Virus record (IMG/VR): IMGVR_UViG_3300021376_000164
Span: 1 to 36,657 of that record
From: a virus
Length of the DNA: 36,657 nt
Strand: one strand, 5' to 3'
In this document: positions 1 through 36,657 of the stretch, piece after piece
Layout of the letters: each line of letters begins with the position of its first letter
How positions within the stretch are numbered: position 1 is the first letter of the stretch
Notes under the pieces: model-generated
Databases searched by the model: none
What the model was told of the DNA's origin: nothing
Seen by the model: the letters and a program-made list of their open reading frames with translations, nothing else
Translations under genes and position numbers: made by a program

Positions 1-27
1 CGGTGACACGGAAGGAGTGCCGTTTTG

Positions 28-489
28 ATGAGCACTCGATATATCGCAATTGATCCTGGCGCTAATGGCGCGCTTGCGTTTCAGCCTGCTGGAAAGCCTG
101 CGGTCGTTGTACATCTGACCAGAATAACGCCGCCACTCGACGCGCTGCGTGACGCGATCGCCGGCGCTGAACGTGCTGTCGCCTACGTCGAGCAGGTCGG
201 CGGATACGTCGGCAAGCCGCAGCCTGGATCTGCTATGTTCCGATTCGGTCACAACTTTGGGTTCTGGCTTGGCCTGCTCGCGGCGCTTGAGGTGCGCACT
301 TTGCTCGTCAGGCCGCAGACGTGGCAAAAGGGTCTGGCCGGATCATCGCTGAAAGGACCACAGCGGAAGCGTGCGCTGCGGGACGAGGCTGCGCGGCGCT
401 TCGCTGCGTCTGGTCTGCGCGTGACGCTTGACAACTGTGATGCGCTGTTGCTGCTGGATTATGCACAGAGGCAAGGAGGTGCGCTGTGA
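28..489 (+). CDS. RuvC-like Holliday junction resolvase
   Basis: 153-residue protein beginning with a beta-strand and the motif YIAIDPGANGALAF, the N-terminal signature of the RuvC/RNase H-fold resolvases; D9 would be the first metal ligand, E55 (in AYVEQVGG) the second and D135/D138 (in LDNCDALL) the C-terminal ones. Family members cut four-way junctions or branched DNA before packaging. I chose ATG 28 rather than the in-frame TTG at 25 because GAAGGAG at 11-17 is well spaced for it. The gene opens the early block; its stop overlaps the GTG of the next gene (GTGA). Fold and role are fairly sure, exact substrate is inferred. Confidence 0.8.
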   Translation: MSTRYIAIDPGANGALAFQPAGKPAVVVHLTRITPPLDALRDAIAGAERAVAYVEQVGGYVGKPQPGSAMFRFGHNFGFWLGLLAALEVRTLLVRPQTWQKGLAGSSLKGPQRKRALRDEAARRFAASGLRVTLDNCDALLLLDYAQRQGGAL

Positions 490-635
490 TTGAGCCGATT
501 AACGACTTTCCGAGTCATTACCGGAAACTAATTGCGCAGCTAACTGAATACATAATCGCGCTGGAAGAACAGTGCAGCGTGCAACAGATCGAGGCTGCTC
601 AGGCGGCGGTGCAGGAGAAAAAGACCAAGTCATGA
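486..635 (+). CDS. small hypothetical protein (49 aa, GTG start)
   Basis: A 49-codon frame starting at GTG 486 with a near-perfect Shine-Dalgarno AAGGAGGT at 473-480, overlapping the resolvase stop by four bases and ending in an ATGA overlap with the next gene. The product is mostly helical in appearance (HYRKLIAQLTEYIIALEEQC) with an alanine/glutamine-rich tail. No family recognised. The strong ribosome site and the double coupling to its neighbours are the reasons to call it real. Confidence 0.65.
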   Translation: MIEPINDFPSHYRKLIAQLTEYIIALEEQCSVQQIEAAQAAVQEKKTKS

Positions 636-859
636 AATCATTTTCTAAGCTTACCGCCGATGCGCTCGCTGCATACGTCGAAGGTCAACGCGATCTCAAT
701 TCGCAGTTTCCGGACGAGTCGCGTGATGTTCAAAACGCTCTCTGTTGGCGGCGGCGCAAAAAAAACGGCAAGCCTAACGGTGGGCAGCTTAAAAAGAATG
801 AGTCGCTGCGTAAGCGATTCGCAGCTTTCCGCGCCGCACGCAAGGAGGACCGGTTATGA
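632..859 (+). CDS. small basic hypothetical protein (75 aa)
   Basis: Starts at ATG 632, overlapping the stop of the 49-aa gene (ATGA), with CAGGAG at 613-617 as ribosome site. The protein has an acidic/polar N-terminus (MKSFSKLTADALAAYVEG) and a Lys/Arg-rich second half, so it may bind nucleic acid. An A8 tract at 758-765 encodes the Lys run and contains A AAA AAC in the zero frame (760-766); a -1 shift there would end three codons later. Its stop overlaps the start of the leader ORF at 856. No family recognised. Confidence 0.6.
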   Translation: MKSFSKLTADALAAYVEGQRDLNSQFPDESRDVQNALCWRRRKKNGKPNGGQLKKNESLRKRFAAFRAARKEDRL

Positions 860-879
860 GCTTGCTTCTACTTATATGA
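856..879 (+). CDS. seven-codon leader ORF (MSLLLLI) coupled to the methyltransferase
   Basis: AAGGAGG at 842-848 is the best ribosome site in this stretch, and the ATG correctly spaced from it is 856, not the methyltransferase start. That frame reads MSLLLLI and stops with TGA 877-879, which overlaps ATG 876 of the methyltransferase as ATGA. ATG 856 also overlaps the stop (857-859) of the preceding gene. The arrangement suggests ribosomes are passed from the leader to the methyltransferase by termination-reinitiation. Translation of the leader is inferred, not shown. Confidence 0.5.
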   Translation: MSLLLLI

Positions 880-1442
880 ATCCCATGAAACGAGTCCTTG
901 TAGCCTGTGAGTATTCTGGCCGCGTCCGCGATGCCTTCGCTGCGCGTGGCTGGGATGCTTGGTCCTGCGACCTCCTGCCGACCGACAGTGTTGGGCAACA
1001 CCACCAATGCGATGTTCGCTACGTGCTCGGACTTAACTGGGATTTGATGATCGCGCATCCACCATGCACACATCTAGCCGTGAGCGGTGCTCGATGGTTC
1101 AGGGCTAAACAGGTGGAGCAGGCCGAGGCGCTTGATTTCGTGCGCCTACTTTTGGCCGCACCAATTAATCACATCGCTCTGGAGAATCCAGTTTCAGTCA
1201 TCTCATCGCAGATTCGCAAACCGGATCAGGTGATCCAACCTTGGCAGTTCGGCCATGGTGAGACGAAGGCGACGTGCTTATGGCTGAAGAACCTGTCGCC
1301 GCTGAGGCCGACCAAGGTCGTTGATGGCCGACATCCTGCCGTGCATCTCATGCCGCCTGGCCCTGATCGGTGGAAACTTCGTTCGCTCACATATCAAGGA
1401 ATAGCCGACGCTATGGCGGATCAGTGGGGAGCACTGTCATGA
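876..1442 (+). CDS. C5-like DNA methyltransferase (short phage type)
   Basis: 188 residues. The N-terminus VLVACEYSGRVRDAFAARGW is a Rossmann SAM-binding motif I, CDLLP follows as the motif II region, IAHPPCTHLAVSG (PPC at 62-64) matches the catalytic Pro-Cys loop of cytosine-C5 methyltransferases, and ALENPVSVI (ENP 103-105) takes the place of the ENV motif. It is shorter than classical C5 enzymes and I see no target-recognition domain, so base and sequence specificity are open. ATG 876 is the first start in frame that keeps motif I; no Shine-Dalgarno sits directly before it, consistent with coupling to the leader ORF. Stop overlaps the next ATG. Confidence 0.72.
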   Translation: MNPMKRVLVACEYSGRVRDAFAARGWDAWSCDLLPTDSVGQHHQCDVRYVLGLNWDLMIAHPPCTHLAVSGARWFRAKQVEQAEALDFVRLLLAAPINHIALENPVSVISSQIRKPDQVIQPWQFGHGETKATCLWLKNLSPLRPTKVVDGRHPAVHLMPPGPDRWKLRSLTYQGIADAMADQWGALS

Positions 1443-1702
1443 ACCAATTTACCTTTACCGCGTGCGGCGCGGGTCTGACCCAGTGCGAACTGGTGCTCTT
1501 GCGCCTGCGCAACTTAACCACCGCAGACCAGCTCCGCGATGGCTGGGTTAACATGCCCGATCTCGTGGCGGCCTGCGGCGGGTACGCTGTTCATTCTCGC
1601 GTTGCTGATCTGCGCAAGCGCGGGTACGACATCGAGCAGACGAGCGTTCGGCGCGCTCGCAAGGTGCATTCGTTTTATAGGCTGCGAAGGGAGGGAGCAT
1701 GA
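1439..1702 (+). CDS. small winged-helix-like hypothetical protein
   Basis: 87 residues, ATG 1439 overlapping the methyltransferase stop (ATGA), with GGGGAG at 1427-1432 as ribosome site. The middle and C-terminal part (WVNMPDLVAACGGYAVHSR, then VADLRKRGYDIEQ and a basic beta-hairpin RRARKVHSFYRLRR) reads like a compact winged helix: recognition helix followed by a wing. This layout is common in small phage proteins near replication genes. A DNA-binding role is an inference. Confidence 0.6.
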   Translation: MNQFTFTACGAGLTQCELVLLRLRNLTTADQLRDGWVNMPDLVAACGGYAVHSRVADLRKRGYDIEQTSVRRARKVHSFYRLRREGA

Positions 1703-2223
1703 ACAACTGGCAAGATCGCGGGCCTGCAACGCACATCGACGGGAGTCTGATTTTCAAGACGAAGGAGGACACAGAAAATGAAAAAGCTGTGGCGAAGCTG
1801 GTGTCCGAAAAGTTTAACTGCGTAACTCATGCAATCGCGGATATGTCACCCGTCGATTGGGTCTTTTTGCGGCACGATCGAGTTGTTGGAGTTGGAGAGT
1901 TAAAAATCCACAGAGGCCCTAGCACAAAGTATCCAACAGCCATCCTCAATCTGCGCAAATGGCTCGCGCTGCTGTTGGCTGGTCAAGGAATGGCAGTGCC
2001 TCCGATATACGTCTCGCAATGGTCCGACTGGACCGGGTGGGTCGACGTTCGCAAGCTCGATGCGCATCACGTCAATGTTCGGATGATCCGTTGCAAACCT
2101 CGCGGCACAGATAGTCCGTCAAACTATGAGCCATGCATCATGATCCCGCTGGACCAGTTTGAAGAAGTGGTTCCTTACGGTTTTAAAGAGATGGAGGCTC
2201 GAAACAAAAATGAATTGGCTTAA
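1699..2223 (+). CDS. putative PD-(D/E)XK-type nuclease
   Basis: 174 residues with a strong site AAGGGAGGGA at 1687-1696 before ATG 1699; start overlaps the previous stop. Around residues 50-75 the sequence SPVDWVFLRHDR...VGVGELKIHRG gives the Asp, then Glu-X-Lys, of the PD-(D/E)XK nuclease core, preceded by a helix with E28/E38-type acids. The family includes VRR-NUC and phage resolving or recombination nucleases. It sits between a methyltransferase and replication genes, so a role in recombination, or pairing with DNA modification, is possible. Motif assignment is by eye; specificity unknown. Confidence 0.5.
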   Translation: MNNWQDRGPATHIDGSLIFKTKEDTENEKAVAKLVSEKFNCVTHAIADMSPVDWVFLRHDRVVGVGELKIHRGPSTKYPTAILNLRKWLALLLAGQGMAVPPIYVSQWSDWTGWVDVRKLDAHHVNVRMIRCKPRGTDSPSNYEPCIMIPLDQFEEVVPYGFKEMEARNKNELA

Positions 2224-3013
2224 CATTTACATACCTAACATCCGCGCACCTGAGTTTCTCGGCTGCGATCCAGTCGCACGCGCAACGTGGTTTTGCGTAC
2301 TGGCCTACTGCGCAGACCAAGAAAACGGCGGCACGCTTGCTGGCGCGAAGGTCTGGAAGGACCGGCAATGGCAGCAGCTCTGCGGTGTGACGCTGGCCGA
2401 GGTCAACGATGCTTCACCGCTCTTGGCTTGGCGAGGCGATGACTTGGTCGTGTGGTCCTATCCAACGTCTGCTGAGGCAGTCCTGACAGCTAAACGTGAA
2501 GGCGGACGCAAAGGTGGTCTAACGTCTGCTAAGGCGAGACTTACACGCCAGCCGCAAGCTATGGTTGACGATAACGCGAAGGACTCCTGCAAGGACTCCT
2601 TGGAGGACAGCCGCAACGAAAAGAAAAGAAAAGAAAAGGAAGAGAAAAGGAATAGGAAGGATAATCAATCCATTGCGCCTGTCGGCGCGCCGCGCGCACG
2701 CAATGAGTTGCTTGACGCACTGGCAACGGTCGGAGGCGGCAAGCCGGAGGAGGTCACGCAGTGGGGACCGGCCATTGCAGCACGCGCCGAGATTGTCGTT
2801 GTCAGTCCTGACGTGACGCCTGACGAGGTCCGACGTCGCGCTGTAAATTACCGCACGCACTTTGACGGCGCTGCACTGACGCCGACTGCCTTGTCGAAGC
2901 ATTGGGCGGTCTGCGCTGCTGCAAAGCCAAGGGCAACGACTGGCGGCGACCAAGTGGCGCGCGAACGCGCTGCCGCTGGCGGCCAGTTTGCTTGGGAAAA
3001 CGGAGGCTTTTGA
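2210..3013 (+). CDS. replication initiator/replisome organiser-like protein
   Basis: 267 residues from ATG 2210 (GGAGG upstream). N-terminal part (MNWLNIYIPNIRAPEFLGCD, then WFCVLAYCADQENGG) resembles the winged-helix N-terminal domains of phage replication initiators; a highly charged linker rich in Lys, Glu and Arg lies at about residues 132-152; the C-terminal third is a helical domain rich in Ala. It directly precedes a DnaC-like loader, the classic initiator-loader pair of phages that recruit host DnaB. The linker is encoded by the polypurine tract described separately. Family assignment is by architecture and neighbour, not by a strong motif. Confidence 0.6.
   Translation: MNWLNIYIPNIRAPEFLGCDPVARATWFCVLAYCADQENGGTLAGAKVWKDRQWQQLCGVTLAEVNDASPLLAWRGDDLVVWSYPTSAEAVLTAKREGGRKGGLTSAKARLTRQPQAMVDDNAKDSCKDSLEDSRNEKKRKEKEEKRNRKDNQSIAPVGAPRARNELLDALATVGGGKPEEVTQWGPAIAARAEIVVVSPDVTPDEVRRRAVNYRTHFDGAALTPTALSKHWAVCAAAKPRATTGGDQVARERAAAGGQFAWENGGF
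2579..2661 (+). other. candidate replication origin inside the initiator gene
   Basis: Direct repeats AAGGACTCC at 2579-2587 and 2591-2599, an inverted repeat AAGGA-C-TCCTT at 2591-2601, then an uninterrupted 35-base purine run at 2618-2652 built on repeated GAAAA units and extended with one break to 2661. In lambdoid phages the origin lies within the initiator gene as iterons beside an A-rich, easily melted asymmetric segment; this stretch has both elements in the same place. Alternatively the run merely encodes a Lys/Glu linker. Confidence 0.4.
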
Positions 3014-3829
3014 ATGAGCCACACCGACTACGAGGCGCTGGCCGTGTACGAAGCTGTAGGCATCAGCATTGAGCCGAAGCCGGAGTTTCGCAGCGATATG
3101 GAGCGCCGTCTTGCGCGCAAGTGGGGCGACGGATCCGCAACCTGGGCGGAAGGCCAGTGCAAGATCTGCGGCAATCGCTTGCCGATCTCGCGCGGTGTGT
3201 TCGAGATCCTCGGCGTTGAGACCGTGTTTGTCTACGGCTGCTGCGACGACTGCACGCCTATTCGTGACGCGCACTATTCGCGCACGGCGAACGAAGACCA
3301 CGGCACCTCACGCACGCCGTGGTGGGACGAGAACTGCCCGGCGCTGTACAAGGAACTGGTCGACGACGTACCGGACACGGTGCGGCGCAGAGGCTATGAC
3401 CGCGTAACGCAGTACGTCCCGTCTCAAAACGGCAAGGGTCTGGTCATCACTGGGCTGTCTGGCGCAGGTAAGACCACGGCAATGTGGGCGCTCGCACGGG
3501 AGCTGGAGCAGCGTGAGTACGGCTGCACGTTCCTGACTGCCGTGGAGCTACAGCGCCAACTCAGCGAGGCCGCGCGCGACATCAAGTCGATCAAGCACCT
3601 GACGCATTGCCGCGTTCTGCTCATCGACGACCTGGGCAAAGAGAAGCTGACTGCGAGCGTGGCTGCGCTGCTCTGGGAGCTGATCGACTCGCGATACGCT
3701 AACCGGCGCCCAATGGTCATCACGACGCGCTACGGCGGCAATGACTTTGAGGCACGATTTGGCGACCTGGTGCTCGGTGTCGACATTCGGCGGCGCATTG
3801 CTGAATCGTGCGAGCCTGTGATGTTTTGA
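3014..3829 (+). CDS. DnaC-like AAA+ helicase loader with zinc-binding N-domain
   Basis: 271 residues, GGAGG at 3002-3006 before ATG 3014. N-terminal region has a four-cysteine cluster (C49, C52 and C76/C77, C80; CKICG and YGCCDDC) like the zinc domain of helicase loaders. The ATPase core follows: Walker A GLSGAGKT at 147-154, Walker B VLLIDD at 201-206 with GKEK, sensor I TTRY near 237-240 and an Arg cluster RRRIAESC near the C-terminus. Family members load hexameric DnaB onto the origin opened by the initiator. No helicase or polymerase gene is visible in the window, so host replisome use is expected. Confidence 0.82.
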   Translation: MSHTDYEALAVYEAVGISIEPKPEFRSDMERRLARKWGDGSATWAEGQCKICGNRLPISRGVFEILGVETVFVYGCCDDCTPIRDAHYSRTANEDHGTSRTPWWDENCPALYKELVDDVPDTVRRRGYDRVTQYVPSQNGKGLVITGLSGAGKTTAMWALARELEQREYGCTFLTAVELQRQLSEAARDIKSIKHLTHCRVLLIDDLGKEKLTASVAALLWELIDSRYANRRPMVITTRYGGNDFEARFGDLVLGVDIRRRIAESCEPVMF

Positions 3830-3835
3830 GGCAGA

Positions 3836-4006
3836 ATGTATTATTATATTGCGTATGCGCACGAGTTGCGTTGTGCAGAATCTGTGGTAGGAAAACCTAA
3901 ACTTGTATCAAATCATGCTTGGCAGAAGCACATACGCTTAACTTCCAAGCTCAAAAAGGAGAAACGACTGTGTCAGACAGCAAAGAACTGGAAGCGCTAC
4001 GACTGA
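3836..4006 (+). CDS. possible small protein filling the gap after the loader (56 aa)
   Basis: A 56-codon frame begins MYYYIAYAHELRC at ATG 3836, eight bases after GAGG (3828-3831 region) and seven bases after the loader stop, and ends at TGA 4004-4006, overlapping the next gene by 37 bases. C-terminal half is Lys-rich because it reads through the next gene's ribosome site. The same bases contain an AT-rich segment (3836-3850) that could instead be promoter DNA. No family recognised; uncertain whether translated. Confidence 0.35.
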   Translation: MYYYIAYAHELRCAESVVGKPKLVSNHAWQKHIRLTSKLKKEKRLCQTAKNWKRYD

Positions 4007-4218
4007 CGGCTCGCACATTGCGCGCGATCACGCAACTCGAGGCGCACAAGAAGGCGGTGGTGGGAGAGTACAACGAGCGGCTCAAGCGGCTCGGCAAGAT
4101 TATCCAAATGGTGCAGGCACGCGACCAGATGGGCGTGTTGCCTATGGAAGGCCTGGACGCGATTCAGCTTACGGAGGACGACGAAAAGCTGATCTTGAAC
4201 CCGTCGGAGGGACTGTAA
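3970..4218 (+). CDS. small coiled-coil hypothetical protein (82 aa, GTG start)
   Basis: I place the start at GTG 3970 because AAAAAGGAG at 3953-3961 is a strong, well-spaced ribosome site; the upstream in-frame ATG 3919 has none. The product (SDSKELEALRLTARTLRAIT onwards) is Leu/Glu/Lys-rich with heptad-like spacing through most of residues 5-55, then an acidic tail. No family recognised. Lies just after the replication pair in the early block. Confidence 0.6.
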   Translation: MSDSKELEALRLTARTLRAITQLEAHKKAVVGEYNERLKRLGKIIQMVQARDQMGVLPMEGLDAIQLTEDDEKLILNPSEGL

Positions 4219-4219
4219 C

Positions 4220-4675
4220 ATGATAACGTACTCGCTGCGGCGCACGCCCGTGAACAGACCGTCTGCGGCGGCGAGCAGCGAAGCGTCGAAACTACTGTCC
4301 GAGATTTGCGAGCGGTTGATTGAGTTGGATGAGGTCAAGCATTCGGAAGGAGCTGCACTGGTTCGCCGGCTGGCTACTATCGCTGACCTGTCGCCTAGCG
4401 CGTATCGCACCGTGCTGCACGTCGGCTGTGGTCAGGTTCGGGCCGTTGTGTCCAGCTACGAGCAGCAGGTCAAGGGTCGTGGGCTGACGCGGCAGGCGCT
4501 GCATTGGCAGTGGGCTCAAGATTTAAAAGCGATCAAGGCCATATTCCCGCAACTTGCGACAATGCTGCAAGAGCTTCGCGACACGGTCGTGCATCACGAA
4601 GAAACGATGAGCGCGGCGGATGCGATGCGGTTTGCAAGCCGTTCTGACAGTCAGAATGAGGCGAACGATGCCTGA
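4220..4675 (+). CDS. hypothetical helical protein (151 aa)
   Basis: ATG 4220 follows the previous stop by one base, with GGAGGGA at 4206-4212. Largely helical: an amphipathic helix near residues 24-45 (SKLLSEICERLIELDEV), a compact middle (ALVRRLATIADLSPSAYRTV) and a long C-terminal helix with Asp/Glu. The sequence LSPSAYRTVLHVGCGQVRAV could be a helix-turn-helix-like segment. No family assigned. Confidence 0.55.
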   Translation: MITYSLRRTPVNRPSAAASSEASKLLSEICERLIELDEVKHSEGAALVRRLATIADLSPSAYRTVLHVGCGQVRAVVSSYEQQVKGRGLTRQALHWQWAQDLKAIKAIFPQLATMLQELRDTVVHHEETMSAADAMRFASRSDSQNEANDA

Positions 4676-4909
4676 CCTATACCAGCCCAGCGGGTCGGAC
4701 CTGATCGCCTCGTATAGGGCAAGGAAACGATGCAGGCGGGCTGCTGTTGCACTGGCTGACTGTTGCAAACGATTGCAGATGCAAATAGGGGGGTGGGGTA
4801 AAGGAAACTTTTTTGCAACACGGCAAGCCGCGGGTGGTTAAACCTGGCGGGAAAAAACGGTTTTTGTTCCTTTTGCAAACTTGACACATGAAACTTGAAA
4901 CAGTTGCAA
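4632..4909. repeat. cluster of TTGCAA palindromes before the ParB-methyltransferase gene
   Basis: The six-base palindrome TTGCAA occurs at 4632, 4763, 4813, 4873 and 4904, and a related inverted pair TTGCA-GA-TGCAA at 4773-4784. Two copies sit in the longer contexts TGTTGCAAAC and TTTTGCAAAC. The last copies flank the start codon at 4888, and the interval also holds G6TG4 (4788-4798) and an A6/T5 hairpin-like stretch (4852-4867). It could be an operator, ParB-type binding array or origin-like site. Function is not shown by sequence. Confidence 0.4.
4668..4841 (+). CDS. small hypothetical protein (57 aa)
   Basis: ATG 4668 lies inside the end of the previous gene (8-base overlap) with GAGG at 4657-4660. 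The first half (MPDLYQPSGSDLIASYRARK) looks protein-like; the second half crosses a G-rich run (4788-4798) and TTGCAA motifs and reads as low-complexity. It contains two adjacent cysteines. May be real, with regulatory DNA superimposed on its 3' half, or spurious. Confidence 0.4.
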   Translation: MPDLYQPSGSDLIASYRARKRCRRAAVALADCCKRLQMQIGGWGKGNFFATRQAAGG

Positions 4910-6084
4910 TCGATTCACTCTCTTTGGACCCGGCCAATTTGCGAAAGCACAGCCAGCGCAACTTGGACGCAATTGGCGCAAGCCTGCGTCGGTTCGGTCA
5001 ACAGAAACCAATTGTTGTTAACGCGCAAAACGTTGTGCTTGCCGGCAATGGCACGCTGACTGCCGCGCGCGCGATTGGCTGGAAAGAGGTCAAGGTTGTT
5101 CGGTCCGAACTGGTCGGTACGCAGGCAACCGCGTTTGGCATCGCCGACAATCGCAGCGCGGAGCTAGCCGAGTGGGACGAGAACTTGGCCAACGTGTTGG
5201 CATCGCTCAAGGCCGAAGACTTCCCACTTGTGGACATCGGATTTGATGAGGCTGACCTAAAAGAGCTGGTGAAGGAGCCTGAACCGTCCGACACGGACGC
5301 AGAACCGCAGATCGACAAGGCCGAGGAACTACGGGTGAAGTGGGGCGTGGAACTAGGGCAGCTTTGGGAGCTTGGCGACCATCGGTTGCTGTGCGGCAAT
5401 AGCACGAAGAAGGAGGATGTGGATCGAGTTATGTTCGGCGAGAGGGCTGCATTCTGTTTCACGGATCCGCCGTATGGAGTATCCTACTCAGGGAGAGGGA
5501 AAAGCACGTCGCAACAGACTATTGAAAACGACGACCTTGACCCTGCCAAACTGCAACATTTCCTAACTGAATGTTTCAAGGTTATGCCACTTGAAGCTGG
5601 GAGTAACGTATTCGTGTGTCACGCCGACCAGAAGAAGGGCATCCGTCCAGCCTTTGAGTCAGCTATGTCGTCTGCAGGGTTGCGGATGTTGGGAACGGTA
5701 ATATGGGTGAAGAACCAAGCGTCAATGGGTTGGCAAGACTTTAGGGCGCAGCACGAACCGATCTTGTTTGGCTGTACAGATGGCGCAAACCGAATGCGTG
5801 TTGAAGACAGGACTGCCACAACCGTTTGGCAAATTGGGCGCGATGCTGCGGCTGGATACTTGCACCCAACCACCAAGCCTGTCGAGTTGGTGGCAAAAGC
5901 CATTCGGTTTTGTTGTCCGGTCGCTGCGACGGTCTACGAACCCTTCTCGGGCTCCGGCACCACCATCATCGCCTGCGAACAACTTGGCCGCAAATGTCGC
6001 GCCATCGAAATCTCTCCTGCCTACGTCGCCGTCGCCATTCAACGCTGGGCTGACGCGACCGGCAAGGAGCCGCGCAAACTGTGA
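4888..6084 (+). CDS. ParB-like domain fused to N6/N4 DNA methyltransferase
   Basis: 398 residues. Residues 1-125 form a ParB/Srx-like N-domain: PANLRKHS, GQQKPIVVNAQNVVLAGNGT and LTAARAIGW match the ParB nuclease-fold box. Residues 150-395 are a beta-class amino-methyltransferase: catalytic DPPYGV at 193-198, HPTTKPVEL near 326-334, then SAM-binding EPFSGSGTT at 351-359. Such fusions are common orphan methyltransferases in phages, methylating adenine or N4-cytosine, used against host restriction or to mark DNA for packaging. No cognate restriction enzyme is beside it. No Shine-Dalgarno before ATG 4888; TTGACA at 4881-4886 abuts it, but no matching -10 is seen. Confidence 0.88.
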   Translation: MKLETVAIDSLSLDPANLRKHSQRNLDAIGASLRRFGQQKPIVVNAQNVVLAGNGTLTAARAIGWKEVKVVRSELVGTQATAFGIADNRSAELAEWDENLANVLASLKAEDFPLVDIGFDEADLKELVKEPEPSDTDAEPQIDKAEELRVKWGVELGQLWELGDHRLLCGNSTKKEDVDRVMFGERAAFCFTDPPYGVSYSGRGKSTSQQTIENDDLDPAKLQHFLTECFKVMPLEAGSNVFVCHADQKKGIRPAFESAMSSAGLRMLGTVIWVKNQASMGWQDFRAQHEPILFGCTDGANRMRVEDRTATTVWQIGRDAAAGYLHPTTKPVELVAKAIRFCCPVAATVYEPFSGSGTTIIACEQLGRKCRAIEISPAYVAVAIQRWADATGKEPRKL

Positions 6085-6734
6085 GCGAGTCTGAGCCAGC
6101 CGTCGTTGACGTTTACAAAAAGGCGAACGTCAGCAACATCGTAAAGAAGCTCAAGTCTGGGAAGACTCTGAGCACAGCCGAGCGCAAGGCGCTTGACGAT
6201 TACGAGGCAAGCCAGTCTGGCGGCGAATGGGTCAAGGACACGTCCGCGCTGGCAAGGGAATTAGGCTTGTCTCGGCAAGCCATCTACGACGCGCGCGCGC
6301 GATTCCCGTCTGAAGCGCCAGCGAAGCACGCGGACGGCAAGCGTGAGAACTTGGAGGCGTGGCGAAAGTTCTCCGCCGAAAAGCTGATCGGGAAAGACGT
6401 AGCCACTAAGACACTAGCTGATCTAAAAGCCGAGTTGATGCGCGAGCAGATCTGGTTAGCTCGGGCAAAAGTGAGGCGAGAAAACGCAGAAACGGTGAGT
6501 CTTGAGGTTGTGGAATCAATGGTCCAGAAGTTGGGTCAAAGGTGGGATCTGCTTTTGCGGCTCAAGCTTGAGGTGGAAAGTGGGCCGAGATTTGCTGGCA
6601 AGGCACCAGCTGAAATTTGCGCTGAGGGATCGGTGATGCTCGATGAGATCCGCGAAGTGGTAAACGCTGGCCTATCGAGATTCAAAACCGAAGCGATCAA
6701 GGCAAGCGGATTGGAAACTGCAGACGATGACTGA
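6081..6734 (+). CDS. terS: terminase small subunit (putative)
   Basis: 217 residues from GTG 6081, overlapping the methyltransferase stop (GTGA), with AAGGAG at 6064-6069. Helix-turn-helix at about 54-74 (TSALARELGLSRQAIYDARA) is the expected DNA-recognition element of Nu1-type small terminases; a long helical segment with Arg/Glu (AELMREQIWLARAKVRRENA) follows, suited to oligomerisation. Directly precedes and overlaps the large terminase by 8 bases. Binds packaging sites and hands DNA to the large subunit. Assignment rests on HTH plus position. Confidence 0.72.
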   Translation: MSESEPAVVDVYKKANVSNIVKKLKSGKTLSTAERKALDDYEASQSGGEWVKDTSALARELGLSRQAIYDARARFPSEAPAKHADGKRENLEAWRKFSAEKLIGKDVATKTLADLKAELMREQIWLARAKVRRENAETVSLEVVESMVQKLGQRWDLLLRLKLEVESGPRFAGKAPAEICAEGSVMLDEIREVVNAGLSRFKTEAIKASGLETADDD

Positions 6735-8514
6735 CGATTCAATCATTGACCGCAAACTGCGGATGCCGCGTCCTGACCGCGCGCCCATTTACGACTGGGC
6801 GAGGCGGCACGTTCAGTTGCCCGAGTCCTACGCCACGCCAGGACCGTTCAACGTGCGGCTGTCGCCATGGCTCGTTCCCGTGTTCGACGCACTCAAAGAT
6901 CCGCTTGTCCGCCGCGTACACTTCCGCAAAGCTGTGCAGATCGGCGGTACGCTGGTCGCTGATGTCTGGCTCCCGTGGATTATCGCGAACGATCCCGGCC
7001 CGATCTCGTGGACGATGCAGACCGACGACATGGTCGAGCGCCACGCCAAGACGCGCCTGTGGCCGTTGCTGGAACGCTGCCGACCGGTCGCTGAGATGCT
7101 CCCTAAGCTTGGGCCGCACCGCACAACGACCGAGATTTACTTTGGCGGCTTCTTCCTGACGCTGAACGCCGCCAACCTTTCAACGCAGCAGTCCCAGTCG
7201 ATCCGATACAAGATCAACGACGAGATCTGGCTGCCGCGCTGGCAGGAGGTCTACGGTCATGCTGTCGCGCGCGTATCGAAGTTCGAGGAGGTCGGACGCA
7301 GCAAGGTTTACAACATCAGCCAGGCTCCGATCATGGACGAACAGAACGGGAACGTGGAGCACGCTTCGTTCATGAGCGGCAACCAGCAGGAGTGGCACGC
7401 AGACTGTCCGAGCTGCCACAAGCCGCATCCGATCACGTTCGACCAGTCCAGCGGCGAAGAGCGCGCCGGCGTGGTGTGGGACCGCGAGGCAAGGCGGGAC
7501 GACAACTCATGGGACGTAGCGCGCGCAATTGCATCGACGCGGTTTCGCTGCGTGCATTGCGGTCACGAGTCGTCGGACTCAGACGCAACGCGCGAGGCCT
7601 GGAAGAAGACTGGCCGGTACATTGCAACGCGCACCGACGCGCAACCTGAGAACGTGTCATTCCGCATCGAGGCAGTCGTCGCGCGTCCGATGAAGTTTCT
7701 GGTGGAGGAGTTCTGCGAGGCCGAGAACCATTCACTGCGGACCGGCGATGACCAGATGCGCGTGGACTTTCGCACGAAGCGCGAGGCCAAGCCGTGGCTG
7801 GTCGCGAAGAAGACGATCAATCTGTTTCAAGCTACGCAGGCGGACTACTCGTCGCAGCAGTACAACGCCGGCCAGAAGATCGACAACGAGGTCATCCGCT
7901 TCATGGCGCTCGACCGTCAGCTCGACCACTGGTGGGTTGAGATCGGCGCGTTCTCGACTGCGACTGGTCCGCGCTATCGGCAGTTGTGGTTTGGCCGCGT
8001 CGACACGCGGGATCACCTGCGCGAGATTCAGCGCCAGTACGCTGTGCCGGATTCGTGCGTTGCGCAGGACAGAGGCTACCGACCGTCTGACGTCGACCGC
8101 GACTGCGCAGATTTTGGCTGGCGTGGTATGCGTGGTTACGGGCGCAAGACCTGGACAATGCGAGACGAGCACACAGACCAGCTCATCAACTTCCCGTTTT
8201 CCGAACCGCGCGTCAGCGACTACCGAGGCGGCGACGTCTTCTTCTACGAGTGGTCGGGCGACTACTTCAAGGACACGCTAGCGACGGCGCTGGACGGCAA
8301 AGGCGACCTCAAGTGGGAGCTGCCGTCCGACGTGAATCCGCTCTACGTCGAGCACCTCAAGGGCGAGTCTAAGGTTGAGGTGCGAACCGGCGTTTGGGAG
8401 TGGCGCGAGGTCCGCAGCAACGCACCGAACCATGGTCTAGACACGTCCTCCATGCTGCTTTGTATGGCGACCATCGCCGGCGTCATTCGCTACACGCCGC
8501 CTAAAAAGGATTAA
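6727..8514 (+). CDS. terL: terminase large subunit, lambda GpA family
   Basis: 595 residues, the length typical of GpA-type packaging ATPase-nucleases. ATPase region: deviant Walker A RKAVQIGGT at 67-75, where the usual GKT is GGT and the lysine (K68) precedes the glycines, as in lambda GpA; Walker B-like YKINDEIW with D165/E166. A CxxC...CxxC zinc knuckle (CPSCHKP and CVHCGHE) lies in the middle, and the C-terminal nuclease region has DRGYRPSDVDRD and GWRGMRGYGRKTW. The motor translocates DNA into the prohead and cuts it at packaging sites, so cohesive ends like lambda's are possible. Confidence 0.9.
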   Translation: MTDDSIIDRKLRMPRPDRAPIYDWARRHVQLPESYATPGPFNVRLSPWLVPVFDALKDPLVRRVHFRKAVQIGGTLVADVWLPWIIANDPGPISWTMQTDDMVERHAKTRLWPLLERCRPVAEMLPKLGPHRTTTEIYFGGFFLTLNAANLSTQQSQSIRYKINDEIWLPRWQEVYGHAVARVSKFEEVGRSKVYNISQAPIMDEQNGNVEHASFMSGNQQEWHADCPSCHKPHPITFDQSSGEERAGVVWDREARRDDNSWDVARAIASTRFRCVHCGHESSDSDATREAWKKTGRYIATRTDAQPENVSFRIEAVVARPMKFLVEEFCEAENHSLRTGDDQMRVDFRTKREAKPWLVAKKTINLFQATQADYSSQQYNAGQKIDNEVIRFMALDRQLDHWWVEIGAFSTATGPRYRQLWFGRVDTRDHLREIQRQYAVPDSCVAQDRGYRPSDVDRDCADFGWRGMRGYGRKTWTMRDEHTDQLINFPFSEPRVSDYRGGDVFFYEWSGDYFKDTLATALDGKGDLKWELPSDVNPLYVEHLKGESKVEVRTGVWEWREVRSNAPNHGLDTSSMLLCMATIAGVIRYTPPKKD

Positions 8515-8518
8515 CGCT

Positions 8519-8561
8519 AGCGCAAGTCTGCGCTTCCGCCTTTAACGTTTTGGCGTTAAAG
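8519..8561 (+). promoter_or_regulatory. two tandem hairpins immediately before the gpW-like gene
   Basis: Between the terminase stop and ATG 8563: AGCGCA-AGTC-TGCGCT (8519-8534) and a perfect 8-bp inverted repeat CTTTAACG-TTTTGG-CGTTAAAG (8540-8547 and 8554-8561). The second hairpin ends one base before the start codon and occupies where a ribosome site would be; there is no clear Shine-Dalgarno. There is no U-run after either, so a start-site control or RNA-processing element fits better than a terminator. Confidence 0.5.
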
Positions 8562-8562
8562 T

Positions 8563-8802
8563 ATGGGAAACGACAATCCGTTCGAGGGTCTTGATCTCGC
8601 AACTCTTGCCACGCTGAAGAGTGAGACTTTGGCCGCGATTCGCGCTGTGCTGGTTAACAGCTCCTACAGCATCAACGGCAAGAGCGTCACGCGCGCGGAC
8701 CTTGCCCGCCTCAACGTGATGCTGGGTCAGATCGTGGCTGCGATTGACTACCAGAACGGCACCAGCGCGGATGTGACTTTCGTCAGCTTCAACGGCAACT
8801 AA
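8563..8802 (+). CDS. gpW-like head completion protein
   Basis: 79 residues between terminase and portal, the place of lambda W (68 aa). Helical N-terminus (LATLATLKSETLAAIRAVLV), a beta-hairpin NSSYSINGKSVTRADL and a second helix (ARLNVMLGQIVAAIDYQ) reproduce the gpW helix-hairpin-helix plan, including the recurrent SYxxxxKSVTRADL pattern. In lambda W seals the portal before tail joining. The start has no ribosome site but is preceded by two hairpins. Confidence 0.62.
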   Translation: MGNDNPFEGLDLATLATLKSETLAAIRAVLVNSSYSINGKSVTRADLARLNVMLGQIVAAIDYQNGTSADVTFVSFNGN

Positions 8803-8803
8803 C

Positions 8804-11041
8804 ATGGACTTCGACGCTTCAAAGGTCATCGCCTCGGCACCGTGGTACGACAAGGCAATCTCGGCAGTTGCGCCGGCGTGGGGACTGAAGCGCATGGAGT
8901 CGCGCGTGCAGGCAGCGCTATTCAACTACAACGCAGCGCAGACGAACCGGCTCTACGCGCCGAAGCAGTATGGCTTGCCGTCTGAGTCGAACACGACCGT
9001 TCGCGACCGCATCGTGATGATGTGGGAGGCGCGCGACCTCGTGGAGAACCATTCCGAAGCGCGCGAGATCAGTCGCAAGTTCGGCAACTACCTGACGCCG
9101 CACGAGTACTCGCCGACGACCGGCGACCGCGAGTACAACGCGATTGTCTCGGACTACTTCCACGACTGGTGCAAGACGTGCGACGTCACGAATCGCCACA
9201 CCTTTAAGAAGCTGATCCAGCTTGCAGCCGAGCAGCGACCAGTTGACGGCGACTGCGGCTTTGTGATTCGTCGCGTCGATGGTGAACTCAAGATTCAGCT
9301 TGTGCCTGGCACGCGCATCGGGAATCCAAACTCGCTCGGCGCCGATCCGGCCAACTACTTCCAAGGCATCTTCACGAATGAGTTCGGTCGTCCTGTGGCG
9401 TACCGAGTGTTCCGCGTGACCAGAGAGGGCGTGTATTATGATCCCGAAGACATCGAAAGTCAGTTCTTTTGCCATTACTACGACCCTTTCCGCGTGGACC
9501 AGTACCGTGGAGTTACTGACTTTCACGCTGCGATCCGCACGGCTCGTATGCTGTACGAGATTCTTGAAGCTGAAAAAGCTGGCGTCCGCTTTGCTAGTCA
9601 GCAAGCCGCCCTCGTATTTTCTGACCGAGGAACTGCCAACGGGCGCAACCTGTTCACGCCGACGCCGGCGTCGACGCTCCCGAGCGGTCAAACGCAGAAA
9701 AACGAACTGAGCGAGATCGGCAACATCCGGTACTTCGGCAGCGCGGACAAGATCGAGGTGATGCCGTCGAGGCCCAGCGCAGCCTTCGAGGGCTTCGTCC
9801 AGCACTTGATGCACGAGATCGCGATCGGTGTCGGCATTCCCGAGGGCGTTCTGTTCGGAACGCAGAACTACAAGGGACCGAGCGTTCGCGCTGACTTTGC
9901 GGCGGCTGATCGCGTGTTCACGCGCCATCAAGGACTGCTGCAAGACAAGGTGCTCGATCCGATCAAGAACCAGGTCATCCTCGACGCGATCGCGCGCGAA
10001 CTGATTCCGGCTCCTCCGCGTCGTGAAGGCGAGACTGTGGTGCAGGCGATGAAGCGTGCGACGCGCGGCGAGTGGCGCTTCCCGGCCAAGCTAACGATCG
10101 ACATCGGGCGCGAGTCTGCGGCGAACCTGAACGAGAACCGCCAAGGCGCGAAGTCGCTGCAAGAGATCGCAGCCGAGGAAGGCACCGACGCTTTCGGTCG
10201 CCTGGAGCAGATCGCGATTGAGGCTAACTTCGTCGCGGAATTGGCGCAGCGTTACAACGTACCGGAGACTGCGATCCGTCTTGTGACCAACGCGCTGCCG
10301 AGCACGGCTGCTGCGGCTGCTGCTACGGGTGAGAAGGTCGGTCAGGACGCGGCGGCGGCTCAGGTAGCAAGCAGCGCAGACGCTGCTCCTGAAGCCTCGC
10401 AGGCAGCCTCTGAGCTGCACAACCAGCGCATCGTCATCGACTTCGCCGAGGACGGCTACGTTCCCAACGACGCGATGGCGGCTAACGCTAAACGCGCGCT
10501 GGATGTGCGCGAGAAAAAGCCGGCATCGCAACGCGGCATGACTGCCGTGGGTCTAGCGCGTGCGCGCGACATCATCAACAAGCGTGCGCTATCTGCTGAT
10601 ACCGTGCGCCGCATGAAGGCTTACTTCGACCGACACGAGATCGACAAGCAAGGCGCGACTTGGGACGAGCAAGGCAAGGGCTGGCAGGCGTGGAATGGCT
10701 GGGGCGGTGACGCTGGCCGCACTTGGGCGAATGCGATTGTCGAACGACTCAACCGAAAGGAGAACGCCGATGAAACGCGCAAACTCAAACTTGATTCGCC
10801 GGTCGAGGTCGCGTTCGGTGCTCGTCATCTCACGCCGAAAAAGTGGCTGGCTGCGCTTGCGGACGGTCGCAGTGCATTTCAGCAAAAGAAAAAAGAGTTC
10901 GTCCTCCCGACGCCGGCAGCGGCGGAAAGTGGCGAGGAGTTCCTGACTCGCTGTATGGGAGACGCGACCGTTGTTGCTGAGTTTCCCGACGAGTCGCAAC
11001 GTTACGCAGTCTGCCAACGTCAACTTAATCCGAGCGCCTGA
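8804..11041 (+). CDS. portal protein, lambda family, with C-terminal extension domains
   Basis: 745 residues, larger than a lambda-type portal (about 530). Residues 1-480 show portal features: RDRIVMMWEARDLVENHSEAR, PVDGDCGFVIRRV, LVPGTRIGNPN, IPEGVLFGTQNYKGPSVRADF. An Ala-rich linker (about 500-540) leads to two recurrent phage modules: TAVGLARARDIINKRALSAD through KGWQAWNGWGGDAGRTWA (about 580-645), and at the C-terminus EEFLTRCMGDATVVAEFPDE with QRYAVCQRQ (about 705-742). In other phages these modules occur on protease or other head proteins. The dodecameric portal is the DNA gate and packaging docking ring. Start ATG 8804 lies one base after the previous stop. Confidence 0.87.
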   Translation: MDFDASKVIASAPWYDKAISAVAPAWGLKRMESRVQAALFNYNAAQTNRLYAPKQYGLPSESNTTVRDRIVMMWEARDLVENHSEAREISRKFGNYLTPHEYSPTTGDREYNAIVSDYFHDWCKTCDVTNRHTFKKLIQLAAEQRPVDGDCGFVIRRVDGELKIQLVPGTRIGNPNSLGADPANYFQGIFTNEFGRPVAYRVFRVTREGVYYDPEDIESQFFCHYYDPFRVDQYRGVTDFHAAIRTARMLYEILEAEKAGVRFASQQAALVFSDRGTANGRNLFTPTPASTLPSGQTQKNELSEIGNIRYFGSADKIEVMPSRPSAAFEGFVQHLMHEIAIGVGIPEGVLFGTQNYKGPSVRADFAAADRVFTRHQGLLQDKVLDPIKNQVILDAIARELIPAPPRREGETVVQAMKRATRGEWRFPAKLTIDIGRESAANLNENRQGAKSLQEIAAEEGTDAFGRLEQIAIEANFVAELAQRYNVPETAIRLVTNALPSTAAAAAATGEKVGQDAAAAQVASSADAAPEASQAASELHNQRIVIDFAEDGYVPNDAMAANAKRALDVREKKPASQRGMTAVGLARARDIINKRALSADTVRRMKAYFDRHEIDKQGATWDEQGKGWQAWNGWGGDAGRTWANAIVERLNRKENADETRKLKLDSPVEVAFGARHLTPKKWLAALADGRSAFQQKKKEFVLPTPAAAESGEEFLTRCMGDATVVAEFPDESQRYAVCQRQLNPSA

Positions 11042-11043
11042 AC

Positions 11044-13998
11044 ATGGACACGCAAAAGCAGATCGACCACCTGATCGAACTGGCGATTGAGCAGCGCGAC
11101 GAGATCGCGCGCATCGTCAACTCGCTGCCACAACTTCGCGCGCAGTTGCGTGATGAAGTCGCTGTGGCTCTTGAGGACGTTGAGCCGCATTTGCGCGAGG
11201 AGATGGCGACCATCGCTGGCGAGGAGGTCAAAGCACTTGAGACTAAGCTGGCGTCAAAGGTAAATGAGCTGCTCGGTCGCGTTGAACTTGCGGCGTCTGC
11301 GAAGTACACGGCGCTGATGCAGGAGCGCGAGAAGAACGCGCAACTGCTTGAGGTTGCAGAACAGCGCATCCAGCTCGCGGCGGCTGAACTGCCAGAGAAG
11401 ATCACGCAGTTGCTGGACGAGGCGGTCAAGACGCGGACTGAGTTCGCCGTGCCTGCTACGCTTCAACCGCTCGGCAAGTGGAAGGCTGGCGAGTATCAGT
11501 CGCTTGATGTTGTGTCGCTCAACGGCGACAGCTACATCGCGAACGAGACGACGCGCGAAAAGCCGAGTCGGTCTGCGAAGTCGTGGACGCTGCTGGCTGC
11601 TCGCGGTGCGGGCGGCGGTGGCTCGAACATCAACAGCATCACCGATCTAACCGGGACGCCTGGCGTCGGTCAGTTGCTGATTGGCGACGGCGGCACGTTT
11701 CAGCTCAACACGCTCACGGCTGGATCGAACGTCACGATCACGAACACGGCTGGCGGCATTCAGATTGCCGCGACCACTGGAACATCTGGCACAGTGACAA
11801 GCGTTGCGGCTACTGGCGACGGCGCTGTCGCAGTCAGCGGCAGTCCGATCACGACCAGCGGCACGTTTGTCATCTCGCTCGCGAGCACGGCGGTCACGGC
11901 TGGCAGCTACGGCGCGACGAACAAGGTCGGCACGTTTACGGTGGACGGCCAAGGTCGTCTGACCGCTGCGGCGGATGCGACAATCAGCATCTCAACTGGT
12001 CAGGTCACTGGACTGGGCAGCGCAGCGTTGCAGTCCACGACGTACTTCGCGCCTGCGACCACGGGCAGCGACATCCTAAGCGGAAACGGCTCAGGCGGGT
12101 TTTCTTCGGTCGTTGTCGGGACTGGCCTGACATATAGTGGCGGCACTCTTTCGATCACAGGCGTTGGCAATGGCACGGTGACAAGCGTTGCTGTAACCAG
12201 CGACGGCGATGTGACGTCTTCAGGCGGTCCCATTACCGCGAGCGGCACGTTCACGCTGGGTCTGTCCAGCACGACGGTGACCGCAGGCAGTTACGGTGCG
12301 GCTGGTTCGGTCGGCACGTTCACGGTTGACGCCAAGGGTCGTCTAACGGCAGCAGCGAACACCGCGATTGCGATCACGGCTGGTCAGGTGTCTGGTCTCG
12401 GCAGCGCGGCCTTTGAAAGCACGACGTACTTTGCGCCTGCGACGACTGGGACGCTGATCCTCGCCGGCAACGGTAGCGGCGGCTTCTCGACTGTCACGGT
12501 CGGGTCTGGTCTGACCTATAACGCAGGCACGCTCGAAAGCACGGCAGGCGGTGGCAGCGTGACCAGCGTTGCGCTGACCGCAGGCACGGGCATCTCGATC
12601 AGCGGTGGTCCGATCACTAGTAGCGGCACGATTGAGGTGACCAACACGGCACCGGATCAGGTCGTTGCGCTGACTCAAGGCGGCACCACGACGATCACCG
12701 GCACATATCCTAACTTCACGATCTCCTCGGCTGACCAGTACACCGGCACCGTGACGAGCGTGACTGCTCAAGGCAGCGCCGACATCTCGGTGACTGGTGG
12801 TCCGATCACTAGTACCGGCACGCTATACTTCGCTTTGTCTGACACTACGGTTGCTGCTGGTAACTATGGCACGGCTGGATCTGTGCCGTCGTTGACTGTT
12901 GACGCTAAAGGCCGGCTGACCGCTGCGGCAAACGTTGCGATCTCGATTACGTCAGGTCAGGTGTCTGGCCTCGGCTCAGCAGCATTTGAGTCGACGACGT
13001 ACTTTGCACCGGCCACGACAGGCACGGCCATTCTCGCCGGCAACGGGTCAGGCGGTTTCTCGCCGGTAACGGTTGGTACTGGTTTGTCCTACGTTGGCGG
13101 CACGTTGTCGGCGCTCGACGCGGGCGGCACGGTTACGAGCGTAACGGCTCAAGGTTCGGCTGACATCTCAGTCACCGGCGGACCAATTACGACCAGCGGC
13201 ACGCTATACTTCGCGCTGTCGGATACGACTGTTGCGGCTGGCACTTACGGCAGCGCGACGCAGGTCGGGCAGTTCAACGTTGATGCGAAGGGACGTCTGA
13301 CGACTGCGACAAGCGTGACGATTGCCATCGCGGCAAGCGCGGTCAGCGGACTAGCAACCGTTGCAACCTCGGGCGCGTATGCTGACCTGACCGGCAAGCC
13401 TTCACTCGGGACAATTTCCTCGCAGGACAGCAGCAATGTTTCGATCACGGGCGGATCGATCAACGGCACGACGGTCGGTGCCTCAACTGCCAGCACTGGC
13501 GCGTTTACAAGTCTAACTGCAACCGGCAACGTTGCCTTTGACGGCGGCACGTTTACGTTTAACGAAGCTGGGGCAGATAAGGACTTCCGTGTTGAAGGTG
13601 ATAGCAAGACCCACCTGTTTTTCAGCGATGCCTCGGTAGACCGCATTGGCATCAATCAGAGTGCGCCTGCTGGCCGACTAGATCTTGACGGCAACTACGT
13701 TGAGAACATCGTGGCCGTGTCCGCGCTCAGCATAGACTGCTCGGCGGGCAACTACTTTACAAAGACCATCAACGCTAATTCGACGTTTACGTTTGATAGC
13801 GTACCCGCCAGCCGCGCATACGCCTTTGCTCTTGAGCTAACCCATACGTCGGGAACAGTCACTTGGCCCGCCGCCGTGAAGTGGCCCGCTGATACCGCTC
13901 CCACTTTAACTACTGGCAAAACGCATATCTTTATTTTTGTCACCGACGATGGTGGCACCCGTTGGCGCGGCGCAGCCCTCGTTGACTACGTTGACTAA
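11044..13998 (+). CDS. long tail fibre-like protein with 127-residue repeats
   Basis: 984 residues. Order: coiled coil at about 1-135 (Leu/Glu heptads); a small carbohydrate-binding-like module at about 142-186 (LGKWKAGEYQSLDVVSLNGD); Gly linker; then repeats starting TVTSV near residues 249, 376, 502, 567 and 694 with elements SGGPITxSGTF, VTAGSYG, DAKGRLTAAAN, SGLGSAAFESTTYFAPATTG and ILAGNGSGGFS; finally a tip domain from about 845 (DFRVEGDSKTHLFFSDASVDRIGI to the C-terminus). Strongly enriched in Gly, Ser and Thr, so a plausible target for glycosylation. The place between portal and protease is unusual for a fibre gene. Receptor-binding role is inferred. Confidence 0.75.
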   Translation: MDTQKQIDHLIELAIEQRDEIARIVNSLPQLRAQLRDEVAVALEDVEPHLREEMATIAGEEVKALETKLASKVNELLGRVELAASAKYTALMQEREKNAQLLEVAEQRIQLAAAELPEKITQLLDEAVKTRTEFAVPATLQPLGKWKAGEYQSLDVVSLNGDSYIANETTREKPSRSAKSWTLLAARGAGGGGSNINSITDLTGTPGVGQLLIGDGGTFQLNTLTAGSNVTITNTAGGIQIAATTGTSGTVTSVAATGDGAVAVSGSPITTSGTFVISLASTAVTAGSYGATNKVGTFTVDGQGRLTAAADATISISTGQVTGLGSAALQSTTYFAPATTGSDILSGNGSGGFSSVVVGTGLTYSGGTLSITGVGNGTVTSVAVTSDGDVTSSGGPITASGTFTLGLSSTTVTAGSYGAAGSVGTFTVDAKGRLTAAANTAIAITAGQVSGLGSAAFESTTYFAPATTGTLILAGNGSGGFSTVTVGSGLTYNAGTLESTAGGGSVTSVALTAGTGISISGGPITSSGTIEVTNTAPDQVVALTQGGTTTITGTYPNFTISSADQYTGTVTSVTAQGSADISVTGGPITSTGTLYFALSDTTVAAGNYGTAGSVPSLTVDAKGRLTAAANVAISITSGQVSGLGSAAFESTTYFAPATTGTAILAGNGSGGFSPVTVGTGLSYVGGTLSALDAGGTVTSVTAQGSADISVTGGPITTSGTLYFALSDTTVAAGTYGSATQVGQFNVDAKGRLTTATSVTIAIAASAVSGLATVATSGAYADLTGKPSLGTISSQDSSNVSITGGSINGTTVGASTASTGAFTSLTATGNVAFDGGTFTFNEAGADKDFRVEGDSKTHLFFSDASVDRIGINQSAPAGRLDLDGNYVENIVAVSALSIDCSAGNYFTKTINANSTFTFDSVPASRAYAFALELTHTSGTVTWPAAVKWPADTAPTLTTGKTHIFIFVTDDGGTRWRGAALVDYVD
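11791..13340 (+). repeat. tandem repeats of about 380 bp inside the fibre gene
   Basis: Unit starts, marked by the codons for TVTSV, lie near 11791, 12172, 12550, 12745 and 13126. Full units are about 380 bp (126-127 codons); the unit starting at 12550 is short (about 195 bp), as if a central part was lost. Copies differ at many synonymous sites, so the duplication is not recent, but long matches remain that could recombine. Confidence 0.7.
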
Positions 13999-14003
13999 TT
14001 CCT

Positions 14004-15122
14004 ATGGACCCGAACGTACTTAGACTTGCAATGGGCGCGGGTGCTGGGCCGAGTGGCCCCCAGTATGAACTCTACACCTTTGGATCTAACGGCCAAGGGC
14101 AACTTGGCCTAGGAAACACGACCAACCGTTCATCTCCCGTTCAAGTTGGAGCGTTGACAACGTGGAGTAGCGTCGCAGGCGGGCAATTCCACACCGCAGC
14201 TATCAAAACCGACGGAACTTTGTGGGCTTGGGGAGCCAACGGCCACGGTCAACTTGGCCTTGGCGACACGGGCTACCGTTCATCTCCCGTCCAAGTCGGA
14301 GCGTTAACCACATGGTCAAGCGTAGCTTGTGGACAAAGATTCACCACAGCTATCAAAACCGACGGAACATTGTGGACTTGGGGATACAACTACTTCGGTC
14401 AACTCGGCCAAGGAAATACAACCGACCGTTCATCTCCAGTGCAAGTTGGCGCGTTAACAACGTGGTCAAAAGTCGCCGCGCCCTTTAGTGGAAACCACAT
14501 CGCAGCCATTAAGACCGACGGCACGCTGTGGACCTTTGGACGCAACAACGCTGGCCAACTTGGCCTTAACGACACAACCGACCGTTCATCTCCCGTTCAA
14601 GTTGGCGCGTTAACAACGTGGTCAAAAGTCGCCGTAGGTAACTTCTACACCGCAGCCATCAAAACTGACGGCACTTTGTGGGCTTGGGGATCCAACAGCC
14701 AAGGGCAACTTGGCCTAGGAGATACAACTAGCCGTTCATCTCCCGTCCAAGTAGGAGCGTTAACGACGTGGAGTAGCGTCGCAGCGGGAGGCCTTCACAC
14801 CGCAGCCATTAAAACGGATGGAACATTCTGGACCTTTGGATTCAACAACGCTGGCCAACTCGGCCAAGGAAACACGACCTACCGTTCATCTCCCGTTCAA
14901 GTTGGAGCGTTGACAACGTGGAGTAGCGTCGCAAACGGGCAAACACACACCGCAGCCATCAAAACCGACGGAACTTTGTGGATCTTTGGGCAAAACACTA
15001 CTGGTCAACTTGGGTTAGGGGACACGACCAACCGTTCATCTCCAGTCCAAGTTGGAGCGTTGACAACATGGTTCAGAGTTGCAGCAGGAACCAACCACAC
15101 CGCAGCCATTACCGAGGAATAA
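14004..15122 (+). CDS. RCC1-repeat beta-propeller protein (seven blades)
   Basis: 372 residues: a short N-terminus (MDPNVLRLAMGAGAG) followed by seven RCC1 repeats, each with the pattern (W/F)GxNxxGQLGLGxTTxRSSPV, QVGALTTWSSV and HTAAIKTDGTLW. Seven repeats close one RCC1 propeller. RCC1 propellers are interaction modules known mostly from eukaryotes and some bacteria. Located straight after the fibre gene, it may form a receptor-binding head or a decoration on the tail. The DNA repeats are nearly identical and base use appears more A/T-rich than in the flanking head genes, which suggests acquisition. Confidence 0.85.
   Translation: MDPNVLRLAMGAGAGPSGPQYELYTFGSNGQGQLGLGNTTNRSSPVQVGALTTWSSVAGGQFHTAAIKTDGTLWAWGANGHGQLGLGDTGYRSSPVQVGALTTWSSVACGQRFTTAIKTDGTLWTWGYNYFGQLGQGNTTDRSSPVQVGALTTWSKVAAPFSGNHIAAIKTDGTLWTFGRNNAGQLGLNDTTDRSSPVQVGALTTWSKVAVGNFYTAAIKTDGTLWAWGSNSQGQLGLGDTTSRSSPVQVGALTTWSSVAAGGLHTAAIKTDGTFWTFGFNNAGQLGQGNTTYRSSPVQVGALTTWSSVANGQTHTAAIKTDGTLWIFGQNTTGQLGLGDTTNRSSPVQVGALTTWFRVAAGTNHTAAITEE
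14077..15110 (+). repeat. seven 150-bp near-identical RCC1-encoding repeats
   Basis: The marker CGTTCATCTCC recurs at 14127, 14277, 14427, 14583, 14733, 14883 and 15033: spacing 150 bp each time, except one of 156 bp between the third and fourth. Blocks around the marker, such as GTTCAAGTTGGAGCGTTGAC, are shared almost base for base between copies. Recent duplication or gene conversion is likely, and blade number could change by recombination. Confidence 0.85.
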
Positions 15123-15123
15123 T

Positions 15124-16884
15124 TTGATTACAAAAACGCTGCTCTTTCTTTCCGGTATTCCTCGATCCGGATCAACAGTTCTTGCAGCAATTCTTAATCA
15201 AAATCCGCTAACGCACGTCAGCACGACCTCTGGATTAGGTGCTGCGCTTGAGGCCGTTGCTGTAGCTTGGCATAAGGAGCCGCTGCTAGAAAAGAATGAT
15301 CCTAAACGGGAGAAGCTCGCTAATGCTATGCGTGGCTTGATCGATGGCTATTACGATCAGCTCACGCAAAAGCCAATGGTGATTGATAAGTCGCGCAATT
15401 GGCCGATTCCAGTTGTGATGTCAGCAATGGGCCAAGTGCTTGGTAGCAAGCCGCGCATTATTGCTACTGTTCGCAGCATCCCAGACTGCATGGCTTCATT
15501 TGTCCGAGTAGCCAAGCCAGACAACTTGGATGAGTTTATTGTTAAGTCATCGTTAGCCGCGCACCTCAAATCTTCCTATCAAGTGTTACAGGCGGGCTAT
15601 AAACACAATCCTAGCTGTTTCCTATTTGTTGAGTACGAGGACTTGCTTGCTAACCCAAAGCGCGAGTTGGAGCGCATCCATAAGTTTCTTGATCTGCCAG
15701 AGTTTGCCTACGACTTTGAGCGCATTGATGGGTCGTCGGTCAAAGAGGATGACGAAGGGCTACATGGAGTTGCGGGTCTGCATGACATCAAACCCAAGCT
15801 GGCACGGCAGCACAACGAGTCGCCAAAAAATGTTCTCAAGCACCACTACGCTCAGTTTTGCCAGCCTGAGTTCTGGTTGCCTGAGCCGCGTACCAAGCCA
15901 GAGATAGATGACCTTGATCTTCAGCTTGCAGCGTCCACGATGGGCAACTTTGTCGAGGGACGACGCATAGCCGACAAGCTGGCTATTGAACGCCCCACGG
16001 ACGACCGCGCAGCCTTTAATCGTGGATGGTATGAACTGCGCGATGGCAACTTTCGCCTCGGCCACCAACTGCTCCGGCGTGGACGCAACGTAGGAGTGTT
16101 CGGCAACAGTCCGCCCGACACGCCCCAGCCGGAGTGGGACGGCAAGCCCTGTGCTACGCTGCTCATGTACCTTGAGGGAGGGCTGGGCGATCAGATTCAG
16201 CAGCTAGGCTACATCCGCAACGTCCGCCAAACTGGGACAGCCAACATTGTGGTTTCCTGCTCAGGCGAGCTAGTGCGCTTTGTCCACGACGCCAATCTTT
16301 GTTCGGCGGTGGTGCAGCACGGCGCGGAATACGGCGTCTACCACGATGCTTGGATGGCTGGTATGTCAGCTCCGGCATACATGAATCTGTCCAAAGAGAT
16401 GATTCATGGCGACCCGTACCTTTCCAAGATCCCATATGTCCGCCAGTCCCAAAAGCTGCGGGTGGGTTTGCGTTGGTCGGGCAACAAGCAGTTTGAGGCC
16501 CAGCACCACAAGCTGTTCCCGGCACCCCCATTCTTCGATGCCGTCAAACGCGACAACGTAGAGTTTATCAGCCTGCAACGGGACGCCGACTTGGAATACA
16601 AACCCGATTGGGCGCAAACGGTGCCCCTTGATACATGGTCTGACACCCAAGCCGCCGTCAGCACCTGCGACCTTGTGATCAGCTCTTGCACGTCCGTTTC
16701 GCACTTGGCTGCGGCAATGGGCGTGCCAACGTGGGTTGTCATCCCAGTAATGGGGTATTATCTGTATGCGGAACCCGGTCCCAAAACGCCCTACTACAAC
16801 TCTATGCGGCTGTTTCGTCAAAGCGTCTTTGGTCAGTGGACCCATCCTATGGAGGAACTGCGCACCGCTGTCGCTCAATTATGA
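15124..16884 (+). CDS. sulfotransferase fused to TPR/GT9-like glycosyltransferase
   Basis: 586 residues from TTG 15124, chosen because GAGGAA at 15114-15119 precedes it, it follows the RCC1 stop by one base, and homology-like sequence starts exactly there. N-terminal sulfotransferase: FLSGIPRSGSTVL (PAPS 5'-phosphosulfate loop, residues 8-20), IATVRSIPDCMASF (3'-phosphate site), VEYEDLLANPKRELERI. A helical TPR-like link (RPTDDRAAFNRGWYELRDGN) leads to a glycosyltransferase: LLMYLEGGLGDQIQQLGYIR, then DLVISSCTSVSHLAAAMGVP and TPYYNSMRLFRQ, typical of TPR-linked GT9-type enzymes. The two domains could add and sulfate a sugar on a virion or host glycan. Rare in a phage genome. Confidence 0.78.
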   Translation: MITKTLLFLSGIPRSGSTVLAAILNQNPLTHVSTTSGLGAALEAVAVAWHKEPLLEKNDPKREKLANAMRGLIDGYYDQLTQKPMVIDKSRNWPIPVVMSAMGQVLGSKPRIIATVRSIPDCMASFVRVAKPDNLDEFIVKSSLAAHLKSSYQVLQAGYKHNPSCFLFVEYEDLLANPKRELERIHKFLDLPEFAYDFERIDGSSVKEDDEGLHGVAGLHDIKPKLARQHNESPKNVLKHHYAQFCQPEFWLPEPRTKPEIDDLDLQLAASTMGNFVEGRRIADKLAIERPTDDRAAFNRGWYELRDGNFRLGHQLLRRGRNVGVFGNSPPDTPQPEWDGKPCATLLMYLEGGLGDQIQQLGYIRNVRQTGTANIVVSCSGELVRFVHDANLCSAVVQHGAEYGVYHDAWMAGMSAPAYMNLSKEMIHGDPYLSKIPYVRQSQKLRVGLRWSGNKQFEAQHHKLFPAPPFFDAVKRDNVEFISLQRDADLEYKPDWAQTVPLDTWSDTQAAVSTCDLVISSCTSVSHLAAAMGVPTWVVIPVMGYYLYAEPGPKTPYYNSMRLFRQSVFGQWTHPMEELRTAVAQL

Positions 16885-17324
16885 ACTACGCTTACATCGA
16901 AAACGGACAAGTCATCGACGGTCCGCGTTCGCTGCCTAACGGTTGGCGCAACGTGTCTGGTCTCAACTGGCTGAACGACGACGAGCTTCGTGCCCTTGGC
17001 TGGCTTCCGGTTCGTATTGATGAGGGTGCCGTAGACGAGAAGTTTGTTGGATCTACGTTCATCATCGATCCGTATGAAGTGGTGGAGGTAAAGCTGTGGC
17101 GGGCTTACACGGCTGAGGAGAAGGCTGAAATTAACACGCAGAAGGCGGCTGCCGTGCGCCGCGAACGCAACACCAAGCTATCCGAGTGCGACTGGACGCA
17201 GCTTGACGACACGCCGCTGGAAAACGTGGCGAAAGCTCGGTGGGCAAACTACCGTCAGGCGCTCCGGGATGTGCCTGCGCAGTCCGGTTTTCCGTTCAAC
17301 GTCATCTGGCCTGACCAGCCGTAG
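16881..17324 (+). CDS. tail fibre assembly chaperone-like protein
   Basis: 147 residues, ATG 16881 overlapping the previous stop. N-terminus MNYAYIENGQVIDGPRSLP is the short beta-rich cap of many phage fibre-assembly proteins; the C-terminal part NTKLSECDWTQLDDTPLENV to YRQALRDVPAQSGFPFNVIW matches the conserved tail (DWTQLxDxPLxxxxxxxWxxYRQALRDxPxQxGFP) of this family. Such proteins help fold or attach fibres and usually lie just downstream of them; here the RCC1 and sulfotransferase genes intervene, suggesting insertion between fibre and chaperone. Confidence 0.75.
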   Translation: MNYAYIENGQVIDGPRSLPNGWRNVSGLNWLNDDELRALGWLPVRIDEGAVDEKFVGSTFIIDPYEVVEVKLWRAYTAEEKAEINTQKAAAVRRERNTKLSECDWTQLDDTPLENVAKARWANYRQALRDVPAQSGFPFNVIWPDQP

Positions 17325-17336
17325 TTCAGTTTTACG

Positions 17337-17359
17337 CCAGCCGCTTCTATGTGGGCTGG
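17337..17359 (+). promoter_or_regulatory. hairpin holding the GTG start of the holin-like gene in its loop
   Basis: CCAGCC (17337-17342) and GGCTGG (17354-17359) form a 6-bp GC-rich stem with an 11-base loop whose last three bases are the GTG start (17351-17353). No Shine-Dalgarno is visible. Such a structure could delay translation of a lysis gene until conditions change. Regulation is an inference. Confidence 0.4.
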
Positions 17360-17785
17360 ATAACTGACTTACTATTTAACGCCGGCAGCGGTGGTCTGTT
17401 CGGCATGGTCGGGTCGCTGGCGACAACCTGGATGCGCCTGCGCGAAAAGAAACTGGATAACCAGTTTCAGCTCAACCTGCTCGACAAGCAAGCAGCGTCA
17501 GCCGAGGCGGTTGCGTCATGGAATGCATTTATGGCGTCACAGTCCGCATCTGCATCGGATATGACCGAGAAGGTCGCGCCGTGGGCCGCTAATGTTCGCG
17601 CCGTCACTCGACCAGCGCTGACTGCGTTCTTGGTCGTCGGCGCATTCGTCGCAATTCTGATTATCGACGACGAAGCCGTAAAAGCTAACGCGCTACAGTC
17701 TTTCCAGATGTTGGCCGGAACCTCCGTCGCATGGTGGTTCGGCTCACGCATGACGACGCAGATGAATCAACCGACGCGCAAATGA
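17351..17785 (+). CDS. holin-like membrane protein
   Basis: 144 residues from GTG 17351. N-terminal Gly-rich hydrophobic stretch (GWITDLLFNAGSGGLFGMVG), a charged amphipathic middle (REKKLDNQFQLNLLDKQAAS), then hydrophobic segments PALTAFLVVGAFVAILII and SFQMLAGTSVAWWFGSR. The W-N/VRAVTRPALT arrangement resembles 3-TM phage holins. Would permeabilise the inner membrane to release or activate the endolysin, which is encoded far away at 35197. Coupled to a second small membrane protein by an ATGA overlap. Confidence 0.6.
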   Translation: MGWITDLLFNAGSGGLFGMVGSLATTWMRLREKKLDNQFQLNLLDKQAASAEAVASWNAFMASQSASASDMTEKVAPWAANVRAVTRPALTAFLVVGAFVAILIIDDEAVKANALQSFQMLAGTSVAWWFGSRMTTQMNQPTRK

Positions 17786-17979
17786 ACGATCACGCCGGAA
17801 CCAAACTGCTGTTCGCCAACCTTGGCGCATGGCTCGGAACTATTATGAGCCTGCAAAACGTGCAGGTTGTTCTAGCTATTCTGTCCGGCGTTGCATCGCT
17901 TGGCGTGTCGGTGCTCTCAATGATCTGGATTCTAAAGAAGCTCAAGGCGCTCGAAAAGGGAGTAAACGACAAGCCGTGA
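17782..17979 (+). CDS. small membrane protein, possible second holin or antiholin
   Basis: 65 residues; ATG 17782 overlaps the stop of the preceding gene. A short polar N-terminus (MNDHAGTKLLFANLG), hydrophobic LGTIMSLQNVQVVLAILSGV and ASLGVSVLSMIWILKKLKAL, then a basic tail: one or two membrane helices with positive cytoplasmic end, as in small holins/antiholins. Coupled translation with the 144-aa protein supports a joint lysis role. Could also be a spanin-like or unrelated membrane protein. Confidence 0.5.
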   Translation: MNDHAGTKLLFANLGAWLGTIMSLQNVQVVLAILSGVASLGVSVLSMIWILKKLKALEKGVNDKP

Positions 17980-18001
17980 TTTAACGCTTGCAGCAATTGT
18001 A

Positions 18002-18943
18002 ATGAGTAAAGCTCCATTCTTGCACTTTGCTCGCGGTTTCGTCGGTCAAATCGACGAGGCGGCTGGCGTGATTCACGATGTCTCGGTCATCACCGAGGGA
18101 CGCGCGCTGGGTCATGGTGTCAACATCGACGCGACCACGCTTGAGCAGGTCAAGGCACAGGCTGAGACGTACAGCGGCGGTCTCAAAGTGAAAATGGACC
18201 ACGGCGGCGGCGCGGCTGACATCGTCGGCTACCTGACCGACTTCCGTATCGCCGGCAATAAGCTGATCGCAAACTTCCACGTCCTGCAAAACACGCCGCA
18301 TCGCGCGTACATCTTCGAGATCGCCGACAAGATTCCCGACACGTTCGGGATGTCTATTGCGTTCTCTGGTCCGACCGAGATGGCGTCGGACAAGAAGACG
18401 GTCCTTCAGCGCTGCTCGGAGATTTATTCTTGCGATCTGGTCAGCGAGCCGGCTGCGAACGTCAATGGACTTTTCAGTATGAAACAGCTCCAAGAAGGCA
18501 AAGAGCCGAAAGACTCTATATACATTGATTTCCCCATGAACGAAGAAACCAAAAACGCCATCGCCGGCATGATTGAGTCGGCTATGATGGGCCTGGGCGA
18601 GCGGATCTCCAAGCTGGAGTCGATGCTGCCGAAGCCTGAGGACAAGGAAGCCGCTATGGCTTCCCGTAACGACGAGATCAAGCTCGCTGCTGAAGCGGCT
18701 GGTCTTGCTGCTGTCAAGGAGTTTGCCAAGACGTTTGGCGCTCCGGTCACCAAGCCGATCGCCTCTGAAGCTCCTGCCGCCGCCGCTCCGGTTACGCAGA
18801 AGTTCGAGGAGCTGGTCGCTGCCAAGGCTTCCGAGCTGAAAGGCGACAAGAGCGCGGCCATCGCGTTCTGCGTCAAGAATCACTCTAACGAATACGCCGC
18901 CTTCCGCTCCCGCGTGCAGGCCGGTGAGGTCATCAAACTCTAA
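18002..18943 (+). CDS. prohead protease with scaffold-like C-terminal half
   Basis: 313 residues. Protease part (1-155): VKMDHGGGAADIVGYL with H67, TFGMSIAFSG with S118 and CDLVSEPAAN with D145/E149, the His-Ser-acid arrangement of head maturation serine proteases. Residues 178-235 are helical (NEETKNAIAGMIESAMMGLG, SKLESMLPKPED), followed by an Ala/Pro linker and a final basic helix, resembling a scaffold joined to the protease. The enzyme would cleave scaffold and possibly capsid protein during head maturation. No ribosome site before ATG 18002. Confidence 0.75.
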   Translation: MSKAPFLHFARGFVGQIDEAAGVIHDVSVITEGRALGHGVNIDATTLEQVKAQAETYSGGLKVKMDHGGGAADIVGYLTDFRIAGNKLIANFHVLQNTPHRAYIFEIADKIPDTFGMSIAFSGPTEMASDKKTVLQRCSEIYSCDLVSEPAANVNGLFSMKQLQEGKEPKDSIYIDFPMNEETKNAIAGMIESAMMGLGERISKLESMLPKPEDKEAAMASRNDEIKLAAEAAGLAAVKEFAKTFGAPVTKPIASEAPAAAAPVTQKFEELVAAKASELKGDKSAAIAFCVKNHSNEYAAFRSRVQAGEVIKL

Positions 18944-18949
18944 ACTACC

Positions 18950-19303
18950 ATGAGCACTCAGTACTTCGGCACGGGATCCTTCCTTGCCAACGCGACCATC
19001 ACCGCATTCCGCGCTGTGGTCATCTCAACGAACGGTGGCGTCGGTCTGTCGGCTACGGCTGGCAGCGTTGACGGCATCGCCCAGATCGATGCGGCTTCCG
19101 GCGACTATGTCACCGTGAAGTTCCTCAACCAAGGCGGCACCCAGAAGGGTACGCTCGTCGGCGCTCCCGTAACGGTGGGTGACACCATCTACGCAAATGC
19201 GTCAGGTCAGGTCGGTCCCGCCGGGACGGTGATTATCGGCAAGAGCCTCACGACCGCTGATACCGATGGCGCGATCATCGAGTTCATCGCGAAGAACCTC
19301 TAA
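18950..19303 (+). CDS. head decoration/stabilisation protein (DUF2190-like)
   Basis: 117 residues, beta-rich and Gly/Ala/Thr-rich, lying between protease and major capsid protein, the standard position for a lambda gpD-like cement protein. The C-terminal pattern VTVGDTIYANASGQVGPAG followed by GKSLTTADTDGAIIEF resembles the DUF2190 capsid-decoration family. Start context is CTACCATG without a ribosome site, shared with the capsid gene that follows. Confidence 0.68.
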   Translation: MSTQYFGTGSFLANATITAFRAVVISTNGGVGLSATAGSVDGIAQIDAASGDYVTVKFLNQGGTQKGTLVGAPVTVGDTIYANASGQVGPAGTVIIGKSLTTADTDGAIIEFIAKNL

Positions 19304-19315
19304 TAGCTACCTACC

Positions 19316-20281
19316 ATGTACACTAACGCTGCTGCCATTTTTCGTAGCGATCTCGCTGGCGTTGTCGAGCAGGCCAAGGACTTTGAGTCCAACCTGATCG
19401 GCACGCGAGTGATGCCCATCCTCAATGTTCCCCTCCGCGCTGGTCAGTATCCTTGCTTCAAGCTAAAGGAAGGCCAGCTGCTCAAGAGCGACGTCAAGAA
19501 CCGCACGCCGTACTCGACGTATGCGCGCGGCACCCGCTCGTTCACGCAGGAGACCTACACCGCCGAAGAGTACGGCTACGAGGAAGCGGTTGACGATACG
19601 GTCGCGCTGGACGTGAGCCGTTTCTTCGACGCCGAGGTCGTTGCCGCCAAGCTCTGCTTGCGCAAGCTTCTGCTCGCTCACGAGCTGCGCGTCGCTGCGC
19701 AGATCTTCAACACTTCAACGTTCACAACGACTAACTCTAGCACCGCCTACACGACGGCCAACCTTGCCACGTTCGACGTGGGTCTGGACGTTGAGTCCGC
19801 CATTGACCGCATCCTGGCGCTGGGTGAAAGCCGCGACAACCTCCGGGTTGTCATGAGCAACACGGTGTGGACGCGCATCAAGGCGTCGACCAAATTCCAG
19901 AACCGCCTTCGCGGTACGGGTTTGTCGACCGACACGATCCTCAACGCTTCGCAGCAGGCCGCTGCCGAGGTCTTCGGCGTTGCCGAGGTTCTCATCGGTC
20001 GTGCCAGCTACGACAGCGCTAAGGAAGGTCTCGCCTTCTCGAGCGCGAACGTCTGGTCAAACTCGTACATCTGGGTCGGTTCTGTGACCGATGCCTCCTC
20101 CGGCTATTTCGGCGGCGGCACGGGCTTCACTCTAAACTGGCAGGAGTACGGCAGTCCGACTGGCGTGTTCACCTACCGTGACGAGTCGATCAAGTCAGAC
20201 ATCGTCCGGGCTGCGCACTACGTTTCCGAGAAGGTTGTTAACAGCAACGCGGCGCAGATCGTCGCGACGCAGTACGCCTAA
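19316..20281 (+). CDS. major capsid protein
   Basis: 321 residues, right size for an HK97-fold coat protein and placed after protease and decoration genes. Features seen: an N-terminal segment with charged helices, a long loop AEEYGYEEAVDDTVALDVSR, LGESRDNLRVVMSNTVWTRI resembling the spine-helix/strand region, and AEVFGVAEVLIGRASYDSAK near the A-domain. The gene is immediately followed by a very strong terminator, consistent with a need for high, separately controlled expression. Confidence 0.78.
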   Translation: MYTNAAAIFRSDLAGVVEQAKDFESNLIGTRVMPILNVPLRAGQYPCFKLKEGQLLKSDVKNRTPYSTYARGTRSFTQETYTAEEYGYEEAVDDTVALDVSRFFDAEVVAAKLCLRKLLLAHELRVAAQIFNTSTFTTTNSSTAYTTANLATFDVGLDVESAIDRILALGESRDNLRVVMSNTVWTRIKASTKFQNRLRGTGLSTDTILNASQQAAAEVFGVAEVLIGRASYDSAKEGLAFSSANVWSNSYIWVGSVTDASSGYFGGGTGFTLNWQEYGSPTGVFTYRDESIKSDIVRAAHYVSEKVVNSNAAQIVATQYA

Positions 20282-20304
20282 ACTCTGTTGGGTTGTTGTG
20301 TTAT

Positions 20305-20344
20305 CCCCTCACCTGCGTAGCGGGTGGGGGGATTTTCCTTTTTT
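20305..20344 (+). terminator. strong intrinsic terminator after the capsid gene
   Basis: CCCCTCACCTGC (20305-20316), loop GTA, GCGGGTGGGGGG (20320-20331): a 12-bp stem including two G-T pairs, followed by ATTTTCCTTTTTT (20332-20344). All positions of the stem pair. It lies 23 bases after the capsid stop and 19 bases before the next start codon, inside a run of genes all on the same strand. Confidence 0.9.
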
Positions 20345-20362
20345 GACGGTTCGTACTACGCA

Positions 20363-22054
20363 ATGCGCGTATCGCTTTGCGTCATCTGCGGTAATGAGGA
20401 GCAGCACATCGAGCGTATGCTGGACTCGTTCAGTCCAGCGTTCGATGAACTGTCGCTGGTCCGAGCTATAGGCGCACGCACGCCTGATCGCACGCTGTCT
20501 ATCGCGCGCGACTGGTGCGAGGCCAAGGACAAGACATTCCGTTTCCGCGAGCACCTGAACCAGCCTGGCGCAGAGCATTGGGAGCACGTCGACTCGTTCG
20601 GTGAAGCGCGCAACGAAGCCTTCCGCCAAGGCACTGGTGACTGGCTGATCTGGTCCGATTGCGACGACCTGCTGGACAACGCAGATCGACTCAAGGAGGT
20701 TCTGGCTGGCCTGCCTGACGAGGTTTCGATGGCGCGCTTCCTTTACGACGTCCGAGGCACCAGCAAGAAGCTGTTCCGCGAGCGAGCGATCCGACGCAGT
20801 ACGTTCGAGGCCGGTCGCAAGTGGCATCACGACGTTCATGAGAATTTGCTTCTGCTCGCCGGCGACAAGCACATCGACCTCGACGATCCGGTCTGGATTC
20901 ATGCGCCGCTGGAGGTCAAGCGCGAGAACCGGCACCGCAACCTGCGGATCCTGCGGAACTCAGTACGGGACGCTGCATCGCAGTATTTTTACATTCATCA
21001 GGAGCACTACTGCTCGGGCAATTTCAAGGCAGCGGAGGAGTTCGGCAAGCTGGCGATCTCAATGCCGAATTTGCAAGACTCGTTTAAGTACGAGGCATTG
21101 CTGAACGTTGCGCGCTGCTGCGGCAATCACCGCGAGTCCATCAACTACTGTCTGCAAGCGCATGGTGTCTTCCCGTGGTGTCGCGAGGCACTGAACGCGC
21201 TGATCCTGCTGTACTTTGAGAAGGGCGACCGGCAGCGTGCCTACTACTGGGCAGAACGCGCGCTAGAGCGTCCCGAACCGCCATTGGAGGATCGACCGTG
21301 GACGCATGAGGCCAAGCATTACGGTTGGTATGGAGTCGATCTAGCGGCACGCGCGGCACGCTACGCAGGCCACGCCGAGCGAGCGCAGCACCTGCAAGAT
21401 CACTTCCACGGCGGCAAGGAGCCGACGATCTCGCTGATCCATGCCACGCGCGGGCGGTCCAGCAAAGCCGTTGCCTGCCGCGAAGCCTTCCTCCAAGCCG
21501 CCGCAAATCCGGCCAACGTCGAGCACATCTTCTGCGTCGACATCGACGACGGCGTCTCGATGGAGATGGCGCAACAGTTCGTTCACGTCACGAGCAAGGA
21601 GCAGAGCTGCGTTGCAGCTTGGAACTTAGGCGCACGCAAGGCGCAAGGCGACCTGCTGATTCAGCTTTCCGACGACTGGCTGCCGCCGCTGCACTGGGAT
21701 TTGCAGCTCTTGGAACTAGTCGCGCTGCGCGATCTGAAGAAGGAGCAGCTAGTCATCGCCGTACACGACGGCCACCGCAAGGACGAGCTGATGTGCATGG
21801 CGATTATGTCGCGCGCACGGTTGGAGGCACAGGGCGATATGTTCTTTGCCGGCTACGAGTCGGTTTTCTCGGACAACGAGTTTAGCCATCGAGCTTGGGC
21901 CGACAAGATCGTCATCGACGCACGCGACAAGGTGACGTTCGTTCACGATCATCCGCATTTTAGCAACGGTCCGCTCGATCCGACGTACCGGCACAATAAC
22001 CAGAGCGAGCGTTACAAGCGCGGCAAGGAACTGTTCGACTCCCGCAACCCATGA
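20363..22054 (+). CDS. two-domain glycosyltransferase (GT2-TPR-GT2-like)
   Basis: 563 residues from ATG 20363, where family-like sequence begins (MRVSLCVICGNEEQHIERML); longer in-frame starts would lie inside the terminator. First GT-A domain about 1-200: nucleotide-sugar acid motif WSDCDDLLDN (99-106). Middle about 205-340: TPR-like helices (SGNFKAAEEFGKLAISMPN, EALNALILLYFEKGDRQRAY). Second GT-A-like domain from about 352 (TISLIHATRGRSSKAVACRE), with HIFCVDIDDGV and IQLSDDWLPP as acid motifs. Likely builds a short glycan on a protein or host polymer. First gene of the second glycan cassette. Confidence 0.75.
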   Translation: MRVSLCVICGNEEQHIERMLDSFSPAFDELSLVRAIGARTPDRTLSIARDWCEAKDKTFRFREHLNQPGAEHWEHVDSFGEARNEAFRQGTGDWLIWSDCDDLLDNADRLKEVLAGLPDEVSMARFLYDVRGTSKKLFRERAIRRSTFEAGRKWHHDVHENLLLLAGDKHIDLDDPVWIHAPLEVKRENRHRNLRILRNSVRDAASQYFYIHQEHYCSGNFKAAEEFGKLAISMPNLQDSFKYEALLNVARCCGNHRESINYCLQAHGVFPWCREALNALILLYFEKGDRQRAYYWAERALERPEPPLEDRPWTHEAKHYGWYGVDLAARAARYAGHAERAQHLQDHFHGGKEPTISLIHATRGRSSKAVACREAFLQAAANPANVEHIFCVDIDDGVSMEMAQQFVHVTSKEQSCVAAWNLGARKAQGDLLIQLSDDWLPPLHWDLQLLELVALRDLKKEQLVIAVHDGHRKDELMCMAIMSRARLEAQGDMFFAGYESVFSDNEFSHRAWADKIVIDARDKVTFVHDHPHFSNGPLDPTYRHNNQSERYKRGKELFDSRNP

Positions 22055-22599
22055 ACCACTTCTACCACGAGTCGCGGTTTGGTGAGAACTGGTTTGACTA
22101 TGCGAACATCTACTTGCGCTTCGTCGAGGAAGCGCCACCAGGTGCAACCATTGTCGAGGTCGGTTCGTGGCGCGGTCGGTCGATGGCGTTCCTCGGCGTC
22201 GAGGCGATCAAAAGCCAGAAGCGCTTGCAGCTGTACGCGGTCGACACATTCCGAGGCAGCATGGAGCACGCAGGCCATCCGCAGCTTGCGACTGGCTCAA
22301 TGGTCGGTCACTTCCTTGGAAACATAAAGCCGATCCTGCACGCGGTGCATTGCTTGCCGTTGCCGTCGACCGAAGCGTCCAAGCTGTTCGACGATAAGTC
22401 GGTGTTCGCGGTATTTATCGACGCATCGCATCAATACGAGGATGTTCGCGCTGACATTATGCACTGGCGAAACAAGGTGCAGCCTGGCGGCTACTTGGCC
22501 GGTCATGACTTTGGGGGATACGATGGAGTCAGACGCGCAGTCGCTGAGACGGTCGGGCTCTACACGGTTGTCGGTCAGTCGTGGATCACGCAATGCTGA
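22051..22599 (+). CDS. SAM-dependent methyltransferase (class I, sugar/small-molecule type)
   Basis: 182 residues, ATGA overlap with the preceding glycosyltransferase. Motif I TIVEVGSWRGRSMAFLG (33-49), acidic motif LQLYAVDTFRG, and FAVFIDASHQYEDVRADI with GGYLAGHDFGGYDGV match class I methyltransferases often found in glycan clusters. Likely O-methylates a sugar added by neighbouring enzymes; it could instead act on a lipid or protein. Its end overlaps the next gene by seven bases. Confidence 0.75.
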   Translation: MNHFYHESRFGENWFDYANIYLRFVEEAPPGATIVEVGSWRGRSMAFLGVEAIKSQKRLQLYAVDTFRGSMEHAGHPQLATGSMVGHFLGNIKPILHAVHCLPLPSTEASKLFDDKSVFAVFIDASHQYEDVRADIMHWRNKVQPGGYLAGHDFGGYDGVRRAVAETVGLYTVVGQSWITQC

Positions 22600-23366
22600 C
22601 CATCTTCACTATTGTTTTGAATGGGAAACCGTTCATCGATAAGCAGTTGCCGATCTTTCAGCAGCTCACGATTCCGTGGCGCTGGCACATTGTGGAAGGT
22701 GTTTCGCGTCCACAGGAATGCACGTCGTGGTGCGCCGAGGTCCAGGACCGCTGGCACCGGGAATGGCTGTCCATTGACGGGACGACCGAGTACCTCGACA
22801 GCATAACAGATCCGCGCGTGCGCGTGACGTGGCGGCTCGGTCCTTGGGCTGGCAAGATCGCGATGGTCAACGCCGCAATGGAGGACGTCACCGATGGCGT
22901 CGTCATGCAGATCGACGCTGACGAGTTCTGGACTGCTGACCAGCTAGAGCGAGTCTACGAGATGTTGCAGGACAAGAAGGCTGGCGACTTCGCACAGTTC
23001 GACTGTTTTTACTTTGTGGGTCCGCACAAGGTCGTGACGTCGCGTCACGGGTTTGGATCAATGCCTTACGAGTGGTTTCGCGCTTGGAAGATGGCACCAG
23101 GACTGCACTTCAATACTCACGAGCCGCCGGTGTTGAACGCTTGGGCGAGCTATGTTCCGCGCGAAACGACGCGGGCGATGGGTCTTGTGTTCGATCACTA
23201 CGCATATTTCACCGAGGAGCAGGTCGCATTCAAGGAGCAGTTCTATCAGTACAAGGGACTGGTCGACGGCTGGCGTCTATTGCAGGAAGCGAAGGGTGAC
23301 GTGCGGCTCTGCGACTACTTTAAGTTTCTTGACCGGCAGCCTTGGGTAACTGCTGGCGACGTATGA
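22593..23366 (+). CDS. glycosyltransferase (GT-A fold, GT2-like)
   Basis: 257 residues from ATG 22593, inside the end of the methyltransferase gene. N-terminus LTIFTIVLNGKPFIDKQLPI is the first strand and helix of GT2-like enzymes; GKIAMVNAAMEDVTDGVVMQ and IDADEFW (DAD at 108-110) supply the nucleotide-sugar/metal site. Length is that of a single-domain transferase. Sugar and acceptor cannot be read from sequence. Overlaps the next gene by an ATGA. Confidence 0.75.
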   Translation: MLTIFTIVLNGKPFIDKQLPIFQQLTIPWRWHIVEGVSRPQECTSWCAEVQDRWHREWLSIDGTTEYLDSITDPRVRVTWRLGPWAGKIAMVNAAMEDVTDGVVMQIDADEFWTADQLERVYEMLQDKKAGDFAQFDCFYFVGPHKVVTSRHGFGSMPYEWFRAWKMAPGLHFNTHEPPVLNAWASYVPRETTRAMGLVFDHYAYFTEEQVAFKEQFYQYKGLVDGWRLLQEAKGDVRLCDYFKFLDRQPWVTAGDV

Positions 23367-24070
23367 AAACCGTTGTGCTGGTCTACCATGAGCGGCTCGG
23401 AGACGTGCTGCGCTGCCTGCCGATTGCGCGTCACTTAGCGGCTGATGGCGTCGAGGTGCTGATCGAGTGCATGCCGCAGTATCACTCGCTCTTTGATGCC
23501 GTCAGCTACGCAGCGCCGGTCGAGCCACGGCACAACGCGAAAGGACGGCGCATCGACCTTCAGATCTGGCCGAATCGGTACGCCGACTTCCGAGCAAGCG
23601 GCAAGTCGTGGGAAGACTACGTCTACGGCCTGCTGCCTGAATGCGCTGGCATGGATCGTCGCATTGTCTTCGACAAGCTGTCCGCTAGGTCCGCAGTGGA
23701 TTACGTCATTATGGGGCCACAGACGGCCATCGTGTCGCCGTTTGGCTACTCGCAGACGGTCAAGTACAACCCAGCGCTAGTCTGCCAGTACGCCTTTGGG
23801 CAGTTCAAAGCACCAATGCGCATCCTTGCCGACCCTCAGCAGGTCGAAGCCTGCGTCTGGCGTGGCTGGTCTGAGTCGCTGTTCATCACGGCAAAGAACA
23901 TTCCCGAGCTGATCCGTATCCTGCGTGACGCTCGCGAGGTGATGACGATCAACAGCGCTCCGGCGATCATTTGCGATGCCGTCCGCGAGCGGTACTACCA
24001 CATTCCGTCCGGCACGCCGCAGGACGATACCATCACGCCTAAGTCGGTGGTTGTGACATTCGGCGCATAG
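23363..24070 (+). CDS. GT9-like (heptosyltransferase-type) glycosyltransferase
   Basis: 235 residues, ATG 23363. N-terminus VVLVYHERLGDVLRCLPIARHLAADGVEV follows the GT9 pattern (IxxxxLGDVLxxxPxxxxL); near the C-terminus, VMTINSAPAIICDAVRERYYHIPSG resembles the nucleotide-sugar binding loop (VxTxNSAPAHIA) of that fold. Shorter than cellular heptosyltransferases (about 320-350 aa), so the domain looks compacted. Last gene of the cassette; two bases separate it from the connector gene. Confidence 0.65.
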   Translation: MKTVVLVYHERLGDVLRCLPIARHLAADGVEVLIECMPQYHSLFDAVSYAAPVEPRHNAKGRRIDLQIWPNRYADFRASGKSWEDYVYGLLPECAGMDRRIVFDKLSARSAVDYVIMGPQTAIVSPFGYSQTVKYNPALVCQYAFGQFKAPMRILADPQQVEACVWRGWSESLFITAKNIPELIRILRDAREVMTINSAPAIICDAVRERYYHIPSGTPQDDTITPKSVVVTFGA

Positions 24071-24072
24071 GT

Positions 24073-24390
24073 ATGACCGTCCGCGATTTCAATCCTGCTC
24101 TGCTGGAGGCCGACTTCAGCGCCATTCAAGACCAAGCCGGCATCACGTTCTCGATGTTCGGCGTGAGCATCACAGGTATCTGGGCTAACTCGCGCAACGT
24201 CTTCGAGTCCTTCGAGGACCAGCGCCGCGATGAGGGTCGGTTTACGGTGTTCTTCCTTGCCTCGCAGGTCGTCACGGCACCGCAGCTCACGTCTAACGTG
24301 GTGCGCGCTGGCGTGACCTATTTCATCGAGAACCTGGAGTTCGACGCGGAAGGATCTGGCGTGCAGATGGAGGTCAAGAAGTCGATATGA
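24073..24390 (+). CDS. head-tail joining/head closure protein (putative)
   Basis: 105 residues, first gene of the connector-tail block. Beta-rich with VSITGIWANSRNVFESFED in the first half and VRAGVTYFIENLEFDAEGSG near the end, the overall plan and size of lambda FII-like head-tail connectors. It overlaps the next gene by four bases. Identification is from size, composition and position. Confidence 0.5.
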   Translation: MTVRDFNPALLEADFSAIQDQAGITFSMFGVSITGIWANSRNVFESFEDQRRDEGRFTVFFLASQVVTAPQLTSNVVRAGVTYFIENLEFDAEGSGVQMEVKKSI

Positions 24391-25172
24391 TCTCGCTTGA
24401 GCTACGCACAAAGGATCTAGAGAATGCCTTGTTTCGCTTGGCGTCGGCTGGCCGCGTCAGCTATGGCGCTGTCATCAAGGAAGAGGCGCGATACGTAACG
24501 CAACTGCTGATCAAGTTTACTCCTCCTGATACGCAGTCACAAGGTCGCAAGGCGATCTCGAAAGACTTTGGAAAGCTGATCACTCCGCTGCGTCACGACT
24601 ACTTCAAGGAGCGCGAAACGGAAAGCGGTTTCTATCGATCTATCTCTCGCTACATTCGCAAGCGCGAGTCGAGCAAGCTTCAGCAATTGTTCAACAATCC
24701 GAACCTAAAAGGCTACTTCGGGTTGCGACTGCTGACTAATGCGAATCAAATCACCGAGCTGCACAAGAAACGTCGCACTCGATATGGTCGAGTTCACAGC
24801 GGCGCAAAACAATTTGCCGCATATGCGAAGGACGCAAGGCAAGTCATGAAGGGCGTTCAAGAGCGCGTCGGATGGACAGTGTCTGGCTGGATTCCTGCTG
24901 CTCGTGTAACTGGCGCACGATGGAAAAAGTTCTCAGGTAAGTTTGAGGGAAAGTCTGGCTCTCAAGTTTCCAACTTTGGACCAAATCCGTTTATCGTCGC
25001 GCGCAACTTCAATGTGAAGATTCCTAATTATCAGAAGGACGTTGACGCCGTTTTGCGTTCTAGAATTGGAACAACTCAGCGAAAACTCGATAGAGTCTTG
25101 GCAGGCAAGGCCGTTAACCTTGGTTTTGTGCGCGTCAGAGGCGGTCAACCTATTCTCGGATCAACTATTTAA
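24387..25172 (+). CDS. neck/tail-completion-like protein (HK97 gp10-type, extended)
   Basis: 261 residues, very basic. ALFRLASAGRVSYGAVIKEE followed by ARYVTQLLIKFTPPDT resembles the N-terminal helix and strand of gp10/gpZ-like tail-completion proteins, but the length is about double. Base composition is more A/T-rich than in its neighbours and codon use differs, which may reflect an insertion in the middle. GAGG at 24369-24372 provides a ribosome site. Role inferred from position between connector and tail terminator. Confidence 0.5.
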   Translation: MISLELRTKDLENALFRLASAGRVSYGAVIKEEARYVTQLLIKFTPPDTQSQGRKAISKDFGKLITPLRHDYFKERETESGFYRSISRYIRKRESSKLQQLFNNPNLKGYFGLRLLTNANQITELHKKRRTRYGRVHSGAKQFAAYAKDARQVMKGVQERVGWTVSGWIPAARVTGARWKKFSGKFEGKSGSQVSNFGPNPFIVARNFNVKIPNYQKDVDAVLRSRIGTTQRKLDRVLAGKAVNLGFVRVRGGQPILGSTI

Positions 25173-25606
25173 TGAGCACTCGCACGCAGATCCGAAACGC
25201 AATCGGAGCAAAGCTGACGGCTGGAGCCGCAGTTGTGCCGACCGCAAATCTTCTAAAAGGCCGGAACAACACCATCGCGTCAGTTTCGTTTCCGTCTGCT
25301 GCCGTCTATGCGGTAGACGAGCAAATCGAAGTGCGCTCGCTCGCGCCAAGCAACCGAGTTCAGTATCGGCAGCTTACGGTCAACGTCGACTACTTCACTG
25401 CGCAGACCGGCGTCACGTTCATTGACGATCTGTTCGACACCGGATCGGCTGCGGTCGAGGCTGCTGTGCTTGAGGACGTTACGCTCGGCGGAGTTTGCGA
25501 CGACCTGCATTTAACGAATGTCCAATATGTGATAGAGGAAGACGAGGACAAGCGCTGGGGTGTCGCGCGTCACACTTTCAACTGCATCTACTTAACCACC
25601 GACTAA
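25172..25606 (+). CDS. tail terminator protein (gpU-like, putative)
   Basis: 144 residues, start overlapping the previous stop by one base. N-terminal helix MSTRTQIRNAIGAKLTAGA, then alternating strands (SFPSAAVYAVDEQIEVRSL, QYRQLTVNVDYFTAQTG) and an acidic C-terminal part: the alpha-beta order of gpU-like tail terminators, and the gene sits directly before the tail tube gene as expected. Would cap the tail tube at the head-proximal end. Confidence 0.58.
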   Translation: MSTRTQIRNAIGAKLTAGAAVVPTANLLKGRNNTIASVSFPSAAVYAVDEQIEVRSLAPSNRVQYRQLTVNVDYFTAQTGVTFIDDLFDTGSAAVEAAVLEDVTLGGVCDDLHLTNVQYVIEEDEDKRWGVARHTFNCIYLTTD

Positions 25607-25607
25607 A

Positions 25608-25994
25608 ATGGCTAATCACCTAGGCCGCGAAGGCACCGTCAAGATCAGCTCAACTACCATCGGCGAACTGCGCAACTACGCGCTCGCGCATTCGTCGGAT
25701 GTCGTCGAAGACTCCGTCATCGGAGACATTTATCGCACCCGCAAAGCGACCATGAAGACTTGGTCGGTCTCGGGCGACCTCTTTTGGGACGAAGCGGATG
25801 CCGGCCAGATCGCTCTTACGATCGGGTCGTCTGTGACCGTAAACTTGTATCCTGAGGGCGCGGACTCCGGCGACAGCTACTACAGCGGCGGCGGCATTGT
25901 GACCAAGTTCGACATCAGCGCCGCGTTTGACGGCATGGTCGAAGGCTCCATCTCCATCGAAGGGAACGGCGCTCTTAGCTCCGTTACTGTCTAA
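25608..25994 (+). CDS. major tail (tube) protein
   Basis: 128 residues, beta-rich, beginning ANHLGREGTVKISSTTIGEL, with VVEDSVIGDIYRTRKATMKT, WSVSGDLFWDEADAGQIAL and a final FDGMVEGSISIEGNG. This order (VxGxIxxxR...WSxSGxxxW...G...SIxGxG) is seen in short lambda-like tube proteins. It directly precedes the frameshifted chaperone and tape measure, the invariant order in siphoviruses. Start context CTAAAATG has no ribosome site. Confidence 0.75.
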   Translation: MANHLGREGTVKISSTTIGELRNYALAHSSDVVEDSVIGDIYRTRKATMKTWSVSGDLFWDEADAGQIALTIGSSVTVNLYPEGADSGDSYYSGGGIVTKFDISAAFDGMVEGSISIEGNGALSSVTV

Positions 25995-26317
25995 TGGAAG
26001 CAATTGACCTAGTACGCGAACACTTTGCTGCGCTCGGGACTCGCTTTATCGAGATTCCCGAGTGGAAGCTAACGATCTACGCAACGCCAGTCACGCTGGC
26101 TGAGAAGAATCGCCTCTACCGCAAGGCCAAGGAAAGCGACATGGAACTGCTCGTCGATGTTCTGATTTTGAAGGCAACCGACAAGGACGGGAACAAGCTG
26201 TTCAACGTCGATCATCGCATGACGCTGCTGCACAAGGCCGACTCAAACTTGATCGCCAAGGCAGCTAACTTCATCCTGTCGGAGGCTGCTCCGTCAGTCG
26301 ATGAGCTAAAAAACTAA
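25994..26317 (+). CDS. tail assembly chaperone, gpG-type zero-frame product
   Basis: 107 residues, ATG 25994 overlapping the previous stop by one base. Contains LVREHFAALGTRFIEIPEWK and LKATDKDGNKLFNVDHRMTL, the latter typical of short tail-chaperone products. Ends ELKN with the stop at 26315-26317 immediately after a slippery heptamer. In lambda-like phages gpG and the frameshifted gpGT coat the tape measure and recruit tube protein; the ratio is set by frameshift efficiency. Confidence 0.8.
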   Translation: MEAIDLVREHFAALGTRFIEIPEWKLTIYATPVTLAEKNRLYRKAKESDMELLVDVLILKATDKDGNKLFNVDHRMTLLHKADSNLIAKAANFILSEAAPSVDELKN

Positions 26318-26475
26318 CGCACGGCGGCGAGGCTGCCGATCTCCTCGCCGTCTATGCTCTTGCGGAAAAGCTCGGCAAGTTTGCGCACGAGGTTTTGGCT
26401 ATGCCGTCCCAGGAGCTAAACGGCTGGCTTGTGTATTTTTACCATCAGCAGCAGCTAAATAAAAAACATGGCTGA
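25994..26475 (+). CDS. tail assembly chaperone fusion (gpGT-type) via -1 frameshift
   Basis: Reading 25994-26314 in the zero frame and then 26314-26475 in the -1 frame gives a 160-residue protein: the 107 residues of the short form plus 53 more (LTHGGEAADLLAVYALAEKL through the C-terminal KHG). The extension has no start or other gene of its own, contains LNGWLVYFYHQQQ like other T extensions, and its stop overlaps the tape measure ATG at 26468. This accounts for the otherwise empty interval 26318-26467. Confidence 0.88.
26308..26351 (+). promoter_or_regulatory. -1 ribosomal frameshift signal: A AAA AAC plus stem-loop
   Basis: Heptamer A AAA AAC at 26308-26314 in the correct phase (codons CTA AAA AAC TAA). 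After a 9-base spacer, GCGGCGAGG (26324-26332) pairs with CCTCGCCGT (26343-26351) around a 10-base loop, one G-T pair included. Slippery site, spacer and stem are all of the sizes known for programmed -1 frameshifting. Confidence 0.9.
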
Positions 26476-27895
26476 AGCCTCCTTCACAATTCGCGCAGTT
26501 GACGCAACACGTCAGGCATTTCTGAACGTTCAGAACAGCCTAGAGCAGCTCAAAAAAAGTTCATCGACTGCCGCTGCCTTCATGAAGAAGGCATTCGATC
26601 CGCGCGCGATTGGCGGCGGTCTTGCGGCAGTGTTTGGCATTTCAATGGTTGCCGCCGTTGACAAAGCTATTGAGGCGCTGGACCGCTGGGCAAGGCGTTT
26701 TGCCGAGGTGCAAAAGAATGTTCGCGATGCTGCAAGTGAAGCCTCGGAGATTTATCGTCAAGCGACATTCGACGCGATGACGCCAGAGATGCAACTTGCT
26801 GACGTTGTGAAGCGTCGTCGCGAGATGGAAAAGGAAATCGTCGCGCTTCGCGAAAAAACAAAGGTCATTGCGCGCGAGACGATGACAATGGATCGAACTG
26901 GCGTGGTTCGTAAAGTCACGACATTTGATACTGAAGCAACTGTCGAAGAATCCCAGAGGCTAAAAGACCTTACTGTTGAGGCTGCTCGTCTTGATGTTCA
27001 GATGGGTCAGCTGGGCATAAAGGTGAGGACAATGCGCTTTGACGAGGCAATCAAGCGCGCTTCCGATGCGGTCTCCGCATCGCAGTCAGAGTTTGATCGC
27101 CTGATCTCTGAATCTCAGAAGCGCGGTCAGGAATTCAAGAAGTCTCAGGACGCAATAAACAAAGACAAGGCAGAGCAGGCTGAAGAAGGAAACCGCGCGC
27201 TTGAGCTGATGAAAACGATGGCCGAGCGGCAAAAGGACATTCTTGATCCAACGCGCGAGCTACAGCGTGAAATCGATTTAATCAATAAACTTGAGGCTGC
27301 TGGTCTGCTCACACTTGATGAGGCAATTATACGTCGCGAGCAGTTGACGCAGCAAATTCAAGGGATGGGCATGGCCCAAGTAGAAACTTTGGTCGAGGCA
27401 AACGACAACCTTGAGGAGATGCGCCAATTGGCTGATGACGTAGGCGATTCGATTGGGTCTGCCTTTGAAGATGCGATCTTTAGTGGAAATAAACTGTCCG
27501 ACGTGCTGAAGAACTTGGCGCAAGACTTGATGCGGCTGATCTTCCGCAACGTGATCACGGCACCGCTGGCTGGCGGAATCAGTAATGCGATTCAGGCAGC
27601 CTTTGGCTTTCGCGCTGAAGGCGGACCAGCGCGCGCCGGATCTCCTTACATCGTCGGTGAAAAAGGACCGGAGCTATTCGTGCCTGGCAGCAGCGGAACC
27701 GTCATTCCTAATGATCGCATGACTCAGATGGGCGGCAGCGCTGGCGGAACGACGGTCAACATCTCCTACAACATCCAGTCTGGCGTCTCGCGGGCTGAGT
27801 TGCAGCCGATCCTTGAGAACGAGCGCAAGCGGCTCAAGGCCGAGATTCCCGACATGGTGCGACGCGGCGGATCGTATCGTTCAGCCTTTGCCTAA
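26468..27895 (+). CDS. tail tape measure protein
   Basis: 475 residues, short for this class; at about 1.5 angstrom per residue it predicts a tail near 70 nm. N-terminus SFTIRAVDATRQAFLNVQNS is a typical tape-measure start; hydrophobic segment GGGLAAVFGISMVAAVDKAI at about 58-77; a long coiled-coil middle rich in Glu, Lys and Gln (about 120-320); C-terminal ADDVGDSIGSAFEDAIFSG, LMRLIFRNVITAPLAG and the GGPARAGSPYIVGEKGPELF element shared by many tape measures. ATG overlaps the end of the chaperone extension. Confidence 0.85.
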   Translation: MAEASFTIRAVDATRQAFLNVQNSLEQLKKSSSTAAAFMKKAFDPRAIGGGLAAVFGISMVAAVDKAIEALDRWARRFAEVQKNVRDAASEASEIYRQATFDAMTPEMQLADVVKRRREMEKEIVALREKTKVIARETMTMDRTGVVRKVTTFDTEATVEESQRLKDLTVEAARLDVQMGQLGIKVRTMRFDEAIKRASDAVSASQSEFDRLISESQKRGQEFKKSQDAINKDKAEQAEEGNRALELMKTMAERQKDILDPTRELQREIDLINKLEAAGLLTLDEAIIRREQLTQQIQGMGMAQVETLVEANDNLEEMRQLADDVGDSIGSAFEDAIFSGNKLSDVLKNLAQDLMRLIFRNVITAPLAGGISNAIQAAFGFRAEGGPARAGSPYIVGEKGPELFVPGSSGTVIPNDRMTQMGGSAGGTTVNISYNIQSGVSRAELQPILENERKRLKAEIPDMVRRGGSYRSAFA

Positions 27896-27898
27896 GCC

Positions 27899-28480
27899 AT
27901 GGCTATCTCCTATCCACTCACGCCACCTTCGCCGTTTCGTGCGTCGAAGATCAGTTTTACCGGAACGTCCGCAACGTCGCGGAATGTCTCGCCGTTTACG
28001 TTTCAGCAGCAGCAATACAACTGGCCTGGGCAGGCTTGGATTGCATCGGTTGAGTGTCCGCCAATGGTGCGCGCTGATGCCGAAGCTGTCATTGCCTTCC
28101 TGCTCGCTGCGCAGCGCGGCACGTTTTTCTTCCAAGACTACGCAAACCCGACGCAACGTGGCACGGTCACGGGCACGCTGACTGTGTCTAGTGCGACCGC
28201 CAACAGTACGACGCTCGGCATCTCTGGAGCGACTGGCACATTCGCGCTCGGCGACTGGCTGCAGATTAGCACCTCGCTTTACAAGGTCGTCCAAGTAAAC
28301 TCAAGCAGCTCGGTCGATCTGTTTCCTGTTCTCCGCTCAAGCTACGCGGCAGGAACATCGATCGTTTACTCGAATGCCAAGGGCTTGTTCCGACTAGGAA
28401 CGAACCAGACCGAGTGGTCTATTGAGTTGGCAGGCATCTACGGAGTCGCCTTCTTAATCGTCGAGGAGCTGCCGCAATGA
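27899..28480 (+). CDS. distal tail/minor tail protein
   Basis: 193 residues following the tape measure. Beta-rich with NVSPFTFQQQQYNWPGQAW, RADAEAVIAFLLAAQRGTFF and FQDYANP, then a Ser/Thr-rich insert and a C-terminal SIELAGIYGVAFLIVEE. The order 'surface strand, AxAFLxxLxGxxGxFxxxD' is common in phage distal tail proteins that connect tube and tip. Start lies three bases after the tape measure stop, without ribosome site. Confidence 0.55.
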   Translation: MAISYPLTPPSPFRASKISFTGTSATSRNVSPFTFQQQQYNWPGQAWIASVECPPMVRADAEAVIAFLLAAQRGTFFFQDYANPTQRGTVTGTLTVSSATANSTTLGISGATGTFALGDWLQISTSLYKVVQVNSSSSVDLFPVLRSSYAAGTSIVYSNAKGLFRLGTNQTEWSIELAGIYGVAFLIVEELPQ

Positions 28481-29124
28481 GTATCACCGCCGCAGGACGC
28501 ACAATGACCGCCGGCATGGTGTCGGAGGTCACGACCGCGCAGCTTTCACCGATTCTGCTGGTCGATATGAACTTCTCGACTCCGGTTTATCTGTGGACCG
28601 GATATGGAACGCTGACTTACGCAGGCAAGGGCTACCTCGGGACTGGCGATATGGGAACGATTGCGCCAATCGAGGAGACGACGGATCTCTCTGCGCGTGG
28701 TCTGATGTTTCAGCTTTCGGGCATTCCGACTGCGTTCATCTCGCTTGCGCTCAACGACAACTATCAAGGCCGTAGTTGTTCGGTCCAGCTCGGCGCGCTT
28801 TCAACGACGGCTGGTCTAATCGCTTCGCCTGTCACTGTCTTCGTTGGTCGCATGGATGTGATGGCGATCTCAGACGACGGCAGCACCGCACAGATTACGA
28901 TGAGCGCAGAATCTCGACTGGTAGACTTCCGGCGCGTGAAGGAGTCGCGCTACACTGACGAGGAGCAAAGCACGATTGACGCAACCGACAAGGGACTTGA
29001 GTACGTCAATGCGATCCAGGAAAAGACGATGTATTGGGGCAGTCCTAATCCGACAAATCCTGGTCTGTGGAACGGTGGCAATGACGCGCCAGAAATTGAT
29101 CGCAATCCCGATCGCATAATATGA
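28477..29124 (+). CDS. minor tail protein (DUF2163/gpL-like)
   Basis: 215 residues, ATGA overlap, with GAGGAG at 28462-28467. Contains TTAQLSPILLVDMNFSTPVY, then YLGTGDMGTIAPIEETTDLS and ARGLMFQLSGIP, a recurring pattern in tail-tip proteins of gene-transfer agents and siphoviruses; the C-terminal WGSPNPTNPGLWNGG ends near a short tail. Probably part of the baseplate hub. Overlaps the NlpC-like gene by four bases. Confidence 0.6.
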   Translation: MSITAAGRTMTAGMVSEVTTAQLSPILLVDMNFSTPVYLWTGYGTLTYAGKGYLGTGDMGTIAPIEETTDLSARGLMFQLSGIPTAFISLALNDNYQGRSCSVQLGALSTTAGLIASPVTVFVGRMDVMAISDDGSTAQITMSAESRLVDFRRVKESRYTDEEQSTIDATDKGLEYVNAIQEKTMYWGSPNPTNPGLWNGGNDAPEIDRNPDRII

Positions 29125-29540
29125 GTCGAGCGGACAACTGGCGCACGCTGTTGGCTGACTTCATCGAGGCACGCCGCAAACGTGCCTTCGAGTGGGGATC
29201 GCACGACTGCTGCTTGTTCGCTGCTGACTGGGTCGCGCTTGTTACAAGCAACGATCCGGCAAAGGCGTTTCGTCAGTCCTACTCGTCGGCGATAGGAGCG
29301 CATGGCATTTACAGCGAGTTTGGCGGCGTTCCTGCGCTCGTAAGGCATTGCCTTCGTGATGCTGGATTTGAGCGAGTCTCGAAAGAGCAGGCGTCCGCTG
29401 GCGATCTGATCGTTCGCGAGTCAGGTCAAGGCAAGTGCGTTGGCATCGTCCTTGGACTAAACAGCGCCTTTGTAGGGGAAGACGGCCTACGCTTTGCGCG
29501 CACCGACGAGGATCCTGAAGCCACATTCTGGAAATTCTGA
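29121..29540 (+). CDS. NlpC/P60-like tail-associated protein (DUF6950-type)
   Basis: 139 residues. RAFEWGSHDCCLFAADWVA places a catalytic Cys (C30 or C31) at the start of a helix, as in NlpC/P60 papain-like hydrolases; QASAGDLIVRESGQGKCVGIVLG provides the following strands, though the expected His is not clearly placed. Lies between gpL-like and J-like genes, the position of lambda K, whose homologues cleave peptidoglycan stems during DNA entry. Confidence 0.68.
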   Translation: MSRADNWRTLLADFIEARRKRAFEWGSHDCCLFAADWVALVTSNDPAKAFRQSYSSAIGAHGIYSEFGGVPALVRHCLRDAGFERVSKEQASAGDLIVRESGQGKCVGIVLGLNSAFVGEDGLRFARTDEDPEATFWKF

Positions 29541-29543
29541 GTT

Positions 29544-32500
29544 ATGCCAACGCTTCTTGCACAGGCTGCTGCCTCTTTAGTCTCTGCGTTCAAGGTCGTA
29601 GGCATAACAGTTTCAACGGCGACTGCGACTTTCATCGTCAAGAGCATAGCGGTCATCGGTGCGTCGATGGCTACGTCAAAGCTGCTCGCGCCGAAGATGC
29701 CAAGCATGGCTGATTCGCTTGGCTCGCGCGGTCAGATGATCCGCTCGCCGATTGCATCGCGACAGATCATATACGGTCGGTCAAAGGTTGCCGGCGCTAT
29801 CGTTTACTTGTCTACGACGGGCGCAAAAAACGAGTACCTGCACATGGTGCTGGCGATTGCGGGTCACGAGGTCGAGGAGCTGGGCGACGTTTACTTCAAC
29901 GAGGACTTGGCTCTGAGCGGTGCAGGTGATGGAAGCGCGACTGGCAAGTATGCTGGCTACGCGGACATTTACAAAAAGCTAGGCGCATCTGGTCAGACTG
30001 CGTTTTCAACTCTTGTCAATGATACCGCAAGCCTCACAGACGGCAAGTGGACATCTGACCACAAGCTGACTGGCATCGCTTGCATCTACGTTCGTTTGAA
30101 GTGGAACACAGAAGTGTTCGTTGGAGGCATTCCGAACGTGACCGTGATCGTAAAGGGAAAGAAGGTCTACGATCCGCGCACGGCGACAACAGCGTACTCG
30201 ACTAACTCGGCGTTGTGTCTGCGTGATTACCTCACGTCGTCGCTAGGTATGGCGATGGCATCGACTGAGATCGATGACACGGCTTGCACGGTTGCGGCCA
30301 ACGTCTGTGACGAACAAGTACAGATCCTTCCAGTATCTCCTACGACCTACGAAAATCGCTACGAGACGAACGGCGTAATCTCGACCAGTGAATCTCCCGA
30401 CGCGGCCATTGCGAAGCTGCTTTCGGCAATGGCAGGACTGACTGCTTATTCGTCCGGTCAAATGGTGATGTACGCTGGGATCTACCAGATCCCGACGATC
30501 AGCCTGAGTGAGAAGCACTTTGTCGGACCTTTGTCAGTCACGACGCGAACCAGCGCGCGCGACCGCGTCAACACAGTCAAAGGTGTCTACGTCTCTGAGG
30601 AGAACCAATGGCAGCCGTCCGACTTCCCGGTTATCACGTCGCCAACATACGTCACGCAGGACAACTCAATTAAATACACGCGCGACGTTTCGCTGCCTTT
30701 TACGATCTCCCCATCCTGCGCGCAGCGCTTGGCAGTCATTGAGCTGCGACGTGCGCGTCAGGAGATTGTGCTGAATGCTCGCTTCCGCTTGGAGGCTATG
30801 CAGCTACGCGCCGGCGAGACGGTCATGATTTCCAACACCAAGCTTGGATGGACTAACAAGGTCTTTGAGGTGATGGAATGGCGATTCGTCGCAGACGGTC
30901 AGCCGCCGCAGCTTGCGGTCGATATGACGCTGCGTGAGATCGATTCGACCGTCTATTCGTGGACCGTATCCGACGAGATCGCGGTTGCTGACGCGCCGAA
31001 CACGACGCTGCCGAATCCGTTCACTGTTTCTGCGCCGACCTCGCTGTCGCTCGTCGCAGACGGCACGACCCAGCAGTACCAAGCGGACGGCACCGCGCTG
31101 CCGCGCATCAAGGTGTCGTGGTCTGCGCCGTCTGAGGAGTTTGTGCAGTCAGGCGGCTTCGTCGGCATCGAGTACAAGGAGACCACCGCCACGACGTACC
31201 TGACTTGGGCGCGCGTGCCAGGAGATCAAACGCTGGAGTTCATCTCGTCTGATGTTCGCATCGGCACCGGCTACAACGTGCGCATCTACGGCGAGTCCTA
31301 CTTTAAGGTTTCGTCCAGCTACGTTAACGGCGTGGTCACAGTGCAGAAGGATACGGTCGCGCCGTCGATTCCGACAAGCCTAACGGCCAACATCGGCACG
31401 GGTAAAGCGGTGTCACTGGACTGGGACGATGTCACGGCTGCCGATTTGAGCGAATATGGCGTGTACCGCAATACAACCGGAGTCACGCCGGCCAGCGCAG
31501 CATCAGACAAGATTGCCGAGACGCGTAGCTCAAGGTTCTTCGACGCCGAAGTCACGGTTGGCACAACCTACTACTACTGGGTCAACGCTTACGATCGCCT
31601 TGAGAACGTCTCCGACTTCTCAAATCTTGCGTTTGCTCGACCGCTCGGCGTCACGGCATCGCCTGACCTCACGCCGCCAAGCACGCCAAGCGCGCCTACG
31701 TTTCAGAGCGAGCGGACCTATCTGGCCTCGGACGGCACTGCTCTTGCGGCGATTGTCTTGACCGTTCCGGCTGTCCCGTCTGGTGGTGTTGCGCTCGACG
31801 TTCTCTCGCGCGTGTCTGGCGCTGACGGTTACAAGGTCGAGGGTCAAATCGACAACGCTGCTGCGTCAGCCTTTGAGGTAGACGATCTGACGCCTGGCGT
31901 GTCCTATGACTTTGCGTGTCGTGGCGTCAACGCTTCCGGCATTTACTCAGCGCTTTCGACTGCACTCACGCGGACGGCGCCAGGCAGCACCACGGCGCCT
32001 GCTGCTCCGACCAACGTATCAATCACGTCAACCGGAATCATTCCCGAATACTTTCCTGCATCTCAGGTGCTGTTATTCGGCACGCGCGTTCGGTGGGACG
32101 CTTCGACGGAAACCGATTTTTCGTACTACGAGGCTAAGGTCGTCGGCACAAACGATCCGAACTCGACCTCGTATAACTGGACGCCTGGACCTACGGGCGG
32201 CCTGCTGCAGACGCGCGAGAACGAGGCATACTTCTACAACCCATTGCTGAACGCCGGCTACGTCTACGTCCGCAGCGTGAATCGCGCTAAGGTTGCGAGC
32301 ACTTGGGTTTTCGGCGGCAATGCGAACAGCGCAGCCGACACAGGCTACACTTCGCTCGGCAAGCAGGAGTCTAGCAACATTTCTGTGACCGGCGGCACCG
32401 TCAACTCCGTTACGATGAACGCCGTCAGCATTACGGCGGCAAAGGTGAAGGTGCCGATCACGGTTTCGGTCACGCAGCAAGTTCGTGGCTTTGAGGCGAA

Positions 32501-32699
32501 CGAAACAACGGCAGTTGATGTCTATGCAGTGAACTTGCGCGTCTTCAATTCATCGACGGTCCAAAAGTTTCGCGTCGATAACGCGACAGGCGAATTGTAT
32601 GTAGATTCCACTAAGGTCGTGTCGACGCGCTATAGCACTACGCCCACGACGCTCAACGAAGTTATCTCTGCACTGCAGCACCACGGTCTTGTCCCATAA
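29544..32699 (+). CDS. tail tip attachment protein (gpJ-like)
   Basis: 1051 residues. N-terminal hydrophobic region ATATFIVKSIAVIGASMATS leads to a hub domain with SLGSRGQMIRSPIASRQIIY and GRSKVAGAIVYLSTTG, typical of J-like proteins; GKWTSDHKLTGIACIYVRLK follows. From about 490 there are fibronectin-III-like domains (APSIPTSLTANIGTGKAVSL then DWDDVTAADLSEYGVYRNTT). C-terminal part (NISVTGGTVNSVTMNAVSIT) shares wording with fibre repeats. Forms the central tip and probably contacts a receptor. Confidence 0.83.
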   Translation: MPTLLAQAAASLVSAFKVVGITVSTATATFIVKSIAVIGASMATSKLLAPKMPSMADSLGSRGQMIRSPIASRQIIYGRSKVAGAIVYLSTTGAKNEYLHMVLAIAGHEVEELGDVYFNEDLALSGAGDGSATGKYAGYADIYKKLGASGQTAFSTLVNDTASLTDGKWTSDHKLTGIACIYVRLKWNTEVFVGGIPNVTVIVKGKKVYDPRTATTAYSTNSALCLRDYLTSSLGMAMASTEIDDTACTVAANVCDEQVQILPVSPTTYENRYETNGVISTSESPDAAIAKLLSAMAGLTAYSSGQMVMYAGIYQIPTISLSEKHFVGPLSVTTRTSARDRVNTVKGVYVSEENQWQPSDFPVITSPTYVTQDNSIKYTRDVSLPFTISPSCAQRLAVIELRRARQEIVLNARFRLEAMQLRAGETVMISNTKLGWTNKVFEVMEWRFVADGQPPQLAVDMTLREIDSTVYSWTVSDEIAVADAPNTTLPNPFTVSAPTSLSLVADGTTQQYQADGTALPRIKVSWSAPSEEFVQSGGFVGIEYKETTATTYLTWARVPGDQTLEFISSDVRIGTGYNVRIYGESYFKVSSSYVNGVVTVQKDTVAPSIPTSLTANIGTGKAVSLDWDDVTAADLSEYGVYRNTTGVTPASAASDKIAETRSSRFFDAEVTVGTTYYYWVNAYDRLENVSDFSNLAFARPLGVTASPDLTPPSTPSAPTFQSERTYLASDGTALAAIVLTVPAVPSGGVALDVLSRVSGADGYKVEGQIDNAAASAFEVDDLTPGVSYDFACRGVNASGIYSALSTALTRTAPGSTTAPAAPTNVSITSTGIIPEYFPASQVLLFGTRVRWDASTETDFSYYEAKVVGTNDPNSTSYNWTPGPTGGLLQTRENEAYFYNPLLNAGYVYVRSVNRAKVASTWVFGGNANSAADTGYTSLGKQESSNISVTGGTVNSVTMNAVSITAAKVKVPITVSVTQQVRGFEANETTAVDVYAVNLRVFNSSTVQKFRVDNATGELYVDSTKVVSTRYSTTPTTLNEVISALQHHGLVP

Positions 32700-32702
32700 G
32701 TC

Positions 32703-33047
32703 ATGGCACTGAAACTAAGCATCACCCTTCAGAACGGCGCGTCTGGCGATTATCTGCGGCTCGTCAATGTCGAGTGGGATCGCAACCTCAACAGCGCACT
32801 GGCGTACCTCGCGCTGTATCTAAACAAGGCACAGGCCGACGCAGCGCCGGCGCATCCGCTCGCACTGGTCGCGCAGATCAATGTTCGCGCTCCGGTGTTT
32901 CATCAGCACCTCAGCAATGCTGCTTTGGCCGCAACAAACCACAACTTGCTCGCTCAGATCTACGAGATCGCAAAGACGCAGCCAGGATGTGTGCGCATAA
33001 TCAATAGCGTGAGCGTGCCTGACTTGGCGCAGGCCGAGGATGTCTAA
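32703..33047 (+). CDS. hypothetical protein downstream of the tail tip (114 aa)
   Basis: 114 residues, ATG 32703 three bases after the J-like stop. Ala-rich helical centre (LNSALAYLALYLNKAQADAA) and mixed strands; no motif recognised. Overlaps the phosphoesterase gene by eight bases, so likely the last tail-operon gene or a tail accessory protein. Confidence 0.5.
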   Translation: MALKLSITLQNGASGDYLRLVNVEWDRNLNSALAYLALYLNKAQADAAPAHPLALVAQINVRAPVFHQHLSNAALAATNHNLLAQIYEIAKTQPGCVRIINSVSVPDLAQAEDV

Positions 33048-33783
33048 GGCACGTCGCTTCGTCGTCGCGTCGGACAATCACGGCGATCAGTACGACCCGG
33101 AGACGTTCGCGGCGCTAAAAGCATTCCTCGCCGACTTCAAGCCGGACCTGCGTATCCACGCGGGTGATGCGTTTGACTTTCGCAATCTGCGCAGGGGTGC
33201 GTCGGACGATGAGAAAGCGCACTCACTCGAAGACGACTGGGAAGCTGGCGTTGAGTTGCTCCGCACGTTCTTCGACGGCGGCAAAGAGAACCATTTCCTG
33301 CGCGGCAATCACGACGAACGACTGTGGCGATTCGCTGAGTCCTCGACCGGACTGATTCGCGATTACGCGCGCGACGGGATCAAGCGGGTCGAGGCTGTAG
33401 TGAGGCGGTGCCGCGCCAAGATGCTGCCGTACGATTCGCGACATGGCGTGCTCCAGCTCGGCCATCTCCGCATCATTCACGGCTTCTACGCAGGCGTGAA
33501 CGCGGCGCGTCGACACGGTCTAGCCTACGGAAATTGCCTTTACGGTCACACTCACGCGACCGACTCTGCGCCGGTTGAGTGCGTCAACGGACCGGCTGAG
33601 GCGCGCGGGATTGGCTGCTGCTGCAAAATCGACATGCCGTACAATTCTCAGTACGTGGCGAAACTGCGGCACGACAATGCGTGGTGCTATGGTGTGCTAT
33701 TTGATAACGGAACGTATCAGCTTTTTCAGACGAAGAAAATTCAGGGACGTTTTTATGCTGCGGAAGAAATCAAAGCCTATTGA
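33040..33783 (+). CDS. calcineurin-like metallophosphoesterase
   Basis: 247 residues. All metal-binding blocks are present in order: FVVASDNHGDQ (D12, H14), HAGDAFDF (D43), RGNHDERLW (N90-H91-D92), IIHGFYAG (H147) and LYGHTHATD (H170, H172). Family members hydrolyse phosphodiesters in nucleic acids or nucleotides. Together with the RuvC-like and PD-(D/E)XK genes it may process DNA or nucleotides, for example cyclic-nucleotide defence signals; the substrate cannot be read here. It lies among late genes. Confidence 0.85.
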   Translation: MSKARRFVVASDNHGDQYDPETFAALKAFLADFKPDLRIHAGDAFDFRNLRRGASDDEKAHSLEDDWEAGVELLRTFFDGGKENHFLRGNHDERLWRFAESSTGLIRDYARDGIKRVEAVVRRCRAKMLPYDSRHGVLQLGHLRIIHGFYAGVNAARRHGLAYGNCLYGHTHATDSAPVECVNGPAEARGIGCCCKIDMPYNSQYVAKLRHDNAWCYGVLFDNGTYQLFQTKKIQGRFYAAEEIKAY

Positions 33784-34009
33784 AGGATGGGCGGCAGCAA
33801 TTGAGGCCGCGATGCGCGACAAGGAGCAGCGGCCATCCGGCGAGGGCTGGAGGACGTCGCACGAACTGCGCGAGGATTTAGGGGTGGGCCGGGCAAAGTT
33901 TTATGCAACGTTGCGCGTGATGCGCGAGGCCGGACGACTCGAGCACTTCTCCGGTCTGGTGCTGATCGACGCCAAACTGTCCCGGTGCGAGTGGTATCGG
34001 CTGCGCTGA
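33755..34009 (+). CDS. small winged-helix DNA-binding protein
   Basis: 84 residues from ATG 33755, overlapping the phosphoesterase by 29 bases, with AGGGA upstream. After a basic N-terminus (MLRKKSKPIEGW) comes a helix-turn-helix: WRTSHELREDLGVGRAKFYA then TLRVMREAGRLEHFSGLVL, a winged-helix layout. Possibly a regulator of late or right-end genes. Confidence 0.6.
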   Translation: MLRKKSKPIEGWAAAIEAAMRDKEQRPSGEGWRTSHELREDLGVGRAKFYATLRVMREAGRLEHFSGLVLIDAKLSRCEWYRLR

Positions 34010-34011
34010 CA

Positions 34012-34215
34012 ATGGACCGCCCGCCGCAATTTGCTTTAGGCGATCTTGTCCGCTCCCGGGTAGACCCGTCTTGTGGGTATGTCGTGATTGGCCACGTCTA
34101 CCGCCGCACTACGATTGATTACTTGGTCGCAGACCCGCACGGTGCTGAAGAGGTGCGAGGCGAGCTAGAGCTAGAGCAGGGCGAGCGACTCCGCGACCCA
34201 ATCAGCGCGGATTGA
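34012..34215 (+). CDS. small hypothetical protein (67 aa, beta-barrel-like)
   Basis: ATG 34012 two bases after the previous stop. FALGDLVRSRVDPSCGYVVI and GHVYRRTTIDYLVADPHG form alternating strands like a KOW/Tudor or SH3-like small barrel; an acidic C-terminal stretch follows. No family assigned. Confidence 0.5.
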   Translation: MDRPPQFALGDLVRSRVDPSCGYVVIGHVYRRTTIDYLVADPHGAEEVRGELELEQGERLRDPISAD

Positions 34216-34349
34216 TATGAGCTAAGTCATTGGTGATGCGCATCTAGCGCAACAGCGGATAAATTCCGCAAATTTCCGCTTGCGCCGGTGGGGTGGCTCT
34301 GCATTGTAGTCGGTACACAACCCATCAACAACACACACAGCTAAGACCC
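34216..34349. promoter_or_regulatory. 134-base gap with palindrome, hairpin and AT-rich repeats
   Basis: No gene seen. Contains a perfect 10-bp palindrome GATGCGCATC (34235-34244), a hairpin GCGGA-TAAAT-TCCGC (34255-34269) and a near-direct repeat AAATTCCGC / AAATTTCCGC (34261-34269 and 34270-34279). It then becomes CA-rich up to the next ATG. This is the largest intergenic space and the best candidate for an operator-promoter of the right-end genes; no convincing -35/-10 pair was found. Confidence 0.45.
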
Positions 34350-34631
34350 ATGAATAACAAGATCCTCGCCAGCTACGACACCGCCGACCGTCGCGACTGC
34401 GTCAACAGCGGTTACACCTACACGCTGTACGCCGACGGTCGCGTTGCCGCCACAAGTTTCGCGCGGTGGCAGGGCAGCCGGACCGACGAGCGTTTTGTCT
34501 CGCCGCCCAATTATCTCGATGTCGTTAACATCGGCACTAACGCCGACGCCGAGGCCGCGCTGGTCGCAGCTACACGCGACGTTGACCCGACCCAATGGCG
34601 CCAGGTCCGTCGCGGATGGATTGTGCGCTAA
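34350..34631 (+). CDS. small hypothetical protein (93 aa)
   Basis: ATG 34350 is chosen because protein-like sequence starts there (MNNKILASYDTADRRDCVNS then GYTYTLYADGRVAATSFARW). Beta-rich, with one Cys; C-terminal ATRDVDPTQWRQVRRGWIVR. The leader before it (34310-34349) is rich in C and A with no ribosome site. Resembles short phage proteins of unknown role; no family assigned. Confidence 0.55.
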   Translation: MNNKILASYDTADRRDCVNSGYTYTLYADGRVAATSFARWQGSRTDERFVSPPNYLDVVNIGTNADAEAALVAATRDVDPTQWRQVRRGWIVR

Positions 34632-34635
34632 GCCC

Positions 34636-34647
34636 CACCCAACCCAC
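34636..34647 (+). repeat. CACCCAACCCAC, copy 1, before the 69-aa gene
   Basis: Twelve-base repeat identical to one at 34964-34975; both lie in the leader of a small right-end gene. Followed by the 8-bp palindrome CCCTAGGG (34653-34660). Confidence 0.6.
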
Positions 34648-34695
34648 TATCTCCCTAGGGGTTCTTAACAAACGCAAACAAAACACGATAAAGAC

Positions 34696-34905
34696 ATGAA
34701 CATGATCACGAACACGAACACCTCCACCGCCCGGATCCGCTACGCGACCACGAAAGCGATACCCGTTGGTTACAACTACGCCCGCGCGATGCCCAACGCC
34801 ACCTTCCCGAAGTGGTTTGAGGCGGCGCGAAAGTGGTCGACTGCCACGCACCAATTGCACCGCGATAAGTCGGGCGCGGTGCTATGGGCGTCGTCGTTGG
34901 GATAG
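34696..34905 (+). CDS. small hypothetical protein (69 aa)
   Basis: ATG 34696, in a gap otherwise free of genes, preceded by an A/C-rich leader (34670-34695) without ribosome site. Thr/Asn-rich N-terminus (NMITNTNTSTARIRYATTKA), then aromatic and basic residues (FPKWFEAARKWSTATHQLHR). No family recognised. Confidence 0.45.
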   Translation: MNMITNTNTSTARIRYATTKAIPVGYNYARAMPNATFPKWFEAARKWSTATHQLHRDKSGAVLWASSLG

Positions 34906-34963
34906 GTTGGCGCGCGATTTACATCCCTTAACATTGGCTATGCCCTAGACACCGTGAGACCCA

Positions 34964-34975
34964 CACCCAACCCAC
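34964..34975 (+). repeat. CACCCAACCCAC, copy 2, before the 70-aa gene
   Basis: Second identical copy of the 12-base repeat at 34636-34647, ending eight bases before ATG 34983. A shorter relative, ACACAACCCA, lies at about 34314-34323 before the 93-aa gene. Confidence 0.6.
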
Positions 34976-34982
34976 ACCTACA

Positions 34983-35195
34983 ATGATTGCCATACACTAC
35001 CACAGCGAGAAATTGATCCAGCGCACCGCCAGCGGCGCCGCCTGCTATCGCGCCAAATGGCACGAGGCTCCCCTGCCTCAGTTCAGCGCCGCGCTCGCCG
35101 GCACGCAGAATCGTCGCGGCACCACGCTGGTCTGGGTCAAGCCGAACGAGACATTCGCCGACGCCGTGGCCCGCCGCGCTACGGAGAAGTGCTAA
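34983..35195 (+). CDS. small hypothetical protein (70 aa)
   Basis: ATG 34983 after a C/A-rich leader. IAIHYHSEKLIQRTASGAAC then YRAKWHEAPLPQFSAALAGT; ends one base before the endolysin ATG, so it may share its transcript. No family recognised. Confidence 0.5.
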   Translation: MIAIHYHSEKLIQRTASGAACYRAKWHEAPLPQFSAALAGTQNRRGTTLVWVKPNETFADAVARRATEKC

Positions 35196-35196
35196 A

Positions 35197-35580
35197 ATGC
35201 GCTTACTCCTCCTCACCGTGGCCCTCGCCGCCACGTCCTACGCAGCGCCGCCCGAAGCGTTTTGGCGCGCACTGCACCACGTCGAATCGTCCGGTCGCCG
35301 TGGCGGCCTGATCCTCGGCGATGAAGGCCGCAGCCGTGGACCACTACAGATCATGCGCGGCTATCATGCCGACTCGCGCGTGGCCGGTGCTTACGAGCAG
35401 GTTGACGACTTGGCCTACTCGCGGCGTGTCGTGACTGCCTATCTGAAACGCTACGCTCCGAAGGCTTGGGCGGAGGGCGACGTCGAGACGCTGGCTCGCG
35501 TCCACAACGGCGGGCCTCGCGGTGCTAGCAAGCCGCAGACCAAGGCCTACGCAGCGCGCGTGCGGAGGGCGATGCAATGA
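35197..35580 (+). CDS. secreted endolysin (lysozyme/transglycosylase-like)
   Basis: 127 residues. N-terminus MRLLLLTVALAATSYA is a Sec-type signal peptide (basic residue, Leu-rich core, AxA-like end before APPE), so export of the enzyme may not require a holin pore. FWRALHHVESSGRRGG puts E30 in the catalytic-helix position of lysozyme-like transglycosylases; DEGRSRGPLQIMRGY corresponds to the substrate loop, and AYLKRYAPKAWAEGDVETLA with RVHNGGPRGASKP completes the fold as in phage transglycosylases. Degrades murein at lysis. Overlaps the next gene (ATGA). Confidence 0.78.
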   Translation: MRLLLLTVALAATSYAAPPEAFWRALHHVESSGRRGGLILGDEGRSRGPLQIMRGYHADSRVAGAYEQVDDLAYSRRVVTAYLKRYAPKAWAEGDVETLARVHNGGPRGASKPQTKAYAARVRRAMQ

Positions 35581-35756
35581 GCCGTACGCCAGCACGACCG
35601 GGACGCAAGCCGTCGCCAGTCGGCGTCAAGGTCATGATCCCTTGGCGTGTCTCGCCTCGCCTCGTCGAGCGCCTGCGCTGGCAGGCGGCAAAGCAAGGTC
35701 TGCAACCATCTGAAGTTCTTTCCCGAATTATTGAACGCAATGCACCTCCCGTCTAA
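35577..35756 (+). CDS. ribbon-helix-helix protein 1 (59 aa)
   Basis: ATG 35577 overlaps the endolysin stop. After a basic Pro-rich arm (MSRTPARPGRKPSPVG) the strand VKVMIPWRVSP and helices RLVERLRWQAAKQG and QPSEVLSRIIERN give the strand-helix-helix order of Arc/CopG-type dimeric DNA-binding proteins. Its last five codons and stop lie in the first copy of a 22-bp tandem duplication. Probable transcription regulator. Confidence 0.65.
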   Translation: MSRTPARPGRKPSPVGVKVMIPWRVSPRLVERLRWQAAKQGLQPSEVLSRIIERNAPPV

Positions 35757-35778
35757 ACGCAATGTACCTCCCGTCTAA
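35735..35778 (+). repeat. 22-bp tandem duplication at a gene junction
   Basis: ACGCAATGCACCTCCCGTCT plus AA (35735-35756) is directly followed by the same 22 bases with one change, C to T (35757-35778). Copy 1 holds the end and stop of the first ribbon-helix-helix gene; copy 2 holds the start of the second, read in another frame because 22 is not a multiple of three. Confidence 0.9.
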
Positions 35779-35908
35779 AGTAAAGGTCTCGGTCGTCCTC
35801 ACGACCGACCAAGTCAACGCGCTGCGCAACATCGCCGTCCAGCGCCAATTGAGTCTATCCGACGTCGTCCGCGAGGCGGTGCGCCTGATGCTCGACACGC
35901 CTCGGTGA
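35762..35908 (+). CDS. ribbon-helix-helix protein 2 (48 aa)
   Basis: ATG 35762 lies within the second copy of the 22-bp duplication, five bases after the stop of the first RHH gene. Strand KVKVSVVLTTDQVNAL, helix RNIAVQRQLS and helix LSDVVREAVRLMLD: a minimal Arc/CopG fold. No ribosome site, so translation may depend on coupling. Its stop overlaps the GTG of the next frame. Likely a paralogue of, or partner for, RHH protein 1. Confidence 0.65.
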   Translation: MYLPSKVKVSVVLTTDQVNALRNIAVQRQLSLSDVVREAVRLMLDTPR

Positions 35909-36264
35909 ATGCGCTCACGATCTGCGCAACGATCCTTGGCGGGCTGAGTCTCGTCTGTTCGGTCGTCGTTCTCGTATTTGCACATCGCCAGTATCGGCGC
36001 TGGCGCAAACGTCGGTTTTACCTCTACGCGAATCGCACAAATGTCACTACACGTCACGGGTCACGAAGCAGCGAGCTGTGTCCGGTTCCTAGAAAAAGCG
36101 TTTTTGAAGTGGGAGCGCGAGCAGTCGAGGCGCGTCGCGCTTTCGGCCAGCCAAGCACCAAAGACCAAGGAGCAGCCGCACGGCAAGCCGACAAAGCGCA
36201 AGCCGGGAACCGTGCAGCGCGTATGGACACCCGACCAGATCGCAGCCATCACGAGGGCAATTGA
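35905..36264 (+). CDS. possible membrane protein overlapping the next gene (119 aa)
   Basis: GTG 35905 overlaps the previous stop (GTGA). N-terminus ALTICATILGGLSLVCSVVV then LVFAHRQYRRWRKRRF: one membrane helix followed by a strongly basic stop-transfer, convincing as a small inner-membrane protein (spanin- or Rz-like topology possible). The frame stays open to 36264, but from about residue 46 it overlaps the HTH gene and reads as low-complexity, so only the first part may matter, or the two genes truly overlap by 224 bases. Confidence 0.45.
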   Translation: MNALTICATILGGLSLVCSVVVLVFAHRQYRRWRKRRFYLYANRTNVTTRHGSRSSELCPVPRKSVFEVGARAVEARRAFGQPSTKDQGAAARQADKAQAGNRAARMDTRPDRSHHEGN

Positions 36265-36424
36265 AACGAAGCAGACGACGCGCAGCCTTTCTGCTGAACT
36301 TGGAATTCCCTACGGCACTTTATGGACCAAGCGGACGCAGCTCGAACACTCTTTCAGACTCTCACGCCTGAGCGATGCGACCAGCTCATCCGAGCAGCGC
36401 GTCGACGTGCCGCATACAGATTAG
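36041..36424 (+). CDS. helix-turn-helix protein (127 aa)
   Basis: Of the in-frame starts, ATG 36041 gives sensible protein (MSLHVTGHEAASCVRFLEKA). A Lys/Pro-rich linker (QAPKTKEQPHGKPTKRKPG) separates it from a C-terminal helix-turn-helix: WTPDQIAAITRAIETKQTTR and SLSAELGIPYGTLWTKRTQL, resembling Psq/homeodomain-like DNA binders. Probably a regulator or packaging-related DNA binder. Upstream part overlaps the membrane protein frame. Confidence 0.6.
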   Translation: MSLHVTGHEAASCVRFLEKAFLKWEREQSRRVALSASQAPKTKEQPHGKPTKRKPGTVQRVWTPDQIAAITRAIETKQTTRSLSAELGIPYGTLWTKRTQLEHSFRLSRLSDATSSSEQRVDVPHTD

Positions 36425-36444
36425 CACGTCTTCAACTTTCCGTT

Positions 36445-36657
36445 ATGGAACACAATAACACAACCACCGCAGAGCAAGTTCGCGTTCTCCTCGCTCCGGT
36501 CATGAGTCAGCTCAAGAGCGCTCTTCCCGGTGCGAGTCACCACTCGGTCACCGTTGCATACTGGGGCGACCACAAGGTCTTCTTCGGCGTCGGAATCGCC
36601 GCTGGCCAGGAACATCTGGCCAGCACTTACTGCGACACGCCAGCCGAAGCTATCGAA
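36445..36657 (+). CDS. partial hypothetical protein at the right edge
   Basis: ATG 36445 opens a frame with no stop before the window ends (71 codons): MEHNNTTTAEQVRVLLAPVM then SHHSVTVAYWGDHKVFFGVG and HLASTYCDTPAEAIE. If the ends of the window are joined it gains one Arg codon and stops at TGA 4-6, a 72-residue protein ending five bases ahead of the first gene's ribosome site. Alpha-beta appearance; no family recognised. Confidence 0.55.
   Translation, partial: MEHNNTTTAEQVRVLLAPVMSQLKSALPGASHHSVTVAYWGDHKVFFGVGIAAGQEHLASTYCDTPAEAIE

Follow-up and report, generated by a model that had tools for sequence, protein, structure and literature searches.

The junction between two small genes, RHH1 and RHH2, in the analyzed DNA of an uncultured phage (a stretch of 36,657 nt, considered as a whole and referred to here as the window) was most probably reshaped when 22 nt were duplicated in tandem, in one event of fairly recent date. 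This event would have separated two genes that formerly overlapped while leaving both proteins intact, that is, a natural 'decompression', and we put the probability of this reading at about 0.88. The overlap is found in relatives and is absent from the window, both reading frames of the window are intact, and the RHH1-RHH2 distance changes from -17 in the close relatives to +5 in the window.

The repeat consists of two head-to-tail copies of a 22-nt unit, located at 35734-35755 and 35756-35777, with 21 of the 22 positions identical (TRF score 85, 35734-35779). Each copy reads AACGCAATG-C/T-ACCTCCCGTCTA, and the sole mismatch is C35743 in copy 1 versus T35765 in copy 2, in agreement with the single base difference described in an earlier note on this DNA. 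Because an AA dinucleotide is present at both borders of the unit, the register can slide by up to two bases (as far as 35779) and the alternative registers are equivalent. The 22-bp duplication that the earlier note placed at 35735-35778 is the same repeat shifted one base to the right. A brute-force scan of the 36.7-kb window for other tandem duplications (15-100 nt, at most 10% mismatch) detected none. The 20-nt core, with up to three mismatches allowed, was matched in the window only at the two copies (mean of 0.00 matches in shuffled sequences), and the repeat is not due to chance.

Both the old stop codon and an ATG are present in each copy. Copy 1 (35734-35755, plus strand) contains the end of RHH1, with its TAA at 35754-35756, as well as the by-passed former ATG of RHH2 (35740-35742). 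Copy 2 (35756-35777, plus strand) contains the RHH2 start in use (ATG, 35762-35764), and T35765 in place of C35743 turns codon 2 of RHH2 from His into Tyr. The duplicated unit was thus correctly described before as ending one gene and beginning the next in another frame. A new gap of 5 nt (35757-35761, plus strand) lies between the RHH1 stop and the RHH2 start, where close relatives have a 17-nt overlap. A further product of the duplication is a 12-codon ORF (35740-35778, plus strand), in which the former RHH2 ATG is read into copy 2 in a third frame. This ORF stops at the TAA of copy 2 (35776-35778), which is also the stop of an ORF at 35647-35778.

RHH1 (35577-35756, plus strand) encodes a ribbon-helix-helix-like protein of 59 aa, and RHH2 (35762-35908, plus strand) encodes a CopG/Arc-like ribbon-helix-helix candidate of 48 aa. 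Both genes are under purifying selection, with dN/dS values between the window and three relatives of 0.04-0.12 for RHH1 and 0.18-0.24 for RHH2. For assignment to the RHH family, we considered a strand followed by two helices together with a family profile match. Neither window protein reaches the curated cut-offs in its Pfam matches. Among homologues, the RHH_10 profile was matched by all 11 examined for RHH1 (best 3e-4) and the RHH_1 profile by all 12 examined for RHH2 (best 8.5e-8), the window member being below the cut-off in each case. Monomer models predicted helices at residues 27-40 and 44-55 of RHH1 (pLDDT 75) and at residues 15-28 and 32-45 of RHH2 (pLDDT 84), with no strand in either model. 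In a structure search of the PDB, CopG ranked first for RHH1 at a non-significant E-value of 2.3, and a search of the PDB with the RHH1 sequence gave no match. The best PDB structure matches of RHH2 were mostly RHH proteins (E 0.09 or worse), and RHH2 also had a profile match to 2k9i (E 4e-4). With the window proteins themselves below the Pfam cut-offs, the RHH label is weakly supported, that of a probable rather than a proven family membership. The junctions flanking the pair are also tight: the upstream ORF (35197-35580) overlaps RHH1 by ATGA, and the ORF at 35905 overlaps the RHH2 stop by GTGA.

Relatives of the junction were collected from IMG/VR. Eight loci were identified with the RHH1 query and 21 with RHH1 alignments, and a wider RHH1 profile recovered the same 21; scans with RHH2 identified five and eight loci. 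The contigs L012 and L013, which matched RHH2 over part of its length at 44%, were left out of the junction counts. Three close relatives (L001, L002 and L003) align to the window around the junction at about 81-84%. Each of them contains the 26-nt block GAACGCAATGCACCTCCCGTCTAAAG once, and the alignment shows the window to be 22 nt longer at this place. In these close relatives, ATGCACCTCCCGTCTAA encodes both the C-terminal end of RHH1 and the N-terminal end of RHH2, giving the 17-nt overlap. An overlap of this length was observed in 14 of the 21 loci, namely the three close relatives and 11 loci of a second group with different bases, and the remaining seven have a 4-nt ATGA overlap (four with an RHH2 homologue and three with another gene).

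The earlier note had proposed a search for single-copy forms in related phages, and such forms are indeed present: all 21 IMG/VR loci with RHH1 lack tandem repeats at distances of up to 80 nt from the RHH1 stop, and a pattern scan of IMG/VR for the 22-nt unit revealed three contigs, all with a single copy. Annotated phage records yielded neither a DNA match to 34900-36657 nor a tblastn match to RHH1. Near-identical adjacent copies in one lineage, with single copies in relatives, are the pattern of a derived short tandem duplication. As the overlap and the single copy occur in relatives and the duplication is confined to the lineage of the window, parsimony suggests that a single copy with overlap was the ancestral state and that the duplication is derived.

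The same loci bear on the suggestion, made in the earlier note, that the junction is a snapshot of how a new start codon arose. It is true that the ATG in use by RHH2 sits physically in copy 2. However, the identical ATG in the same frame already occurs, once only, in L001, L002 and L003, and an ATG is found at the same position in 11 further loci. An in-frame upstream TTG is also a possible RHH2 start in two of the three close relatives and in several loci of the second group; the ATG is the conserved choice across relatives. Creation of the RHH2 start by the duplication is thereby refuted, and the chance left to it is negligible. Relatives with a non-duplicated junction and the same starts had been named in advance as evidence against this idea, and these are what was found. 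The junction does represent an evolutionary snapshot, but not of a new start.

It should be considered whether the repeat was generated by an assembler that joined two strain variants, one with C and one with T at the differing position, head to tail. The source record is an environmental virus assembly, the duplication is seen in one lineage only, and the base that differs between the copies could be a strain variant. Against this, a separately deposited shorter contig with other end points, VGHX01000094.1 (titled as a Betaproteobacteria MAG, K_Offshore_40m), contains exactly the same junction within 8584 nt at 100% identity, and the one-base difference between the copies speaks against a simple artefact. 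An assembly error at the repeat, which the earlier note had raised, is very unlikely on this evidence, although the two records of the junction may share a source population or even reads.

Taken as a real event, the separation of RHH1 and RHH2 could have proceeded in one step. Replication slippage between the two AA dinucleotides probably gave the duplication, which would have struck a site where the end of RHH1 and the beginning of RHH2 shared 17 nt in different frames. The unit spans the whole overlap, such that the end of RHH1 would be kept in copy 1 and the beginning of RHH2 in copy 2; because the whole overlap is contained in the unit, both proteins remain intact whatever the unit length modulo three. 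Within the overlap, third positions of RHH1 are second positions of RHH2, and third positions of RHH2 are first positions of RHH1. Almost no silent change is possible there, since each base is doubly coding. The C to T change in copy 2 would also cause an Ala to Val replacement in an overlapped RHH1, and the separation may thus have freed this RHH2 change from its RHH1 cost. The duplication itself was presumably selectively neutral or nearly so. Had it occurred as early as the split from L001, the approximately 14 freed sites would be expected to carry about 1.5 to 3.6 changes, and none was seen (probability of none 0.23 to 0.03), which is weakly compatible with a duplication younger than this split.

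Conservation of the unit also has to be weighed in connection with a second proposal of the earlier note, in which the two copies are operator half-sites placed at the junction of two regulators. RHH1 and/or RHH2 would bind them, and the copies would have been selected there. Both proteins resemble RHH DNA-binding proteins, 22 bp corresponds to about two helical turns, and the three close relatives show no variation in the unit. This invariance, however, is expected from dual coding, which alone would conserve the unit among close relatives and makes an operator unneeded. Furthermore, the repeat is not conserved as a repeat (two copies in 0 of 21 relatives), the window has no additional copy at up to three mismatches, and the unit contains no inverted repeat of at least 12 nt. 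It is also embedded in a tight series of genes, and a scan for promoters and terminators near the junction found no terminator and only one sigma-70-like site, which is weak and lies on the other strand (35755-35727, minus strand). The half-site proposal is therefore unsupported, and we consider it highly improbable.

A small inverted repeat of the form TCGGTCGT-4 nt-ACGACCGA was observed in the early codons of RHH2 in the window (35789-35808). At the same place, the loci L022-L032 of the second group have a stem of 5 bp, shifted in register, with two pairs changed on both sides. Covariation in this stem is 0.291 versus 0.203 in shuffled alignments, with 7 of 500 shuffles as high, a weak signal from few haplotypes. 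This inverted repeat is perhaps a better candidate for an operator or an RNA hairpin than the 22-nt repeat.

With regard to translation, RHH1 is preceded by a Shine-Dalgarno-like GGAGG (35564-35568, plus strand) with an anti-SD duplex of -10.0 kcal/mol, calculated for pairing between the anti-SD tail and the 20 nt upstream of the start codon. By this energy, no Shine-Dalgarno site is present before RHH2 in the window (+1.2 kcal/mol); the corresponding values are 0.1, 0.4 and 1.3 kcal/mol in L001, L002 and L005, and the region upstream of RHH2 in L003 pairs weakly (-3.3 kcal/mol). Because RHH2 has no Shine-Dalgarno site of its own in both states, it is probably made by coupled reinitiation from ribosomes finishing RHH1, both at -17 and at +5. 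The available part of PMC10666635 takes distances from -8 to +10 to predict termination-reinitiation; the +5 gap of the window is within this range and the 17-nt overlap of the relatives is outside it. Coupling in the ancestor with the 17-nt overlap is less certain than coupling now, and the window combines the short gap with the missing ribosome-binding site in the manner of a termination-reinitiation pair. Folding of the mRNA at the junction revealed no significant structure relative to shuffles (z 0.43 in the window and -1.37 in L001).

A change in RHH2 output might itself have been the target of selection, through relocation of the stop, formerly within RHH2, to a point 5 nt upstream of the RHH2 start, together with a decoy second AUG and a less-buried RHH2 AUG. 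For the RHH2 AUG, the predicted probability of being unpaired is 0.51-0.72 in the window versus 0.03-0.55 across the close relatives L001, L002 and L003 (three window sizes used for prediction). In addition, RHH2 differs between the window and L001 by five non-synonymous and seven synonymous changes versus zero and 10 between L001 and L002 (Fisher p 0.04, uncorrected and for a contrast picked post hoc). Nevertheless, AUG accessibility scatters with the window size used and the groups overlap (0.35-0.66 in L027 and 0.43-0.67 in L034), the junction RNA of the window does not exceed its shuffles in structure, and one lineage cannot show selection. Such adaptive re-tuning appears unlikely.

A more far-reaching idea is that a reinitiation relay replaces the 17-nt overlap. 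The ribosome would pass from the RHH1 stop to the decoy AUG with its 12-codon ORF, and the end of this ORF again overlaps the start of RHH2 by 17 nt. The relay would change the RHH2:RHH1 ratio and allow the ends of the two proteins to diverge from each other. In general terms, a tandem duplication with a unit covering an entire overlap leaves both proteins unchanged, and such duplications would then be a favored natural exit route from gene overlap for phages. We regard this rewiring as doubtful. Separation of the two genes by a near-neutral duplication is the reading that we prefer.

Several other features of the window and its relatives were recorded. In two distant relatives (L037 and L038), a different ORF of 263 aa lies between RHH1 and RHH2 and is joined to RHH1 by ATGA; RHH2 in this case is at L043 1658 and L044 3001. 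Repeat arrays with units of 18-45 nt, in multiples of three, are located upstream of RHH1 in three distant relatives (L004 4695-4890, L008 927-1090 and L005 1-100). The window itself contains about seven 150-nt repeats (with a 300-nt super-repeat) at 14082-15109 within the ORF 14004-15122, whose product we take to resemble an RCC1-type repeat protein. The counterparts of the last (36657) and first bases of the window are about 2.2 kb apart in a single contig, L001 (6058 to 8221). Such spacing makes a permuted or circular phage genome probable, and about 2 kb may be missing from the window.

Overlaps between phage genes are common, and point mutation offers no easy way out of them, as every base serves in two reading frames. 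Together with its named relatives, the RHH1-RHH2 junction presents the states before and after a one-step exit from such an overlap, and illustrates that a repeat may resemble an operator yet be a by-product of an overlap. The underlying mutation is ordinary, and the junction is a tidy natural example rather than a new kind of switch. A limited search of the open-access literature, which is not proof of absence, found no published case in which a gene overlap had been naturally duplicated in a phage.

The available parts of PMC10666635 and PMC6728339 describe termination-reinitiation at short junctions, ATGA among them. The ATGA of four of the 21 RHH1-RHH2 loci and the predictive distance in the window are similar to those systems, whereas in 14 of the 21 loci the 17-nt overlap exceeds the common -8/-4/-1 classes. 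Loss of overlap between neighboring bacterial genes, for example between E. coli and Salmonella, is attributed to point mutations or gene loss in the part of PMC3843671 that is available. The phage junction likewise shows a conserved overlap that became separated in one lineage; that part of PMC3843671 does not mention duplication, and here the overlap itself was duplicated.

The junction can also be viewed as the natural counterpart of 'decompressed' phages made in the laboratory. Refactored T7 is reportedly an engineered phage in the same class as decompressed phiX174. For phiX174, the available part of PMC11527146 describes an engineered 'decompression' that placed copies of the overlapping coding regions next to each other, and the presence of the overlap region twice is a direct parallel to the window. 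Unlike that engineered genome, as far as it is described there, the phage junction is natural and concerns one site of 22 nt, and the old start in copy 1 is left in place and merely runs into the 12-codon ORF.
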